From: Nitrosomonadales bacterium
GTDB taxonomy: Bacteria; Pseudomonadota; Gammaproteobacteria; Burkholderiales; Gallionellaceae
NCBI GenBank assembly: GCA_023259055.1
Contig: JAHFQZ010000001.1
Coordinates: 434,001-498,000, forward strand
Direction: 5' to 3'
DNA length: 64,000 bases
Positions 1 through 64,000 of this stretch are shown here, one piece after another. The stretch's first letter is position 1, and every line of letters begins with the position of its first letter. Position numbers and translations under genes: made by a program. The notes beneath the pieces were generated by a model. The model searched no databases. It was given only the letters and a program-made list of their open reading frames with translations, and was not told the origin of the DNA.

Positions 1-1500
1 ACCAAAGACGGCGTATCTGTCGCCAAGGAAATCGAGCTGAAAGACAAGTTCGAAAACATGGGCGCGCAGATGGTCAAGGAAGTTGCTTCCAAGACTTCTG
101 ACGTGGCTGGTGACGGCACGACGACAGCAACTGTACTGGCGCAATCTATCGTGCAGGAAGGTATGAAGTTCGTCGCCGCCGGTATGAACCCGATGGATCT
201 GAAGCGCGGTATCGACAAGGCAGTTATCTCCGCCGTTGAAGAGCTGAAGAAGATTTCCAAGCCTTGCACCACCAGCAACGAGATCGCCCAAGTGGGATCG
301 ATTTCTGCCAACTCTGACGCCAACATCGGCAAAATCATTGCCGACGCGATGGATAAAGTCGGCAAGGAAGGCGTCATCACCGTTGAAGACGGCAAGTCTC
401 TCGATAATGAGCTCGAAATAGTTGAGGGTATGCAGTTTGATCGCGGCTATTTGTCGCCTTACTTCATCAACAACCAGGATCGTCAACTGGCATTGATGGA
501 CAATCCCTACATCCTGCTGCACGACAAGAAGATTTCAAACATCCGCGACTTGCTACCGGTACTGGAACAGGTCGCCAAGTCCGGTCGCCCATTGCTGATC
601 ATCGCCGAAGATGTGGATGGCGAAGCATTAGCGACATTAGTGGTAAACAATATCCGCGGCATCCTGAAAACTGTTGCTGTCAAGGCACCTGGCTTCGGTG
701 ACCGCCGCAAGGCCATGCTGGAAGATATCGCGATCCTGACTGGCGGCACTGTAATCGCCGAAGAAGTAGGATTGACACTGGAAAAAACCACGCTGGCCGA
801 ATTGGGCCAGGCGAAGCGCATCGAAGTGGGCAAGGACAACACCATCATCATCGATGGTGCAGGCAAGGAAGACGCGATCAAGGGTCGTATCAGCCAAATC
901 AACAAACAGGCCGAAGAATCCACCAGCGACTACGACAAAGAAAAGCTGCAAGAACGTAAAGCCAAACTGGCTGGCGGTGTAGCGGTGATCAAGGTCGGCG
1001 CGGCAACTGAAGTGGAAATGAAAGAGAAGAAAGCGCGCATCGAAGATGCACTGCATGCCACCCGTGCTGCATGGGAAGAAGGCATCGTTCCCGGTGGCGG
1101 CGTGGCGCTGCTGCGTGCAAAACTAGCAATAGCAGGCCTGAAGGGCGACAACCACGACCAGGATGCAGGCATCACCATCGTATTGCGCGCCATGGAATCC
1201 CCGCTGCGCGCCATCGTGCAGAATGCCGGTGACGAACCATCTGTTGTGGTTAACAAAGTGATAGAAGGCAAGGGCAGCTTCGGTTACAACGCAGCGACTA
1301 GCGAATATGGCGACCTGCTGAAAATGGGTGTAGTTGATCCGACCAAGGTGACTCGCGTTGCATTGCAAAATGCAGCTTCTATAGCCGGCTTGATGTTAAC
1401 CACAGCCTGCATGGTTGCTGAATTGCCGGAAGACAAACCAGCTGCTGGCGGAATGGGTGGCGGCATGGGTGGCATGGGCGGTATGGAAGGCATGATGTAA
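1..1500 (+). CDS. groL: Chaperonin GroEL (5' end cut by window)
   Basis: This is the 60-kDa subunit of the cytoplasmic GroEL/GroES folding chamber, which encloses and refolds client proteins in an ATP-driven cycle. The reading frame is open from base 1, so about 48 N-terminal residues lie outside the window and 499 residues are visible. The ATP-binding segment [12 protein letters not shown] lies near visible residue 40 and an intact apical domain follows. The protein ends in the typical flexible Gly-Met tail ([17 protein letters not shown]), which projects into the ring cavity. A rho-independent terminator follows 40 bases after the stop, so groL is the last gene of its operon; groS should lie just upstream, outside the window. 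Identification is certain from conservation throughout. Confidence 0.98.
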
Positions 1501-1540
1501 CTGTTGTTCGATTGCTTAATTAATTTCTTTGCAATCCAGC

Positions 1541-1562
1541 AAACCCCGCTTCGGCGGGGTTT
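1541..1562 (+). terminator. Rho-independent terminator after groL
   Basis: A perfect GC-rich stem, AAACCCCGC pairing with GCGGGGTTT, closes on a TTCG tetraloop 40 bases downstream of the groL stop codon. Its T run is short (TTTGT), but position and stem strength make it the likely end of the groESL transcript. Confidence 0.85.
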
Positions 1563-1643
1563 GTCATTTGGTAGGTTATCGGTATAATGCGCGGCTTCGC
1601 GAGTTGGCCGATTTGCTTGGCTAACGAGGGATGCAGCAAGAAT

Positions 1644-1719
1644 GGCCTGGTAGCTCAGTCGGTAGAGCAGAGGATTGAAAATCCTTGTGTCGGTGGTTCG
1701 ATTCCGCCCCGGGCCACCA
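1644..1719 (+). tRNA. tRNA-Phe (GAA)
   Basis: A 76-nt cloverleaf folds by eye. The acceptor stem is GGCCTGG with CCGGGCC (one G-U pair). The D arm is TAGCTCAGTCGGTAGAGCA. The anticodon stem GAGGA/TCCTT encloses loop TTGAAAA with anticodon GAA, and the T arm contains TTCGATT. The discriminator is A and the CCA end is encoded. It lies between the groL terminator and the convergent rbgA gene and appears to be transcribed alone. Confidence 0.97.
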
Positions 1720-1825
1720 ACAAAAAAACGGCTTCCAGTAATATTGACTGCGAGCCTTTTTTATTGCGGGACAATACCGGCAAACAAGCTTTTTCAAAGC
1801 AAAAGCATCCGGCCTTAATCAGGAA

Positions 1826-2698
1826 TTACTTGATATCTTCCTTTAGTATCACCTCTCTCGACTCCGGTGTCTCCAGACTGATCCGTCCCAGCTTGCCGCT
1901 GCGGTATTCCGTCAACAGGATCATCGCAGCTTTTTCCAGATCGGGCTCGCCGCCCCTGCCCTTAAGCAGGCAGCCGCGTTTTTTGGCGATAGCCTCGATC
2001 ACGCCCATGCCATCCAGTCCCTCCATTGCCAAACCGTAGCGATTAATGAGCAGCTCGGGATAGCGCGCGAGCAAAATGCTTGCGAGATATTCGGCGATCT
2101 CCTCTTCGATAACAGCATTGCGGCCAATAGCGTGGATGGCGGCAAGCATCAGCCCGTCTTCAGGCCGCTCGATCTTCGGCCACATCAGGCCGGGCGAGTC
2201 GGTGAGCGTCATACGTTCATTCAGGCTGTGGCACTGCTGTGATTTGGTCACGGCGGGCTCGTCGCCAACATTGGCGACACGCCGTTTGAGCAGCATGTTC
2301 ATCAGCGTGGATTTGCCGACGTTGGGGATGCCCATGATCATCATGCGCAGCGGCTTGTGGGTGCTGTCGCGATGCGGGGCGAGCGGCTGGCACAACTTGG
2401 GCACTTTGGCAGCGTCGCTGGCGCTCTTGCAGCTCAGCGCCACCGCTTTGACACCCGGCTGCCGGCTGTAAAAGTTTAGCCAAACCTGGGTGACGACAGG
2501 GTCGGCAAGGTCGGCCTTGTTGAGTATTTTCAGGCAGGGGCGCTGGCGATGCTCGCGCAGCTCCCTGATCATCGGATTGCTGCTGGCTTCGGGCGCGCGA
2601 GCATCCAGCACTTCGATGACGACATCGATGAATTCCATGGTCTCGGCCGCTTTTCTGCGCGCCGAGGTCATGTGACCGGGAAACCACTGTATGGACAT
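1826..2698 (-). CDS. rbgA: Ribosome biogenesis GTPase RbgA/YlqF
   Basis: This is a circularly permuted GTPase of the YlqF/RbgA family, which acts in late 50S ribosomal subunit assembly in the cytoplasm. The permutation is visible: the G4 motif NKAD (residues 60-63) comes before the G1 P-loop GIPNVGKST (about 123-131), and the G3 motif DSPG is at 167-170. The N-terminus IQWFPGHM is typical of the family. The C-terminal helical domain that contacts rRNA is present, and 290 residues is normal length. The gene is on the minus strand, convergent with tRNA-Phe, and is the last of a yaeQ-ychJ-rbgA group. A short AT-rich hairpin lies just before its start, so it may be partly separated from ychJ transcription. 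Confidence 0.93.
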   Translation of the reverse strand: MSIQWFPGHMTSARRKAAETMEFIDVVIEVLDARAPEASSNPMIRELREHRQRPCLKILNKADLADPVVTQVWLNFYSRQPGVKAVALSCKSASDAAKVPKLCQPLAPHRDSTHKPLRMMIMGIPNVGKSTLMNMLLKRRVANVGDEPAVTKSQQCHSLNERMTLTDSPGLMWPKIERPEDGLMLAAIHAIGRNAVIEEEIAEYLASILLARYPELLINRYGLAMEGLDGMGVIEAIAKKRGCLLKGRGGEPDLEKAAMILLTEYRSGKLGRISLETPESREVILKEDIK

Positions 2699-2714
2699 TT
2701 AGGATGAACTTGCT

Positions 2715-2735
2715 GAGTAAAAAAGGATTTTACTC
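2715..2735 (-). other. AT-rich perfect hairpin between ychJ and rbgA
   Basis: GAGTAAAA and TTTTACTC form an 8-bp perfect stem around a 5-base loop, 17 bases before the rbgA start codon. It could be a weak attenuator or terminator for the upstream genes, but it is AT-rich and has no clear T run beyond the stem, so its function is unproven. Confidence 0.4.
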
Positions 2736-2761
2736 TGTGCCGCCTGCCATGTCCTAACTAG

Positions 2762-3145
2762 CTAACTCGTAAATTCCCCATCCACATAGAACCACCGCTC
2801 CCCATCCCGCACGAAGCGACTGATCTCATGCAAGCGATGGGCGCGCCCTCCGGTCTTGTAGCGCGCAACGAACTCCACTGTGGCGCAATCCGCCGATTCC
2901 TGAATGAATTTCTTCACCTCCAGCCCCAGCCATTTGCAGTTGTCTGCGGCCAAATCAAGCGAGGCTGGACGAGTATCGGGATGCCACGTGGCAAGCAGAT
3001 AGGCTTCCAGCTTAAGCACATAAGCACTGTAACGGGAACGCATCAGGGTTGCGGCATCCGGAGCAACGGCGCCGTTGTGATAGCGGCCGCAACAAGTGCT
3101 GTAGTTGGCTGCGCCGCAAGGGCAAGGTGCTGGTTTGGATGTCAT
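2762..3145 (-). CDS. ychJ: YchJ family SEC-C motif protein
   Basis: This is a 127-residue UPF0225/YchJ-type protein. The N-terminal CPCG...CC cysteine cluster (residues 8-19, followed by GRYHNG) is the SEC-C-like zinc-binding motif. The following NTF2-like fold carries the conserved LMRSRYSAYV and LATWHPDTRP segments. E. coli YchJ has two SEC-C motifs; here the C-terminal one is missing, as in many short family members. The biochemical role of the family is not established. Its start overlaps the yaeQ stop by four bases (ATGA), which points to translational coupling in a yaeQ-ychJ unit. Identity is confident; function is unknown. Confidence 0.85.
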   Translation of the reverse strand: MTSKPAPCPCGAANYSTCCGRYHNGAVAPDAATLMRSRYSAYVLKLEAYLLATWHPDTRPASLDLAADNCKWLGLEVKKFIQESADCATVEFVARYKTGGRAHRLHEISRFVRDGERWFYVDGEFTS

Positions 3146-3699
3146 CCGTTAGTCGAACGAAAAATGCCATGCAATACCTTAGGTTCGATTTCGATCATCC
3201 CTGCATCGCTGGTCATCATGATGTGACCTTCCTGTAGGGCGCATTGCAGCTGCATGTTGCGACTGGCAAGTGCGGCGAGAGCCAGGGTGGTTTCAGTCAG
3301 CAGGTTAAGCACTGTGAGGTTATGCAAGCGCTGCAGTTTGTCGATGTTTTCATTCCACCAGATGCCAGCGGCACGCCCGTAGCTGATGACTACGACTTTA
3401 TCGGCGCGCCCACTGGCTTTGCGGATTGCACGCTCGTCGGGAAGGCCAACTTCTATCCAGAGTTCGATTGAGCCGGTAAGGTCTTTTTGCCACAAATCAG
3501 GCTCCTCATCGCTGCTCATGCCCTTGCCGAAAATCAGCGCGTCACTGGCATATAGAGCAAAGGCAAGCAAACGTACCATCATGCGCTCGTCGGTTTCAGA
3601 CGGGTGGCGCGCCAGCGTCAAGGCGTGGTCGGCGTAGTAGTGGCGATCCATATCGGCAATCTGTAGGGCCGCCTTGAAAACAGTTGCTTTGATAGCCAT
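3142..3699 (-). CDS. yaeQ: YaeQ family protein
   Basis: This is a 185-residue protein with the full YaeQ signature: N-terminal MAIKATVFKAALQIADMDRH, HPSETDERMMVRLLAFAL in the middle, then DLWQKDLTG and WIEVGLPDE. The fold belongs to the PD-(D/E)XK-like superfamily and the E at LWIEVG is in the expected place, but no nuclease activity is established for the family. The 3' end overlaps ychJ by four bases. Upstream (3700-3946) is the divergent region shared with hemA, which holds a long copy of the hairpin-chain repeat. Confidence 0.88.
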   Translation of the reverse strand: MAIKATVFKAALQIADMDRHYYADHALTLARHPSETDERMMVRLLAFALYASDALIFGKGMSSDEEPDLWQKDLTGSIELWIEVGLPDERAIRKASGRADKVVVISYGRAAGIWWNENIDKLQRLHNLTVLNLLTETTLALAALASRNMQLQCALQEGHIMMTSDAGMIEIEPKVLHGIFRSTNG

Positions 3700-3741
3700 G
3701 TGCGAGTCGTTTCAGCCAAGTGTTGTTCAGCCGTGCATTCT

Positions 3742-3860
3742 ACTGAAGCAACTAGTCATCTGACTAGGCAGTCAAACAACTTTGCATAGCCATTAGGCTA
3801 AGTCACCAAAATACGGTGACATAAACCGCTGGTTAACGACAGCCTAGTCATTGGTTATAG
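3742..3860 (+). repeat. Hairpin-chain repeat, long copy A (before hemA)
   Basis: About 119 bases between divergent yaeQ and hemA consist of back-to-back small inverted repeats: CTAGTCA/TGACTAG, TAGCC/GGCTA, GTCACC/GGTGAC and GCTG/CAGC. Reverse-complemented bases 16940-17060 (copy B) match this stretch almost without gaps. The best block runs from GCATAGCCATT through CACCAAAATACGGTG to CGCTGGTTAACGACA with only a few mismatches. It ends about 20 bases before the hemA -35 region. No coding capacity is seen. Confidence 0.8.
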
Positions 3861-3880
3861 CAGGGGGAACTCGCCCCGGA

Positions 3881-3909
3881 TGGTATTACACCGCCGTTGC
3901 GACTATAAT
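3881..3909 (+). promoter_or_regulatory. Candidate sigma-70 promoter for hemA
   Basis: A perfect TATAAT -10 hexamer sits at 3904-3909. The -35 position 17 bases upstream (TGGTAT at 3881-3886) is weak. Initiation near 3916 would give a leader of about 31 bases before the chosen hemA start. The -10 match is strong and the -35 match poor, so confidence is moderate. Confidence 0.5.
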
Positions 3910-3946
3910 TCGCCACCTTATTTACCATACCCCGGCATATATCAGG

Positions 3947-5200
3947 ATGCAGCTGTTCGCCTTTGGCATTAACCATCAAACCGCGCCGCTTGCCGTGCGC
4001 GAGCAAGTCGCTTTCAATGAGGACGGGATGGAGAGCGCGCTACGCGATCTGGTGGAAAACGGCGCTGCGAAAGAAGCGGCGATCCTGTCCACCTGCAACC
4101 GCACCGAGCTGTATTGCAACGCCGCCCAACCAGACCATGCCATCGACTGGCTGGCGCATTATCACCATCTCCCTCGCAAGGACATCGAGCCCTATCTCTA
4201 TACGCTGCAGCGCGAACAGGCGGTGAAGCATTCTTTCCGCGTGGCGAGCGGACTGGATTCGATGGTGCTGGGCGAACCGCAGATTCTCGGGCAAATGAAG
4301 CAGGCGGTGCGCCAGGCAGAACAGGCTGGCACGCTGGGTTTCCTGCTGCACAAACTGTTCCAGCGCACCTTCTCGGTGGCCAAAGACGTGCGCACACAAA
4401 CCGAGATCGGCGCAAATCTGGTTTCGATGGCCGCCGCTGCGGTACGGCTGGCCGAACGCATCTTCCCGAGCATTTCCGAGCAAAGCGTGCTGTTCATCGG
4501 CGCGGGCGAGATGATCGAACTCAATGCAGTACATTTTGCGGCGCGCTCGCCCAAACGTATCACCGTCGCTAACCGTACGCTGGAGCGCGCGCAAACATTG
4601 GCGCGTCGCATCAACGGCCATGCCATTACGCTGACCGAATTGCCTGAGCAATTGGCGCACCACGACATTATCGTGACCTGCACCGCCAGCCAGTTGCCGA
4701 TCCTGGGCAAGGGAATGGTGGAGAGGGCGCTCAAGGCGCGCAAGCACCGTCCGCTGTTCATCGTGGACCTGGCCGTGCCGCGCGACGTGGAATCAGAAGT
4801 CGCCGAGCTGGACGACGTGTTCCTGTACACCGTGGACGACATCGCCGAAGTGGTGAAAGACGGCTTGGACGCTCGTCAAGGCGCGGTGAAGGAAGCTGAG
4901 GTCATTATTGATTCCGGCGTGTCCGATTTTATTCACTGGATGGAATCGCGCGAGGTGGTGCCAACCATCCGCGCGCTACGCGACCATGCCGAGCGCAATC
5001 GCCGCCATGAAATGGAAAAAGCCCTGCGCCTGCTGGCCAAGGGCGAAAGCCCGGAGAAGGTGCTGGAAGCCATGAGCAGCGGCCTGACCAACAAATTCCT
5101 TCATGCCCCGACCCACGCGCTGAACCAGGTGCATGGCAACGACCGCGAAGCTTTCCTCGACGTGATCCATCGCCTGTACCATCTGCATCCAGAAGAATAA
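3947..5200 (+). CDS. hemA: Glutamyl-tRNA reductase
   Basis: It reduces glutamyl-tRNA(Glu) to glutamate-1-semialdehyde with NADPH, the committed step of C5-pathway tetrapyrrole synthesis. The protein has 417 residues. The catalytic cysteine lies in STCNRTELY (Cys50). The substrate-domain motif [18 protein letters not shown] is intact, and the NADPH domain ([12 protein letters not shown]) and C-terminal dimerisation helices follow. The frame is open further upstream to 3851, but family proteins begin at [15 protein letters not shown] and the candidate promoter would lie inside a longer version, so ATG 3947 is chosen. It heads a hemA-prfA-prmC run, the usual order in beta- and gammaproteobacteria. 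Confidence 0.96.
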
Positions 5201-5212
5201 AGTTCAAGCCGA

Positions 5213-6298
5213 ATGAACCCCAGCATCGCCGCCAAACTCGCTCAACTGAGCGAGCGTCTTCTCGAAGTCAATCAACTGCTGAGCACTGAAGAATCCACGA
5301 AGGACATGGATGCGTTCCGCAGGCTGAACCGTGAACGCGCCGAACTCGAGCCGGTGGTAGAACTGTACCACGCCTACCAGAACTGCCAGGCTGACATCGT
5401 TGCCGCGCATGAAATGGCGAGCGATCCGGAAATGAAGGCCTTCGCAGAATCCGAGATCAAGCAGGGAGAAGGACGCCTGACGCAACTTGCCAGCGAGTTG
5501 CAGATGCAATTGCTGCCAAAGGACCCCAACGATGAACGCAGTGTATTTCTGGAAATACGCGCCGGCACCGGTGGCGACGAGGCGGCGCTGTTTGCCGGTG
5601 ATTTGTTCCGCATGTATTCGCGCTTCGCCGAACGCAGGCGCTGGCAGGTGGAAGTAATTTCCGAAAGTCCCGGCGAAATGGGTGGCCACAAGGAAATCAT
5701 TGCCAGGATTGTCGGACAGGGCGCGTATTCGGTGCTGAAGTTCGAATCCGGCGCGCATCGCGTGCAGCGCGTCCCCACCACCGAGACGCAGGGTCGCGTG
5801 CATACCTCGGCGTGTACCGTGGCCATCATGCCGGAAGTGGATGAGGTCAACGACGTGGTGCTGAATTCCGCCGACTTGCGCATCGATACGTTCCGCGCTT
5901 CCGGTGCAGGCGGGCAGCATATCAACAAGACCGATTCGGCGGTGCGCATCACCCACCTGCCGACCGGAGTAGTAGTCGAGTGCCAGGACGGCCGCTCACA
6001 GCACCAGAACAAGGCACAGGCCATGCGCGTATTGGCGGCACGCATCAAGGACGCACAGGTGCGTGAGCAAAACGCCAAGACCGCCGCGACACGCAAAAGC
6101 CTGGTCGGCAGCGGCGACCGTTCCGAGCGCATCCGCACCTATAACTTTCCGCAAGGCCGCGTCACGGACCACCGCATCAACCTGACGCTGTACAAGATGG
6201 ATGCGATCATGGACGGCGACATCACCGAGCTCACCAACGCGCTGATGGCCGAGCATCAGGCCGAGCAGCTCGCCGCGATGGCGGAAGATGCCATCTAA
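5213..6298 (+). CDS. prfA: Peptide chain release factor 1
   Basis: RF1 recognises UAA and UAG stop codons in the ribosomal A site and triggers peptidyl-tRNA hydrolysis. The protein is 361 residues, full length. The catalytic GGQ loop ([15 protein letters not shown]) is at residues 233-235. The codon-reading tripeptide region [15 protein letters not shown] is at about 186-200, with PTT in place of the E. coli PAT. The N-terminal helical domain and [16 protein letters not shown] segment are intact. It lies 12 bases after hemA and overlaps prmC, whose product methylates the GGQ glutamine, by 11 bases. Confidence 0.97.
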
Positions 6299-7151
6299 CA
6301 TCGCAGAAATCCTTCGCAACGACGGCAGGCAGCTCGGAGCCTCGCTGGCCATGGATTCCGGCAGCGCACGCATCGAAGTGCAATGCCTATTACAGGCCGT
6401 ACTGCAGATAAACCGCGCGTGGCTGCTCACACACCCGGAACATATCCTCGATGCCGAGCAGCAGGCGCATTACGCCGCGTTATTCGAGCGGCGTTTGCAC
6501 GGCGAACCTGTCGCTTACATTCTGGGCGAACGCGAATTTTACGGATTGAATTTCAAGGTGACGCCAGCGACCCTGATTCCGCGACCCGAAACCGAGTTGC
6601 TGGTCGAGTTGGCCTTACAGCGCATTCCTCAACAAGGTAGATGCCGCGTACTGGACCTTGGCACCGGCAGCGGCGCGATTGCGATGAGCATCGCTCATGC
6701 GCGACCCGATGCGGAAGTGGTGGCGGTTGATGCTTCGTCCGCCGCGCTGGAAGTGGCGCAGTTCAATGCAAAGCGGCTTGGTTTGAGCAACGTGCGGTTA
6801 TTGCTCAGCGACTGGTTCACCGCACTAAATGGCGAACGCTTCGATATCATCGTTTCCAACCCGCCCTACATTGCCGCCGATGATGTCCATTTGTCGCAAG
6901 GCGACGTGCGCTTCGAACCGCACAGCGCTCTTGCGTCCGGCGCGGACGGACTTGAGGGCATCCGCCGCATCACCGAACAAGCAAGAGAACATCTCAATGT
7001 TAATGGTTGGCTGTTGCTGGAACATGGCTACGACCAAGCGACACAGGTGCGCGCGCAGTTGCGGCAGCGTGGCTTTACTTCGGTATTCTCTGCACTCGAT
7101 CTGGCGGGAATCGAAAGAGTGAGCGGCGGTTCATGTCCCATTGGCAAGTAA
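6288..7151 (+). CDS. prmC: Release factor glutamine N5-methyltransferase
   Basis: PrmC transfers a methyl group from S-adenosylmethionine to the glutamine of the GGQ motif in RF1 and RF2, raising termination efficiency. The 287-residue protein shows the SAM-binding motif [12 protein letters not shown] (about 121-132) and the NPPY motif (191-194) that binds the glutamine amide. The N-terminal helical release-factor-binding domain and the [10 protein letters not shown] linker are also present. The start lies inside prfA (11-base overlap), so translation is probably coupled. The usual downstream glutaredoxin gene of many relatives is absent; a 188-base gap and sqr follow. Confidence 0.95.
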
Positions 7152-7339
7152 ATCAGAATCAGGCTTTATTCACACCTGACGCTTGCACATAAAATCAGGG
7201 AGTTGTCCATAGCCCAAAAGTGATCATCTCGCTGTCTCTGCGGGGTAAATGTTGTATAAAAAAATGAGCGTAAAATGGTTCCGGTAGCTCCATAGCCTAA
7301 CCAGGCAATTCCATAAATCAATCAAAAGGGAGATGCAAC

Positions 7340-8611
7340 ATGGCACATATTGTAATCATGGGTGCGGGAATCGGCGGCATGCCTGCGGCTTACGAAATGC
7401 AGGAAAAAATCCGCAGAGAAGACAAGGTGACGCTCATTTCGAACAGCGAAAGCTTTCAATTTACGCCATCCAATCCGTGGATGGGTGTGAAGTGGCGTGA
7501 ACGCAAAGATACTGAAATTCCCGTGCGCACCTATCTGGAGCGCAAAGGCATCAACTTTATCTCGGTTGGGGTAAAGCGTTTGCATCCCGACAAGAACCAG
7601 CTCGAACTTAACGATGGCGAGGTAATTGGTTATGATTTTCTGGTGATCGCTACCGGACCCAAGCTGGCCTTTGAAGAAGTCGAGGGACTGGGGCCGCATG
7701 GCGGTTTTACCCATTCCGTCTGCAATATAGATCACGCCATGAAGTCGCATGACGAGTGGGATCATTTTACCAAGCATCCAGGCCCGATCGTCGTGGGTGC
7801 AGTGCAAGGCGCATCATGCTTCGGCCCTGCCTACGAATATGCTTTTATCATGGATACCGATTTGCGCCGCCGCAAAATCCGCAACAAGGTACCAATGACG
7901 TTTGTGACCGCCGAACCCTATATCGGACATCTGGGATTAGGCGGCGTGGGCGATTCCAAGGGAATTCTGGAATCCTCCATGCGAGACCACGACATCAAGT
8001 GGATATGCAATGCCAAGACCACCAAAATCGAAGCCGGCAAGATATACATAACCGAACATGATGATATGGGCATCGAAAAACGCAAGCATGAATTACCGTT
8101 TGCCTACAGCATGATGCTGCCCGCCTTCAAAGGTGTGGATGCGGTATTTGGCATCGAAGGGCTGACCAATCCACGCGGCTTTATCCTGGTGAATGAACAT
8201 CAGCGCAACCCGAAATATAAAAACATTTACGCTGTCGGCGTGTGTGTCGCGATTCCTCCGGTTGAACCCACACCAGTACCAACCGGCACACCCAAGACAG
8301 GCTACATGATCGAGTCCATGGTAACTGCTTCGGTGCTTAATATTGAGGCCGAGCTGAAAGGCCTCCCGGCAGAACAAAAGGCTACCTGGAATGCAGTTTG
8401 CCTGGCCGACTTCGGCGATACGGGTGCGGTGTTTGTGGCATTGCCGCAGATACCTCCACGCAACGTAAACTGGTTTGCAGAAGGCAAGTGGGTACATGTC
8501 GCCAAAGTTGCTTTTGAAAAATATTTCATCCGCAAAATGAAGAAAGGCACTTCCGAGCCATTCTATGAAAAGAGCATTCTCAAAATGATGGGGATCGAAA
8601 AACTGAAATAA
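7340..8611 (+). CDS. sqr: Sulfide:quinone oxidoreductase (type I-like)
   Basis: This is a membrane-associated flavoprotein that oxidises sulfide to polysulfide/sulfur and passes electrons to the quinone pool. The 423-residue protein starts with the FAD dinucleotide fold IVIMGAGIGGMPAA. It carries the three cysteines expected for SQR: Cys128 (SVCNI), Cys160 (GASCFGPAYEY) and Cys354 (NAVCLADFGD). The C-terminus contains two amphipathic segments (KVAFEKYFIRKMKKG) typical of membrane anchoring. From memory it resembles Acidithiobacillus ferrooxidans SQR along its whole length. A GGGAG ribosome site precedes the ATG. It is flanked by a 188-base leader and its own terminator, so it is monocistronic. 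This suggests sulfide oxidation or detoxification capacity. Confidence 0.88.
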   Translation: MAHIVIMGAGIGGMPAAYEMQEKIRREDKVTLISNSESFQFTPSNPWMGVKWRERKDTEIPVRTYLERKGINFISVGVKRLHPDKNQLELNDGEVIGYDFLVIATGPKLAFEEVEGLGPHGGFTHSVCNIDHAMKSHDEWDHFTKHPGPIVVGAVQGASCFGPAYEYAFIMDTDLRRRKIRNKVPMTFVTAEPYIGHLGLGGVGDSKGILESSMRDHDIKWICNAKTTKIEAGKIYITEHDDMGIEKRKHELPFAYSMMLPAFKGVDAVFGIEGLTNPRGFILVNEHQRNPKYKNIYAVGVCVAIPPVEPTPVPTGTPKTGYMIESMVTASVLNIEAELKGLPAEQKATWNAVCLADFGDTGAVFVALPQIPPRNVNWFAEGKWVHVAKVAFEKYFIRKMKKGTSEPFYEKSILKMMGIEKLK

Positions 8612-8660
8612 GAAACTCCCTTGCCTTGAAGCTGCCTCACGCAATTGGGCGGGAATAAAG

Positions 8661-8688
8661 TGGCCAAGTGATTTTACTTGGCCATTTT
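8661..8688 (+). terminator. Rho-independent terminator after sqr
   Basis: TGGCCAAGT and ACTTGGCCA form a perfect 9-bp stem around a 6-base loop, followed by TTTT, 49 bases downstream of the sqr stop. Confidence 0.88.
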
Positions 8689-8897
8689 AATTATGTGGCA
8701 CGCCCGAAGGGATGAAGTTGGGCACTGGCAAGAAATCATTCTGCTGCTTTGACGTTCCGCTTTCAGGCAAGCAATTAACAAAGGTGAAGGACGGCTCCCG
8801 ACACATTCCCGCTATTCATCAACGAACAGTTCCTTCCTGCTCCACCACGCTAAGGTAACGCGGCGGTTGGCCGGCCTGAGCCAGCAGTTTGTTTACA

Positions 8898-10145
8898 TCA
8901 TGCAACCTTGTTGCGGCCGGATTCCTTGGCTGCATAAAGTGCCTTGTCGGCTGCGAAAATCAATTTCTCGACACTGTTATTGCCGGAAGCAGAGTAGCTG
9001 GCAACCCCGACAGAAATGGTGAATTTAACCATTTCCCCCTGTTGCAGCGGAACCTGGATGTCATTGACCGATGCCCGCAACCGTTCGGCTGTTTTCAACG
9101 CATTTTCAGCATTGGTTTCCGGTAGAAGGACGACGAATTCTTCGCCACCGAAACGCGCGGCGAAATCAATATCGCGCAACACCAGCAAAAAAACACCGGC
9201 CAACTTCTTGAGGACAATGTCTCCCGCCTGGTGCCCATATGTATCGTTCACCTTCTTGAAGAAATCAATGTCGACCATCAGCAGTGAGAGTTCGCTCCCA
9301 TAGCGTTTTGCGCGCGCCAGCTCCTGTTCCGCATGGATCATGAGGGTGCGCCGATTGGCAAGTCCGGTGAGCGCATCCGTGCTGGCCAGATGTTCAAGCT
9401 CCTGTTGCTGGGCGATGCGTCCGATTTCGCGCCTGCGGACAAAATTGTAGGTGCCGATTCCAGCCAGGCCCAGCAACCAGATGATGCCGTGGCTGATCGA
9501 GAGATCGCGAATGTCTCGCGCTTCAACATCGAACAGCGGTTTAAGTGGAACGATTGCGGAAATGCCGCCGCGTATGTCGCCTATCTTGTAGCCTTGGTGG
9601 GCGTGGCATTTCAGGCAAACCTCATCGACCGTAAAGGCGCGCATCACACGCAGTTGCTGAATCCCGTCGGTTTGCGTCACCTCCTTGACTTCCCTTTCGC
9701 CGCGTTCAAAGCGATTGAGCGCCATCTTCTCCCACTCATCCGGCGCATTGTTCGGGTTAATGGGTTTCAGGCTGGTTATATGCGCCGATTCCCCGAGTTC
9801 GCCTTTGTATAGAGACTGGGCTTCCCGCAACACATAGGCGGGATTCATCAACGTGAGTTTGTTGCCCGTTGTGGTCGCCACATCACGCTCCGGCATGAAG
9901 TGAAGGTAGGGGTTGGGAGGGGTTTGTTCAGTCGGGGAAACATAGACGCCGCCATGCGAAGCGACCCAGTCGCGGAAAGCGATGTCCTTGGTTATGGTGG
10001 TGATTGCGTTCTGGTAGGCAATATTCAGCGCCTCGCGACGGTGACCGTAGGCACCCCACGCAAGTGATACGATCACCACCAACGTCCACGCAAGCATGAC
10101 GAAAGCCGCCTGGCGGTATGTAGTTTTTAAGTGATTTCTTTGCAT
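8898..10145 (-). CDS. Diguanylate cyclase with haem-binding periplasmic sensor domain
   Basis: A predicted inner-membrane enzyme making cyclic di-GMP. TM1 (about residues 13-33) is followed by a periplasmic domain resembling DUF3365/Tll0287 with one c-type haem motif, CLKCH (177-181). TM2 (about 221-237) leads to a cytoplasmic GGDEF domain with active site GGEEF (333-337) and the inhibitory I-site RDID placed exactly five residues before it. The substrate and metal motif DIDFFKKVNDTYGH is intact, so the enzyme should be active and product-inhibited. The frame extends 12 codons upstream to a TTG, but the ATG at 10145 fits better with a TATAAT at 10192-10197 (TTGTCA lies 19 bases away). Haem suggests redox, oxygen or NO sensing; this is inference. 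Confidence 0.88.
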   Translation of the reverse strand: MQRNHLKTTYRQAAFVMLAWTLVVIVSLAWGAYGHRREALNIAYQNAITTITKDIAFRDWVASHGGVYVSPTEQTPPNPYLHFMPERDVATTTGNKLTLMNPAYVLREAQSLYKGELGESAHITSLKPINPNNAPDEWEKMALNRFERGEREVKEVTQTDGIQQLRVMRAFTVDEVCLKCHAHQGYKIGDIRGGISAIVPLKPLFDVEARDIRDLSISHGIIWLLGLAGIGTYNFVRRREIGRIAQQQELEHLASTDALTGLANRRTLMIHAEQELARAKRYGSELSLLMVDIDFFKKVNDTYGHQAGDIVLKKLAGVFLLVLRDIDFAARFGGEEFVVLLPETNAENALKTAERLRASVNDIQVPLQQGEMVKFTISVGVASYSASGNNSVEKLIFAADKALYAAKESGRNKVA

Positions 10146-10368
10146 TAGCAAATGATTAGAGGAATCTATATCGGGATACAAGAGCCTGAGTATTATATTG
10201 AGCTTTCCAAAATACTTGACAAATTTCTACGTCCCGCCATTGCCGTTGCCCTTCATTCTTCTTACAAAGAGAGTGATTTTGAACCTCAAATGTCGGGGTG
10301 TGGCACATTTACATAATTCACCAGTGTCCGCTATGGAGTGCCCAGATTTATCTTCTCGGCTTGAAATG
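10146..10368. other. Intergenic region upstream of the diguanylate cyclase
   Basis: About 220 bases between the cyclase start and the tRNA-Arg terminator. It holds the candidate cyclase promoter (minus strand, -10 at 10192-10197) and a plus-strand 54-codon open frame at 10152-10316 (MIRGIYIGIQ...SGCGTFT). The frame has no ribosome-binding site and no recognisable family, so it is not called as a gene. Confidence 0.4.
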
Positions 10369-10403
10369 AAAAAGGCTTACTACCCTTGAGAAATAAGCCT
10401 TTT
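10369..10403 (-). terminator. Terminator downstream of tRNA-Arg
   Basis: On the minus strand AAAAGGCTTA pairs with TAAGCCTTTTT around a 14-base loop, and the 3' arm ends in a T run. It lies 7 bases after the tRNA-Arg CCA end. Confidence 0.75.
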
Positions 10404-10410
10404 CTGGATG

Positions 10411-10487
10411 TGGCGCGCCCGACAGGAGTCGAACCTGTGACCCTTGGCTTCGGAAACCAATACTCTATCCAACTGAGCTACGGGCGC
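10411..10487 (-). tRNA. tRNA-Arg (CCG)
   Basis: A 77-nt cloverleaf reads on the minus strand. The acceptor GCGCCCG pairs with CGGGCGC, the D arm is TAGCTCAGTTGGATAGAG, and stem TTGGT/GCCAA closes loop TTCCGAA with anticodon CCG. The T arm holds TTCGACT, the discriminator is G and the CCA is encoded. It reads CGG arginine codons. Confidence 0.97.
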
Positions 10488-10596
10488 ATACTGAGAAGGC
10501 GCGCAGCATAACGGTTTTTGACCGGGCAGTCCACGCCACGCCACAACGAAAAAGTGCTATCTTGCCGCCTGCAATGATTTCTACCACACTCGAGCC

Positions 10597-11022
10597 ATGA
10601 CATTCAGCAATCCCGAGCCAGAACAAATTCGCCAGCTGTTGCAAAGCGTGCACAACATCGCCATGGTGGGCCTATCGCCGAATCAGTCGCGCCCCAGCTT
10701 TCACGTGGCAAGCGGCTTGCAGAGTTTGGGCTATCGAATCTTGCCGGTGCGCCCGATGGTTGACGAGGTGTTGGGTGAAAAAGCGTTTCCAAACTTGGAA
10801 AGCCTGCCCATACTGCCTGACATCGTGGATGTATTTCGTTCGCCAGAACATGTTCCCGCCATCGTGGAAAGCTGCATCAAACTTGGCATCAAGAACCTTT
10901 GGCTTCAGGATGGTATTGTTCATGAGGAGGCTGCGCAACGCGCCACGGAGGCAGGCATCACCGTGGTAATGGATCGCTGCATGTGGCGCGATGCGGTAAA
11001 GTTCGGCGCACATCCACCGTGA
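10597..11022 (+). CDS. CoA-binding domain protein (YccU family)
   Basis: A 141-residue single-domain protein with a Rossmann-type CoA-binding fold. The N-terminal NIAMVGLSPNQSRPSFHVASGLQ and the central GYRILPVRP are the nucleotide-binding signature of the YccU/CoA_binding_2 family. The C-terminal LWLQDGIVHEEAA...MDRCM is also conserved. The family is widespread and its substrate is unknown. It is the first gene of a plus-strand run followed 10 bases later by tag. Family assignment is firm; role is not known. Confidence 0.85.
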   Translation: MTFSNPEPEQIRQLLQSVHNIAMVGLSPNQSRPSFHVASGLQSLGYRILPVRPMVDEVLGEKAFPNLESLPILPDIVDVFRSPEHVPAIVESCIKLGIKNLWLQDGIVHEEAAQRATEAGITVVMDRCMWRDAVKFGAHPP

Positions 11023-11032
11023 GTGAGGCTTC

Positions 11033-11611
11033 ATGAATGAGCAGCGCTGCGCATGGGCAGGAGATGATACGCTTTACCGGCATTATCACGATACGGAATG
11101 GGGCGTTCCGCTGCATGATGACAGTCAGCTGTTCGAATTCCTTATTCTGGAAGGCGCGCAGGCTGGATTGAGCTGGATCACTATTCTGCGCAAGCGCAAC
11201 AATTATCGCGTCGCATTCGATGATTTCGACGCTGCACGCATTGCCGCTTATGATGCAAATAAAATAGAATCGCTGCTGGAGGATGCGGGTATCGTGCGCA
11301 ATCGTTTAAAAGTAGCTGCTGCGGTAACCAATGCACAAAAATTTCTCGCCGTACAGGATGAATTTGGCAGTTTTGACAAATTTATCTGGCAGTTCGTCGA
11401 AGGCAAGCCGATACAGAATAAGTGGCGCAGCCAGGAACATGTGCCAGCCAGCACGCCGGGGTCTGACACGATGAGCAAAGAATTAAAGCGGCGCGGATTC
11501 AAGTTCGTCGGAACAATGATTTGTTATGCCTACATGCAAGCGGTCGGCATGGTCAATGACCACACTGTGAATTGTTTTCGATATGCCGAATTGCTTGATG
11601 ATAAAGGATAA
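11033..11611 (+). CDS. tag: DNA-3-methyladenine glycosylase I
   Basis: Constitutive base-excision repair enzyme that removes 3-methyladenine from alkylated DNA. The 192-residue protein keeps the zinc ligands of the family: Cys6 and His19 at the N-terminus (CAWAG...YHDTEWG) and His177 and Cys181 at the C-terminus (NDHTVNCF). The catalytic-site segment LEGAQAGLSWITILRKR, holding the conserved glutamate, is intact. It lies 10 bases after the CoA-binding gene and 3 bases before dapF, so it probably shares their transcript. Confidence 0.95.
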   Translation: MNEQRCAWAGDDTLYRHYHDTEWGVPLHDDSQLFEFLILEGAQAGLSWITILRKRNNYRVAFDDFDAARIAAYDANKIESLLEDAGIVRNRLKVAAAVTNAQKFLAVQDEFGSFDKFIWQFVEGKPIQNKWRSQEHVPASTPGSDTMSKELKRRGFKFVGTMICYAYMQAVGMVNDHTVNCFRYAELLDDKG

Positions 11612-11614
11612 AGA

Positions 11615-12445
11615 ATGCTGTTGAAATTCACCAAAATGCACGGCGCCGGCAACGATTTTGTGATGCTTGACGGTGTACGCCAGCACATCGAACTTACCCC
11701 GGAACAATTGCGCCTGCTGGCCGACCGCCATTTTGGCGTTGGTTGCGACCAAATATTGATCGTCGAGAAATCCGTGAATAAAGAGGCTGATTTTCGCTAT
11801 CGTATCTTTAACTCGGACGGCGGCGAAGTGGAACAATGCGGCAATGGTGCGCGCTGTTTCATGCGTTTTGTGCATGAACAGAAACTTACCGCTAAACGCG
11901 AGATCATGGTGGAAACGCACTGCGGCCTGATCAGCCCGCGCCTCGAAATGGACGGGCGCGTGACGGTGAACATGGGCGCACCGATATTTGAACCGTCACG
12001 CATCCCATTCGACAGCGGTAGCTGCGCTGCAAGCGAACCTCTGGAAGTTGAGGGTAAAACGCTGCGCATCAGCGCGCTGTCGATGGGCAACCCGCATGCG
12101 GTACAAGTGGTGGATGATGTTGAAATGGCACCGGTGAGGGAATTGGGGCCGATCATCGAGCATCACCGCCGCTTCCCCAACCGCGTCAATGCCGGCTTCA
12201 TGCAAGTAATGGATCGTCATCACATCCGGCTGCGCGTGTTTGAACGAGGCGCGGGAGAAACCCTGTCTTGCGGTACTGGGGCTTGTGCAGCTGTCGTGGC
12301 AGGCATTCGGAGCGGATTACTCGACAGCCCGGTAAACGTTGCTACCCGTGGCGGCACGTTGAGTATTGCATGGAGTGGCGACGGCACAGCAGTCATGATG
12401 ACCGGCCCGGCGATCACGGTATTTTCGGGTGAGATAAACATTTAA
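11615..12445 (+). CDS. dapF: Diaminopimelate epimerase
   Basis: It converts LL- to meso-diaminopimelate, the precursor of lysine and of the peptidoglycan cross-link. The 276-residue protein has the two catalytic cysteines in their normal settings: Cys75 in EQCGNGARC and Cys219 in SCGTGACA. The N-terminus [14 protein letters not shown] is diagnostic. The gene is followed at 11 bases by a DUF484 gene and then xerC, an order conserved in proteobacteria. Confidence 0.97.
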
Positions 12446-12456
12446 GGAATGGGCAC

Positions 12457-13083
12457 ATGAGAGCTGAAGAAGTCGCGCAATATTTGAAGGATCACCCGCT
12501 GTTCTTTGAGGATCATGTCGAAACTCTGGCGCAAATCAATCTGCCGCATCCGCACGGCGGACGCACGATTTCGCTGAGCGAACGACAACTGGTTGCGTTG
12601 CGCGAAAAAAACAAGCAGCTGGAAAAAAGCCTGAGCGAAATGCTGGCTCTCGCAAAGGATAACGATGCGCTGCAACACAAGCTGCATGAATTCGTCATTG
12701 CCCTGTTTGCCGGTCGCGACCTGAACTCCCTGCAGGAAATGATCCCGCATCTTTTGCGCGAAATCTTTGCGGTGCCGCACACCGCGCTGCGTCTTTGGCA
12801 GACCAACCCGCCCAGCGCGGAAGTGCTGGCGTTTACCGATACTCAGGCGCAACCGGTCTGCCTGCATCACGCCGCGCACGACACCGCCGGGTGGTTCGGT
12901 GAAAATGCAGCACAACTGAGCTCTTTCGCCTATCTGCCGCTGCACGCGGGCAGCGATACCATAGGTATGCTGGTGCTCGCCAGCGAAGACAAGCAACGCT
13001 TCTATCCGGGGATGGGCACGGTGTTTCTGCAACGCATCGCCGAAGCTTTGAGCAGTGCGCTGCATCCGTATCTAGACCATTAG
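12457..13083 (+). CDS. DUF484 family protein
   Basis: A 208-residue cytoplasmic protein of the DUF484 (YigA-like) family. The N-terminus AEEVAQYLKDHPLFFEDH and LPHPHGGRTISLSERQLVALREKN is typical. A coiled-coil linker (about residues 48-70) then leads to a GAF-like C-terminal domain. The family has no established function. Its fixed place between dapF and xerC (2 bases before xerC) suggests a shared transcript, but a link to recombination or cell wall synthesis is not shown. Confidence 0.85.
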   Translation: MRAEEVAQYLKDHPLFFEDHVETLAQINLPHPHGGRTISLSERQLVALREKNKQLEKSLSEMLALAKDNDALQHKLHEFVIALFAGRDLNSLQEMIPHLLREIFAVPHTALRLWQTNPPSAEVLAFTDTQAQPVCLHHAAHDTAGWFGENAAQLSSFAYLPLHAGSDTIGMLVLASEDKQRFYPGMGTVFLQRIAEALSSALHPYLDH

Positions 13084-13085
13084 CC

Positions 13086-13994
13086 ATGCCGGATGTAGCC
13101 ACGCTTAACCAAGAATATTTACAGGGTTATTTGGCATGGCTGCGCAACGAAAAGCAGTATTCCAAACTGACCTCGGAGAATTACGCGCGCGACCTTGGAC
13201 ACCTGTTCGATCTTTCCAAAAGTACGCCGATAGCCGATCTCAAGATTCATCAGATACGCCGCTTCATCGCGCAACTGCATAGCAAAGGCTTGGGAGGGCG
13301 TTCGCTGGCGCGCATGCTGTCGGCATGGCGCGGCTTTTTCACTTACCTGATGCGCGATCATGGCCTGACCGACAATCCCTGCGTCGGCCTGCGCGCACCC
13401 AAGTCTCCCAAGACGCTGCCGCAGGCCCTGTCGCCCGACGAGGCCGCACGCATGGTCGACCTGCCTGCAGATACGACGGAAGCGATTCGCGACAAGGCGA
13501 TGTTCGAATTGTTTTACTCCTCCGGCCTGCGCCTGGCCGAACTGGTTGATCTCGATCCACCACAACTCGACATGAGCGCAGGCGAAGTTCGTGTGACCGG
13601 CAAGGGCAGCAAGACCCGTATCGTGCCGCTCGGAAACTTTGCCATCGCGGCACTGCAAGCCTGGCTGGCGGTACGCGACCAGCTTGCCAAACCTGGCGAG
13701 ACTGCGCTGTTCGTGGGGCAGCGCGGCCAGCGCATCTCGCCGCGCGTGGTGCAGTTGCGCATGAAGCAATGGGGCATCAAGCAAGGCATCACCAGCAACG
13801 TGCATCCGCATTTGCTGCGCCACTCGTTCGCCACACATGTGCTGCAATCCAGCGGAGACTTACGCGCAGTGCAGGAAATGCTCGGCCATGCCAGCATCTC
13901 CACCACGCAGGTGTATACCCACCTCGATTTCCAATATCTCAGCAAAATTTACGACGCGGCCCATCCGCGCGCCAAGAAGAAAACCCAAGAATAA
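13086..13994 (+). CDS. xerC: Tyrosine recombinase XerC
   Basis: Together with XerD it resolves chromosome dimers at dif. The 302-residue protein has an N-terminal SAM-like core-binding domain (about 5-95). The catalytic set is complete: Arg149 (SGLRLAEL), Lys173 (TGKGSKTR), His242 and Arg245 (HLLRHSFATH), His268 (LGHAS) and nucleophile Tyr277 (TTQVYTHL). It is in the housekeeping dapF-DUF484-xerC context, which argues against a phage integrase. rlmI begins two bases after its stop. Confidence 0.95.
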   Translation: MPDVATLNQEYLQGYLAWLRNEKQYSKLTSENYARDLGHLFDLSKSTPIADLKIHQIRRFIAQLHSKGLGGRSLARMLSAWRGFFTYLMRDHGLTDNPCVGLRAPKSPKTLPQALSPDEAARMVDLPADTTEAIRDKAMFELFYSSGLRLAELVDLDPPQLDMSAGEVRVTGKGSKTRIVPLGNFAIAALQAWLAVRDQLAKPGETALFVGQRGQRISPRVVQLRMKQWGIKQGITSNVHPHLLRHSFATHVLQSSGDLRAVQEMLGHASISTTQVYTHLDFQYLSKIYDAAHPRAKKKTQE

Positions 13995-13996
13995 AT

Positions 13997-15379
13997 ATGA
14001 CCAACCATAAGCCCAGATCGCCATCCACGCCGCACCGCCCCTCGCAAGGCAACCGGGATTTTCGCAACAGAACCAAGCGCGATCATAAATCGCCTGATGA
14101 CCAGAAGAATAATCCGCGCGGTGCGCCGCAACTTCATGCAGGTGCCGCCACTGCGCCACCCTGCATCGTCCTCAAGGCAGGCCGCGAAAAATCCCTGCTG
14201 CGCCGCCACCCGTGGATTTTTTCCGGCGCGATCGAGCGCGTCGATGGCGCACCCGCCAGCGGCGACACACTGCCAGTACGAGATGCATCGGGAATTTTTC
14301 TCGCTTGGGCAGCGTACAACCCCGCTTCGCAAATCACCGCGCGCGTCTGGTCGTGGCGTGAAGAGGAAATCATCGACGCGGATTTTTTTCGCCGCCGCAT
14401 TGCTAATGCATTTGAGGCGAGACGCGCTCTGCTCCCATCAGGCGAAGTAGGGGCTGGGGGAGAGGGTGCGTCAACGGTGCAGAACACCGGCATGCGCCTC
14501 ATCCACGCCGAGTCGGACGGCCTGCCGGGATTGATCGTCGACCAATATGGTGATGTGCTGGTGATGCAGGTCGGCAGCGCGGGAGCGGAACGCTGGCGCG
14601 ACACCTGCGCCGATATTCTGCAAGAACTTTGCGATCCCGTGTGCATCTACGAACGCTCCGATTCCGACTCGCGCGGACTGGAAGGCCTGGAACTGCGCAA
14701 CGGCGTGCTGCGCGGGACGTTGCCGGAAAACGTGGAAGTGGTGGAGAACGGCCTGCGCTTCAAGGTGGATGTGGCAACAGGGCAAAAGACCGGCTTCTAT
14801 CTCGACCAGCGAAACAACCGCGCACTGACTGAATCGCTGGCTCGCGATAAGGACGTACTGAATTGTTTCTGCTACACCGGCGGCTTCTCGCTGTATGCGC
14901 TACGCGGCGGCGCGAAATCGGTGTTGTCGATAGATGCCTCGGGCGACGCGCTACGCATCGCTGAAGATAATTTATCGCGCAACAGCTTGGATGCAACCCG
15001 CGCCGAATGGATGGAAGCAGATGTGTTCCAGGTGTTGCGCAAACTGCGCGACCAAGGTCGCACCTTCGACCTCATCATTCTCGACCCGCCCAAGTTCGCG
15101 CCCACCGCCGCCTTCGCCGAAAAAGCCGCGCGCGGCTACAAAGACATCAACCTGCTTGGCTTCAAGCTGCTCAGGCCGGGCGGCCTGCTTTGCACCTACT
15201 CCTGCTCCGGCGGCATCAGCGAAGACCTGTTCCAGAAAATCATCGCCGGAGCCGCACTCGATGCCGGCGTGGATGCGCAGATCATTCATTATCTGCATGC
15301 CAGTGCAGATCATCCGGTGCGGCTTAGTTTTCCGGAGGGGGCGTATTTGAAAGGATTGGTACTTCGCCTGTGCGCCTGA
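13997..15379 (+). CDS. rlmI: 23S rRNA m5C1962 methyltransferase RlmI-like, with N-terminal extension and insertion
   Basis: SAM-dependent methyltransferase of the RlmI/YccW family: a PUA-like RNA-binding domain (LKAGREKSLLRRHPWIFSGAIERVDG) followed by a Rossmann methyltransferase domain with VLNCFCYTGGFSLYAL, ILDPPKF and YSCSGGI, where the last cysteine is in the catalytic position. With the ATG at 13997 the protein is 460 residues, about 60 longer than the usual 396. The excess is a basic, low-complexity N-terminal tail of about 55 residues (rich in R, K, N, P) and a 16-residue insertion at 145-160. The frame is open upstream inside xerC, but ATG 13997, 2 bases after xerC, is the natural start. 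A start nearer the PUA domain has no good Met. It converges on the rhodanese gene with 3 bases between stops. Confidence 0.88.
   Translation: MTNHKPRSPSTPHRPSQGNRDFRNRTKRDHKSPDDQKNNPRGAPQLHAGAATAPPCIVLKAGREKSLLRRHPWIFSGAIERVDGAPASGDTLPVRDASGIFLAWAAYNPASQITARVWSWREEEIIDADFFRRRIANAFEARRALLPSGEVGAGGEGASTVQNTGMRLIHAESDGLPGLIVDQYGDVLVMQVGSAGAERWRDTCADILQELCDPVCIYERSDSDSRGLEGLELRNGVLRGTLPENVEVVENGLRFKVDVATGQKTGFYLDQRNNRALTESLARDKDVLNCFCYTGGFSLYALRGGAKSVLSIDASGDALRIAEDNLSRNSLDATRAEWMEADVFQVLRKLRDQGRTFDLIILDPPKFAPTAAFAEKAARGYKDINLLGFKLLRPGGLLCTYSCSGGISEDLFQKIIAGAALDAGVDAQIIHYLHASADHPVRLSFPEGAYLKGLVLRLCA
14429..14476. repeat. Repeat-like insertion inside rlmI
   Basis: This G-rich stretch encodes LLPSGEVGAGGEGAST and has no counterpart, as I recall the family, between the DFFRRRI...R and GMRLIHAESDG segments of RlmI. 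Its reverse complement contains CCCTCTCCCCCAGCCCC, the look of a common dispersed intergenic repeat whose translations read like PSPSGRGAGGEGA. I infer an in-frame insertion of such a unit. Confidence 0.5.
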
Positions 15380-15382
15380 TAA

Positions 15383-15721
15383 CTAGGCAGCCAGCTGATA
15401 AGCCGGAAACCCACTCTGTACCCAGCCCATTATTCCGCCGCGCAGGTTGTAAACTTTGGAAAACCCCTGTTGCTGTAAAAACATGCAGGCTTGCGCCGAC
15501 CGCGCGCCACTGAGGCACACCATGACCAGCTTCTCGTCTCGCGAAAGTTCGTGGACTTTTGCAGGCAGCGTATGCAACGGAAGCGGTTCCGCCTTGGGTA
15601 CCGTGCCCATTGCGATCTCCTGCATCTGGCGCACATCGATCACGCGCAAACCTTGGGAAGCATCATTCACCCACTGAGCGAGTTCGGATGCATCAATTTC
15701 CATGATTGTATTGGTAGACAT
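15383..15721 (-). CDS. Single-domain rhodanese-like protein
   Basis: A 112-residue sulfurtransferase-fold protein, presumably cytoplasmic. The active-site loop CLSGARS begins at Cys69 and the DVRQMQEIAMGTVPKA segment is the CH2A-like region of the family. The substrate is unknown; the loop fits a thiosulfate or persulfide sulfurtransferase. Longer starts exist up to 15760 (MLICRHY...), but the family starts near STNTIMEIDASELAQW, so the ATG at 15721 is chosen with weak ribosome-site support. Its 3' end is 3 bases from the convergent rlmI stop. It could handle persulfides produced by sulfide oxidation (sqr is in the same window), but nothing here links them. Confidence 0.82.
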   Translation of the reverse strand: MSTNTIMEIDASELAQWVNDASQGLRVIDVRQMQEIAMGTVPKAEPLPLHTLPAKVHELSRDEKLVMVCLSGARSAQACMFLQQQGFSKVYNLRGGIMGWVQSGFPAYQLAA

Positions 15722-15878
15722 CTTTATGCCCATGAATAAGTAATGCCTGCATATTAGCATAATCTAATACTTAAGCAAGCTATCTATGCAGGGGTAGATT
15801 TGTGGTTTTCAGGTTGTCGGATTGCCGGGCTGCCTACCGGCGAAGTTGATTTGTTTTGGACAATCATGTTTCGATAGA

Positions 15879-15910
15879 CTGGTGAAACAACTAGCCATTC
15901 GGCTAAATCA
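15879..15910 (+). repeat. Hairpin-chain repeat, short copy D
   Basis: The core of the repeat family, CTGGTGAAAC followed by CTAGCCATTCGGCTAA, lies between the rhodanese start and the rlpA stop. It contains the hairpin TAGCC/GGCTA. It aligns with copy A at 3742 and with reverse-complemented copy B. Confidence 0.6.
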
Positions 15911-15929
15911 ATGAACTGAGGAAGGTGCG

Positions 15930-16844
15930 CTACGGCAAATTCACCATCGGTCTGAACCCCAGCGTTCTCCTCATGCTCTCCGCGCCTGCGCGCGCTTCAC
16001 TCTTGCTGCCATACGGACCGATATGCACGCGCACCAAGCCGTCTTTCACAGACATTTTGAACTGCTTGCCGAGGTCGCTGAGCTCGCTGCGCATACGCTC
16101 CATAAAGCTTTCCGCGCTCTGTTGCGACTTGAATGCGCCAAGTTGCAGATACACGCTGGTCTCGCTGGTTTCCAGCGGCGCCAGCGCGACAGGAGCCGCA
16201 GTGATGGGAGCGGGTGGAGGGGTGATTTCCGGCGGCTTGCTTTGCTCCGGCTCGCTGACAGCAATGGGCGTAGCGTTGACATTGGCGGCAAGGCTCTCCA
16301 CTTCTACTTCCGCGCTGCCGTTGTCGATGATGCCGAGTTTGTACGCAGCGGTATACGAAACATCGATCGCGCGCTCATGCAAAAACGGGCCTCTGTCATT
16401 GATGCGCACAATCACTGATTTTTGATTGGCAAGATTAGTCACTCGCGCATAACTGGGAATCGGCAAGGTGGGATGCGCGGCAGACATGGCATACATGTCA
16501 TAAATCTCGCCGCTGGAAGTGCGCTGGCCGTGGAATTTCTTCCCGTACCATGAGGCTGTACCGCGCTGTTTGAAATTACCTGTGGCAGTCAGCGGCTTGT
16601 AGGTCTTGCCCAGCGCAATGTAGGGGCGATTGGCATAGCGATGCAACGGTTCGCTTTTCGGTACGGCATCGGGTATCGCATCCATATCTATGCCTGTATC
16701 CGCACTCGGTCCGTCTCCGGCGAGGTAGCCTCCGCCACCAGGCGCGATGGAGACCTTGGCGGGTTCCGCCTTACGCTGCGGGGCGCTGCTACAAGCGGCG
16801 AGCGCCAAGGTTGCCAATATCAAAACTGCGATTTTCCTGCTCAT
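15930..16844 (-). CDS. rlpA: RlpA-like lipoprotein with double-psi barrel and SPOR domain
   Basis: Predicted outer-membrane lipoprotein and septal-ring peptidoglycan hydrolase (lytic transglycosylase acting on glycan lacking stem peptides). The signal peptide ends in lipobox LAAC (Cys18). The double-psi beta-barrel (about 90-190) contains GTASWYGKKFHGQRTSSGE and RINDRGPF, including the conserved catalytic-site Asp and His positions. A proline-rich linker precedes a C-terminal SPOR domain (about 225-304, VYLQLGAFKSQQSAE) that binds denuded glycan at the septum. The protein is 304 residues. It closes the elongation gene cluster but is separated from rodA by 244 bases of repeat sequence, so co-transcription is uncertain. 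Confidence 0.92.
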   Translation of the reverse strand: MSRKIAVLILATLALAACSSAPQRKAEPAKVSIAPGGGGYLAGDGPSADTGIDMDAIPDAVPKSEPLHRYANRPYIALGKTYKPLTATGNFKQRGTASWYGKKFHGQRTSSGEIYDMYAMSAAHPTLPIPSYARVTNLANQKSVIVRINDRGPFLHERAIDVSYTAAYKLGIIDNGSAEVEVESLAANVNATPIAVSEPEQSKPPEITPPPAPITAAPVALAPLETSETSVYLQLGAFKSQQSAESFMERMRSELSDLGKQFKMSVKDGLVRVHIGPYGSKSEARAGAESMRRTLGFRPMVNLP

Positions 16845-16855
16845 GCAATCTCCTA

Positions 16856-17060
16856 ATAACCAGCCACTTGGCTGTCGTTTTGTTGTCCTGATGGAATGAC
16901 TATAACCAATAACTTAGCCAGCGTTTTTTGCTGGATTATAACCAGCCACTTGGTTGTCGTTAACCAGCGGTTTATGCCACCGTATTTTGGTGACTTAGCC
17001 GAATGGCTATGCAAAGCTTTTTGACAACTTAGTGGAATGGCTGGTGGTTTTATCAGTCAG
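16856..17060 (-). repeat. Hairpin-chain repeat, long copy B (between rodA and rlpA)
   Basis: About 205 bases made almost wholly of short inverted repeats: CAGCC/GGCTG, CCAGC/GCTGG around a T run, AACC/GGTT, CACC/GGTG, and TAGCC/GGCTA. The 22-base unit starting AACCAGCCACTTGG occurs twice (16858-16879 and 16940-16961) with one mismatch. Bases 16940-17060 match copy A in reverse orientation. The element fills the rodA-rlpA gap inside an otherwise tightly packed gene cluster. Confidence 0.8.
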
Positions 17061-17088
17061 ATGGGTAGTTATTCCATCAATTGTTTTA

Positions 17089-18192
17089 TCAAGTTTTAAC
17101 CAGTTTTTTATGTGTTTCTATGCTCATCAGCATACCAAAACCCAGCAGCAGGGTCAGCATGGATGTGCCACCATAGCTTATCAGCGGGAGCGGCACGCCG
17201 ACTACAGGCAGGATTCCGCTGACCATCCCCATGTTGACGAACGCGTACGTGGCAAAGGTCAGCGTGATGGAGCCTGCCATTAAACGCGTGAAATAAGTTG
17301 AGGCGTTTCCGGTGATGGTAAATCCGCGCACGACCACAAAAGCATACATAGACAACAGGATCAGGTTGCCGATCAGGCCGAATTCTTCCGAGTACACCGC
17401 AAAAATAAAATCGGTCGTGCGTTCCGGCAGGAAATCGAGATGTGTTTGGGTGCCGTTCAAATAGCCCTTGCCGAGTATGCCGCCGGAACCGACGGCAATG
17501 GTTGCCTGGATGGTGTGATAGCCATTCCCCAGTGCGTCTTGCGATGGATCGAACAACATCAGGATGCGATGGCGCTGGTAGTCGTGCAACACCGACCACA
17601 ACACCGGCGCACTGGCGAGACCCGAGACAAACATAATACCGATCAGCCGCCAGCTCAGGCCCGCCAGAAACAACACGTAAAATCCGCTGGCGGAGATCAG
17701 CAACGCCGTCCCCAGATCGGGCTGGCGCGCGATCAAAGCCACCGGCAGGAGCAGCAACAATGCGGCGACGAGATAATTTTTCAGCGTCAAAGTGGCTTCG
17801 TTCTTCTCAAAATACCATGCCATCATCAATGGCACCCCGATCTTCATCAGCTCTGAGGGTTGGATGGTCATCACGCCCAGGCTCAACCAACGCCGTGCGC
17901 CGTGGCTGATTTCGCCGAACAGCGCCACGCCTATCAGCAATACCATGCCCAATACATAAACCGGTACGGCGGTGCGCATCAAATAATGCAACGGCAGTTT
18001 GGCAACCAGCCACATACAGGTGAGCGCCACCGCGATGTTGCGCATCTGGTTAATTGGCTGGCTCAAGCTTGCATTATCCGCACTGTAAAGAACCAGTACG
18101 CTGGTCGACAGCAGCAAACTGACACCCAACAGCAGTGGGAGGTCAATATGCGAGGTGAGAAACTGCCATAGTTGCCGTCTAGTCATGTTCAC
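17089..18192 (-). CDS. rodA: Rod-shape SEDS peptidoglycan glycosyltransferase RodA
   Basis: RodA polymerises lipid II glycan strands in the elongasome, paired with PBP2. The 367-residue protein is polytopic (about ten hydrophobic segments) and shows the SEDS signatures GARRWLSLGVMTIQPSELMKIG and, near the C-terminus, PLPLISYGGTSMLTLLLGFGMLMSI. The glycosyltransferase aspartate lies in the large extracytoplasmic loop region (LPERTTDFIFAVYSEEFG). It overlaps mrdA by 14 bases, which implies translational coupling with its partner transpeptidase. Confidence 0.96.
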   Translation of the reverse strand: MNMTRRQLWQFLTSHIDLPLLLGVSLLLSTSVLVLYSADNASLSQPINQMRNIAVALTCMWLVAKLPLHYLMRTAVPVYVLGMVLLIGVALFGEISHGARRWLSLGVMTIQPSELMKIGVPLMMAWYFEKNEATLTLKNYLVAALLLLLPVALIARQPDLGTALLISASGFYVLFLAGLSWRLIGIMFVSGLASAPVLWSVLHDYQRHRILMLFDPSQDALGNGYHTIQATIAVGSGGILGKGYLNGTQTHLDFLPERTTDFIFAVYSEEFGLIGNLILLSMYAFVVVRGFTITGNASTYFTRLMAGSITLTFATYAFVNMGMVSGILPVVGVPLPLISYGGTSMLTLLLGFGMLMSIETHKKLVKT

Positions 18193-20107
18193 TAGCCTCC
18201 TTCACTTCCGCAGCAGCCAACGGCTTGGGCACTTTCCCAAGCAGGTAGTAATCGAGCACTTTGCGCGCTATGGGCGCTGCCGTGCCTCCCCCGTGTCCGC
18301 CGTTTTCAACCAGTACCGCCAATGCAATTTTTGGATGTTCGGCAGGTGCGTAAGCAATGAACCAGGCATGGTCGCGATGCCGCTCATCGATCTTTTCAGC
18401 ATCATATTTTTCATTCTGCTTCATGGCAATTACCTGTGCCGTGCCGGTCTTGCCAGCAATCTGATAGGGCGCACCCAAAGAGGCATATACCGCCGTGCCG
18501 CCGGGCTGCGTGACGGCCACCATGGCGCGTTTCACCAAATCAAGATGCGCCGGATCAATGTTGAGATCGTATATGGGGTCTTTGGCGATGAAGCGGTTTT
18601 CACTGCTGCGTAAACTGCGCACTTCTCTTACCAGATGTGGTTTGTATGCGACGCCGTTGTTCGCCAGCGTGGCGGTGGCAAACGCCAGTTGCAATGGCGT
18701 CACCAGGCTGTATCCCTGCCCGATACCGATCGACACCGTATCGCCGGGATACCAGATTTGCTGGTAACGTTTCATTTTCCATTCCTTCGAGGGCAGCAAA
18801 CCGAGGCTCTCGCCATCGAATTCGCCATTCTCCAAACGCTTGCCCATGTCTATGCCGGTTTTTTTGCCAAAGCCGAAACGCGACAGATAATTGAAAATAT
18901 TGTCTATGCCCAGCTCGGTCGCCAACCCATAGAAATAAGTGTCGCACGACACTGTGATGGCCTTGAACAAATTCACGCTGCCGTGCCCACCCTTTTTCCA
19001 GTCACGATATTGACGGCTGCTGCCAGGCAAATAATACACGCCCGAATCGCCGATAGTCTGCTCGGGCATGCGCGTGTTGAAACTCAAGCCCGCAAGAGCC
19101 ATGAAGGGCTTGATGGTCGATCCCGGCGGATATTGTCCTCGTAGCGCACGATTATTGAGCGGTACATCTGGCGAGTTATTCAGCTCATCCCAACTCTGCG
19201 CATCAATACCATCAATGAATGGATTGGGGTCGTAGCCCGGTTTGCTGACAAAGGCAAGCACGTCACCGTTGTTCGGATCTATCGCTACCAAAGCGCCGCG
19301 ATAGTTGCCAAACGATTGCTCGGCGATTTCCTGCAGTTTCACATCAATGCTTAATGCCAGCGTATTACCGGAAACCGGTGTGGTGCTCGATAGCTTACGC
19401 ACCGCCCGCCCGTTGGCATCTACTTCAACTTGTTCCATGCCGGTGGTGCCGTGCAGCTCGCTTTCGTAGCTCTGCTCCAGGCCGGTTTTGCCAATGTAAT
19501 CTGAACCGCGATAGTTGGCATCAAGGTCGCTATCTTCAAGCAGCTTCATATCGGATTCATTGATGCGTCCGATATAACCGATCAGATGGGAGGTCTTTTC
19601 TCCAAACGGGTAATCGCGAAATAGCCGCGCCTTGATTTCAACACCAGGAAAGCGATATTGCTGCGCAGCGAAGCGCGCGACCTCTTCATCACTTAGCCTG
19701 CTTCGAATCATCAGCGTTTCGAAGTCGCGGCTCTCGGTAAGCAGCTTTTTGAAGCGTTTGCGGTCCTTCTGGGATACCTCGATTAACTTGGACAGCTCGT
19801 TTATCGTTGCGTCCAGGTCTGCTGTCTTGTTCGGATTGATCTCCAGCGTGTAGCCGGAATAGTTGCGCGCCAGCTCCACGCCGTTGCGGTCGAGTATCAG
19901 GCCGCGGTTGGGAACGACAGGAATAATGTAGATGCGGTTGCTTTCCGCAAGCGTCTGGTAATAACTGTGGCGTACTCCTTGCAGATAGACAAGGCGCACC
20001 AGAAGAATCGCCAGCAACACCAATACAAAACCAATGCTGACGACAAGACGCAACTGGAAGTGGAATATCTCCCGCTGGTGGTTTTTAAACTCGGCTTGCT
20101 TGTTCAT
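18179..20107 (-). CDS. mrdA: Penicillin-binding protein 2 (elongasome transpeptidase)
   Basis: Class B PBP that cross-links peptidoglycan during cell elongation. The 642-residue protein has one N-terminal membrane anchor (about 20-42), a pedestal/dimerisation domain beginning at PNRGLILDRNGVELARN, and a transpeptidase domain. The catalytic motif is PPGSTIKPF (Ser330, Lys333), SCD is in ITVSCDTYFY, and KTG is in AGKTGTAQV (about 552). It overlaps mreD by 4 bases (ATGA) and rodA by 14 bases, the normal mreBCD-mrdA-rodA order. Confidence 0.97.
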   Translation of the reverse strand: MNKQAEFKNHQREIFHFQLRLVVSIGFVLVLLAILLVRLVYLQGVRHSYYQTLAESNRIYIIPVVPNRGLILDRNGVELARNYSGYTLEINPNKTADLDATINELSKLIEVSQKDRKRFKKLLTESRDFETLMIRSRLSDEEVARFAAQQYRFPGVEIKARLFRDYPFGEKTSHLIGYIGRINESDMKLLEDSDLDANYRGSDYIGKTGLEQSYESELHGTTGMEQVEVDANGRAVRKLSSTTPVSGNTLALSIDVKLQEIAEQSFGNYRGALVAIDPNNGDVLAFVSKPGYDPNPFIDGIDAQSWDELNNSPDVPLNNRALRGQYPPGSTIKPFMALAGLSFNTRMPEQTIGDSGVYYLPGSSRQYRDWKKGGHGSVNLFKAITVSCDTYFYGLATELGIDNIFNYLSRFGFGKKTGIDMGKRLENGEFDGESLGLLPSKEWKMKRYQQIWYPGDTVSIGIGQGYSLVTPLQLAFATATLANNGVAYKPHLVREVRSLRSSENRFIAKDPIYDLNIDPAHLDLVKRAMVAVTQPGGTAVYASLGAPYQIAGKTGTAQVIAMKQNEKYDAEKIDERHRDHAWFIAYAPAEHPKIALAVLVENGGHGGGTAAPIARKVLDYYLLGKVPKPLAAAEVKEASEHD

Positions 20108-20619
20108 TCACTATCAACGCGCCTTTGCCGCATCGCCAGGAAAATGAGGCTGAGCGGCGCCCACAGTAAAGTCGAGGTCAGACACCCGAGGAAATACAGC
20201 CACACCACGTTGCCGTTCAACTGCCAATGCACCAACGCATATACCGCATAGGTCAACGCAAAAATAACGCTCACCTGAATAGTTTGCTGGCGCAAATCAA
20301 ACATCCTCAAGCGGCGGCTCAGAACCACGCCGCCAAATGCGAGCACCGCGTATGCCAAAGCGTGCTGCCCAAACAGGCTGGCATCAGCCACGTCGGCTAG
20401 CACCCCCGCTCCCCACGAAATCCCGATGCCGACCCGCCATGGCTTGTGCATGCACCAATAAAGCAGCACCATTGCGACAAAGTCGGGCCGCAGCATCAGC
20501 CAGATGCCTTCCCATGGCAATCCATTCAGAAATAACGCGGCCAACACACTCAACACGATCAAAGTGTTGCTGACCGGACGCTGGATTTCTGCCTTGGCGT
20601 GTATGACGTGGTTGGGCAT
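20104..20619 (-). CDS. mreD: Rod-shape-determining protein MreD
   Basis: Small polytopic inner-membrane protein of the elongasome that interacts with MreC and regulates PBP2-RodA. The 171-residue sequence has five to six hydrophobic segments and the conserved RPDFVAMVLLYWCMHKPWRVGIGISWGAG-type region (positions about 44-72), in which a charged-aromatic PDF...YW pattern is typical. The N-terminal tail of about 15 residues is hydrophilic. It directly follows mreC with no gap and overlaps mrdA by 4 bases. Confidence 0.92.
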   Translation of the reverse strand: MPNHVIHAKAEIQRPVSNTLIVLSVLAALFLNGLPWEGIWLMLRPDFVAMVLLYWCMHKPWRVGIGISWGAGVLADVADASLFGQHALAYAVLAFGGVVLSRRLRMFDLRQQTIQVSVIFALTYAVYALVHWQLNGNVVWLYFLGCLTSTLLWAPLSLIFLAMRQRRVDSE

Positions 20620-21543
20620 TTAATTCTTTCTCCTGATCTTCGCGCGCTTTTCGGAATCCGCTGCTGCGGATTTTTCCAGCGGGCGTTCAGGCAGCTTGGG
20701 CGGACCGGACAGAATCAGCAAATGGCGATTTTTATCCACCCCGGCGACAGGCAAACAAGCTATGCGCGCAAAGGGGTAGGCGGCATCGCGTTCGATTTTT
20801 ACCACTTTGGCGACCGGGATACCCGCCGGGTAGATGCCGTCAATACCGGAAGTGACCAGCATGTCGTCGTTCTGAATATCGGCATTAACCGGCATATAGC
20901 GAGGCGACAACTGGCTGGTGTCGCCCGCTCCAAATACGATGGTGCGCAACCCGTTGCGCAACACCTGCACCGGTACGGCATGGTCTTTTTCGGTGATCAG
21001 GGTGACTTCGGAAAGCCAGGGATAGACGCGTGTGATTTGCCCGACAATCCCGGTGCCATCCATCACCACTTGGCCGATCATCACATTAGCGTCCGCACCC
21101 TTGCTGACGAGTACTCTGCGCCTGAACACATCGCGTTCTGCATATACAATTTCGGCCAATTGGGTGGTGAATTCGCTGCGTATCGGCAGCGTAACCAGGT
21201 TGCGCAATTGCAGGTTTTCCATTCGCAAAGCCTGAAATTGCAGTATTTGTGCGGCATCGCTCAGGTGTTGCCGTTGCAGATCATCGTTCTCTTTAATCAG
21301 GCTGCGTTGCCTGCTCTGCGTGATAAAGAAATTGCCTGCCTGTTGCCACAATGCGCCCGGCACAGCCGCCAACCGCTGCACCGGTGAGACCAGCACCGAC
21401 AACGCGCTACGGGTAGATTCCAGATAGCGATAGCGCACATCTATGAACAGCAGCAGCAATGAAAGCGCGGCAAAAAATACCAATCTCACCACGGGGCTGG
21501 GGCCGCGATTGAAAAACTGGAAAGATTGCGTGTTGTCTATCAA
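20620..21543 (-). CDS. mreC: Rod-shape-determining protein MreC
   Basis: Bitopic membrane protein whose periplasmic beta domains contact and activate PBP2. The 307-residue sequence opens with FNRGPSPVVRLVFFAALSLLLLF (short cytoplasmic tail plus one TM helix). A coiled coil (LIKENDDLQRQHLSDAAQILQFQAL, split around residue 80-110) and the two-barrel domain follow, with GKGADANVMIGQVVMDGTGIVGQI-like segments. The basic C-terminal tail (EKRAKIRRKN) is variable in the family. It lies 43 bases after mreB and abuts mreD. Confidence 0.95.
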   Translation of the reverse strand: MIDNTQSFQFFNRGPSPVVRLVFFAALSLLLLFIDVRYRYLESTRSALSVLVSPVQRLAAVPGALWQQAGNFFITQSRQRSLIKENDDLQRQHLSDAAQILQFQALRMENLQLRNLVTLPIRSEFTTQLAEIVYAERDVFRRRVLVSKGADANVMIGQVVMDGTGIVGQITRVYPWLSEVTLITEKDHAVPVQVLRNGLRTIVFGAGDTSQLSPRYMPVNADIQNDDMLVTSGIDGIYPAGIPVAKVVKIERDAAYPFARIACLPVAGVDKNRHLLILSGPPKLPERPLEKSAAADSEKRAKIRRKN

Positions 21544-21586
21544 CGACGTTCCATCGCAGTTCTATGTGGTTTATGTGCCGGAAGAG

Positions 21587-22657
<1,071 letters not shown>

Positions 22658-22712
22658 TCAATAATGCCTTGTATGATACCCTATTAGCCTTGTTTCAATA
22701 AAGTTTTTACCT

Positions 22713-23012
22713 ATGTCCCCCACCATATACTTGGCCAATGCAGATGTCAGAAAAGTCGCTCGTCTGGCCCGTCTGGCGATGAGCGAAACGGAAATCGAAG
22801 CCGCACGCGCCCAACTGGCCGGTATTTTTGAGCTGATCGCCGAAATGCAGGCCGTTAATACCCAAAATATCGCCCCGATGTCCCATGCCCAGGACGTGTC
22901 ACAACGGCTGCGCGAGGACGTTGTAACAGAAACCGACCAGCGCGAGTTATTTCAAACCATCGCGCCGCAAGTAGAAGCAGGACTGTATCTCGTTCCGCAA
23001 GTCATTGAATAA
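22713..23012 (+). CDS. gatC: Asp/Glu-tRNA amidotransferase subunit C
   Basis: GatC is the small clamp subunit that stabilises the GatA-GatB complex, which converts misacylated Glu-tRNA(Gln) and Asp-tRNA(Asn) to the correct amides. The 99-residue sequence shows the family pattern [18 protein letters not shown] and a C-terminal VPQVIE tail. It heads gatC-gatA-gatB; the gatA start follows within a few bases of its stop. Confidence 0.95.
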
Positions 23013-23019
23013 TTACGCC

Positions 23020-24474
23020 ATGCTTGATTCCAGTTTGCAGCAACTCGGCAGCGCGCTGCGCGCCAGAAAAATTTCCAGCGTCGAACTGACCCAGCTTTAC
23101 CTGGATCGCATAGCCGCGCTCAACCCCGCGCTCAATGCCTATATCACCAACAACGCCGAAGCCAGCCTGGCGCAGGCGCGTGCGGCTGATATGCTGCTAT
23201 CCGAAGGAAAGGCGCACCCCCTGACCGGCATCCCTGTCGCACAAAAAGACATTTTCTGTGCCAAGGGATGGCGCACCACCTGCGGCTCAAAGATGCTGGA
23301 AAATTTCATCGCACCCTACGATGCTCACGTCATCAAGCAATTCAACAACGCTGGTGCAGTGAATCTGGGCAAGACCAACATGGACGAGTTTGCGATGGGC
23401 TCATCCAACGAAACTTCGTATTTCGGCGCGGTAAAGAATCCGTGGGATCAAAAGGCCGTGCCCGGCGGCAGTTCCGGCGGCTCGGCCTGTGCCGTGGCCG
23501 CACGGCTGTGTGCCGCCGCGACGGGCACCGACACCGGCGGCTCAATCCGCCAGCCCGCCGCACTGTGCGGCGTTTCCGGTTTGAAACCCACCTACGGCGT
23601 GGTGTCGCGTTACGGCATGATCGCCTTCGCCTCCAGCCTCGACCAGGCCGGACCGATGGCGCGCAGCGCGGAAGACCTCGCTATGATGCTGAACGTCATG
23701 GCGGGATTCGACGAACGCGATTCGACCTCGCTGCAACGCGACAAAGAAGACTACGCACGCGATTTGGAGAAACCGTTGAACGGCCTGCGCATCGGCCTGC
23801 CGAAAGAATTTTTTGCGGGCGGGCTCAGCAACGATGTGGCGCAAGCCGTCGAAACGGCCATCGCCGAATACAGGAAACTCGGTGCAACCATAGTCGAAAT
23901 CACCTTGCCGAATTCCAGATTGTCGGTGCCGGTGTATTACGTGCTGGCTCCGGCGGAAGCGTCGAGCAACCTGTCGCGCTTCGACGGCGTGCGCTACGGC
24001 TACCGCGCTCCGGAATACAGCGACCTCACCGACATGTACGAAAAGAGCCGCGCGCAGGGCTTCGGCGCGGAAGTGAAGCGCCGCATCATGATCGGCACCT
24101 ACGTGCTGAGCCACGGCTATTACGATGCCTACTACCTGCAGGCGCAGAAGATCCGCCGCCTGATCGCGCAGGATTTCACCGAAGCGTACAAACAGTGCGA
24201 CGTCATCATGGGACCGACCAGCCCGTCCACCGCCTTCAAGTTCGGCGAGAAAGGCGATGACCCGGTACAGATGTATCTGTCCGACATCTACACGATCGCG
24301 GTGAACCTCGCCGGCCTGCCCGGCATGTCGATTCCCTGCGGCTTCGGCTCAGACAATATGCCGGTTGGCCTGCAGATCATCGGCAATTATTTTGACGAGG
24401 CGCGCATGTTGAATGTGGCGCATCAGTATCAACTGGCGACCGACTGGCACAGCCGCGCGCCGCAAGGGCTATAA
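23020..24474 (+). CDS. gatA: Asp/Glu-tRNA amidotransferase subunit A
   Basis: The amidase subunit that releases ammonia from glutamine. The Ser-cis-Ser-Lys triad is in VAQKDIFC (Lys), [12 protein letters not shown] (cis-Ser) and [15 protein letters not shown] (nucleophile Ser). The full-length product has 484 residues. A TTG at 23005 would give five more residues and overlap gatC, but neither site has a clear Shine-Dalgarno sequence, and [13 protein letters not shown] matches the usual N-terminus, so ATG 23020 is preferred. It is co-transcribed with gatC and gatB; gatB begins 9 bases after the stop. Confidence 0.97.
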
Positions 24475-24483
24475 GGAAACATT

Positions 24484-25932
24484 ATGACCTGGGAAATCGT
24501 CATCGGGCTGGAAGTGCACGCACAGCTCTCGACCAGCAGCAAGATATTCTGCGGTGCTTCGACCGCATTCGGCGCTGAACCAAACACGCAGGCGGATGCG
24601 GTTAGCATCGCTCTGCCCGGTGTATTGCCGGTACTGAACAAAGGTGCGGTAGAGCGCGCCATCAAGTTCGGCCTCGCCGTCGGCGCACATATCGCACCGC
24701 GTTCGGTGTTCGCGCGCAAGAATTACTTCTATCCAGATCTGCCCAAGGGTTACCAGATCAGCCAGTTCGACCTGCCGGTAGTTGGCAACGGTCAGTTAAC
24801 AATTCATGTGCCTGCATCGGGAAAGACGGCAGCTTATGAAAAAACGGTGCGCATCACCCGTGCCCATCTCGAAGAAGATGCTGGCAAGTCGCTGCACGAG
24901 GACTTTCACGGCATGACCGGCATCGACCTGAACCGCGCGGGCACGCCGCTGCTGGAGATCGTCTCCGAGCCGGACATGCGTTCCGCCGCCGAGGCTGTGG
25001 CCTATGCCAAGGCGCTGCACACGCTGGTGCAATGGATCGGTATCTGCGACGGCAACATGCAGGAAGGGTCGTTCCGCTGCGATGCCAACGTGTCGGTGCG
25101 CCGCCCCGGCTCGCCTCTCGGCACGCGGCGCGAGGTCAAGAACCTCAACTCATTCCGCTTCCTCGAGCAGGCGATCAACTACGAAGTGCAATGGCAGGTC
25201 AACACACTGGAGAGCGGCGGAGCTATCCAGCAGGCCACCGTGCTGTTCGATCCCGACAAGGGCGAAACGCGCATGATGCGCACCAAGGAAGAGGCGCACG
25301 ACTACCGCTACTTCCCCGACCCCGACCTGTTGCCGCTGGACATCAGCGAGGAATGGAAAAAACAGGTGCGCGCCACGCTGCCGGAATTGCCGCACGTCAA
25401 GCAGGCGCGATATGTAAAAGAATTCGGTCTATCTGCCTACGACGCAAGCATACTCACCGCCTCGCGCGAGATGGCAAATTTCTTCGAGACCGTGCTTGCA
25501 GCCGTGCCCGGGGATGTAAAGATGTGCGCCAACTGGATCATGGGCGAAGTGAATGCCCAATTGAACCGCGACGGTCTGGAGATGACGCAATGTCCGATCA
25601 GCGCGCAACAACTCGGCGGCATATTGCAGCGCATCGCCGACAACACCATCTCCAACTCCGGCGCGAAAGAAGTTTTCCGCACGATGTGGGCGGAAGGCGG
25701 CGAGGCGGATACGATCATCGAAGCCAAAGGGCTGAAACAAGTATCTGACAGCGGTGCCATCGAAGCGCTGGTGGACGAGATCATCGCCGCCAACGCCGAC
25801 AAGGTCGCGGAGTATCGTAGCGGCAAGGACAAGCTGTTCGGTTTCTTTGTCGGCCTCGCGATGAAGGCCAGCCAAGGCAAAGCCAACCCTGCGCAGTTGA
25901 ACGAAATTCTGAAGCAGAAACTGGCGGGCTGA
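24484..25932 (+). CDS. gatB: Asp/Glu-tRNA amidotransferase subunit B
   Basis: The kinase/amidotransferase subunit that phosphorylates the tRNA-bound glutamate or aspartate and accepts ammonia from GatA. The 482-residue sequence has the signature [17 protein letters not shown] at the N-terminus, [16 protein letters not shown], and [18 protein letters not shown]. The cradle domain is followed by helical and YqeY-like tail domains (from about 300) that bind the tRNA elbow. A GGAAAC-type ribosome site precedes the ATG. It ends 5 bases from the convergent RquA-like gene with no terminator visible between them. Confidence 0.97.
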
Positions 25933-25937
25933 TCCCT

Positions 25938-26651
25938 TTACACCAAGTTGAAGCGCATCACACGGTAGAAACCTGCAAAGCAGTATTCGACGACAGGTTC
26001 GCCGTCCAGCGCTTTGTCATTTCGCTCAAGCGCACCGCTTAATTTGGCTGTAACGTCCTCTTGCCAGAATCCCGGCAGAAAAGGCTCAAGACGTCCAATG
26101 AACAGGCGGGATGGCAAAAACCGGTACAGCCAGTGCCTCTGCGGCGTTGCGGCGTATTCGGTGATCAGCACCGAGCCGCCCGGACGCACTACGCGCGCAA
26201 TTTCGGCATAAGTGTTAAGGCGGGCCTCGGCGGGCATTTCGTGGAACAAAAAGAACACGATCACCTGATCGAACGCATCGTTGCGGTAACCGAGACATTC
26301 CGCGTTCATGCGCGCCAGATGGCAGCGGTCGACATTCCGGGTTTTGCGCCGCGCCAATTGCAACTGCCCCGTTGCGACATCGCACAGGTGAATTTCATTG
26401 TCCGTGCTGGATAGCAGCGAGGGCGTAAGCTTGCCGTACACGCAGGTCAGTTGCAGAATCTTTGCGTCAGGCTTTGTATCGATTTGCGCCAGTGTCTTTT
26501 TCAGCAGCTTGTCATATTGGCCTAACAGGATGGCGTTGATAATCGGCTGATGATCGAAGAACCAAATGCCCCATCGCCACAGATATGCCCACCAGTAATA
26601 GCGCGCCAGATACTCCGGCACACCGTCGAGAAATTTTTTGTATAGGCGCAT
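25938..26651 (-). CDS. RquA-like SAM-binding protein (possible rhodoquinone synthesis)
   Basis: A 237-residue protein with a class I methyltransferase fold but an unusual motif I: ILQLTCVYG (residues 65-73) where ordinary UbiE-type enzymes have a D/E-x-G-x-G-x-G loop. The CVYG form, the N-terminal YYWWAYLWRWG...FDHQ...ILLGQYDKL and the C-terminal CFAGFYRVMRF fit what I recall of RquA, which turns ubiquinone into rhodoquinone for fumarate respiration at low oxygen. RVVRPGGSVLITEY is the usual post-motif. It lies 11 bases after the SDR gene at the end of the argS-SPOR-dsbA-SDR row. An ordinary methyltransferase of unknown substrate remains possible. Confidence 0.6.
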   Translation of the reverse strand: MRLYKKFLDGVPEYLARYYWWAYLWRWGIWFFDHQPIINAILLGQYDKLLKKTLAQIDTKPDAKILQLTCVYGKLTPSLLSSTDNEIHLCDVATGQLQLARRKTRNVDRCHLARMNAECLGYRNDAFDQVIVFFLFHEMPAEARLNTYAEIARVVRPGGSVLITEYAATPQRHWLYRFLPSRLFIGRLEPFLPGFWQEDVTAKLSGALERNDKALDGEPVVEYCFAGFYRVMRFNLV

Positions 26652-26662
26652 ACGGCCAGCGG

Positions 26663-27436
26663 CTAGACCGGATTGCGCGATCTACGGGGTTTGCGCGGCG
26701 CGTTGGCGAATAACGGGTCATACGACCAGCGCGGCAAGAATTTGAGTATTTGTCCGACCAAGCCCATTTGCCACGGTATCACGGCGAATGAGGTTTTCCT
26801 TTCGATGGCATTCACCATGCGTTTTGCCGCCTCATCGGCATCCAGCATGAACGGCATTGCGTAAGGATTGTTGGCTGTCATCGGGGTCCTGATGTAACCG
26901 GGGCAGATCGTGACGACCTTCACCCCGCAATCGCGCATTTCGACACGCAAGGATTCCAGATAGGAAATTGCTGCTGCCTTGGAGGCGGAATATGCGCTCG
27001 CACCAGGCAACCCGCGAAAACCTGCCACGCTGGCAATACCAACCAGCGACCCCTGTTTCGCTTCGCGCATTGCCGCTATGAAGGGCTGGAAGGTTTTCAC
27101 CATGCCCAGCACATTGATATCCAGCACTTGCTGGAAAGCATCAATGTCCTCGGCATATTCGGTGAGTGTGCCAACACTCACGCCGGCGTTGGCGATCACC
27201 ACGTCAGGGCCGCCGGCGCGCGTGATGAAATCGTTAGCCGCATTCTGCACAGCAGGCGCATCGCGCACATCCAGCGCGTAGCAGAAAGCCCGGCCTGGAA
27301 ATTCTGTGCTGAGTGGTTGCAGCAATTCGCCGCGGCGTGCAAATGCAGCAATCGTTGCTCCGCGCTCAAGATAATGGCGCGCGAGGGCAAGTCCTAAACC
27401 ACTCGACGCGCCACTGATGACCACGCGCAGCGGCAT
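26663..27436 (-). CDS. Short-chain dehydrogenase/reductase
   Basis: A 257-residue classical SDR. The NAD(P) motif is SGASSGLGLALAR, NAGVS is the structural NNAG-like motif, and the catalytic set is Ser in GIASVAGFRG with Tyr and Lys in SAYSASKAA. The C-terminal part (FAVIPWQMGLVGQILKFLPRW) is hydrophobic and may touch the membrane. The substrate is unknown. The frame extends to a TTG at 27460, but the ATG at 27436 fits the start of the Rossmann strand. It is 11 bases upstream of the RquA-like gene and 60 bases after dsbA, probably one transcript. Confidence 0.85.
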   Translation of the reverse strand: MPLRVVISGASSGLGLALARHYLERGATIAAFARRGELLQPLSTEFPGRAFCYALDVRDAPAVQNAANDFITRAGGPDVVIANAGVSVGTLTEYAEDIDAFQQVLDINVLGMVKTFQPFIAAMREAKQGSLVGIASVAGFRGLPGASAYSASKAAAISYLESLRVEMRDCGVKVVTICPGYIRTPMTANNPYAMPFMLDADEAAKRMVNAIERKTSFAVIPWQMGLVGQILKFLPRWSYDPLFANAPRKPRRSRNPV

Positions 27437-27496
27437 CTTGCCATCTTTCACCGTAATCAAAGTGCGCGTGCTGCCTTTGTTGCCTTGACGGATTGC

Positions 27497-28117
27497 TTAC
27501 TTTTTGTGTTCTTTGCGTGCCTTCACGATCACTTCTTTCAATACGCGGATGAGCTCTTCCGGCTGCAGCTCGGAAATCAGGTATTTACCGTCCACCACCA
27601 GCGTGGGGGTGCCGGTAATGCCATAACTACGGATCATTTGTTTGGCGCGTGTCACTCTGCTCTGCATGGAAAAGGAGTTGTATGCAGCGGAAAACTTTGC
27701 GCGATCCACACCTTTCGTGGCTACAAAATCGCCAATCGTGGCTTCATCATGCAGATCCACGCTGTCCACATTCATTGCACGATACAGCGCGTCGTGCAAC
27801 TGACGATCCTGCCCCATACTTTCCAGCGCATAATAAGTGCGTGCCAGCGGCTCCATTGAATCGCGATAAATAGTTGGGACGTAAATCAACTCGACATCCT
27901 TGGGTATGGTCTTTTCCCACTCGACTAATTTCGGATGCAAGTGGAAGCAATGCGAGCAGCCATAAAAGAAAAATTCCAGCACTTCAATTTTATTGCCGCT
28001 GGTCGGCTGCGCGGGATTCAATAATTTGTAATCCTTACCAGGCTCCACTGCGGCAAGCGCCGTGCTGCCTACCAACAATGATGCTGCAACAACTAATAAT
28101 TTAATCATATTTTTCAT
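27497..28117 (-). CDS. dsbA: Periplasmic thiol:disulfide oxidoreductase DsbA
   Basis: It introduces disulfides into exported proteins. The 206-residue precursor has a signal peptide (KNMIKLLVVAASLLVGSTALA, cut after about residue 22) and a thioredoxin fold with helical insert. The active site is CSHC (Cys54-Cys57), a common betaproteobacterial variant of CPHC, and the cis-proline loop is TGTPTLV. A longer start at 28144 exists, but AAGGAG lies 7 bases before the ATG at 28117. DsbA would serve haem-protein and pilin folding; the pilin and other Cys-containing exported proteins of this window are possible clients (inference). Confidence 0.94.
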   Translation of the reverse strand: MKNMIKLLVVAASLLVGSTALAAVEPGKDYKLLNPAQPTSGNKIEVLEFFFYGCSHCFHLHPKLVEWEKTIPKDVELIYVPTIYRDSMEPLARTYYALESMGQDRQLHDALYRAMNVDSVDLHDEATIGDFVATKGVDRAKFSAAYNSFSMQSRVTRAKQMIRSYGITGTPTLVVDGKYLISELQPEELIRVLKEVIVKARKEHKK

Positions 28118-28236
28118 AAATAGCTCCTTAGTAGTAATGTTCAACGCGCTGCAGAAGGGTGGAAGCTAACACTCCAAACCTCGCGGAAGTTGCAGAGATG
28201 AGATGCTCATCCTATGGGTAAGCCTTCCGCCGTGAT

Positions 28237-28860
28237 CTACTGCACCTTGATTGGAGTACTGTCCACCCCGTTTTGTTTCAAAAAACTGCGCGCACTGTTC
28301 AACTCTCCCTCACTTTTGTAAGGCCCCAAACGCACGCGATACCAGACACCCTTATCGGGGATGGCCGCAGACTGAACGCTGGCTTCGACGCCCAGCATGG
28401 CAAGCTTGGCCTTGAGCTTCTCAGCGTCATCCGCCTTGGGGAAAGAACCTGCCTGCAATAGATGCGGCTCATAGGCGACCGTCGTCTTGGTGTCCGCAGC
28501 CTTGTTGTCAGGTAATTTGGGTTTGGCCGCGTGTTTGGCCGGAGCGGTAACAGTCGCATCCTGTTTGTCGGTCAGTACTTTGTAGAATTCAAAACGCGGC
28601 TTGCCGTTGCTTTCGCCCGCCACTGGCGACTTCTGGGCAGGTGTTACAGTTTCGGCGGGCACCGCTGGCTTTGCAACCTCCACTGGAGGAGTGGCCGTTA
28701 CCTGATCTTTTTTCAGAAAGGGGCTGGGAGATTTCATCAGATACCAGGTTAATCCGGCTGCCATGCCGACACCGACCACCACGCCAACGAAGATACCGGT
28801 CCATAACGGATTAATGCCCTTGCGCTGTGTAGCGGGTCTGTTGCCTGTGTATCTGCTCAT
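28237..28860 (-). CDS. SPOR-domain inner-membrane protein
   Basis: A 207-residue bitopic protein. A basic cytoplasmic tail of about 20 residues (NRPATQRKGINPLW) leads into one TM helix (IFVGVVVGVGMAAGLTWYLM, about 23-42). A Pro/Ala/Lys-rich periplasmic linker and a C-terminal SPOR domain (about 130-207; LQAGSFPKADDAEKLKAKLA, VRLGPYKSEGELNSA) follow. The domain binds denuded peptidoglycan at the division site, as in FtsN. The architecture is FtsN-like and the place after argS is the usual one for the FtsN-type SPOR protein in betaproteobacteria, but the sequence alone does not prove it is FtsN. Confidence 0.85.
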   Translation of the reverse strand: MSRYTGNRPATQRKGINPLWTGIFVGVVVGVGMAAGLTWYLMKSPSPFLKKDQVTATPPVEVAKPAVPAETVTPAQKSPVAGESNGKPRFEFYKVLTDKQDATVTAPAKHAAKPKLPDNKAADTKTTVAYEPHLLQAGSFPKADDAEKLKAKLAMLGVEASVQSAAIPDKGVWYRVRLGPYKSEGELNSARSFLKQNGVDSTPIKVQ

Positions 28861-28904
28861 GTTTTATCCGTTCCTTTTTTACATCTTTGCTTTACATTTT
28901 TGCT

Positions 28905-30581
28905 TCACATTTTCTCTGGAGCACTCACACCGAGCATTGCCAAACCGTTGCGCATTACCTGCGCCGTCGCGGCAATCAACGCCAGCCGAGCCAATTTGAC
29001 CGCTTCATCCTCAACCAGAAAGCGCGATGCATTATAGTAGCTGTGGAAATCCGCCGCCAAGTCCTTCAGATAAAAAGCGACCAAGTGCGGAGCCAGATCA
29101 AGCGCGGCGTTTTCTATCACCTGCGGATAATCGATCAATTGTTGCAACAGTGCGGCCTCATATTCGCTATCCAGCAGCCTGACGTCTGCCTGCAACAAGG
29201 CTTTATGCTCACCGCTCCATTGCGCCAGCACTGCGCTGACACGTGCATGGGCGTACTGGATGTAATACACCGGATTTTCGTTGCTCTTCGATTTCGCCAG
29301 GTCGATATCGAATACCAGTTGCGAATCGGGGTGGCGAGCCGCGAGGAAATAGCGTGTCGCATCACACCCTACCTCATCGATCAAGTCGCGCAGCGTGACA
29401 TAACTGCCGGCCCGCTTGGATATCTTTACCTCTTGGCCGTTGCGCAACACCGTTACCATCTGATGCAGCACATAGTCCGGCCAGCCTTGCGGAATACCGA
29501 CATCCAGCGCCTGCAACCCCGCCCTCACCCGGGTGATCGTGCTGTGGTGGTCGGCGCCCTGCTCGTTGATGACGCGAATGAAGCCGCGCCGCCACTTGTC
29601 CAGATGATAAGCGATATCCGGCACAAAATAAGTATAGGTGCCATCGCTCTTGCGCATCACCCGGTCTTTATCGTCGCCGAAATCGGTGGTGCGCAGCCAC
29701 AGCGCACCGTCCTGTTCATAGGTGTGGCCGCTCGCAATCAGCTTGCTGACCGTCTCCTCCACCTTACCATCAGAATACAGCGCAGATTCCAGCGAGAACA
29801 CATCGAATTCCACCTCAAAGGCGCGCAAATCGAGATCCTGTTCGCGGCGCAGATAGGCCACCGCGAAATGGCGGATCGCCTCGGCATCGTTCACATTGCC
29901 GGAAGCATGCACATGTTGGTCGTCCGCCTCCACCGTCTCTTTCTCAAGAAACGCCCGGGCGATATCCGCGATGTAATCACCCCGATAGCCCGCTTCCGGC
30001 CATGATGGATCGTCAGGTGTTATGCCTAGGCAGCGCAACCGCACCGAGTTCATCAGGTTATCGATCTGCACGCCCGCATCGTTATAGTAAAACTCGCGCG
30101 TCACATTCCAACCCGCCGCATGCAGCACATTGCATAAACAATCGCCCACCGCCGCGCCGCGCCCATGCCCGACATGCAGCGGCCCGGTCGGATTGGCCGA
30201 AACAAACTCCACCTGCACCTTGCGCCCCGCGCCGAGATGGACGTGGCCGTAACCCGCGCCCGCCTGTAACACGCCGCGCACTACGTGCTGCTTGGCTGCG
30301 GTGGCGATGAACACATTGATGAACCCCGCCCCGGCAATCTCCAGCTTCTCAATGACGTCAGATTCCGGCAACGCCGCCATCAGCGCCTTCGCAATATCGC
30401 GTGGCGGTTTGCGCAACGGCTTGGCCAGCTGCATCGCCAGGTTGCAGGCGTAATCGCCATGAGAGCTCTGTTTGGGGCGTTCGATGAGTATCTCGGTTTG
30501 CGTCGCGTCGGGCGCAACCTCGCGCAACGCCTGCGCGAACAATTCGGACAAATGGGATTTGAAATTCAAGACAGCAGACAT
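28905..30581 (-). CDS. argS: Arginyl-tRNA synthetase
   Basis: Class I aminoacyl-tRNA synthetase that charges tRNA-Arg. The 558-residue protein has the N-terminal Add1 domain, the HIGH-type motif [14 protein letters not shown] (about 120-134), the KMSKS-like loop KISKRAGSY and the C-terminal DALR anticodon-binding domain ending [14 protein letters not shown]. It is the first gene of the argS-SPOR-dsbA-SDR-RquA-like row. Upstream lies a 240-base gap with two repeats. Confidence 0.97.
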
Positions 30582-30679
30582 GAAACGGCACCTTTTGAGA
30601 GGCGCGGATTATATCACTTGGGAACTATCGGATTATTGACGAACTTACCACCAATTGGAGCCACGTAGGATGCGGTGAC

Positions 30680-30739
30680 AGCAAGCCACCAAGCAATCGT
30701 TTTTGATTGCTTAGTGGTATGGCTAGAAGTTCTATCAGG
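30680..30739 (-). repeat. Hairpin-chain repeat, short copy E
   Basis: Read on the minus strand it starts CCTGATAGAAC then CTAGCCATACCACTAAG, matching the family core, and continues into an 8-bp stem AAGCAATC/GATTGCTT around a GTTTTT loop, extended by imperfect AGCCA/TGGCT pairing. It lies between argS and the DUF1566 gene. Confidence 0.6.
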
Positions 30740-30771
30740 TACGAACCACATCATTCGCGATTGGTTTCCCC

Positions 30772-30797
30772 GGGTGGGCACAAAAAGGTGCCCACCC
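30772..30797. repeat. GGGTGGGCAC hairpin repeat
   Basis: GGGTGGGCAC and GTGCCCACCC form a perfect 10-bp stem around an AAAAAG loop, 26 bases past the stop of the DUF1566 gene. Its form resembles dispersed GGTGGGCAC-type repeats known from proteobacterial intergenic regions. It lacks a T run on the minus strand, so it is better read as a repeat than a terminator, although it could still stabilise the mRNA end. Confidence 0.65.
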
Positions 30798-30822
30798 TGC
30801 ACGGCTACATGGCTAAAAATAA

Positions 30823-32139
30823 TCAAAGTGCCGGAATTAAACGAACACACGCCACAGGACCAACCAGTCCAGTCGTGTCACTAATTGAGCCCACTTGACC
30901 ATTACTCAAATCCACAAACAAGTGTCTGCTATAAGTACCCATTGGGTGCCATGCACTTGAGTTTGAAGTCCATATTTTTACCAAATCCCACCCTTGTCCA
31001 GCCAAAGCCCCCGATCCATAGAGTCCGCCAGTTGCCATTGCAGAACCTGTTGCATCTACTTGCGCCCTTGTCAGACCCGCCACCTCGGTTATCGACGGCA
31101 ACCTCCAACCCAATGGACCCTGGACAAGTCCGCCACATTTTGGATATGCCTGATTATAGGTATGTGTCCCGGGCATTACCTGAATCCATTGTAAACCGCC
31201 CTGAGTAAGGTAACTGGTTGATGTAGTACCAGCAGCCTCCCCACCTGTTGTATTACTATTATTGCGCCCTTGCCCATTTTGGCGTGTCTGCTGCTGTAGC
31301 TGCTCCTCATTCCTATTTCGCCCTTGTTGTTTCGCAGCTAACTGAGCCTGTAGTTCCCTGCGTTGCCGCTCCTGATCTTGCTGTGAAGCCCCGGAGGCAC
31401 CTTGCACCTGATTATTCCATGGCTTTACTGGGGTTTGCTGGCGGTTAGTTGTATTCTGATCGTTCGATTGGTGAGAGCGTATTGAAGCATCCATGAGCCT
31501 GCGATTGTTAGCTGCCTCGTCTGCAATCGCTTTGGCTTGCCTATCACGCTGTGCTGCAGCGGCACGTTCATTTCGCGCTCTTTGTTCCGCAGTAAGGCTG
31601 TCCATATTACCTTTAAAATTACTTATGCCATCTTGCCCAGGCATGCTGTCTTTTGCGATCCCTGTAATAACCTTGTTTTGCACTTCCGCAGACATGTGCC
31701 CTACACCACCGATCAAAGCACCAGTTCCCATAGCCGCAACCTTACCCCATTGAATTCCACTGGATTGACTCTCACGCCTGCGCGCTTCGGCCAGTCTGCG
31801 TTCTTCCGCAAGACGCTCTTCCTCCGCAGCCTCTCTTTCTGCTACCAAGCTTCGTTTAAGTACTTGCAGAGCTTTTTTATCTTGTGAACTACTGATGGAC
31901 TTTGATGCCTTGGAAATATTTTGTTCGGCACAATCAAAGTTTCGTGCATGAGTGCAAGCTTCCGCCTTAGCCGCCAGATCGGAAAAGTCAAAATGATCCA
32001 GCTTCTCCATTTGGTCAAGCTGGTCAAGTTGATCCAGCATTTTTTTCTGTTGCTGTGAAGTCATAGACATAGCCGGAAGCGTAGCGAATATCATCAAGCT
32101 GCCTAAGATTGTGAACCACAACCGCTTACAGATACCCAT
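30823..32139 (-). CDS. Exported coiled-coil protein with C-terminal DUF1566 (Lcl) domain
   Basis: A 438-residue protein of unknown function. It has a signal peptide (KRLWFTILGSLMIFATLPAMS). A short repeated stretch LDQLDQLDQ and charged coiled coils (about 95-130, EEERLAEERRLAEARRR) follow. A short Gly-rich hydrophobic segment (AAMGTGALIGGVG) precedes a long Gln/Asn/Arg-rich linker (about 190-300). The C-terminal domain (about 310-438) has the DUF1566 marks GWRLPSITEVAGL, KIWTSNS and a final GPVACVRL. An AGGGGGT site fixes the ATG at 32139. It is the last gene of the PEGA-DUF4105-DUF1566 operon and looks AT-richer than its neighbours. Confidence 0.75.
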   Translation of the reverse strand: MGICKRLWFTILGSLMIFATLPAMSMTSQQQKKMLDQLDQLDQMEKLDHFDFSDLAAKAEACTHARNFDCAEQNISKASKSISSSQDKKALQVLKRSLVAEREAAEEERLAEERRLAEARRRESQSSGIQWGKVAAMGTGALIGGVGHMSAEVQNKVITGIAKDSMPGQDGISNFKGNMDSLTAEQRARNERAAAAQRDRQAKAIADEAANNRRLMDASIRSHQSNDQNTTNRQQTPVKPWNNQVQGASGASQQDQERQRRELQAQLAAKQQGRNRNEEQLQQQTRQNGQGRNNSNTTGGEAAGTTSTSYLTQGGLQWIQVMPGTHTYNQAYPKCGGLVQGPLGWRLPSITEVAGLTRAQVDATGSAMATGGLYGSGALAGQGWDLVKIWTSNSSAWHPMGTYSRHLFVDLSNGQVGSISDTTGLVGPVACVRLIPAL

Positions 32140-32175
32140 TATTGACCCCCTTTCTAGAATCAACCATTTTATTCA

Positions 32176-33861
32176 TTACATCTGTTTCAACAGTTTTAAA
32201 TTGGCAATGCTCTCTGCCAAATATTCGGAGAGTTCAATCAGCTTCCGCCACTGTTCAGAATCCGCATTTTTGATTCCTGAAATCGTCTCATGCAGCAACT
32301 TTCTACTTTGAATAGACTTGCATATCGACGCTTGACCCGGCATTTCAGGAATGTCGGACTTGACTGGGATGCCTTTCAGCCTCTGTATGGGTCGGGCATG
32401 CTGTCTAATCGGTGTCAGCAAACACTTTTCAAACACATCAGCATGCTCGCCATCCAATTGCGCACGAATATTGTCCGAGTTCTCCAAAAAATCTTGCCTC
32501 TCAAAATATTTTGCCGCCTCGATCATCAGCACTCGTCCACTTCGCAAGATGGAATATTCCTCCAGCATGAGTTGCGCCTCACGCAAGTGTCGGTCCGCAG
32601 CAAGGCGTGTAGAAAATTGCTCATCATCTGCGCGAGCCTGACGCCGCATAATTGGATTTATCTGCAGATAGCCCTCAAGATCAGCGAACGCTGGCTTCCC
32701 CATTCCCTCTCTGACCTCATTTAACGCATTCTCATAAAATTGCCTGGTACTTGAAAAGTAATACCCCTCGCGCTCTGCATCATCCAACGAGGCCAACTTG
32801 TCGCCCTCTGCCAGAGAACTGAATTTGATTGCCTCAAATAAACTATCCGGGCGTAGATAATTGCCCCTCACTTTTTCGTTCGCCGCAAAATCAGGCCACG
32901 AAATTTTTAGGGCGTTTTGCATCAATGTCGCGCAATTTCTGGTAAAAAAACTGTATTCGCCGGCGTAGCGCCAATGGATATCCGCCAGCTCACGCACCAT
33001 CAACTCTCTTTGAGTTTCATCCAATCGCAACGGTAATGAATAAACCTCGCGGAACTCGCCAATTGCGTATTGTTCATACATATCCATAAAGCGGCTGGCA
33101 AAAAGATAGGCTTTGTATTCGCCATTAAGCGCCTTGATAGTGTTTAATGAGAGCTCGTCGATATGCGCTTGAAACCCTAACGTTACATGCTCAAGCAAGT
33201 TGGCATCACATACTTCTGCTGCGGTATTTCCTTCTGGACAAACCACCAGCCTCAGGGCGATATGGCCAAAACGTGAAGCCATACTCTGGCTCTTGCTCGC
33301 GAACAACAAATGAATTGACTTGACGCGCTTGGGATTTATCCAAACGATTTTCGCCCCCTCATATTGATTTAATACTTCGAAAGGCACGTCTGCACTGCAT
33401 GGTTTAGCCAGATTGGCTGACGGATAACGACGCTGAAAATATCTTGCATACACAGGCTGCTGACAGCCAAAATCAGATTGCGTGAGATAGCCTGCCAATG
33501 CAGCAGCAAATGATTGCTGTTCCTGGCTTTTGCCAATAACGACCGAAGCCAAACGCTCAAATTCCGCATCAGGCAGCAACGCCTGATTGTGAGTGTGTTG
33601 CAGAATATCAAAAAGCACCGCTTGAGATACTTCAGACTCTACTGCATCCTGTATCGCAGCATTTACGGTTCTGGGTAATCGTGCCTCTCCCTCTTGCACG
33701 ATTGCCTGCCGCAGCTGAGATGGCACACCTTGCAGGTAACCCTGCAACTCGTGCCAGCCACGTATTGATATGGGAGGTGTCCTCCCGACCACATTTTGTT
33801 TACCAGGCGATGCGCAACCTACAACTAGCGTTGCGATCAAAGCCACTGCAAATCGGTTCAC
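32176..33861 (-). CDS. DUF4105 (Lnb N-terminal-like) lipoprotein
   Basis: A 561-residue predicted lipoprotein (lipobox LVVGC, Cys16 or so) with a central DUF4105 domain (about 170-330): IHLLFASKSQSMASRFGHIALRL-type opening, HVTLGFQAHID, and the FFTRNCATLMQNALK segment with its conserved Asn-Cys. The domain resembles cysteine-peptidase-like (NlpC/P60-related) folds, with His, Cys and Asn recurring, but no activity is established. A helical C-terminal region (about 390-560) is not recognised. It starts with GTG overlapping the PEGA gene stop (GTGA), so translation is coupled. Confidence 0.78.
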   Translation of the reverse strand: MNRFAVALIATLVVGCASPGKQNVVGRTPPISIRGWHELQGYLQGVPSQLRQAIVQEGEARLPRTVNAAIQDAVESEVSQAVLFDILQHTHNQALLPDAEFERLASVVIGKSQEQQSFAAALAGYLTQSDFGCQQPVYARYFQRRYPSANLAKPCSADVPFEVLNQYEGAKIVWINPKRVKSIHLLFASKSQSMASRFGHIALRLVVCPEGNTAAEVCDANLLEHVTLGFQAHIDELSLNTIKALNGEYKAYLFASRFMDMYEQYAIGEFREVYSLPLRLDETQRELMVRELADIHWRYAGEYSFFTRNCATLMQNALKISWPDFAANEKVRGNYLRPDSLFEAIKFSSLAEGDKLASLDDAEREGYYFSSTRQFYENALNEVREGMGKPAFADLEGYLQINPIMRRQARADDEQFSTRLAADRHLREAQLMLEEYSILRSGRVLMIEAAKYFERQDFLENSDNIRAQLDGEHADVFEKCLLTPIRQHARPIQRLKGIPVKSDIPEMPGQASICKSIQSRKLLHETISGIKNADSEQWRKLIELSEYLAESIANLKLLKQM

Positions 33862-34769
33862 TTAATAGCCGCAACTATTAGAGGATTTTCAGCAGCAGGA
33901 TCATTTGCCTTAAGTTGTAGCGAAGCTCGCGCAATCATGGAATCGGGGTTGCCCCAAGTTGAAGGGCGCAGGGCCGCTTCGTTCGCTACTTGAACCATAT
34001 TGGTCGAAGCGGTTGGAAGTGAGATTAGATCAAATACAAAAGTAAAAGGAAGCGAAATTGGGCTTGATGTAACGAATTGGACATCTTTTCCCATATTATG
34101 AAAATATTGCCTTGTCTCACTGAATGGCGCTTTTGCCCAAAGCTTGGCCTTTTTCTCGCTACTTTTCTGCTCTTGCCTTGCGGATTGTGCTTTAGTGCCC
34201 CATGATTTAGCTAGTGATGCGCTTTTCGCCACGCCCAGTCCCGTTTCGTAGCGATTCGACATATCCTCCATCGAGGCCACATCGCCGCGATTGGCTAATT
34301 CGAGTATTTTTTTCGCTTTGGCGGTTTCAGCTTTTTCTCGCCAGTGCTTGGCTTTTACGGGGCTTTTTTCCAAGCCTATGCCGTCCTCATAAAGTTGAGA
34401 CACCTTCTGCATAGCTTCTATATTACCTGCTTCTGCAGCCTTTAACTGTCTGCCAGCATCAGCTGCAATGGCTTTGGCAGTCAATTGTGGCGCGGATAGT
34501 GTAACCTCCACTCGTTGAGGTACACCATCAACCACCCTAAGCTGCTTCTCGAAAACTTTTTCATAGTCGCCCTTCTCACTTCGAACACGCAGATTCACTG
34601 TCCCCGCTGGCGCTGGCGCATCTACAGGGCATTCCCCTACGAATTTGCCATTAATATAGACCGATGCACCGGCATCGTCATCACACTTGACACGAATAAG
34701 ACTGTCCGAATAAGCAGCAAAAGGAGCGGCCAGCACCGCCAGCCCAACAACATAAATTATTTTTTTCAT
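33858..34769 (-). CDS. Exported PEGA-domain and Sel1-repeat protein
   Basis: A 303-residue exported protein. After a signal peptide (KKIIYVVGLAVLAAPFAAYS) comes a PEGA domain (about 25-95; ASVYINGKFVGECPVDAPAPAG), a carbohydrate-surface-associated beta fold. Two Sel1-like repeats (about 112-200; AEAGNIEAMQKVSQLYEDGIG and NRGDVASMEDMSNRYETGLG) then form a helical scaffold. The C-terminal 90 residues are not recognised. A strong promoter lies upstream (34811-34839). It is the first gene of the three-gene operon and overlaps the DUF4105 gene by 4 bases. The likely role is in an envelope complex; the substrate is unknown. Confidence 0.78.
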   Translation of the reverse strand: MKKIIYVVGLAVLAAPFAAYSDSLIRVKCDDDAGASVYINGKFVGECPVDAPAPAGTVNLRVRSEKGDYEKVFEKQLRVVDGVPQRVEVTLSAPQLTAKAIAADAGRQLKAAEAGNIEAMQKVSQLYEDGIGLEKSPVKAKHWREKAETAKAKKILELANRGDVASMEDMSNRYETGLGVAKSASLAKSWGTKAQSARQEQKSSEKKAKLWAKAPFSETRQYFHNMGKDVQFVTSSPISLPFTFVFDLISLPTASTNMVQVANEAALRPSTWGNPDSMIARASLQLKANDPAAENPLIVAAIK

Positions 34770-34810
34770 AGGGCTGCTTTTTCATTGATGTTTATATGAC
34801 AGAATATTTA

Positions 34811-34839
34811 ATTGTATATAAAGCATTAATATTTTTCAA
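34811..34839 (-). promoter_or_regulatory. Sigma-70 promoter for the PEGA-DUF4105-DUF1566 operon
   Basis: On the minus strand TTGAAA (-35) and TACAAT (-10) are separated by exactly 17 bases, giving a leader of about 35 bases before the PEGA gene. No clear Shine-Dalgarno sequence is seen. Confidence 0.65.
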
Positions 34840-35032
34840 CTTGCAGCCTCTTCCAATATGAAATGAATCCGAAGGGTTGGCGTATTTTCACAAAAGGAGC
34901 TCTAAGAATTAGTGTGAATTGTATTCTGGCAGTTGTACACAGACTCACAGCCCTCGCAAAGCGTAATCTTTATTACGCCGAATGATAACAATCGGTGCAA
35001 TGCGCCTCGCTTATTGACACCCTGCAGTTGCC

Positions 35033-35512
35033 TTATCTGCACTTGACTGGCAAGTAACTCGCGGGAATATCGGTTTTGTTATTGCCCTTGGCCGTCATGT
35101 TGCCGGGCGCTGCCGATTGGCCGCACACCCAGGTGATCGGGACGATAGGCGCATCTTCTACTACGGCCGGACGTAGTGTCAGTATTTTGCCTTTGATAAA
35201 TTGATTTGCCTGGTTGCCAAAAGTGATATGAATAGCACCGCCTTCAACGGCGATTGAACTGACAAGGTTGTTCACGATCTTGTCGGCGGCTGGCAATCCG
35301 GCACCGGCGTTGTCTGCGGGAAAAGATTTTTCTGTAGCCCACGCGGCCGCGATGGGTGGTTTTACAATATCCGCCAGCGGCAATGCCTCGGTGATCTGGT
35401 TCCTGATGACTCTATTCAGATAGCTGGGCACCGCCATCATTGCCAGGATAGCAATGATGGCCATGACCGCAATCAATTCCAACAGAGTGTAACCGCCGTT
35501 TCGCTTTACCAT
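35033..35512 (-). CDS. Type IV pilin-like protein
   Basis: A 159-residue prepilin. The short basic leader MVKRNGG is cut by prepilin peptidase before the tyrosine of YTLLELIAVMAII, with the conserved Glu at mature position 5. The hydrophobic N-terminal helix is followed by a globular domain ending with a Cys pair (VCGQS... and final VKCR) that fits the pilin D-region disulfide. AAGGA precedes the ATG. No assembly genes are nearby, so it depends on a machine encoded elsewhere. It may be a major pilin or a pseudopilin; the length and D-region fit a PilA-like or minor pilin. Confidence 0.82.
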   Translation of the reverse strand: MVKRNGGYTLLELIAVMAIIAILAMMAVPSYLNRVIRNQITEALPLADIVKPPIAAAWATEKSFPADNAGAGLPAADKIVNNLVSSIAVEGGAIHITFGNQANQFIKGKILTLRPAVVEDAPIVPITWVCGQSAAPGNMTAKGNNKTDIPASYLPVKCR

Positions 35513-35533
35513 TCATCATCCTTGCTGTGAAAG

Positions 35534-35547
35534 TTCAGATATCTGAA
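35534..35547. promoter_or_regulatory. 14-bp perfect palindrome upstream of the pilin gene
   Basis: TTCAGATATCTGAA is a perfect palindrome, ending 22 bases before the pilin start codon. A second small hairpin GGCT/AGCC lies next to it. It could be a dimeric regulator site or leader hairpin; no regulator is identified. Confidence 0.4.
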
Positions 35548-35925
35548 GGCTGGCTTTTTAGCCGACTCGCCGTTCAGAACTTTCCTCCACCATTAAACGG
35601 CGCCTGTAGAGATTCTTGAATTGTATCATTGGGATGTTATCGGAATATTTATGAACTTGCTTCAAGATCAGGGTGTCCGTTTTGCTTAACGCCAGCGAAA
35701 TGGCTCAGATGCATACCAAAAATTGCCCCTGATTCCTTCCAGCCATGCGCGATATGTTCTCCAGTAGCAAATTGCGCGGAAGGTGCGGCAACGCACAGAA
35801 CGGAGGGAAAATGGCTGTCAAAGTGTGCCGGCGAATCAAGTCACCTGCTGAACAACTAACCTTCAACTTGGCCATCTGGCGGATTCCAAACTTGTTTTTT
35901 CAACTATTATTTTAGAGGGGTTAGC
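35548..35925. other. Gene-free stretch between the pilin and outer-membrane barrel genes
   Basis: About 380 bases serve as the divergent upstream region of both genes. A 76-codon open frame at 35629-35859 has no ribosome site and composition unlike a protein of known family, so it is not called. No repeat of the hairpin-chain type was found. Confidence 0.5.
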
Positions 35926-36477
35926 ATGAATAAATTAGCGAAACTTTTTGCGGCAGTACTGGTTTTCGGCGCGGCGGTTACACCGGCCATAGCGGGTGGT
36001 TATTACGGCGCTCTTGATATTGGGCAGACCAATGCAAAGGATACATGCACCGGCGGCCCTGCAGGAGGATGCAAAGACACCTCCACCGCTTTTCGTATTG
36101 CCGGAGGTTATCAGTTCACTCCGATGTGGGGAGCGGAAGTCAGTTATGGCGATTACAGCAGGTCGACTCTGGGCGGAGCAACTAGCCAATGGGAGGCTAA
36201 TGGCCTGCAAGCTTCGGGAACCGGCACGTTTCCTCTTGGCCACGATTTTTCCGTGATTGCCAAGGCGGGGGTTGCTCGTACAGACCTGAGTGCCACAGCC
36301 ACATCCCGCTCAGCCACTAGCACCACGCTGGGGTTTGGCATCGGTGCGCAATATGACTTTAGCAAGAGTGTTTCCGCTCGTGCCCAATATGAAAATTTGG
36401 GAACAGTTGGAAATACAAATACGACTGGCACAACAAAAATCACGTTTGTTTCCGTTGGCGCTGTTCTCAGGTTCTAG
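35926..36477 (+). CDS. Small outer-membrane beta-barrel protein (OmpA-like transmembrane domain)
   Basis: A 183-residue exported protein with signal peptide MNKLAKLFAAVLVFGAAVTPAIA (cut after AIA). A predicted eight-stranded barrel follows, with alternating aromatic/small residues (YYGALDIGQ, FRIAGGYQF, WGAEVSYGDY, SVSARAQYENLG) and a terminal aromatic residue (VGAVLRF), the signal for outer-membrane insertion. There is no C-terminal peptidoglycan-binding domain. The function is unknown. An AGAGGGG ribosome site precedes the start and a terminator follows, so it is monocistronic. Confidence 0.85.
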   Translation: MNKLAKLFAAVLVFGAAVTPAIAGGYYGALDIGQTNAKDTCTGGPAGGCKDTSTAFRIAGGYQFTPMWGAEVSYGDYSRSTLGGATSQWEANGLQASGTGTFPLGHDFSVIAKAGVARTDLSATATSRSATSTTLGFGIGAQYDFSKSVSARAQYENLGTVGNTNTTGTTKITFVSVGAVLRF

Positions 36478-36498
36478 GCTTGTTGTTTCTGCAATGAC

Positions 36499-36526
36499 AA
36501 AACCGGGCCAAACAGCCCGGTTTTTT
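36499..36526 (+). terminator. Rho-independent terminator after the barrel gene
   Basis: AAAACCGGGC and GCCCGG form a strong stem around a 6-base loop, followed by six T residues, 22 bases after the stop codon. Confidence 0.92.
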
Positions 36527-36638
36527 ACGCCTCACTCTATACCCCGCTACCGCTTACTACCCTTTTGCTTTACTGTGATTCGTCAGGCCGTGCATTGAGG
36601 GTGTGCTAATGATTTTCACCACTCTATAAATCAACGTG

Positions 36639-37478
36639 TTAATCAGCCGCAGGCAAACGTATTGTGTATTGCCCCGACTTCTCGTCGCGCACCACTAGCA
36701 GCAGCTTGTGTTTTTGCGCGTCTTCCACCAACTCCTTGAACGAACGGTAGCCGTACGAAGATTCGGTAAACCCCGGTCTGCGGCGCTGCATGGTGGTCTT
36801 GACCATCGAGCCCCATATCTTTTCATCGGAGCCGCGCTCGGCGATCAATGCCTCGACGGTCTCGACGATGAAATCGAGCGCTTCCTGGCGCTTGTCTTCT
36901 TCGCCCTTCGCTTCGCTGGACTTCCCATCGTCCGGCTTCGCCGTTCCGCTGGCAGGTTTGGCAGGAGCCTTCTTGGCGGCCTGTTTCTTTTTCGCTTCCT
37001 GCGCGCGTACCAGATCGTCGTAAAAGATGAACTCGTCGCAATTGGCGCTAAGCAAATCCGAAGTCGAGTCTTTCACGCCGATACCGATGACATATTTGTT
37101 GTTCTCGCGCAGCTTGGAAACCAGCGGCGAGAAGTCCGAGTCGCCGCTGATGATAACGAAGGTGTCCACATGGGCTTTGGTGTAGCAGAGGTCGAGCGCA
37201 TCCACGACCATGCGGATGTCGGCGGAGTTCTTGCCCGATTGGCGCACGTGCGGGATTTCAATTAATTCAAAAGCCGCTTCGTGCATCGTCGCCTTGAATT
37301 CCTTGTAGCGTTCCCAGTCGCAATAGGCCTTCTTGACGACGATGCTGCCCTTGAGCAGCAGGCGTTCCAGCACTTTCTTGATGTCAAACTGCGCGTACTT
37401 GGCGTCGCGCACGCCCAATGCCACGTTCTCGAAATCGCAAAATAAAGCCATGTTGGTAATTTCAGGTTGAGCTGCCAT
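36639..37478 (-). CDS. NYN-domain protein with C-terminal OST-HTH/LOTUS domain
   Basis: A 279-residue cytoplasmic protein. The N-terminal NYN (PIN-like, LabA/DUF88) domain (about 8-160) keeps the acidic metal-site positions: FCDFENV, DIRMVVDALDL and IISGDSDFSPLV. A Lys/Ala-rich linker (about 165-200) joins an OST-HTH-like domain (about 205-275; YGYRSFKELVEDAQKHKLL). The combination suggests an RNA-binding nuclease, possibly in RNA processing or turnover; the target is unknown. A GGAG site supports the ATG. Confidence 0.85.
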   Translation of the reverse strand: MAAQPEITNMALFCDFENVALGVRDAKYAQFDIKKVLERLLLKGSIVVKKAYCDWERYKEFKATMHEAAFELIEIPHVRQSGKNSADIRMVVDALDLCYTKAHVDTFVIISGDSDFSPLVSKLRENNKYVIGIGVKDSTSDLLSANCDEFIFYDDLVRAQEAKKKQAAKKAPAKPASGTAKPDDGKSSEAKGEEDKRQEALDFIVETVEALIAERGSDEKIWGSMVKTTMQRRRPGFTESSYGYRSFKELVEDAQKHKLLLVVRDEKSGQYTIRLPAAD

Positions 37479-37542
37479 GTGCGTCTCCTTTTTGCTTCGC
37501 TTTGATTAACGGACTTCGGTGCTAAAACGTTGCCAGATTTTT

Positions 37543-37591
37543 GCAGGAGCGGGCCGCTTCGACAGGCTCAGGGCAGGCATCCCGCTCCTAC
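37543..37591. repeat. REP-like palindromic repeat overlapping the FAD-oxidase stop codon
   Basis: CAGGAGCGGG on the left pairs with CCCGCTCCTA on the right across a core CTTCGACAGGCTCAGGGCAG. The form resembles widespread proteobacterial REP elements with GTAGGAGCGGG ends. On the minus strand the TAG in GTAGGAGCGGG is the stop codon of the FAD-oxidase gene. Confidence 0.7.
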
Positions 37592-38991
37592 AAAACCTTG
37601 CCGGGGTTCATCAGGCCATGCGGATCTAGGGTCTGCTTGATGCTGCGCATCAATTCCAGTTCCAGCGGGTCTTTGTATTCGCGGATAGTTTCGCGCTTGA
37701 GTTGCCCCAGGCCATGTTCGGCACTGATGCTGCCACCCAGTTCGCGCACTACCTGATAAACCAGTTTGTTCACCGCGCCTTCATGTTGTGCGATGAAAAT
37801 TTCATTCTGTGGCGCATCAGGTATCGAGACATTGTAGTGGATGTTGCCGTCGCCCATGTGCCCGAACGCCACGATGCGGATGCCGTGATATGCGGCATGC
37901 ATTGCGGTATCCGCGCGCGCGATGAATTCCGCCACGCGGCTGACCGGCACGGAGATGTCATGCTTGATGCTGATTCCTTCACTCTTTTGCGCATCGCTGA
38001 TATTCTGGCGCAGCTTCCACCAGTTCTCTGCCGCATCGGCATCGGTAGTGACCGCAAACTCCGGAATGCCTGCGCCGAAACCCTGGATCGCGCTGCGCAG
38101 CGCGTCGTCCAGCGGGCGTTGCAGCACGTCACTCGACTGGATCAGCAAATAATATTCGTACCGTTTGGCGAAAGGCTCGGCGGTTCCGGGAACATGCCTG
38201 AGCACAATATCCAGACTGCTGCGCGAAACGATCTCGAAAGCGCTCAGGGTATCTCCGCAAATGGCTCGGATATGCGCCAGCAGGCGCACGGCTATTGCAG
38301 GGTCGGATATTGCCACACAGGCGGTGGCGTTGGATTGCGGGCGCGGAAAAAGCTTCAGTACGGCGGCAGTGATGATACCCAGCGTGCCCTCTGCGCCAAT
38401 AAACAGGTGCTTCAGGTCATAGCCGGAGTTGTCCTTGCGCAGGCTGCGCAAGCCGTTCCAGATACGGCCGTCCGGCAACACCACTTCCAGCCCAAGCACC
38501 AGGTCGCGCGCATTGCCGTAACGCAGTACGCCGTTGCCGCCGGCATTGGTGGAAAGGTTGCCGCCGATCTCGCAGTAGTTCAGGGTCGCCGTCAGTTCGA
38601 GCGGGAACAGGCGGTTATTCTGTTCCGCCGCTTCGCGCACGCTGGCCAGTATGCAGCCCGCCTCGACGGTCATGGTGTAATTTAACGGGTCAACCGCGCG
38701 AATGCGTTTCATGCGCGACAGGTTCAGAACGATTTGCATGCCTTCAGACAGGGGCACCGATGCACCGCACAAACTGGTATTGCCGCCTTGCGGCACGATG
38801 GAAATTTTATTTGCGGCGCACAGCTTTACTATTTGTGCGACCTGCTGTGTGTCCGACGGAAACACCACTGCCAGCGCGTTTCCAAAATATCGGCCTCGCT
38901 TATCGGCGTAATGCTGTGCTGCGGCCACCCCGGTCAGCACGGCATCACTGCCAACGATGGCGGCGGCAGCATCAAGAAAATCTGTTGCCAT
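37588..38991 (-). CDS. FAD-linked oxidase (D-2-hydroxyacid dehydrogenase, GlcD/DLD type)
   Basis: A 467-residue flavoprotein of the vanillyl-alcohol oxidase superfamily. The N-terminal FAD domain (about 1-215) has PQGGNTSLCGASVP and GGNLSTNAGGNGVLRYG, and the C-terminal cap domain has HMGDGNIHYN and SAEHGLGQLKRE, the substrate carboxylate-binding region. Family members oxidise D-lactate, glycolate or D-2-hydroxyglutarate, and the substrate cannot be fixed from sequence. It lies 46 bases downstream of the haem membrane-protein gene on the same strand, so the two may be co-transcribed. The stop codon lies in a REP-like repeat. Confidence 0.85.
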   Translation of the reverse strand: MATDFLDAAAAIVGSDAVLTGVAAAQHYADKRGRYFGNALAVVFPSDTQQVAQIVKLCAANKISIVPQGGNTSLCGASVPLSEGMQIVLNLSRMKRIRAVDPLNYTMTVEAGCILASVREAAEQNNRLFPLELTATLNYCEIGGNLSTNAGGNGVLRYGNARDLVLGLEVVLPDGRIWNGLRSLRKDNSGYDLKHLFIGAEGTLGIITAAVLKLFPRPQSNATACVAISDPAIAVRLLAHIRAICGDTLSAFEIVSRSSLDIVLRHVPGTAEPFAKRYEYYLLIQSSDVLQRPLDDALRSAIQGFGAGIPEFAVTTDADAAENWWKLRQNISDAQKSEGISIKHDISVPVSRVAEFIARADTAMHAAYHGIRIVAFGHMGDGNIHYNVSIPDAPQNEIFIAQHEGAVNKLVYQVVRELGGSISAEHGLGQLKRETIREYKDPLELELMRSIKQTLDPHGLMNPGKVL

Positions 38992-39037
38992 ACCCGCGCT
39001 CAGCGTAACAACGGCTTATTGATTGCAGCCATGAAGA

Positions 39038-39772
39038 TCAGGCTTTTTTTGTTCTGAGCGGCTTTATGCACATCTGATAGAGCGACGAGAAAATCATCAC
39101 TGTCGATGCAAGGCTATATCCAATCCCCCCGATCATCTCCAGCCAGGCAAAGTTCGGATTCATCTTGGTGAGCCACCAGGATGCGACATCAACAATCAAA
39201 AACATAAATGGCGTGAAAATCAGCAATGTTTTGACCATTGGGCTAAAGCCTGATGCCAAGCTGAAGATCAGGCCGACAAAGAAGAAAATGAATGCAATGC
39301 CGAATAAATGAATATGCGAAACCCGGGTCAGGGTGCTTATGCTTGCCCCCATATCAACCGCTGCTACCTTGATCATAAGGTCCTTTTCAGCAACATTGGT
39401 TATGCCGGGCATGTTTGCATGGCAGGCAACACAATACTGATCAGTAAGCGGCTTGATCTTCGTCTCCCACTCATTTTCCGGCGCACCTGCTCGAGCCCAT
39501 TTGATCATCACCAGCCTGGCTTCAGCAGGTGCATTACCTTTCATCGAACCATTGAGCTTGGCCTCCAGCTTTGAACCATCACGATCGCCGTAATAGCTGT
39601 ACACGATATCATCTATAGACAACCCGAATTTGCCGTCCGCCATTCCGTGGGTCAGCAGGATTTGTCCGCCCGCCATCAACAAGCCCAAGCCAATAACGAG
39701 AAGGTAACCGGTAAATAGTGCCTTAACGGGCAAGGCGAGATTTTCCAGATTAGACCAAGTCAACTCTTTCAT
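39038..39772 (-). CDS. Membrane protein with one c-type haem motif
   Basis: A 244-residue membrane protein. TM1 (about 18-40) is followed by a periplasmic segment of about 110 residues with one c-type haem site CVACH (114-118). Three more TM helices follow (about 156-175, 182-201, 213-234), and SHIHLFG (152-158) at the edge of TM2 offers further His ligands. The family is not recognised. A GGGGAG ribosome site is present. It stands upstream of the FAD-linked oxidase, so a role as an electron carrier between the oxidase and a respiratory chain is conceivable but unproven. Confidence 0.8.
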   Translation of the reverse strand: MKELTWSNLENLALPVKALFTGYLLVIGLGLLMAGGQILLTHGMADGKFGLSIDDIVYSYYGDRDGSKLEAKLNGSMKGNAPAEARLVMIKWARAGAPENEWETKIKPLTDQYCVACHANMPGITNVAEKDLMIKVAAVDMGASISTLTRVSHIHLFGIAFIFFFVGLIFSLASGFSPMVKTLLIFTPFMFLIVDVASWWLTKMNPNFAWLEMIGGIGYSLASTVMIFSSLYQMCIKPLRTKKA

Positions 39773-39899
39773 TTTTTACTCCCCATAATTATTCATGTAC
39801 TGTCGCAAAAGAATGATTTTACAGGTCACCAGCAATAAACATGGCTTATAAACCCAGCCGACAATCGAACGAGACCCTATGTATGCCTCAGGTGTTTCG

Positions 39900-40364
39900 C
39901 TAAAAGGGAATATCGTCATCAAAATTATCGAAGCTGCCCTTGGCGGCCGGTGCGGCCTTGGCGGGAGCTGCGGCGCTGCCGGAAGAAGAAGCGGCAGGCT
40001 TGTTTTCCACCACTTCGAAACTGCTGCTGCCGGACGATTTACTACCCAGCATGGTCATCTCGTTGACAATGATCTCGGTGGTGTAGCGGTCCTGGCCTTC
40101 CTTGGTTTGCCACTTGCGGGTTTGCAGTTTGCCCTCGACGTAAATCTGGGAACCTTTCTTCAGGTACTCTCCGGCAATTTCGGCAAGGCGGCGATAAAAC
40201 ACCAAGTTATGCCACTCGGTTTTTTCCTGCTTCTCGCCGCTCTTGTCCTTCCAGTTTTCGGAGGTCGCCAATGTGGCATTGGTCACCGCTTCGCCGTTGG
40301 TCATATAGCGGGTTTCCGGGTCTTTGCCCAGACGGCCAATCAGAATCACTTTATTCACCGACAT
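39900..40364 (-). CDS. ssb: Single-stranded DNA-binding protein
   Basis: Homotetrameric OB-fold protein that coats single-stranded DNA in replication and repair. The 154-residue sequence has the signature [33 protein letters not shown] split over the first 33 residues, and a Gly/Ala/Ser-rich linker leads to the conserved acidic tip DDDIPF that recruits partner proteins. It follows the MFS gene with one base between, and its AAAGGAG site lies inside the MFS 3' end. This MFS-ssb pair normally stands divergent to uvrA in betaproteobacteria. Confidence 0.97.
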
Positions 40365-40365
40365 G

Positions 40366-41724
40366 TCATGCTCCTTTCATCACGAGTTTTTCCACCGCCG
40401 CTTCGTCAAACCCATGCCTGTCCACCTTGAGGCAGGCCATGCGCTCTGCTGCGACCACCATCACTTCGCGCACCCCCGAAAGTTGCGCGAGACGCTGGCG
40501 CAATTCTACAGCAGCGGCGTCATTCATTTCCGGTAAATGATACAGCCTGGTGCGGACCGCCGCCGGAGGCTGCATGCCGGATGCCACCACCAGCCACAGC
40601 AGCAGCAACACAATACCGAACACAAACACGGCATTGCCGCCGACAAACTGCATCAACGCGCCGCCCACTGCCGCGCCGAAAAACGCGCCTAAAAACTGCA
40701 CGCTGCTATACACTCCCATCGCCGTGCCCCTGGAGGACAGCGGCGCAATAATGCTGATCAGCGCGGGCAACTTGGCTTCCAGCACGTTGAATGCGGTAAA
40801 GAATAGCAACAACCCGGCGGTCAGACCCCACAGGGTATGTTGCGCAAACAGCAGAATGATTTGCGCAATCGCCGCCAACGCGATTGCCAGCACGAACACC
40901 TGTTTCACCTTGCCCATCTTTTCCGAAATGATGATAAGCGGCAGCATCAGCACAAAGCCCGCAAACATCACCGGCAGATAAATTTTCCAGTGCTGCGACA
41001 CCTCCAGACCGTCGGCCTGCAGCAAGAACGGCACGTGCATGAATACCGACATCAAGACCGCGTGTACCGTGAAAATACCGAAATCGAGGCGCAGCAAATC
41101 CTTGTTGCGCAGTACTTCACCGAAACGTTTTCTGTTAGCTTCGGTGTCGCTGTGGAAGCGCGTAATTACTGGATCGGGAATCACGAATCGCACCACCAGC
41201 AGCGCCAGCAACGCCAGCACGCCGGTCAAGGCAAAGATGTTGGGCACGCCAAGGATGCCATTGAGTATCGGGGAAATAATCAGCGACAGCGAGAATGTGA
41301 CGCCGATGGTCATGCCGATCATCGCCATCGCCTTGGTGCGCACTTCTTCACGCGTGAGGTCGGCGGTAAGCGCCATCACTGCGGCATTGATCGCGCCCGC
41401 GCCCTGAATGGCACGTCCGGCAATAACCCAATAAATATTATCCGCCGACGCTGCGATGAAACTGCCCAGCGCGAACACCACCAGCCCGCCATAAATTACC
41501 GACTTGCGACCGTAACGGTCGGACAACCATCCGGCGGGAAGTTGCAGGATTGCCTGGGTCAAACCGTAAGCGCCGAGTGCGATACCCATCAGCAAGTGGC
41601 TTTCACCGCCTGGCAGATGTTCCGCATACAGCGCAAAAACCGGCAGAATGATGAACAACCCCAGCATACGCAGGCCGTATATACCGGCCAAGCCAAAGCT
41701 GGCGCGGAGTTCAGCCGCAGTCAT
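40366..41724 (-). CDS. MFS transporter with C-terminal YAM-like domain
   Basis: A 452-residue transporter of the YajR-like major facilitator group. Twelve hydrophobic segments are visible, with the MFS loop motif [16 protein letters not shown] near residue 60. A C-terminal soluble domain of about 70 residues ([24 protein letters not shown]...[16 protein letters not shown] split around) has the ferredoxin-like YAM form. The substrate is unknown. The frame begins at 41778, but the [20 protein letters not shown] start at 41724 fits the family. It is upstream of ssb with one base between. Confidence 0.88.
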
Positions 41725-41910
41725 GGTATTTGTCGCAGGTAACATGGATGATATTGGAAAGGTGCAAAAGTCGCGCATTTTAGCAGGTCGTCACGCTTGC
41801 TAACAGATATACGCAAAGACAAGCAGAGCTAGTGGCGCGTAGCCGACACCTATCAATTCATCACGTCGAGCCTGCTAATTGCGAAGCTGCCCCATTAGCT
41901 TCCAAACTAG

Positions 41911-41935
41911 AAAATGGCCGCACACAGCGGCCATT
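41911..41935 (-). terminator. Terminator after the first csbD gene
   Basis: On the minus strand AATGGCCGC and GCGGCCATT form a 9-bp stem around TGTGT and are followed by a T run (ATTTT), 17 bases after the csbD stop. Confidence 0.75.
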
Positions 41936-41952
41936 GTTATTACGCAATCGCA

Positions 41953-42138
41953 TCAGGAAGATTTGTTCGAATCCTTGATGACTTCCTTTGCATCGCCAAA
42001 GGCTTTCTCTGCTTTTCCGGCTATTTGCTTGCCGAGACCTTTGGCTTGCTGCTCTTTACTGCCGATCAGCTGCCCAACTTTTTCCTGCACTTTCCCGGAT
42101 ATGTCTTTTGCAACGCCTTTGACTTGATCTTTGTTCAT
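41953..42138 (-). CDS. CsbD family stress protein (copy 1)
   Basis: A 61-residue CsbD/YjbJ-type protein: NKDQVKGVAKDISGKVQEKVG and QQAKGLGKQIAGKAEKAFGDAKEVIK, hydrophilic, Lys- and Gly-rich. Family members are abundant general-stress proteins of unknown mechanism. The frame opens at 42153, but AAGGA precedes the ATG at 42138. A 34-base box 56 bases upstream recurs before copy 2. It ends in a terminator. Confidence 0.88.
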   Translation of the reverse strand: MNKDQVKGVAKDISGKVQEKVGQLIGSKEQQAKGLGKQIAGKAEKAFGDAKEVIKDSNKSS

Positions 42139-42193
42139 GACTTTTTCCTTCATTTAAATTGACAGGGTATCCCTGTTGGAACTGTAGATTGAT

Positions 42194-42227
42194 CGTAATG
42201 TTGTCGCCGGTCTGTACGGTAACGAAC
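42194..42227 (-). promoter_or_regulatory. Shared upstream box, csbD copy 1
   Basis: A 34-base sequence that recurs at 43308-43341 with 32 identical bases (hand count). On the minus strand it reads GTTCGTTACCGTACAGACCG and then GCGACAACATTACG. Its distance to the start codon (55 bases) is similar to that of the second copy (58 bases), which suggests a common promoter or operator. Confidence 0.6.
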
Positions 42228-42388
42228 CAATAACTATTTAATTAACTTTCCCGGCCTGAATTACCGTCACGATGGGAGGGTGCAGAAACTTTGTGCATGG
42301 TTTGTTCGGGCACGCTACAGATGCTCATTTATACCCACAGTGAACGAAGCTCATCATCTGAAGTATTATTCGCCTTATAAATATACGA

Positions 42389-42916
42389 TCAGGTATCGCT
42401 CTTCATAAACAGCCGAGCCAGTGGTCGTCTCCAGAGGAATCCAAGCACAATGGACAGGATTCCAAAAAATATCGCTCCGAGTTCACAGACAGCGCGTGCG
42501 TCCTTGGCTAGCCTCAACAGATCCTCACCCTGCTGCATAGCCAATTTGCCTGCATCTAGCCGTTCCTCGCCAGCGTTAAGTTTTTTCTCTCCTTTGGCAA
42601 CTTGCTTATCCCCTTCGGCAATCTGATCTCTACCCTTTTCAAAGCCTTTTCCACCATTCAGCACCTTATCCATCAACACCAGGAGTTTGTTGGCATAAGC
42701 CTGAGCATATTCCTTCTTGCCCTCTGACAACTCTTGCTTGCCTGCTTCCAAATTAGCTTTGCCCGCATCAAGCGCAAGCTTTCCTTTTTCAAGCTGATTT
42801 TGGCCCTCGGAAATTTTTCTTTCCCCGGCAACAATCTTATCGGAGAGAAGTAGATAACCGGCCACAAACGCAATAGCCAATAGAATTACGAGCAGTAAAG
42901 TTAACAATTTAGCCAT
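42389..42916 (-). CDS. Two-TM protein with glycine-heptad repeats
   Basis: A 175-residue protein of unknown function. One TM helix at each end (about 4-24 and 146-162) flanks a predicted periplasmic part. Glycine recurs every seventh residue at 31, 38, 45, 52, 59, 66 and again at 88, 95, 102, 109, 116, 123, 130, for example GKLALDAGKANLEAGKQEL. The pattern resembles the heptads of YhgE/Pip-type proteins. Residues 67-87 would form the turn of an antiparallel helical hairpin. An AAGGG site precedes the start. It lies between two csbD genes and has no known family name. Confidence 0.78.
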   Translation of the reverse strand: MAKLLTLLLVILLAIAFVAGYLLLSDKIVAGERKISEGQNQLEKGKLALDAGKANLEAGKQELSEGKKEYAQAYANKLLVLMDKVLNGGKGFEKGRDQIAEGDKQVAKGEKKLNAGEERLDAGKLAMQQGEDLLRLAKDARAVCELGAIFFGILSIVLGFLWRRPLARLFMKSDT

Positions 42917-43063
42917 GATTTTCCCTTCATATATTAACGAAGCTCGTAGCGCACCTGCGCATTATGAGAGCAAGCCCAGTGTGCTACGTTTTGCTTCCGC
43001 CTATCTCTTCGCATACCCAATGGAGAGTGCAAATGCATAGTTATTTCATATTTCATAAACACA

Positions 43064-43249
43064 TCAGCCATGTTTACCCGCATTTTTGATGGCTTCTTTT
43101 GCATCGCCATAGATTTTTTTGGCATTACCGAATATTTGCTTGCCTACCTCTTTGCCTTGTTTCTCTGGGCTGCCGAACAGCTTCCCAAACTCTTCCTGCA
43201 ATTTAACGAAGATGCCTTGTTCAACGCCCTCAACTTGATCTGCGTTCAT
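43064..43249 (-). CDS. CsbD family protein (diverged copy 2)
   Basis: Also 61 residues. It shares about 33 of 61 positions with copy 1 in an ungapped hand alignment. It starts NADQVEGV and ends GDAKEAIKNAG, but some family Lys/Gly positions are replaced by hydrophobic or acidic residues (GIFVKLQEEFGKLFG), so it may have changed role. GGGAGG lies six bases before the ATG at 43249, whereas the upstream ATG at 43255 would sit directly on that site. A recurring 34-base box lies upstream. Confidence 0.75.
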   Translation of the reverse strand: MNADQVEGVEQGIFVKLQEEFGKLFGSPEKQGKEVGKQIFGNAKKIYGDAKEAIKNAGKHG

Positions 43250-43614
43250 GACCATCCTCCCTTATTAATAAATTGGCAGACTCTTCCACAACAAGTTGAA
43301 GAATGAACGTAATGTTGCCGCCGGTCTGTACGGTAACCAACTTAAAAACAAAATGGAACTGGCCAATCAGAATTGCCGACTCAATGTTGATAGTGTCTGG
43401 AATAATGAATTTTGTGTAAAGCCCGTTTCATCTTTAGGATATTTTATATTCTCAACAAGCCCCACTATGTGCGCTGGCATACAGAATGATTATTATCCAT
43501 TTACTATCATTTGCCGGTGTACATTCAAAAAATTGGTTGGCAACATGATTCTCCGCTTTGAAAACCACATACTCATAAACACCATCAGAATGGTCGATAT
43601 AAAAGGTGAAGAAG
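43250..43614. other. Divergent gene-free stretch between csbD copy 2 and the CheB-like gene
   Basis: About 365 bases, AT-rich by eye, containing the second shared box (43308-43341, minus strand). An open frame of 109 codons at 43296-43625 starts with TTG and has no ribosome site; its composition is not gene-like. No terminator or long repeat was seen. Confidence 0.5.
43308..43341 (-). promoter_or_regulatory. Shared upstream box, csbD copy 2
   Basis: The second copy of the 34-base box, differing from 42194-42227 at two positions. It lies 58 bases before the start codon of csbD copy 2. Confidence 0.6.
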
Positions 43615-44208
43615 ATGCCTATTAAACTAGACACATCTACGAGAGATTTCCCTATAGTTTGCATCGGCGGTTCAACCGGTGGCCTCGACGCCTATATTAG
43701 GCTTTTGCAAAATCTCCCGGCTGACATGGGTGTGGCTATTGTCATCGTTAATCACATCACGCAAATGCCTACCCACCTCCATGAAGTTCTTCCTCGCTTT
43801 ACAACTATGCCGGTTGATCTCATCACGGAAAGTTTGCTAATCGAACCTAACCGCGTATTTATCATCCCTGAAAACCGGGATTTACACGTCTTGGATGGCG
43901 AGTTTCGTCTTAAGCCGATATCAAAGCCACGCGGCTGGCCTGACGTAATCACGGTTTTCCTGCGTTCACTGACGCGTTACTGGGACGGCAAGCTTATTGC
44001 TGTTATTGTCTCGGGCTATGATGGGGACGGGGCAGCAGCACTGTGTGGCATCAAAGAAGTTGGAGGCATTACAATCGCGCAGAAGCTTAGTACGGCGAGT
44101 CAGCCAGACATGCCGGAGAGCGCAATTAAAAGTGGGTGCATCGATTATATTTTGTCGCCAGAAAATATCGCTCAAGAAATTGTGCGTATTGCGCGCGTTG
44201 AGGCCTGA
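43615..44208 (+). CDS. Stand-alone CheB-type methylesterase domain
   Basis: A 197-residue protein consisting only of a CheB-like methylesterase/glutamine deamidase domain, without the N-terminal receiver domain of chemotaxis CheB. The catalytic Ser is in CIGGSTGGLDA, the His in IVNHITQMPTHL, and the Asp in SGYDGDGAAAL (usually a TGMGxDG loop, here altered). A GTG at 43606 is an alternative start, but AAGGTG is well placed before the ATG at 43615. The AI-2E permease begins directly after its stop. No chemoreceptor or other chemotaxis gene is in the window, so the substrate is unknown. Confidence 0.82.
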   Translation: MPIKLDTSTRDFPIVCIGGSTGGLDAYIRLLQNLPADMGVAIVIVNHITQMPTHLHEVLPRFTTMPVDLITESLLIEPNRVFIIPENRDLHVLDGEFRLKPISKPRGWPDVITVFLRSLTRYWDGKLIAVIVSGYDGDGAAALCGIKEVGGITIAQKLSTASQPDMPESAIKSGCIDYILSPENIAQEIVRIARVEA

Positions 44209-45462
44209 ATGAGAGCGCCGGAAAACAAGACATCTGCGCCCGTTGCGTTGGACAGACGCATCGAGCATGAAGAGGAAGTACAGTCTCGGCGAACACGCGT
44301 GATCCGCATTGAAATCGCTCCATGGACTATATTTTCACTGGTGCTGGTCATCGCCGGATTGTGGATTTCAATGCGCCTGTTGCCGGTCTTCCTGGTGCTC
44401 GTGGGTGCGCTGATGATCGTCGGCTCGCTCGCCCCGGCGGTGGATTGGCTGGAACAGCGCGGCGTGCGCAGGGATGTGGGTATCGCCATCGTCTTCACCA
44501 TGCTGTTCGTATCGGCCGTGCTGTTATTCGTTCTTACCGTCCCGGAGCTGGTGAATCAGGTAAGGAGCCTGATCGGCATGGAGCCGGCGCTGCGCGAGCG
44601 GCTGGCGGAGTGGTTCGCCCGATCTCCGCTCACGGCGAGCCTCGCTGACACGATGCGCAACGTGCATTATGACTCGCTCATCAAGTCTTCGGCTACGTCC
44701 GTGCTGACCTTTGTCACCATCGTGGTGGAGAGTATCGCCTACGGGTTCGGCGCGATTTTCCTCGCGCTGTACATGATGCTGGATCGAGACCGGCTGCGCG
44801 GAGCGCTGTTCGCGGTAGTGCCGCGCACACACCATATCCGGTTGTCGCGCATCCTGGTTCATCTGAACACAATCGTCGGCGGCTATATCCGGGGTCAGGC
44901 GATTACCTGCGCCATGATGGCCGCGTTCGTGTTCATCCTGCTCACCGCATGCGGCGTTCCGAATGCTCTGGTCATCGCTGTGTTCGGCGGCCTGGCCGAC
45001 ATCCTGCCATACATAGGTATCTTCCTCACTATGGGCCCAGCGGTTGCCGCCGCGCTCCCTTACGGTACGGTCATCGTCACGGTGGTTTTAGTGCTGATGC
45101 TCATCTACGAAGAATTCGAGAGCCGCGTACTGGTGCCCATAGTCTATGGACACGCGATGCGGCTGCCGTCATCCGTTGTTCTCTTTTCCCTGATTGCCGG
45201 TGCCACGCTGTTCGGGATCATCGGTGCGCTGCTCGCGCTGCCGGTCGCGGCGACGATCCTGATGCTCATCGACAAGCTGCGCGTCGAGCTGCCCGGCGAG
45301 ACGGAACAGGCCGTGGATACCGAGAGGAGAAAAAAGGACGAGCATAGCGAGCTCGAATACGAGCGCAGAACCGGAGGCATGCCGGCAGAAGAGGCAGCGG
45401 CTATCGCAGTCGAAATGTCGGGTGATCGAAAAACAGCGGAAGACAAACCGGCGGCTTCTTGA
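44209..45462 (+). CDS. AI-2E family transporter (PerM/YdiK type)
   Basis: A 417-residue inner-membrane protein of the DUF20/AI-2E exporter superfamily. About seven to eight TM helices are visible, with VGGYIRGQAITCAMMAAF and the late segment RVLVPIVYGHAMRLPSSVVLFSLIAG typical of the family. The substrate is not known; the name comes from TqsA only. The highly charged C-terminal tail (about 360-417) is not a family feature. It begins immediately after the CheB-like stop codon (no gap), so the two are translationally linked. Confidence 0.85.
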   Translation: MRAPENKTSAPVALDRRIEHEEEVQSRRTRVIRIEIAPWTIFSLVLVIAGLWISMRLLPVFLVLVGALMIVGSLAPAVDWLEQRGVRRDVGIAIVFTMLFVSAVLLFVLTVPELVNQVRSLIGMEPALRERLAEWFARSPLTASLADTMRNVHYDSLIKSSATSVLTFVTIVVESIAYGFGAIFLALYMMLDRDRLRGALFAVVPRTHHIRLSRILVHLNTIVGGYIRGQAITCAMMAAFVFILLTACGVPNALVIAVFGGLADILPYIGIFLTMGPAVAAALPYGTVIVTVVLVLMLIYEEFESRVLVPIVYGHAMRLPSSVVLFSLIAGATLFGIIGALLALPVAATILMLIDKLRVELPGETEQAVDTERRKKDEHSELEYERRTGGMPAEEAAAIAVEMSGDRKTAEDKPAAS

Positions 45463-45919
45463 TGGTGGCACTTCGGTTGATCAACCAAATCGAAAGCCTC
45501 ATGGGTAAAACCTTGGCAATATTTCAGGAGGCAGCCCCCTGAGAATTTAAGCTGGCCCAATTAGCTGCACCCATCTCTCCTCGTGCGGGAGGAACAGCTG
45601 GCTAAAGGGTTAGCATCGATTTCATTCTGCCTGTTTATATAATTTGCGCCAGCCCACTGATCAGATTATCCGCAGCCTGCGCAGGGATTCAACGTAAAAC
45701 CATGGGACGAGGCTAGCAAAAGCTTTAGTGGGCCGTCAAAAGTCTACGCCCCCTCTTCCCGGCTCCTTCTGATGAAACTGCTAGCCATTCGACAAAGACA
45801 CACAAAACTGCACCCAAGTCGCTGGTTATCCCGCAGTCATTAGAAGGGAGCAATCACCAGTTTGGGAAAGCATCAATTATCGCGTAAACTGTACGGTCGC
45901 CCCACTAGAGTTGGTATGC
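45463..45919. other. Gene-free stretch upstream of uvrA
   Basis: About 457 bases. It contains GGTTGATCAACC (45475-45486), a 12-bp palindrome just after the AI-2E gene, an imperfect hairpin CAGGAGG/CCCCCTG at about 45528-45544, and repeat copy C. The uvrA promoter should lie within the last 100 bases, but no clear -35/-10 pair or SOS box was recognised. Confidence 0.5.
45769..45845 (+). repeat. Hairpin-chain repeat, copy C
   Basis: CTGATGAAAC then CTAGCCATTCGACAAAG, the family core, is followed after about 35 bases by GTCGCTGGTTATCCCGCAGT, which resembles the CGCTGGTTAACGACAG block of copies A and B. It lies about 75 bases before uvrA. Confidence 0.6.
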
Positions 45920-48742
45920 ATGGAAGAGATACGGATACGCGGTGCTCGCACCCACAATTTAAAGAATATCAGCCTCGATCTGCCACGTCACAAGCTGGTA
46001 GTAATCACCGGCTTGTCGGGATCGGGTAAGTCCTCACTCGCCTTTGACACCTTGTATGCCGAGGGGCAGCGGCGCTATGTGGAATCGCTGTCCGCTTATG
46101 CGCGGCAGTTTTTGCAATTGATGGAAAAGCCCGATGTAGATTTGATCGAGGGCTTGTCACCCGCCATCGCGATCGAGCAGAAGGCCACTTCGCACAATCC
46201 GCGCTCCACGGTCGGCACGGTCACCGAAATCCACGATTACCTGCGCCTGCTGTTTGCGCGCGCAGGCGATCCGTATTGCCCACAGCATGATCTGGTGTTG
46301 CAGGCGCAGAGCGTCGGGCAGATGGTGGATCATGTGCTGCAACTGCCGGAAGACACGCGCATCATGATTCTTTCTCCGCTGGTGGTGGAACGCAAAGGCG
46401 AGCAACTGGATTTGTTCGACGAACTGCGCGCGCAAGGTTTTACAAAGCTGCGCGTCAACGGCAAGGTTTATGAAATGGACGCGTTGCCGACGTTGCAAAA
46501 AACCAAAAAGCATACCGTCGAGATTGTGGTTGATCGCCTGAAGGTCAATGCGGACGCCAAACAGCGGCTGGCTGAATCGTTCGAGACTGCGTTGCGCCAT
46601 GCCGATGGCCGCGCTGTAGCGATGGAGATGGACAGCGAAAAGGCGCATATGTTTTCCGCAAAATTCGCCTGCCCGATTTGCAACTACTCGCTGCCTGAAC
46701 TTGAGCCGCGTCTGTTTTCGTTCAACAACCCGATGGGCGCGTGCCCCAAATGCGACGGACTCGGCAACATCAGCTTTTTCGATCCCAAGCGTATTGTCGC
46801 TTTTCCGCAGTTGTCGTTAAGCTCCGGCGCGATCAAGGGCTGGGACAGGCGCAACCAGTTTTATCACCAGTTGCTCGCCAGCCTCGCGAAACATTACGGC
46901 TTCGATCTGGAGCAGTCTTTCGAGAGTCTGCCGGAAAAAATCCAGAACATCATCCTGTACGGCAGCGGCAAGGAAGAAATCCCGTTTAAATACTTAAACG
47001 AACGCGGCAAGCCAACGCTGAACGAACATGCCTTCGAGGGGATCGTCAATAATCTGGAACGTCGTTACAAGGAAACTGATTCGCCCACCGTACGTGAAGA
47101 GCTGGCGAAATATCTCAACACCTGCACCTGCCCTGATTGTAAAGGGACGCGTCTGCGCCTGGAAGCGCGCCATGTGCGTGTGTCGGACAAGAACATTTAC
47201 GAGATCAGCGCGATGCCCTTGAAGCAGACGCTGGCTTTCTTCCAGGGCCTGACGCTGCTAGGCCACAAACAGGCAATCGCGGAAAAAATCGTGCAGGAAA
47301 TTTCCAACCGCCTTTCCTTCCTGAATAACGTTGGGCTGGATTACTTGTCGCTGGAGCGCTCTGCAGAAACGCTGTCCGGAGGCGAATCCCAGCGCATTCG
47401 TCTTGCTTCGCAAATCGGCTCCGGCCTGACCGGCGTGATGTATGTGCTGGACGAGCCTTCCATCGGCCTGCATCAGCGCGACAACGACCGCCTGCTGCAA
47501 ACACTCAAAAAGCTGCGCGATATGGGTAACAGCGTGATAGTAGTCGAACACGACGAGGAGGCGATTCGCGCCGCCGATCATGTGGTGGACATGGGGCCGG
47601 GCGCTGGCGAACACGGCGGGCTAGTGGTGGCGCAAGGCACGCCGGATGAAATCTGTGCAAGCAAGCATTCGCTCACCGGCGATTATTTGACCGGCCGCCG
47701 CAGCATCGCCATGCCGAAAAAACATCGGGCGCCGGATGCTGAACGCATGATGCATATCGTCGGAGCGAGCGGCAACAACCTGAAAGGCATCACGCTGAAC
47801 CTGCCGGTCGGTCTGATGGTGTGCGTCACCGGGGTATCAGGTTCCGGCAAGTCCACGCTGATCAATGACACGCTGTATCCCGCCGTGGCGCAGCATCTGT
47901 ACGGCAGTAATACCGAACCAGCTCCCTATGCCGAAATTAGCGGCCTTGAATTTTTTGACAAGGTGATCAACGTCGACCAGTCGCCCATCGGACGCACACC
48001 GCGCTCCAATCCCGCCACTTACACTGGCCTGTTTACGCCGATCCGGGAGCTGTTCGCCGGCGTGCCGACAGCGCGCGAACGCGGCTACGGGCCTGGGCGA
48101 TTCTCATTCAACGTCAAGGGCGGGCGCTGCGAATCCTGCCAGGGCGACGGCGTCATCAAGGTCGAGATGCACTTCCTGCCGGACGTGTATGTGCCGTGCG
48201 ATGTGTGCCACAGCCAGCGCTACAACCGCGAGACGCTGGAGATCCAGTACAAGGGCAAGAACGTTCACCAGATTTTACTGATGACCGTGGAGCAGGCGCA
48301 TGAGTTTTTCAAGCCCGTGCCGATCATCGCGCGCAAACTGCAAACCCTGCTCGATGTCGGCTTGGGCTACATCACGTTGGGGCAATCCGCTACCACGTTG
48401 TCCGGCGGCGAAGCGCAGCGCGTGAAACTGTCGCTGGAGCTGTCCAAGCGCGATACTGGACGCACGCTGTATATCCTCGACGAACCCACCACCGGCCTGC
48501 ACTTCCACGACATCGCCCTGCTGCTGAAAGTCATCCACAAGCTTCGCGACCAAGGCAACACCGTGGTAGTGATCGAACACAACCTCGATGTCATCAAAAC
48601 TGCCGACTGGATAATCGACCTCGGTCCCGAAGGCGGCGACGGCGGGGGACTCATCATCGCCGAAGGCTCACCCAGAGATATAGCCGCCAACCCGGATAGT
48701 GCAACCGGAACATATTTGAAACATGCGCTGGAAAAACATTAG
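45920..48742 (+). CDS. uvrA: Excinuclease ABC subunit A
   Basis: DNA-damage recognition ATPase of nucleotide excision repair. The 940-residue product equals the E. coli length when started at the ATG at 45920; a TTG nine bases earlier would add three residues. Two ABC ATPase modules are visible: Walker [13 protein letters not shown] and [12 protein letters not shown], and signature [12 protein letters not shown] and [11 protein letters not shown]. Two zinc modules are CPIC...CPKC (about 250-280) and CESCQGDG...CDVC (about 735-765). It stands alone on the plus strand. Confidence 0.98.
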
Positions 48743-49059
48743 AACCCATTAATTTTGCGCGTTGTCAGCAACTTTTTTGGCGTTATACATTGACTTGATT
48801 GGTATAGATTGCCGAACCGTCGGATGACTGGTAGCCTTATCAGCAGTTGCATCAGGCAGGAATATTGGTTTGCTGGTTTTTCGAGATGCTCATTTGACGA
48901 ACCACGTTTGAATACCTCCTCTGCAGCCGTATATTCAGTAGACCCTGTACTACATTGCCCGTGCTATATTGTTCAAGCTGTTTGACGTTTTTCGATGAGC
49001 TTCTAAACGGCATCCCGCAGGTTTTTCATTGCTATTTTTATTCCAAGGAGAAAACAATC
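48743..49059. other. Gene-free stretch between uvrA and the small periplasmic protein gene
   Basis: About 317 bases. It contains repeat copy F at 48816-48843. No terminator with a T run was seen after uvrA. The promoter for the next gene is not obvious. Confidence 0.5.
48816..48843 (-). repeat. Hairpin-chain repeat core, copy F
   Basis: Minus-strand CTGATAAGGC then ACCAGTCATCCGACGGT matches the family core at most positions. It is the weakest of the six copies. Confidence 0.45.
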
Positions 49060-49401
49060 ATGCGTACACTTAAATCACTGGCTTTATTGCTTGCTTTGGG
49101 CTGTTATGTTCCGCTTGTGCTTGCCGATGATGCTGCCGTCAAAATTTCTTCACCAGCCGATGGCGCCAAGCTGAGCAAGGCTGCACAAACCAAAATCAGC
49201 TATGAGGTAACGCCCGGATCGAAAGGCGACCATACGCACCTTTATGTGGATGGCAAGGAGGTAGATGTGTTGCGCCAGCTAAAAGGCACCCACACTCTTG
49301 ATGCGCTTGCACTGGGCAAGCACGATATTTGTATCAAGATAGTGAGCAAAGGTCATACCCCTATTGGCGTGCAGCAATGCATAAAGGTCAGCGTAGAATA
49401 A
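49060..49401 (+). CDS. Small exported protein of unknown function
   Basis: A 113-residue exported protein. The signal peptide RTLKSLALLLALGCYVPLVLA is cut before DDAAVKISSP. The mature part (about 92 residues) looks like a small beta-sandwich: KISSPADGAKLSKAAQTKIS, HTHLYVDGKEVDVLRQLKG, then DICIKIVSKGHTPIGVQQCI, with two cysteines that could form a disulfide. The SPADGA opening and H-T-H pattern recall Ig-like DUF4399-type domains, but I cannot name the family. AAGGAG lies before the ATG. The next gene begins four bases after its stop. Confidence 0.75.
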   Translation: MRTLKSLALLLALGCYVPLVLADDAAVKISSPADGAKLSKAAQTKISYEVTPGSKGDHTHLYVDGKEVDVLRQLKGTHTLDALALGKHDICIKIVSKGHTPIGVQQCIKVSVE

Positions 49402-49405
49402 CTGC

Positions 49406-49822
49406 GTGGTTGACCTTCAAAACCTGGGATATTCCATCGTTCAGGTGGCGCATAATTTCGGAGCCGCTGCTGTTGTGGGCGGCGCCACATTTATGTTGTA
49501 CATGGCTCCGCAGCCCGCCCCGCTACAGCGAAATTTTGCCTGGCTGGTCGGGTTCGGGTGGGGCACGCAGGCTTTGAGCGGGATGGCTTTTGGGGCGATC
49601 AGTCACTATTACTACGGAACCTTTCCGGATATTCATGGCATTGCCATCCCCGCTATGATTGTTAAAATGCTGTGCGCTGTTTCCGGGCTGGCCATGGTTG
49701 CCTTGTACCTGCGCTATGCCGAAGGATGGGCAGACAGGCAACGCCACATCGCATGGCAAATTCTGTTTGCGCTGGGTGCCACAGCACTGACTGCCGCCGC
49801 CTTCTTGCGCTGGTTCTCTTAA
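49406..49822 (+). CDS. Small four-TM membrane protein
   Basis: A 138-residue protein with four hydrophobic segments (about 15-33, 44-62, 78-98, 113-135). No recognised domain is seen. His16 (QVAHNFG) and His66/His76 (SHYYYG, DIHGIA) lie near helix ends and could bind a cofactor such as haem, but this is speculation. It starts with GTG four bases after the previous gene, so it shares a transcript and possibly a function with the small exported protein. Confidence 0.68.
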   Translation: MVDLQNLGYSIVQVAHNFGAAAVVGGATFMLYMAPQPAPLQRNFAWLVGFGWGTQALSGMAFGAISHYYYGTFPDIHGIAIPAMIVKMLCAVSGLAMVALYLRYAEGWADRQRHIAWQILFALGATALTAAAFLRWFS

Positions 49823-49959
49823 GGGACCACTGATCAAGCACTCCTTGAGCTACACCACAGTCAAAATCGTGATGTTCGCAACAAGCTCGCGTAAGTAGCA
49901 GGGTAGCAATAAGCAAAGCGACGCAATATCTACAATCCATATTAAGGCGCGCATCGCGT

Positions 49960-50376
49960 TTGATTTTGAAAATATCCAGTCACATTTCTATCCCCGATAC
50001 CGAGATCGAATTGCATGCGATTCGCGCACAGGGCGCAGGCGGGCAGAACGTCAACAAAGTCTCGACCGCTATTCATCTGCGCTTTGACATCAATGCATCG
50101 TCGTTGCCGGATGACTACAAGGAGAAGCTCAGGCAGCTTGCTGACAGGCGTATCTCCAGTGACCACGTGATCATCATCAAGGCGCAGCGCTATCGTAGCC
50201 AGGAGAAAAACCGCGAAGATGCGTTGGCCCGGCTTCAGGCTTTAATTAAAAGCGCGGGCATCACGGCCAAAAAACGCACCGCGACGAAACCGACCAGAAG
50301 CTCAATGAAGAAAAGGCTGGAGAGCAAAACCAAACACGGGGTTCTGAAGACGTTAAGGGGCAAGGTTGATGAGTAG
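49960..50376 (+). CDS. arfB: Alternative ribosome-rescue factor ArfB (YaeJ)
   Basis: Codon-independent peptidyl-tRNA hydrolase that frees ribosomes stalled at mRNA ends. The 138-residue protein has a release-factor-like domain with the GGQ motif at 27-29 ([16 protein letters not shown]) and lacks stop-codon-reading domains. A long basic C-terminal tail ([20 protein letters not shown]) enters the empty mRNA channel. It probably starts with TTG at 49960 after an AAGG site, since no ATG is placed suitably. Confidence 0.9.
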
Positions 50377-50446
50377 CCCCTCATCCGCAAATTACCCCAC
50401 GCCTGGGTATGAAGGGTAGTAACCTCTCACCGCAACTACGCACGCT

Positions 50447-51811
50447 CTACCGTATCCACACCGTCTTCGCATTCACGAATTCACGTATCCCCAGCTTTGA
50501 AAGCTCGCGCCCGTAGCCGGAGGCTTTGACGCCGCCGAACGGCAAGCGAGGATCGGATTTGACCATACCGTTGATGAAAGTACAGCCAGCCTGAATGTGC
50601 GCAGCCAGATGCTCGGCGCGCGCCACGTCTTTGCTCCAGATCGATGAGCCGAGGCCGAATCTGGTTTCGTTTGCGATGCGCAACGCATCCGCTTCGCTCG
50701 CGGCGCGGATTATGATCGCGACCGGACCGAATAGCTCTTCGTGGTATGCGCAGGCTTTGTCGGTTACATGATCCAAGATCGATGGCTGGTAGAAAAATCC
50801 TTCACGCTCGACCGGCTTGCAACCCGTCACTGCAACTGCGCCACGGGCGATGGAATCGGTGACTTGGCGATGCAACGTTTCGCGCAGATCAAGCCGCGCC
50901 ATCGGACCGATTTGCGTGGTTTCGGCCATCGGGTCGCCGAGCCTGAGCGCTTCAACTTTAGTTTTTAATTCACGCTCGAATTCGTCCGCGATCTGTGGCA
51001 CGACGATAAAGCGTTTGGCGGCGATGCACGATTGCCCGCAATTAAGAAAGCGCGAGACCACCGCCATATCGACGGCCAATTTTAGATCGGCGTCCTGCAG
51101 CACGATGAACGGGTCTGATCCGCCAAGTTCCAGCACACATTTCTTCAGGTTCTGGCCTGCACATGCAGCCACTTTTCGACCGGCTGCTTCCGATCCAGTG
51201 AGCGTGACAGCATGCACATGCGTACTTGCGATAGCCAAGGGGGCCTGGTCTACTTCAATCATCAGGGTGGTAAACAGCCCTTCCGGCAATCCGCTTTCGC
51301 GGAACATGGCTTCGATTGCAAGCGCGCACTGTGGAACATTCGGCGCATGTTTCAGCACCAGCGCATTGCCCGCCATCAGAGTTGGGGCGGCGGCACGGAA
51401 CACCTGCCAGAACGGAAAATTCCAAGGCATGATAGCAAGTACTACGCCGAGAGGGTAATGCGTGACATAGCTTTTACCAGCATCCGATTCCACCGCCTCG
51501 GCGCGCAAAAAATTCTCCGCATTTTGTGCATAAAAATCGCAGACACCTGCGCACTTTTCGACTTCGGCGCATGCTTCGCGCAGCAGTTTGCCCATTTCCA
51601 TCGTAATGAGGGACGCATATCGTTCACGCTGTGCGCGCAACTGAATCGCCACGTCACGAAGCACTTTTGCGCGCGCGACGAAAGATGTCTGCGCCCATGC
51701 ATGCTGCGAGCTGTGGGCATTTTCCAGAGCTTGTTCCAGACGACGGTCATCCCAACTGGAGTGGATCTGAATCAATTGATTGGTGGCCGGGTTGAGGCTC
51801 GCGTGTGGCAT
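50447..51811 (-). CDS. NAD(P)-dependent aldehyde dehydrogenase (succinate-semialdehyde type)
   Basis: A 454-residue aldehyde dehydrogenase. The catalytic cysteine is in NCGQSCIAAKRF (Cys262), the general base Glu is in VLELGGSDPF (Glu228), and MPWNFPFWQ is the oxyanion Asn region. The short form with an LNPATNQ opening fits the succinate-semialdehyde dehydrogenase group (GabD/Sad-like), which feeds succinate to the citric acid cycle, but the substrate is not certain. The frame reaches 51889, but AAAGGA lies eight bases before the ATG at 51811. It stands alone, next to the alpha-operon terminator. Confidence 0.88.
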   Translation of the reverse strand: MPHASLNPATNQLIQIHSSWDDRRLEQALENAHSSQHAWAQTSFVARAKVLRDVAIQLRAQRERYASLITMEMGKLLREACAEVEKCAGVCDFYAQNAENFLRAEAVESDAGKSYVTHYPLGVVLAIMPWNFPFWQVFRAAAPTLMAGNALVLKHAPNVPQCALAIEAMFRESGLPEGLFTTLMIEVDQAPLAIASTHVHAVTLTGSEAAGRKVAACAGQNLKKCVLELGGSDPFIVLQDADLKLAVDMAVVSRFLNCGQSCIAAKRFIVVPQIADEFERELKTKVEALRLGDPMAETTQIGPMARLDLRETLHRQVTDSIARGAVAVTGCKPVEREGFFYQPSILDHVTDKACAYHEELFGPVAIIIRAASEADALRIANETRFGLGSSIWSKDVARAEHLAAHIQAGCTFINGMVKSDPRLPFGGVKASGYGRELSKLGIREFVNAKTVWIR

Positions 51812-51912
51812 AGCAGACATCCTTTTGGCTAGATCAGCAAGGCAAAGTATGCCTTGATATTGCAAGCATGAGTGTACTTGATTGCGCACCTTCCATGATC
51901 AGCCGAAAATGC

Positions 51913-51938
51913 AAAAAGCCGGACGAATCCGGCTTTTT
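51913..51938 (-). terminator. Rho-independent terminator of the ribosomal alpha operon
   Basis: AAAAAGCCGGA and TCCGGCTTTTT form an 11-bp stem around CGAA. The A-run/T-run ends allow termination in both directions. It is 27 bases downstream of the rplQ stop and ends the ribosomal protein cluster. Confidence 0.93.
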
Positions 51939-51964
51939 GTTTATCTTTGATACATTTCAGCAGG

Positions 51965-52351
51965 TTACTCTACATCAACCGCTGTAGCTTCTGCGGGACG
52001 ATCCATCAGCTCAATCAGCGCCATTGGGGCGTTGTCGCCCTGACGGAATCCGAACTTGAGGATGCGCAGGTAACCGCCGTTGCGTGCTGCGTAGCGCGGG
52101 CCGAGTTCGTCGAACAGCTTGGTAACCATTTCACGATCACGTAACCGGGCAAATGCCAGACGGCGGTTTGCCAAGCTCGGTGTCTTGCCCAGCGTCAGGA
52201 TAGGCTCTGCAACACGGCGCAGTTCCTTTGCCTTGGGCAGGGTAGTCTTGATAAGCTCATGGCGCAACAGCGACACGGTCATGTTGCGGAACATAGCCAG
52301 ACGGTGGCTGCTGGTGCGGTTGAGTTTTCTTAATCCTAAACGGTGACGCAT
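51965..52351 (-). CDS. rplQ: 50S ribosomal protein L17
   Basis: L17 lies near the nascent-peptide exit of the large subunit. The 128-residue protein begins [21 protein letters not shown] and carries [18 protein letters not shown], both diagnostic. It is the last gene of the alpha operon (rpsM-rpsK-rpsD-rpoA-rplQ). The terminator follows. Gap to rpoA is 82 bases. Confidence 0.98.
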
Positions 52352-52433
52352 GATTTGCCTCTCTTACTTCTTATATTCTTGAACTTCTATTATGCGCTGC
52401 TAAAAGCATTGCTTCCTGTACCGTTGCGCTTTG

Positions 52434-53405
52434 TTAAGCGGTGGTAGTGACAGGCCAGTTTTCCAGCTTCATTCCCAGTGACAAATTGTGCTCAGCGAGA
52501 ACCTGCTTGATTTCGTTCAACGACTTGCGACCCAGATTTGGAGTGCGCAGCAGGTCGTTTTCGGTGTACTGAATCAGGTCGCCAATGTAGTGAATGCTTT
52601 GTGCCTTGAGGCAATTGGATGAACGCGGCGTCAGTTCCAGATCATCCACCGGACGCAACAGGATCGGATCGACCTTGGGTGTTTGAACCTTCTCTACAAC
52701 AGGCTCGGTTCCCTCAAGCGCTGCGAACACCGAGAATTGATCCACTAATATACGCGCTGCATTGCGAATCGCTTGTTCAGGATCAACCGCTCCATTGGTT
52801 TCAATGTGCAGCACCAGCTTATCTAAATCCGTGCGCTGTTCGACGCGCGCGCTCTCAACTGCATAGCTCACACGGCTGACAGGGCTAAATGATGCATCCA
52901 GTGCGATATGACCGATCGCGCGAGTTTCGTTCGGGGCAATTCTCGAAATCGCCGACACATAACCGCGGCCTTGTTCTACCTTGATCTGCATATCCAACTT
53001 GCCGCCAGCAGTCAAATGCGCGATCACATGATCAGGATTTACCACCTCGACATCTGCATTGCCGCTGATATCAGCCGCAGTCACAACACCTTGGCCCGCC
53101 TTTTTAAGGGTTAACACCACTTCCGGAGTGTTATGCAAACGCAGCACAACACCCTTGAGGTTCAGCAAAATATCCACGACATCTTCCTGAACGCCATCAA
53201 TGGTCGCATACTCATGCAGCACGCCGGCAATTTTTACCTCAGTCGGTGCAGCGCCGGGCATGGACGACAACAGGATGCGGCGCAATGCATTGCCCAATGT
53301 GTGGCCGTAACCTCGCTCGAAAGGCTCCATCACCACCTTGGCTTGGGTGTCGGAAATTTTTTGCACGTCAATGATGCGTGGTTTCAGAAATTCATTCTTT
53401 GGCAT
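52434..53405 (-). CDS. rpoA: RNA polymerase alpha subunit
   Basis: Assembly platform of RNA polymerase and contact point for activators. The 323-residue protein has an N-terminal dimerisation domain ([20 protein letters not shown] near residue 30-50) and a C-terminal domain (about 245-323; [18 protein letters not shown]) that binds UP elements. It lies 17 bases after rpsD. Confidence 0.98.
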
Positions 53406-53422
53406 ACGCTACTCCGCGTGGA

Positions 53423-54052
53423 TTACTTGGAATACAACTCAACAACAAGATGCTCGTTGATGGTTGCAGGAAGTTCGGCACGTTGTGGCTTGGCTTTATA
53501 TGTTCCCTTGAACGCTTTGGTGTCCATCTCGATCCATTCCGGGAAACCGCGCTGCTCAGCCGCAGCCAGCGCAGCTTTGATACGCAATTGCGCTTTGGAT
53601 TTTTCGGCCACTTCAACCACGTCACCGGGGCGCACTTGATAAGAAGGAATATTCACACGCTTGCCGTTCACCAGCAAACCGTTATGGCGCACCACTTGAC
53701 GCGCTTCCGCACGCGACACGCCAAAACCCATGCGGTAGGAAACATTGTCCAGCCGCGATTCCAGAATCTGCAGCAAGCTCTCGCCGGTAATACCGCGCTG
53801 ACTTTCCGCCTGTTTGTAAGTCAGACGGAATTGCCTTTCGAGCACACCATAAATACGGCGTACTTTTTGCTTTTCACGCAACTGACCGCCGTACTCGGAC
53901 AAACGAGTATTTTTCTTTTGGCCGTGTTGGCCGGGCGGATAGGCTCTGCGCTCAACAGCACACTTGTCGGTAAAACATTTCTCGCCCTTCAGAAACAGCT
54001 TTTCGCCTTCGCGGCGGCACTGACGGCACTTTGCATCAAGATTTCTAGCCAA
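53423..54052 (-). CDS. rpsD: 30S ribosomal protein S4
   Basis: Primary 16S rRNA-binding assembly protein, and in E. coli the translational repressor of the alpha operon. The 209-residue protein begins [22 protein letters not shown] with a zinc-type cysteine cluster (Cys9, Cys12 and Cys26, Cys31 positions) and holds the S4 RNA-binding domain ([12 protein letters not shown]...[13 protein letters not shown]). Confidence 0.98.
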
Positions 54053-54069
54053 AATCGACTCCCAAAAAA

Positions 54070-54459
54070 TTAGATACGACGCTTTTTAGGCGGGCGGCAG
54101 CCGTTGTGCGGTACCGGTGTTATATCGGAAATACTGGTGATCTTAAAACCAGCCGCGTTCAATGCGCGCACTGCGGATTCGCGACCGGGGCCGGGTCCTT
54201 TGATGCGCACTTCAATATTCTTGACACCACATTCGACGGCAGACTTACCGACCGTTTCAGCCGCAACCTGCGCAGCGAATGGAGTGCTCTTGCGCGAACC
54301 CTTAAAGCCATTCGCTCCACTGGTAGACCATGCCAGAGTGTTACCCTGACGGTCAGTAATAGTAACGATAGTATTGTTAAAAGATGCGTGAACGTGCGCG
54401 ATGCCCTCAGCTACATTCTTCTTAACTTTCTTGCGCACTTTCGTGCTTGGCTTAACCAT
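54070..54459 (-). CDS. rpsK: 30S ribosomal protein S11
   Basis: Platform protein of the small subunit. The 129-residue sequence shows [21 protein letters not shown] and ends with the invariant [18 protein letters not shown] segment. It is encoded 17 bases upstream of rpsD and 29 bases after rpsM. Confidence 0.98.
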
Positions 54460-54488
54460 ATCTGATCCTCTAAGGCGTTATAGCAAAC

Positions 54489-54854
54489 TTACTTCTTGGC
54501 TCCGGCAATCGCCTTGCGCGGTCCCTTGCGGGTACGAGCGTTGGTGCGAGTGCGCTGGCCTCGGCATGGCAAACCGCGACGATGGCGCACACCGCGATAG
54601 CAACCCAAGTCCATCAGGCGCTTGATGCTCATGGTCACTTCACGCCGCAGGTCACCCTCAACCGAAACTTTGGCAACTTGTTCGCGCAGTTTTTCTACTT
54701 CCGCGTCGGTCAAATCTTTCATTTTGGTGGCTGCATTCACTCCCGCCGCAGCACAAATATGTTGCGAGCGTGTTCGTCCGATCCCGTAGATTGCAGTCAA
54801 TGCGATCACAGCGTGTTGATGGTTTGGGATATTGACCCCTGCTATACGTGCCAT
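54489..54854 (-). CDS. rpsM: 30S ribosomal protein S13
   Basis: Head protein that contacts P-site tRNA and the B1 bridge. The 121-residue sequence starts [25 protein letters not shown] and ends in a basic [11 protein letters not shown] tail; [18 protein letters not shown] is the usual late motif. First gene of the alpha operon; rpmJ and infA lie upstream. Confidence 0.98.
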
Positions 54855-54943
54855 GCAGCTATCCTATCTTTTAAAAATAAAATTATAACACTCAAAGCCA
54901 GTCCTTCTCAATCAGGCACTTGGCTCAATTACTCTTGACTCAA

Positions 54944-55057
54944 TTAACCCTGGCGTTGCTTATGGCGTGGCTCCGTGCAAATTACGCGCACCACGCGTTT
55001 GCGAATAACAATTTTGCAATTACGGCAGATCTTTTTTACTGATGCTTGGACTCTCAT
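54944..55057 (-). CDS. rpmJ: 50S ribosomal protein L36
   Basis: A 37-residue protein that begins [17 protein letters not shown] and ends HKQRQG. It is of the zinc-ribbon type: Cys11, Cys14, Cys27 and His32 are all kept. It lies 23 bases after infA and 89 bases upstream of rpsM. Confidence 0.96.
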
Positions 55058-55080
55058 TTTTCTTCTCCTTACTAGCTCAA

Positions 55081-55299
55081 CTATTTGGCGCGGAACACAA
55101 TGCGCGCCTTGCTCAAATCATATGGTGTCAACTCAACGTTCACCTTGTCGCCAGGAAGAATACGAATATAGTGCATTCGCATTTTTCCAGAAATATGTCC
55201 CAATACCACATGACCGTTTTCCAGCTTGATGCGGAACGTCGCATTTGGCAACGACTCCTCTACCTCGCCCTGCATCTGAATCACGTCTTCTTTGGACAT
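55081..55299 (-). CDS. infA: Translation initiation factor IF-1
   Basis: A 72-residue OB-fold factor that blocks the ribosomal A site during initiation. It starts [21 protein letters not shown] and holds the [18 protein letters not shown] core. Its start codon overlaps the secY stop by one base (TAATG), and rpmJ follows. Confidence 0.97.
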
Positions 55300-56615
55300 T
55301 AGCGTGCTAACCCGCCTTTGAAATTAGCCTTCTTCAGCAAGCCTTCATACTGGTGCGTCATCAAGTAGGACTGCACTTGCGACATGAAGTCCATCGTCAC
55401 CACCACCAAAATTAACAATGAAGTGCCACCAAAATAAAACGGCACATTCCACTTCACCACCAAAAACTCCGGTAACAAACAAACCAGGGTAATGTACACC
55501 GCGCCCACCATCGTCAAGCGCAACATAATCTTTTCAACATAGTTCGCAGTTTGATCGCCGGGGCGAATTCCTGGCAAAAAAGCGCCGCTCTTCTTCAGGT
55601 TATCCGCCGTTTCTTTTGGGCTGAACACCAATGCCGTATAGAAAAAACAGAAAAATACAATCGCTGCGGCATACACCAACACATAAATCGGCTGCCCAGG
55701 AGATAGCTTGTCACTGATATCCTTCAGCCAGCCCATACCCTTCCCGCTTCCAAACCAGCCCGCAATCGTCGCGGGGAACAGAATGATGCTGGAAGCGAAA
55801 ATCGGCGGGATCACTCCGGCCATATTTATCTTCAGCGGCAGGTGTGAGCTTTGTCCGCCATAAACCTTGTTACCCACCTGTCTCTTGGCGTAATTCACCA
55901 GAATTTTGCGCTGACCGCGCTCTACAAACACCACCAAGGCTGTCACGGCAATCGCACCAAAAAACAGCAACAAAACCAACGGGATGGAGAAAGCCCCGGT
56001 GCGCGCCAATTCCAAAGTGCTACCGATTGCTCTTGGCAATCCCGCCGCGATACCTGCAAAAATAATCAGCGAAATACCATTGCCCAAACCGCGTTCCGTA
56101 ATCTGCTCGCCCAGCCACATCAGGAACATCGTCCCAGTCACCAATGTAATCACCGAGGTCAACTGGAACATTGCGCCAGGGTTTGGCACTAATCCCGGTT
56201 GTGACTGCAATGCCACCGATATGCCAAATGCCTGAAACAAAGCCAAAGCTAACGTTCCATATCGAGTGTACTGCGTCATCTTACGGCGGCCAGCTTCGCC
56301 TTCTTTCTTCAATTGCTCAAGCTGCGGAACCGCTATCGCACCCAACTGCATGATGATTGATGCAGAAATGTAAGGCATGATACCCAAGGCAAAAATGGTG
56401 AAGCGCGACAGCGCACCGCCTGAGAACATGTTGAACATTCCCAAAATGCCATTTTTTTGTGTCTTGAATAAATCAGCCAATACAATCGGGTCTATGCCTG
56501 GCACCGGGATATGCGCACCGACTCGGAACACCACCAACGCACCCAGCAAAAACCAAAGACGCTGGCTTAAATCGCCGTACTTTCCTTTGCTTACACCCTT
56601 GGTAACTGTGCTCAC
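55299..56615 (-). CDS. secY: Protein translocase subunit SecY
   Basis: Central channel of the Sec translocon in the inner membrane. The 438-residue protein has ten TM segments. The lateral-gate and plug region [20 protein letters not shown] and the cytoplasmic loop [21 protein letters not shown] are intact. It lies in the standard rplO-secY position; infA follows with a 1-base overlap. Confidence 0.98.
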
Positions 56616-56624
56616 GTAATAACC

Positions 56625-57059
56625 TTACTCGGCGATGCTGCCGCCAGCAGCTTCAATCGCCACGCGTGCACCTTTTGTTGCCAGCAAGCCTTGCAGCTTC
56701 ACGGCACGGGAAATTTCACCGCACAATATTACCTTGGCAGTCAAGGCGCCTGGATGAACAATGCCCGCCTGCTTTAACGCCAACAGATCAATACTGTCGA
56801 CCGGCATCTTCTGCAGGTCTGACAAGCGCACCTGCGCTGTGTCTCCGCGTGTCAACGAGACAAAGCCGCGCTTTGGTAAACGGCGCTGCAATGGCATTTG
56901 ACCGCCCTCAAAACCAACCTTGTGAAAACCGCCAGAACGGGACTTTTGTCCCTTGTGACCGCGCCCGGCGGTCTTGCCCAGTCCGGAACCGATACCGCGG
57001 CCAACGCGACGCTTGGCATGCTTGGCGCCTTGTGCAGGCTGAATATTATTGAGTTGCAT
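56625..57059 (-). CDS. rplO: 50S ribosomal protein L15
   Basis: Late-assembly large-subunit protein. The 144-residue sequence starts [20 protein letters not shown] with [20 protein letters not shown]. The frame extends to 57074, but GAGG before the ATG at 57059 and family length fix the start, two bases after the rpmD stop. Confidence 0.97.
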
Positions 57060-57061
57060 TG

Positions 57062-57253
57062 TTATGCCTCGCACTTAACCATATAAAATACTTTGTTGAT
57101 CATGCCGCGCACACAAGGTGTATCTTCCAGTTGCACGGTGTGATTGATACGACGCAACCCCAAGCCGCGAATGGTGTCGCGATGCGATTGCTTGGTGCCG
57201 ATCAGACTTTTGGTCTGCGTCACTTTTAAAGTCTTGTTTTTTGCTTTTGTCAT
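57062..57253 (-). CDS. rpmD: 50S ribosomal protein L30
   Basis: A 63-residue protein with [20 protein letters not shown] and [15 protein letters not shown], as expected for bacterial L30. It lies three bases after rpsE and two bases before rplO. Confidence 0.97.
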
Positions 57254-57256
57254 GTC

Positions 57257-57781
57257 TTACCCCAATATTTCTTCGACGCTCTTACCGCGCTTGGCAGCAA
57301 TCACGGAAGGAGAATTCATTGCTTTCAGACCGTTCAGTGTGGCACGTACCACGTTGTATGGGTTGCTCGAACCGATACACTTTGCTAGCACATCACGCAC
57401 CCCCACAGCCTCAAACACTGCGCGCATCGCACCACCCGCTATAATGCCGGTACCTTCAGATGCCGGCTGCATCAATACTTTTGCTGCGCCATGCTTGCCA
57501 ATCACAGTGTGGTGCAAGGTGCCATTTTTCAAGCTTATCTTGGCCAGATTGCGGCGCGCCTCATCCATCGCCTTTTGCACGGCAACTGGAACCTCCTTGG
57601 ATTTTCCTTTGCCCATCGCCACGCGGCCATCCCCGTCACCTACTACGGTCAAAGCGGCAAAGCCCATGATACGGCCACCCTTAACCACCTTGGTGACACG
57701 GTTTACAGAGATCATTTTTTCGATCAAACCGTCATCACGCTCTGCTTGTTGCTGCATTTTTCCTTGCGGCTTAGCCATCAT
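57257..57781 (-). CDS. rpsE: 30S ribosomal protein S5
   Basis: Accuracy-related small-subunit protein that lines the mRNA entry. The 174-residue sequence has the double-stranded RNA-binding-like N domain ([20 protein letters not shown]) and the GHGKAKEV-like [17 protein letters not shown] region. It lies between rplR and rpmD with gaps of 10 and 3 bases. Confidence 0.98.
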
Positions 57782-57791
57782 TCAACTCCAA

Positions 57792-58148
57792 TTAGAACTG
57801 CAGACCATGTTCTCGCGCGGCATCTGCCAACGCTTTAACACGACCATGGTATCGGTTACCGGAACGATCAAACGCAACCTGATTAATTCCCGCGCTCTTG
57901 GCTTTTTCAGCGATACGCTTGCCCACTACAACGGCAGCAGCCTTGTTACCTCCATTCGCCAAATCCTTGCGAACTTCAGCTTCAACGCTGGACGCACTAG
58001 CCAACACTTTAGTGCCACACTCAGAAAGCACTTGGGCATAAATATGCAAGTTAGTACGATGAATTGCCAAACGAACTGTTTTCTTCTCGGCAATGCGTGC
58101 ACGGGTTTTGCGAGCCCTGCGCTGACGCGCTTCTTTTTTGTTTAACAT
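57792..58148 (-). CDS. rplR: 50S ribosomal protein L18
   Basis: A 5S rRNA-binding protein of the central protuberance. The 118-residue sequence shows [18 protein letters not shown] and ends [20 protein letters not shown]. It follows rplF by 11 bases. Confidence 0.97.
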
Positions 58149-58159
58149 ATCAGCCTCAA

Positions 58160-58693
58160 CTATTTCTTCTTGGTTTCTTTCAGAATCACCACTTCATCGC
58201 TATAGCGAACACCTTTGCCCTTGTATGGCTCCGGCTCGCGGAAAGCGCGAATTTCAGCAGCAACTTGTCCGACACGTTGCTTGTCGGCGCCCTTCAACAC
58301 AATTTCTGTTTGGGTTGGGGTTTCTACCTTGATACCCGCTGGCATCTTGTAGGAAACCGGATGTGAATACCCAAGCGTCAGGTTCAAAGTGTCGCCAGCA
58401 GCTTGCGCCCGATAGCCCACACCGACCAAAGTCAGCTTGCGCTCAAAACCTTTGCTCACACCGAGCACCATATTTGCCAGTAATGCGCGAATAGTGCCGG
58501 ACATTGCATCGGCTTGGGTGGTGTCGTTTTGTGCTTTGCACAACAGACTGTCGCCCTCGCGCAATACGCTCACATCACCAGACAATGCTTGCTTAAGGGT
58601 ACCCAATGGGCCCTTTATCGAAATTTCACCTGCAGCCATTGCGACTTCTACACCGCTCGGTACTGCAACAGGATTTTTGGCAACTCTTGACAT
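58160..58693 (-). CDS. rplF: 50S ribosomal protein L6
   Basis: Large-subunit protein near the sarcin-ricin loop. The 177-residue protein has two similar domains; [17 protein letters not shown] opens it and [23 protein letters not shown] (split at 160-177) closes it. It lies 10 bases after rpsH. Confidence 0.98.
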
Positions 58694-58703
58694 GCTTACC
58701 TCG

Positions 58704-59102
58704 CTACGCGACTACGCACAGCACTTCACCGCCAATACCATTGGCGCGCGCTTTGCGGTCGGTCATCAAACCCTTGGAAGTGGACACAATGGCAATACCC
58801 AAACCATTCATTACCTTGGGAATATCATTGGAACCCTTGTAAATACGCAGGCCTGGGCGGCTGATGCGCTGAATTTTTTCGATTACAGGGCTACCGCTGT
58901 AATACTTCAGACTGATTTCCAGTGTAGCCTTGCCGCCTTCACCCTTGATGACACTGAAGCCATCCACATAACCTTCATCTTTCAACACCTCGGCAATAGC
59001 CACCTTCAACTTTGAGGAAGGCATAACCACTGAGGCTTTTTCCGCAAGCTGCGCATTACGAATGCGCGTCAGCATGTCGGAGATTGGATCACTCATACTC
59101 AT
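58704..59102 (-). CDS. rpsH: 30S ribosomal protein S8
   Basis: 16S rRNA central-domain protein and in E. coli the translational repressor of the spc operon. The 132-residue sequence starts [18 protein letters not shown] and contains [20 protein letters not shown]. The frame extends to 59189, but AGGAG seven bases before the ATG at 59102 fixes the start. Confidence 0.97.
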
Positions 59103-59112
59103 ATAATTTCTC

Positions 59113-59418
59113 CTACCAGCTTGCCTTAACGATACCGGGAATCTCGCCACGCATTGCGAATTCACGCACCTTGATACGCCCCAAACCAAACTTTCTGTAA
59201 GTGCCGCGCGGGCGTCCGGTCAACGCACAACGGTTGCGCAGACGAACCGGGCTGGAGTTGCGCGGCAAAGCCTGTAGCTTCAGGCGTGCGGCAGCACGCT
59301 CTTCATCGCCGAGCTTCATGTTAGAAATCGCTGCCTGCAATTCCGCTCGTTTAGCCGCAAATTTCTTTACGGTGTCACGGCGTTTTTGCTCGCGGTTAAT
59401 CACTGCCATCTTAGCCAT
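59113..59418 (-). CDS. rpsN: 30S ribosomal protein S14
   Basis: A 101-residue S14 of the long, zinc-free type: it has [20 protein letters not shown] and ends IPGIVKASW, without the CxxC pair of the short form. It is located between rplE and rpsH. Confidence 0.97.
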
Positions 59419-59428
59419 TAGTGGTTCC

Positions 59429-59968
59429 TCATTTCTTTAATGGGAGTTTGAATGCCATCAAAAGAGCCTTGGCCTCTTCGTCAGTCTTCGCGGAAGTCGT
59501 GATCGTAATGTTCATGCCACGCAGCGCATCAATCTTTTCATACTCGATTTCCGGAAATATGATCTGCTCTTTCACGCCCATATTGTAATTGCCGCGTCCA
59601 TCAAATGACTTGCCGGAGATGCCACGAAAATCACGGATACGCGGAATTGCGACAGAAATCAGGCGGTCCAGAAATTCATACATGCGCTCTTTGCGTAGTG
59701 TCACTTTGCAACCGACCGGATAGCCTTCGCGAATCTTGAAACCGGCAATCGACTTCTTGGACATTGTAACCACCGGCTTCTGCCCGGCAATCTTTTGCAT
59801 ATCACCAACCGCAAACTCCATCACCTTTTTGTCTGCAACCGCCTCGCCGACGCCCATGTTCAGGGTGATCTTCTCGATACGCGGCACTTCCATGGCAGAC
59901 TTATAACCGAACTGCTTCATCAGGTCCTTGGTGACCTTGTCTTTGTAAAACTCATACAAACGAGCCAT
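59429..59968 (-). CDS. rplE: 50S ribosomal protein L5
   Basis: A 5S rRNA-binding protein that contacts the P-site tRNA. The 179-residue sequence starts [20 protein letters not shown] and carries [16 protein letters not shown]. The frame extends to 59989 but the ATG at 59968 is preceded by AAGGG and lies four bases after the rplX stop. Confidence 0.98.
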
Positions 59969-59972
59969 GCCC

Positions 59973-60293
59973 TTACCCCTTAGCGTCAATCATTTCGCCG
60001 TTAGACCTGAACACGCGAACCTTGCGTCCATCTTCCAGCGTTTTAATGCCAACCCGATCACCCTTCTTGGCAGCCGCGTTATAGATCGCCACATTCGAAA
60101 TATGAATCGGCAACTCCTTTTCCACAATCCCGCCGGTCAAGCCCTTTACCGGGTTGGGCTTCTGATGTTTCTTGACCTTATTGATGCCGCCAACCAGTAA
60201 GTGATCACCCAGAATCTGCAGCACATTGCCGCGATTACCTTTGTCTTTGCCTGCAATTACGATAACGTCATCGTCTTTTTTGATCTTGCGCAT
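59973..60293 (-). CDS. rplX: 50S ribosomal protein L24
   Basis: Assembly initiator of the large subunit. The 106-residue protein has the KOW motif near its N-terminus ([20 protein letters not shown]) and [15 protein letters not shown]. It lies 28 bases after rplN. Confidence 0.97.
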
Positions 60294-60321
60294 GGTTTTC
60301 CTCGATTCGATCTATAGCCGC

Positions 60322-60690
60322 TTACAGCACTTCAGGTGCCAGCGAAACGATCTTCATGAACTTTTCGGTACGCAACTCGCGTGTCACCGGCCCGAATATG
60401 CGTGTGCCGATAGGCTCCAGCTTTGCATTAAGCAGCACAGCAGCGTTGCCATCAAACTTGACTAAAGAACCATCGCTGCGACGCACACCTTTGGCTGTGC
60501 GAACTACCACGGCGTTGTAAACTTCACCCTTCTTTACGCGGCCACGCGGCGCTGCATCCCTGATGCTGACCTTGATGACATCGCCGACAGAAGCATAGCG
60601 GCGCCTGGAGCCACCCAACACCTTGATGCACATCACTGAACGAGCACCGGTATTGTCAGCCACATCTAAAACAGACTGCATTTGTATCAT
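60322..60690 (-). CDS. rplN: 50S ribosomal protein L14
   Basis: Bridge protein of the subunit interface. The 122-residue sequence begins [20 protein letters not shown] and contains [20 protein letters not shown]. It is the first gene of the spc part of the cluster; 126 bases with a promoter and hairpin lie before it. Confidence 0.98.
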
Positions 60691-60816
60691 TATTTAATCT
60701 CCAACTTTTTCCGCTCACAGCGGCCAGTTTTGGAACCCGTTGGGGTTAGGTCGCCGCAAGCGGCGATGAAACGAAGCCGCGCATTATATTCAAACTTGGA
60801 AATAACGCAAGCTATA
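60691..60816 (-). promoter_or_regulatory. Promoter and structured leader before rplN (start of the spc genes)
   Basis: On the minus strand TTGCGT (60805-60810) and a perfect TATAAT (60783-60788) are 16 bases apart. The leader that follows holds a perfect TCGCCGC/GCGGCGA hairpin (60751-60766) and a weaker CCGCT/AGCGG hairpin. The gap between rpsQ and rplN is much larger than the others in the cluster, which supports a separate spc promoter. The hairpins may bind a ribosomal protein repressor, which is inference. Confidence 0.6.
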
Positions 60817-61098
60817 TTAATTTGCCACAGCCTTTTCTACCAGCTTGGCAACACGCCAGCTCTTGGTTTTCGCAATCGGGCGGCACTCTTCAATGGAAAC
60901 CACATCACCAGCATGAAACTCATTGGATTCATCGTGCGCGTGGTATTTCTTGGAAACGCGAATGATCTTGCCCAGCAATGGGTGTTTCACCTTACGCTCA
61001 ACCAGAACCGTTACAGTCTTGTCCATCTTGTCGCTTACTACGGTACCGGTCAGGGTACGCTTCAGTTTGGAATCGCTCTTCGCTTTAGCATCGCTCAT
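60817..61098 (-). CDS. rpsQ: 30S ribosomal protein S17
   Basis: 16S rRNA 5'-domain protein. The 93-residue protein has [21 protein letters not shown] and [17 protein letters not shown]. It overlaps rpmC by four bases and is the last gene of the S10 part of the cluster. A promoter lies after it. Confidence 0.97.
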
Positions 61099-61289
61099 TT
61101 CTGGGCACCCTTCTCAGTCAAAACAGTCTTGATGCGCGCCACATCACGGCGCACTTTGCGCAATTCACTGGTATTGGTCATTTGCTGTGTTGCAAGCTGC
61201 ATACGCATCCCGAACTGAGCTTTGGTCAAAGACAGCAACTCATTATGCAGATCCGCCACAGACTTGGCCTTAAGTTCACTAGCTTTCAT
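61095..61289 (-). CDS. rpmC: 50S ribosomal protein L29
   Basis: Protein at the exit tunnel that docks trigger factor and SRP. The 64-residue sequence shows [19 protein letters not shown]. It overlaps rpsQ by four bases (ATGA) and begins one base after the rplP stop. Confidence 0.97.
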
Positions 61290-61290
61290 G

Positions 61291-61707
61291 TTATGTACCT
61301 ACCTGTCTAACTACAAATGTGGTGGCTAGTGGTAATTTTGCCGAAGCCAATCGGAACGCTTCGCGCGCCAATGTTTCATCCACGCCATCCATTTCGTACA
61401 ACATCTTGCCGGGCTGAATCTCGGCAACGTAGAACTCGGGGTTACCCTTGCCATTACCCATACGAACTTCAGCAGGCTTTTTGGAGATCGGCTTATCAGG
61501 AAAAATACGAATCCAGATACGTCCACCGCGTTTGATGTGGCGGGTCATTGCTCGGCGTGCAGCTTCAATTTGGCGCGCAGTCAAGCGGCCACGCGCAACC
61601 GCCTTCAGGCCAAACTCGCCAAAACTCACCTTGTTGCCACGGGTGGCTATGCCGGTATTGCGGCCCTTCTGTTCCTTGCGGTATTTTCTTCTAGCTGGCT
61701 GTAGCAT
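61291..61707 (-). CDS. rplP: 50S ribosomal protein L16
   Basis: Protein of the A-site/peptidyl-transferase region. The 138-residue protein starts [20 protein letters not shown]. The frame is open to 61764, but the ATG at 61707 gives the family N-terminus. It overlaps rpsC by 17 bases. Confidence 0.97.
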
Positions 61708-62401
61708 GTTTTGCTCCCGACTTTCTTGCTTTCTTTTCCGGCTCAGCGGCAATTGGCGCAGCAACTTCCTGATCCGTGACCTCGCCCTTGAACACCCAAA
61801 CCTTTACGCCAATGATGCCATAAGTGGTTTTCGCTTCTGACGTGCCGTAATCAATATCGGCACGCAGTGTATGCAATGGCACTCGACCTTCGCGATACCA
61901 CTCGGTACGAGCTATTTCAATGCCGTTCAGACGACCTGCGCTCATTATTTTGATACCTTGAGCACCCAGGCGCATTGCATTCTGCATCGCGCGTTTCATC
62001 GCGCGGCGAAACATGATGCGCTTTTCCAGCTGTGCAGTAATGCTGTCGGCGATTAACTGCGCATCAACTTCCGGCTTGCGCACTTCTTCAATCGCCAACT
62101 CAACTGATTGAAGACCCATGCGCCTGCGTAATTCAGCGCGCAACGACTCGATATCCTCGCCTTTTTTGCCAATAACCATGCCGGGGCGCGCGGTGTAAAT
62201 AGTCACCTTGGCGTTTTTGGCAGGGCGCTCAATAACCACCTTGGATACTCCGGCAGATGCCAGTTTCTTTTTCAGGAAAGCACGAACTTCGATATCCTTG
62301 AGCAGCAATCCGGCAAAATTCTTGCTGTTTGCAAACCACTTGGAATCCCAGTTCTTACGAACGCATAACCGGAAACCGGTTGGATGAATTTTCTGTCCCA
62401 T
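61691..62401 (-). CDS. rpsC: 30S ribosomal protein S3
   Basis: mRNA-entry protein. The 236-residue protein has the N-terminal [20 protein letters not shown] and KH domain motif [18 protein letters not shown], and a Lys/Ala-rich tail. It lies nine bases after rplV. Confidence 0.98.
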
Positions 62402-62410
62402 AATCTACCT

Positions 62411-62743
62411 TTAGCTCCCAACGCTGATCGTAATGTGACAAGTTTGTTTTTCCAAACGATTGCCCTGCCCCTTGGCTTTTGCGATAAAACCTCTTCCGGA
62501 TGCCGCCTTATCAACGTAAATAGCTTTCACCTTCAGCTCATCAATATCGGCACCGTCGTTATGTTCAGCATTCGCAATCGCAGAATCGAGAGCCTTCTTG
62601 ATGATACCTGCGGCCTTCTTCGGGCTGAAGTTCAAAATGTTGAGCGCTTGCGCCACCGGCAAACCACGAATCTGATCAGCCACTAAACGGCCCTTTTGCG
62701 CGGAAAGATGAATCTTTTTTGCAACTGCAATAGTCGTCGTCAT
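62411..62743 (-). CDS. rplV: 50S ribosomal protein L22
   Basis: Protein whose loop lines the exit tunnel. The 110-residue sequence has [20 protein letters not shown] and ends [20 protein letters not shown]. It lies nine bases after rpsS. Confidence 0.98.
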
Positions 62744-62752
62744 AATTTCCTC

Positions 62753-63034
62753 TTATTTCTTGACCACTGCTTTTTTATCAGCAGAATGGCCCTTGAAAGT
62801 ACGCGTCAGGGAAAACTCACCCAACTTATGGCCCACCATATTTTCGGATATATACACCGGAATATGCTGCTTTCCGTTGTGCACCGCAATTGTCAGGCCT
62901 ACAAACTCGGGCAACACCGTAGAACGTCGCGACCATGTTTTCACCGGGCGTTTATCGCTAGTCGCACGCACCGTCTCAATTTTCTTGAGCAAGTGTGCGT
63001 CAACAAATGGGCCTTTTTTAATTGAACGTGCCAT
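62753..63034 (-). CDS. rpsS: 30S ribosomal protein S19
   Basis: Head protein of the small subunit. The 93-residue sequence has [20 protein letters not shown] and [20 protein letters not shown]. It lies 13 bases after rplB. Confidence 0.98.
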
Positions 63035-63047
63035 ATTTTTCTACCCC

Positions 63048-63875
63048 TTAAACCTGAAAGCGACGGCGCACGATCATTCCGCTTGTGCGCTTGTTACGAC
63101 GTGTGCGGAAGCCTTTTGCAGGCACACCCCACGGGCTGACCGGATGACGCCCAGCGGCTGTCTTGCCTTCGCCGCCGCCATGTGGGTGATCGACCGGGTT
63201 CATGACTACACCGCGGACGGTTGGGCGGACACCGCGCCAACGCATAGCGCCAGCCTTGCCGATGGATCGCAGACTATGTTCTGAATTACCCACCTCACCC
63301 AAGGTAGCCTTACAATCGATGTGCACTTTGCGAATTTCGCCAGAACGCAAACGTAATTGCGCATAGCTGCCTTCACGTGCCAGCAATTGCACGGATGTGC
63401 CGGCAGAGCGCGCCAACTGCGCGCCTTTGCCAGGCAACATTTCGATGCAGTGTATGGTCGAGCCGACCGGAACGTTGCGCAAAGGCAATGCATTACCCGG
63501 TTTGATAGGCGCTTCCGAACCGCTCACCAAAGATGTGCCGACTGCAACACCTTTAGGCGCAATGATGTAACGGCGCTCACCATCGGCGTAACACAACAAT
63601 GCCAAGTTAGCGCTACGATTTGGATCATATTCCAGTCGCTCTACAGTCGCCGGAATGCCATCCTTGTCGCGCTTGAAATCCACCAGGCGATAATGCTGCT
63701 TATGACCGCCACCCATATGACGCGTGGTGATGTGTCCGTTGTTGTTACGGCCCGCAGTCCTGTTTTGCTTTTCCAGTAATGCTGCGACTGGTTTGCCCTT
63801 ATGCAGGTCTGGATTGACAACGCGCACAACGGCACGCTGCCCCGGGGTTGTTGGTTTTAGTTTAATCAATGCCAT
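63048..63875 (-). CDS. rplB: 50S ribosomal protein L2
   Basis: Subunit-association and peptidyl-transferase-support protein. The 275-residue sequence starts [20 protein letters not shown] and ends [30 protein letters not shown] is the invariant late motif. The frame extends to 63950, but AAGGA before the ATG at 63875 and family length fix the start, five bases after the rplW stop. Confidence 0.98.
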
Positions 63876-63880
63876 GATGA

Positions 63881-64000
63881 TTATCCTTGCTCGCTTGCAG
63901 CAAAATTGATTTCCTGACCGGCAGTAAGGCATACATAAGCCTTTTTCCAATCGTTGCGACGACCGATGATACGCCCGCTACGCTTGACCTTACCCTTGAC
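63881..64000 (-). CDS. rplW: 50S ribosomal protein L23 (partial, cut by window end)
   Basis: The C-terminal 39 residues of L23 are visible: [20 protein letters not shown] is the family signature near the end. The N-terminal part lies beyond base 64000. The protein sits at the tunnel exit and docks trigger factor. Its position before rplB is the standard S10 operon order. Confidence 0.93.

Follow-up and report, generated by a model that had tools for sequence, protein, structure and literature searches.

The window, by which we mean the whole 64,000-nucleotide stretch of DNA that was analysed, contains two csbD-type genes on the reverse strand with a gene for a 175-aa protein between them (Table 1). 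The first, csbD1, scored 47.1 bits against the Pfam CsbD family (PF05532), above the curated cut-off of 40, whereas the more divergent csbD2 scored 25.1 bits, below this cut-off, with a match spanning 40 residues. The two proteins are 56% identical, in agreement with the initial annotation, which had them differing at almost half of their positions, and a repeat search found a 204-nt stretch over both genes to be 73% identical between the copies. The start codons used here are those favoured by homologues in the alignment; the longest open reading frames (ORFs) start slightly earlier. The 175-aa gene has no Pfam match and no box of its own, no site within 147 nt upstream having fewer than 6 mismatches, and it may perhaps be transcribed by read-through from csbD2. 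A similar gene of 171 aa at locus L125 does carry its own box. Genes similar to the 175-aa gene adjoin csbD at L125 and L149. The 175-aa protein contains repeated GK/EAGK units, and its N-terminus apparently forms a membrane segment. Next to csbD2 is a gene for a stand-alone 200-aa protein with a CheB methylesterase domain.

Each csbD gene is preceded by a 34-bp box. The two boxes are identical at 32/34 positions, with 55 and 58 nt between them and the likely ATGs, as initially described, and when the match is extended to 45 bp the identity is 89%. A 19-mer of the box occurs twice in the window at ≤ 3 mismatches, compared to a mean of 0.01 in shuffled windows. Across the whole genome, the 19-mer search returned the two known copies and one 3-mismatch match which overlaps a 77-aa open frame.

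The core of the box is a dyad, TGTNCG-N4-CGNACA, and the inverted repeat is visible in the variants GTACGTTACCGTAC, GTGCGTTACCGCAC and GTTCGTTACCGAAC; perfectly palindromic variants of the operator occur in relatives. Operators of Crp/Fnr proteins consist of two half-sites flanking a four-base centre. The dyad has this two-fold symmetry, with half-sites around a short centre, and the boxes in the window depart from it at 1 and 2 positions, one of the 2 mismatches of the csbD2 dyad being a C to G change in the left half-site.

Table 1 Features of the csbD locus (positions are those of the window).
Feature	Position	Strand	Remarks
csbD1	41953..42138	-	PF05532, 47.1 bits; start at 42138 by homology; longest ORF from 42153
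Leader inverted repeat CAGG..CCTG	42162..42176	-	Some 23 nt upstream of the csbD1 ATG; alignment A1 columns 67-82
Predicted -10 hexamer of csbD1, CAATCT	42186..42191	-	Predicted transcription start near 42179
34-bp box before csbD1	42194..42227	-	Ends 55 nt before ATG 42138
csbD1 operator dyad GGTTCGTTACCGTACA	42213..42228	-	Centre 42220.5, predicted -41.5; 1 mismatch to TGTNCGNTANCGNACA
Gene for 175-aa protein	42389..42916	-	No Pfam match
csbD2, divergent CsbD-type gene	43064..43249	-	Start at 43249 by homology; longest ORF from 43255
Predicted -10 hexamer of csbD2, CATTCT	43300..43305	-	Predicted transcription start near 43293
34-bp box before csbD2	43308..43341	-	Ends 58 nt before ATG 43249
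csbD2 operator dyad AGTTGGTTACCGTACA	43327..43342	-	Centre 43334.5; 2 mismatches to operator
CheB methylesterase-domain protein	43606..44208	+	200 aa, stand-alone

Conservation of the box in the genus

A CsbD match was present in 22 of 61 genomes of the genus. The upstream regions of 21 csbD genes of the genus, including the two in the window, align over the box, which is therefore not a chance similarity. The aligned regions comprise the box, a block with the consensus CATTACGTTCAATCT and a leader that contains an inverted repeat, and the csbD1 box is identical to the genus consensus. A two-sequence profile had placed csbD-type genes at 25 distinct places, four of which (L038, L039, L049 and L055) were omitted from the alignment because the 19-mer had 7–8 mismatches there. 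When the operator pattern was scored in the omitted rows, L039 had 1 mismatch, L038 had 3 and L055 had 5 (L049 was unscored). The E. coli-type csbD genes L033, L034, L035 and L036, which stand outside the 21-row alignment, had 3, 1, 0 and 2 operator mismatches respectively.

The pattern GGTTCGTTACCGYACAGA was found at ≤ 2 mismatches at 60 sites in 76 genomes of the genus, compared to 6 sites for the reversed pattern; a 12-mer search was dropped as too unspecific. We inspected 44 of these 60 sites: 17 lie before csbD, 22 before other or unidentified genes and 5 within long ORFs on the same strand. A same-strand ORF of > 120 aa was in fact flagged at 6 of the 44, one of which (L155) is the upstream extension of csbD itself, and an opposite-strand ORF of > 120 aa surrounds 8 of them (L124, L125, L129, L133, L138, L144, L156 and L162). 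The other genes behind the sites, as identified by Pfam from the first part of each protein, include those for NorB of nitric oxide reductase, a DUF6629 protein, an ABC transporter and an FGE-sulfatase-domain protein, while a YflT-like stress protein and a response regulator matched just below the Pfam cut-offs. One site adjoins a Crp/Fnr gene (L142 and L200). The proposal that the box has been kept under selection is strongly supported by the genus alignment and by these sites before other genes. The suggested scan for the motif upstream of other genes gave a divided answer: within the window's own genome the 19-mer was not found before further stress genes, the outcome that was to count against the proposal, but in relatives other genes do carry the box.

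At L127, L138, L140, L156, L152 (site 3401) and L153 there seems to be reuse of the csbD promoter and leader, partly together with the first codons: a lipoprotein and proteins of 142–156 aa that bear a PQIRFP motif open with csbD-like residues behind a similar leader. The inverted repeat in the csbD leader was also considered as an RNA hairpin, a reading which we rejected. Although 94.3% of cells pair (29–60% in slid versions), shuffling within columns gives a mean of 93.0%, and 66 of 500 shuffles are at least as high as the real alignment, so that covariation gives no support for RNA over DNA in this repeat.

Promoter spacing and a candidate regulator

We counted xANNNT hexamers at offsets 12–74 from the dyad centre in five sets of sites, and offset 30 had the highest count in all five, other offsets averaging 4–9%. 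The hexamer was found at offset 30 in 21/21 csbD promoters of the genus, which is probably Gallionella (those of the window included), in 8/9 and 9/13 promoters of two sets of other Gallionella targets, at 7/8 sites that belong to csbD genes of other genera and, upstream of Crp genes, at 17/42 sites from 34 loci, each of these 17 being TANNNT. It should be noted that the Gallionella promoter rows are interrelated and that the counts ignore kinship, so that p-values are not literal and spacing is better tested by the sets from other genera. With a weighted -10 matrix, offset 30 was favoured in the csbD set and in the csbD genes of other genera; offset 28 (TTCAAT) outscored it in nine leader-like Gallionella promoters and came second in the csbD set. 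The Gallionella hexamer resembles TATAAT only weakly, and both hexamers in the window are intact.

A hexamer at the fixed offset of 30 would place the dyad at about -41.5, which is the position of an activator rather than that of a sigma-factor -35 element. We predict a class II position, with the dyad at -41.5 and a sigma-70-type -10, which the hexamer proxy favours in five sets and the matrix score at offset 28 disfavours in one. Visual inspection of L128, L130 and L135 had suggested a second type of promoter at -61.5, which gained no support as a class, offset 50 not being among the top offsets listed for the 13 promoters.

Single or paired Crp/Fnr genes of one unnamed subfamily were found near operators. 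At 17 of 20 fetched loci the operator had ≤ 1 mismatch, 13 of these being exact, and the remaining three were poorer (L208 with 3, L210 with 4 and L217 with 4 mismatches). Two adjacent Crp/Fnr paralogues, with the recognition helices RREGITE and RRVGVTK and possibly with common operators, lie at L200, L201, L204, L205 and L207. One subfamily protein was then matched to 412 relatives in named records, and among the best 80 of these the best site within 260 nt upstream had ≤ 1 mismatch of 12 in 34 cases and ≤ 2 in 48, compared to means of 0.1 and 0.6 in 10 rounds of shuffling (which preserves base composition only) and to 0 and 0 in coding stretches. The other 32 of these best 80 had no operator at ≤ 2 mismatches. 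The records with operator-bearing subfamily genes carry the names of Betaproteobacteria and of Methylobacter-type Gammaproteobacteria. As a control we took 34 loci of other Crp/Fnr genes of the genus, one of which had no ORF and one too short an upstream region; the operator at ≤ 2 mismatches preceded none of the 32 scored, the four from the window's own genome among them.

The subfamily was present at E ≤ 1e-10 in 33 of 76 genomes of the genus. Among 61 genomes it was found in 20/22 of those with csbD and in 6/39 of those without (Fisher p = 6e-9, which ignores kinship). In the order as a whole, 165 exact operator sites were found in 82 of 300 genomes, compared to 37 sites for the reversed pattern. 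A Crp gene lies in 6 of 11 fetched regions of the order (L401, L402, L404, L405, L406 and L409), 8 of the 11 having been picked for an exact operator near csbD. The clearest case is L409, which belongs to another family of the order and in which csbD and the Crp gene diverge with operators between them. For csbD genes from other genera we used the 30 best-scoring matches, which are not a random draw, and 29 were scored since no start was found for L387. An operator at ≤ 2 mismatches preceded 7/29 (shuffled 0) and was absent from the other 22, and control of csbD by this operator is therefore not universal.

The proteins of the subfamily have a Crp-like helix-turn-helix (PF13545) with RREGITE or RRVGVTK as the recognition helix. 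The PF00027 nucleotide-binding domain of one member scored 21.6 bits, below the cut-off of 27.5, which sets it apart from CRP proper, and the best NCBIfam match of the subfamily was 25.4 bits against a cut-off of 274. The recognition helix of FNR proper (E-T-V-S/C-R, as in the FNR-like genes of the genus) was not found in the subfamily, and the FNR-like controls had no operator upstream. Alignment A3 shows three cysteines that hardly vary (C167, C244 and C246), which are only a hint at the signal sensed.

In the window's own genome no subfamily gene was found at E ≤ 1e-10, and a tblastn search for a remnant at E values up to 10 gave only a stretch of 24% identity at an Fnr-like gene. Four Crp/Fnr proteins score over the Pfam cut-off there, none of which belongs to the subfamily, and three weaker matches resemble other helix-turn-helix proteins. 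The assembly is 99.99% complete by its listing and is a draft of 9 contigs. A second genome, G071, also has a boxed csbD and no subfamily Crp gene at E ≤ 1e-10. An exact operator was absent from the window's own genome, and its 10 sites at ≤ 1 mismatch, compared to 7 for the control, are no clear excess; some of these precede ORFs, perhaps by chance alone, including one at L361 which starts 53 nt before an ORF for what we take to be a BrkB/YihY-type membrane protein. As the cognate gene was not found in this genome, we claim membership of the Crp/Fnr operator class for the genus, and the two boxes in the window could be recent orphans, or be read by a different protein, or belong with a gene missing from the assembly.

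Interpretation and relation to known systems

The most probable explanation, to which we give a probability of about 80%, is that the box is a class II operator of a Crp/Fnr-type transcription activator which regulates csbD and other genes. Both the class of site and the type of regulator are well supported for the genus and beyond by sequence comparison, namely by a conserved dyad at a constant distance from the hexamer, by the presence of this operator upstream of many subfamily genes and by the co-occurrence of the subfamily with csbD. The initial suggestion of a common regulator thus gains strong support from the csbD alignment, the other targets, the operators of the Crp genes and the promoter spacing. 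A dimer of the Crp/Fnr-type protein would bind TGTNCG-N4-CGNACA centred at -41.5 and would recruit RNA polymerase of the sigma-70 type to a promoter that has a -10-like hexamer (CAATCT or CATTCT) and lacks a good -35, and this binding would switch on csbD. In relatives the activator would also switch on other genes, its own included, and the subfamily is apparently self-regulating.

A sigma factor site had been offered as the other possible reading of the box, which would then be the -35/-10 promoter of an alternative or ECF sigma factor of the general stress response. According to PMC7083833, csbD is a directly regulated EcfG target in the alphaproteobacterium Sphingopyxis granuli, whose EcfG promoter is GGAAC-N16-CGTT. 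However, GGAAC-N16/17-CGTT is absent from the 300 nt upstream of both csbD genes in the window, and the box forms an inverted repeat, some variants of which are perfect palindromes; it often precedes a gene of a DNA-binding family and has a -10-like element at a fixed place downstream. We dropped the sigma factor because of the dyad, centred about 29.5–30 nt upstream of the hexamer in the geometry of an activator, the spacing and the absent EcfG-type motif, and consider it very improbable. It is slightly less improbable, and still unlikely, that the dyad is read by another dimeric regulator, such as a LuxR-type response regulator, and that the Crp gene is merely another target. Such a reading would accommodate the two genomes with a box and without the subfamily (that of the window and G071) and the site carried by L151, a gene with a weak response-regulator match, and the candidates examined here were Crp/Fnr proteins only; against it, the operator recurs before the genes of one subfamily across the Betaproteobacteria- and Methylobacter-type-named records, and a 16-bp dyad at -41.5 suits Crp/Fnr proteins. 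Least credible of all is that the similarity of the boxes is a functionless trace of tandem duplication or gene conversion. The coding parts do align too, but the box is kept in the genus and also stands before unrelated genes, so that this reading is already contradicted by the comparison.

Compatible with a Crp/Fnr-type operator, and concerning the organism of the window only, is the possibility that its boxes are relics whose activator has been lost and which are decaying or unread. We regard this as a genuine, if somewhat doubtful, possibility. It would agree with the failure to find the cognate gene or a remnant of it, with the lack of clear enrichment of other operator sites and with the altered half-site of csbD2, whereas the consensus box of csbD1, the intact hexamers of both promoters and the site at L361 speak against it, and a 9-contig draft may lack accessory genes. 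More broadly, we tentatively propose, at somewhat short of even odds, that this unnamed, self-activating Crp/Fnr subfamily is an activator of stress genes common to Betaproteobacteria and Methylobacter-type Gammaproteobacteria and repeatedly targets csbD, and that the species of the window has lost the activator with its target promoters intact, where another factor may have taken over.

The proposed operator, its predicted promoter architecture and the candidate regulator would apply to a large group of Crp/Fnr proteins, and they would tie csbD, which is under a stress sigma factor in another bacterium, to an activator instead. No earlier description of an operator for this subfamily was found in the open-licence literature searched, and a word search of PMC5343134 found no mention of crp, fnr, csbD or stress. 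As in the EcfG general stress regulon of Sphingopyxis granuli (PMC7083833), csbD would be a member of a stress regulon, unlike there without the sigma-factor promoter motif before the csbD genes of the window. With respect to the CsbD family itself, csbD1 lies within the Pfam limits and csbD2 outside them. CRP, FNR and NtcA are regulators of the Crp/Fnr superfamily with class II promoters, in which the operator is centred at -41.5, and known half-sites are TGTGA or TTGAT. The system described here differs from these three in its half-site, TGTNCG, in its recognition helix and in its low scores for the nucleotide-binding domain and against NCBIfam. It resembles Crp/Fnr class II systems in the PF13545 helix-turn-helix of the subfamily, the 16-bp dyad of two half-sites, the predicted centre at -41.5 and the apparent self-regulation.
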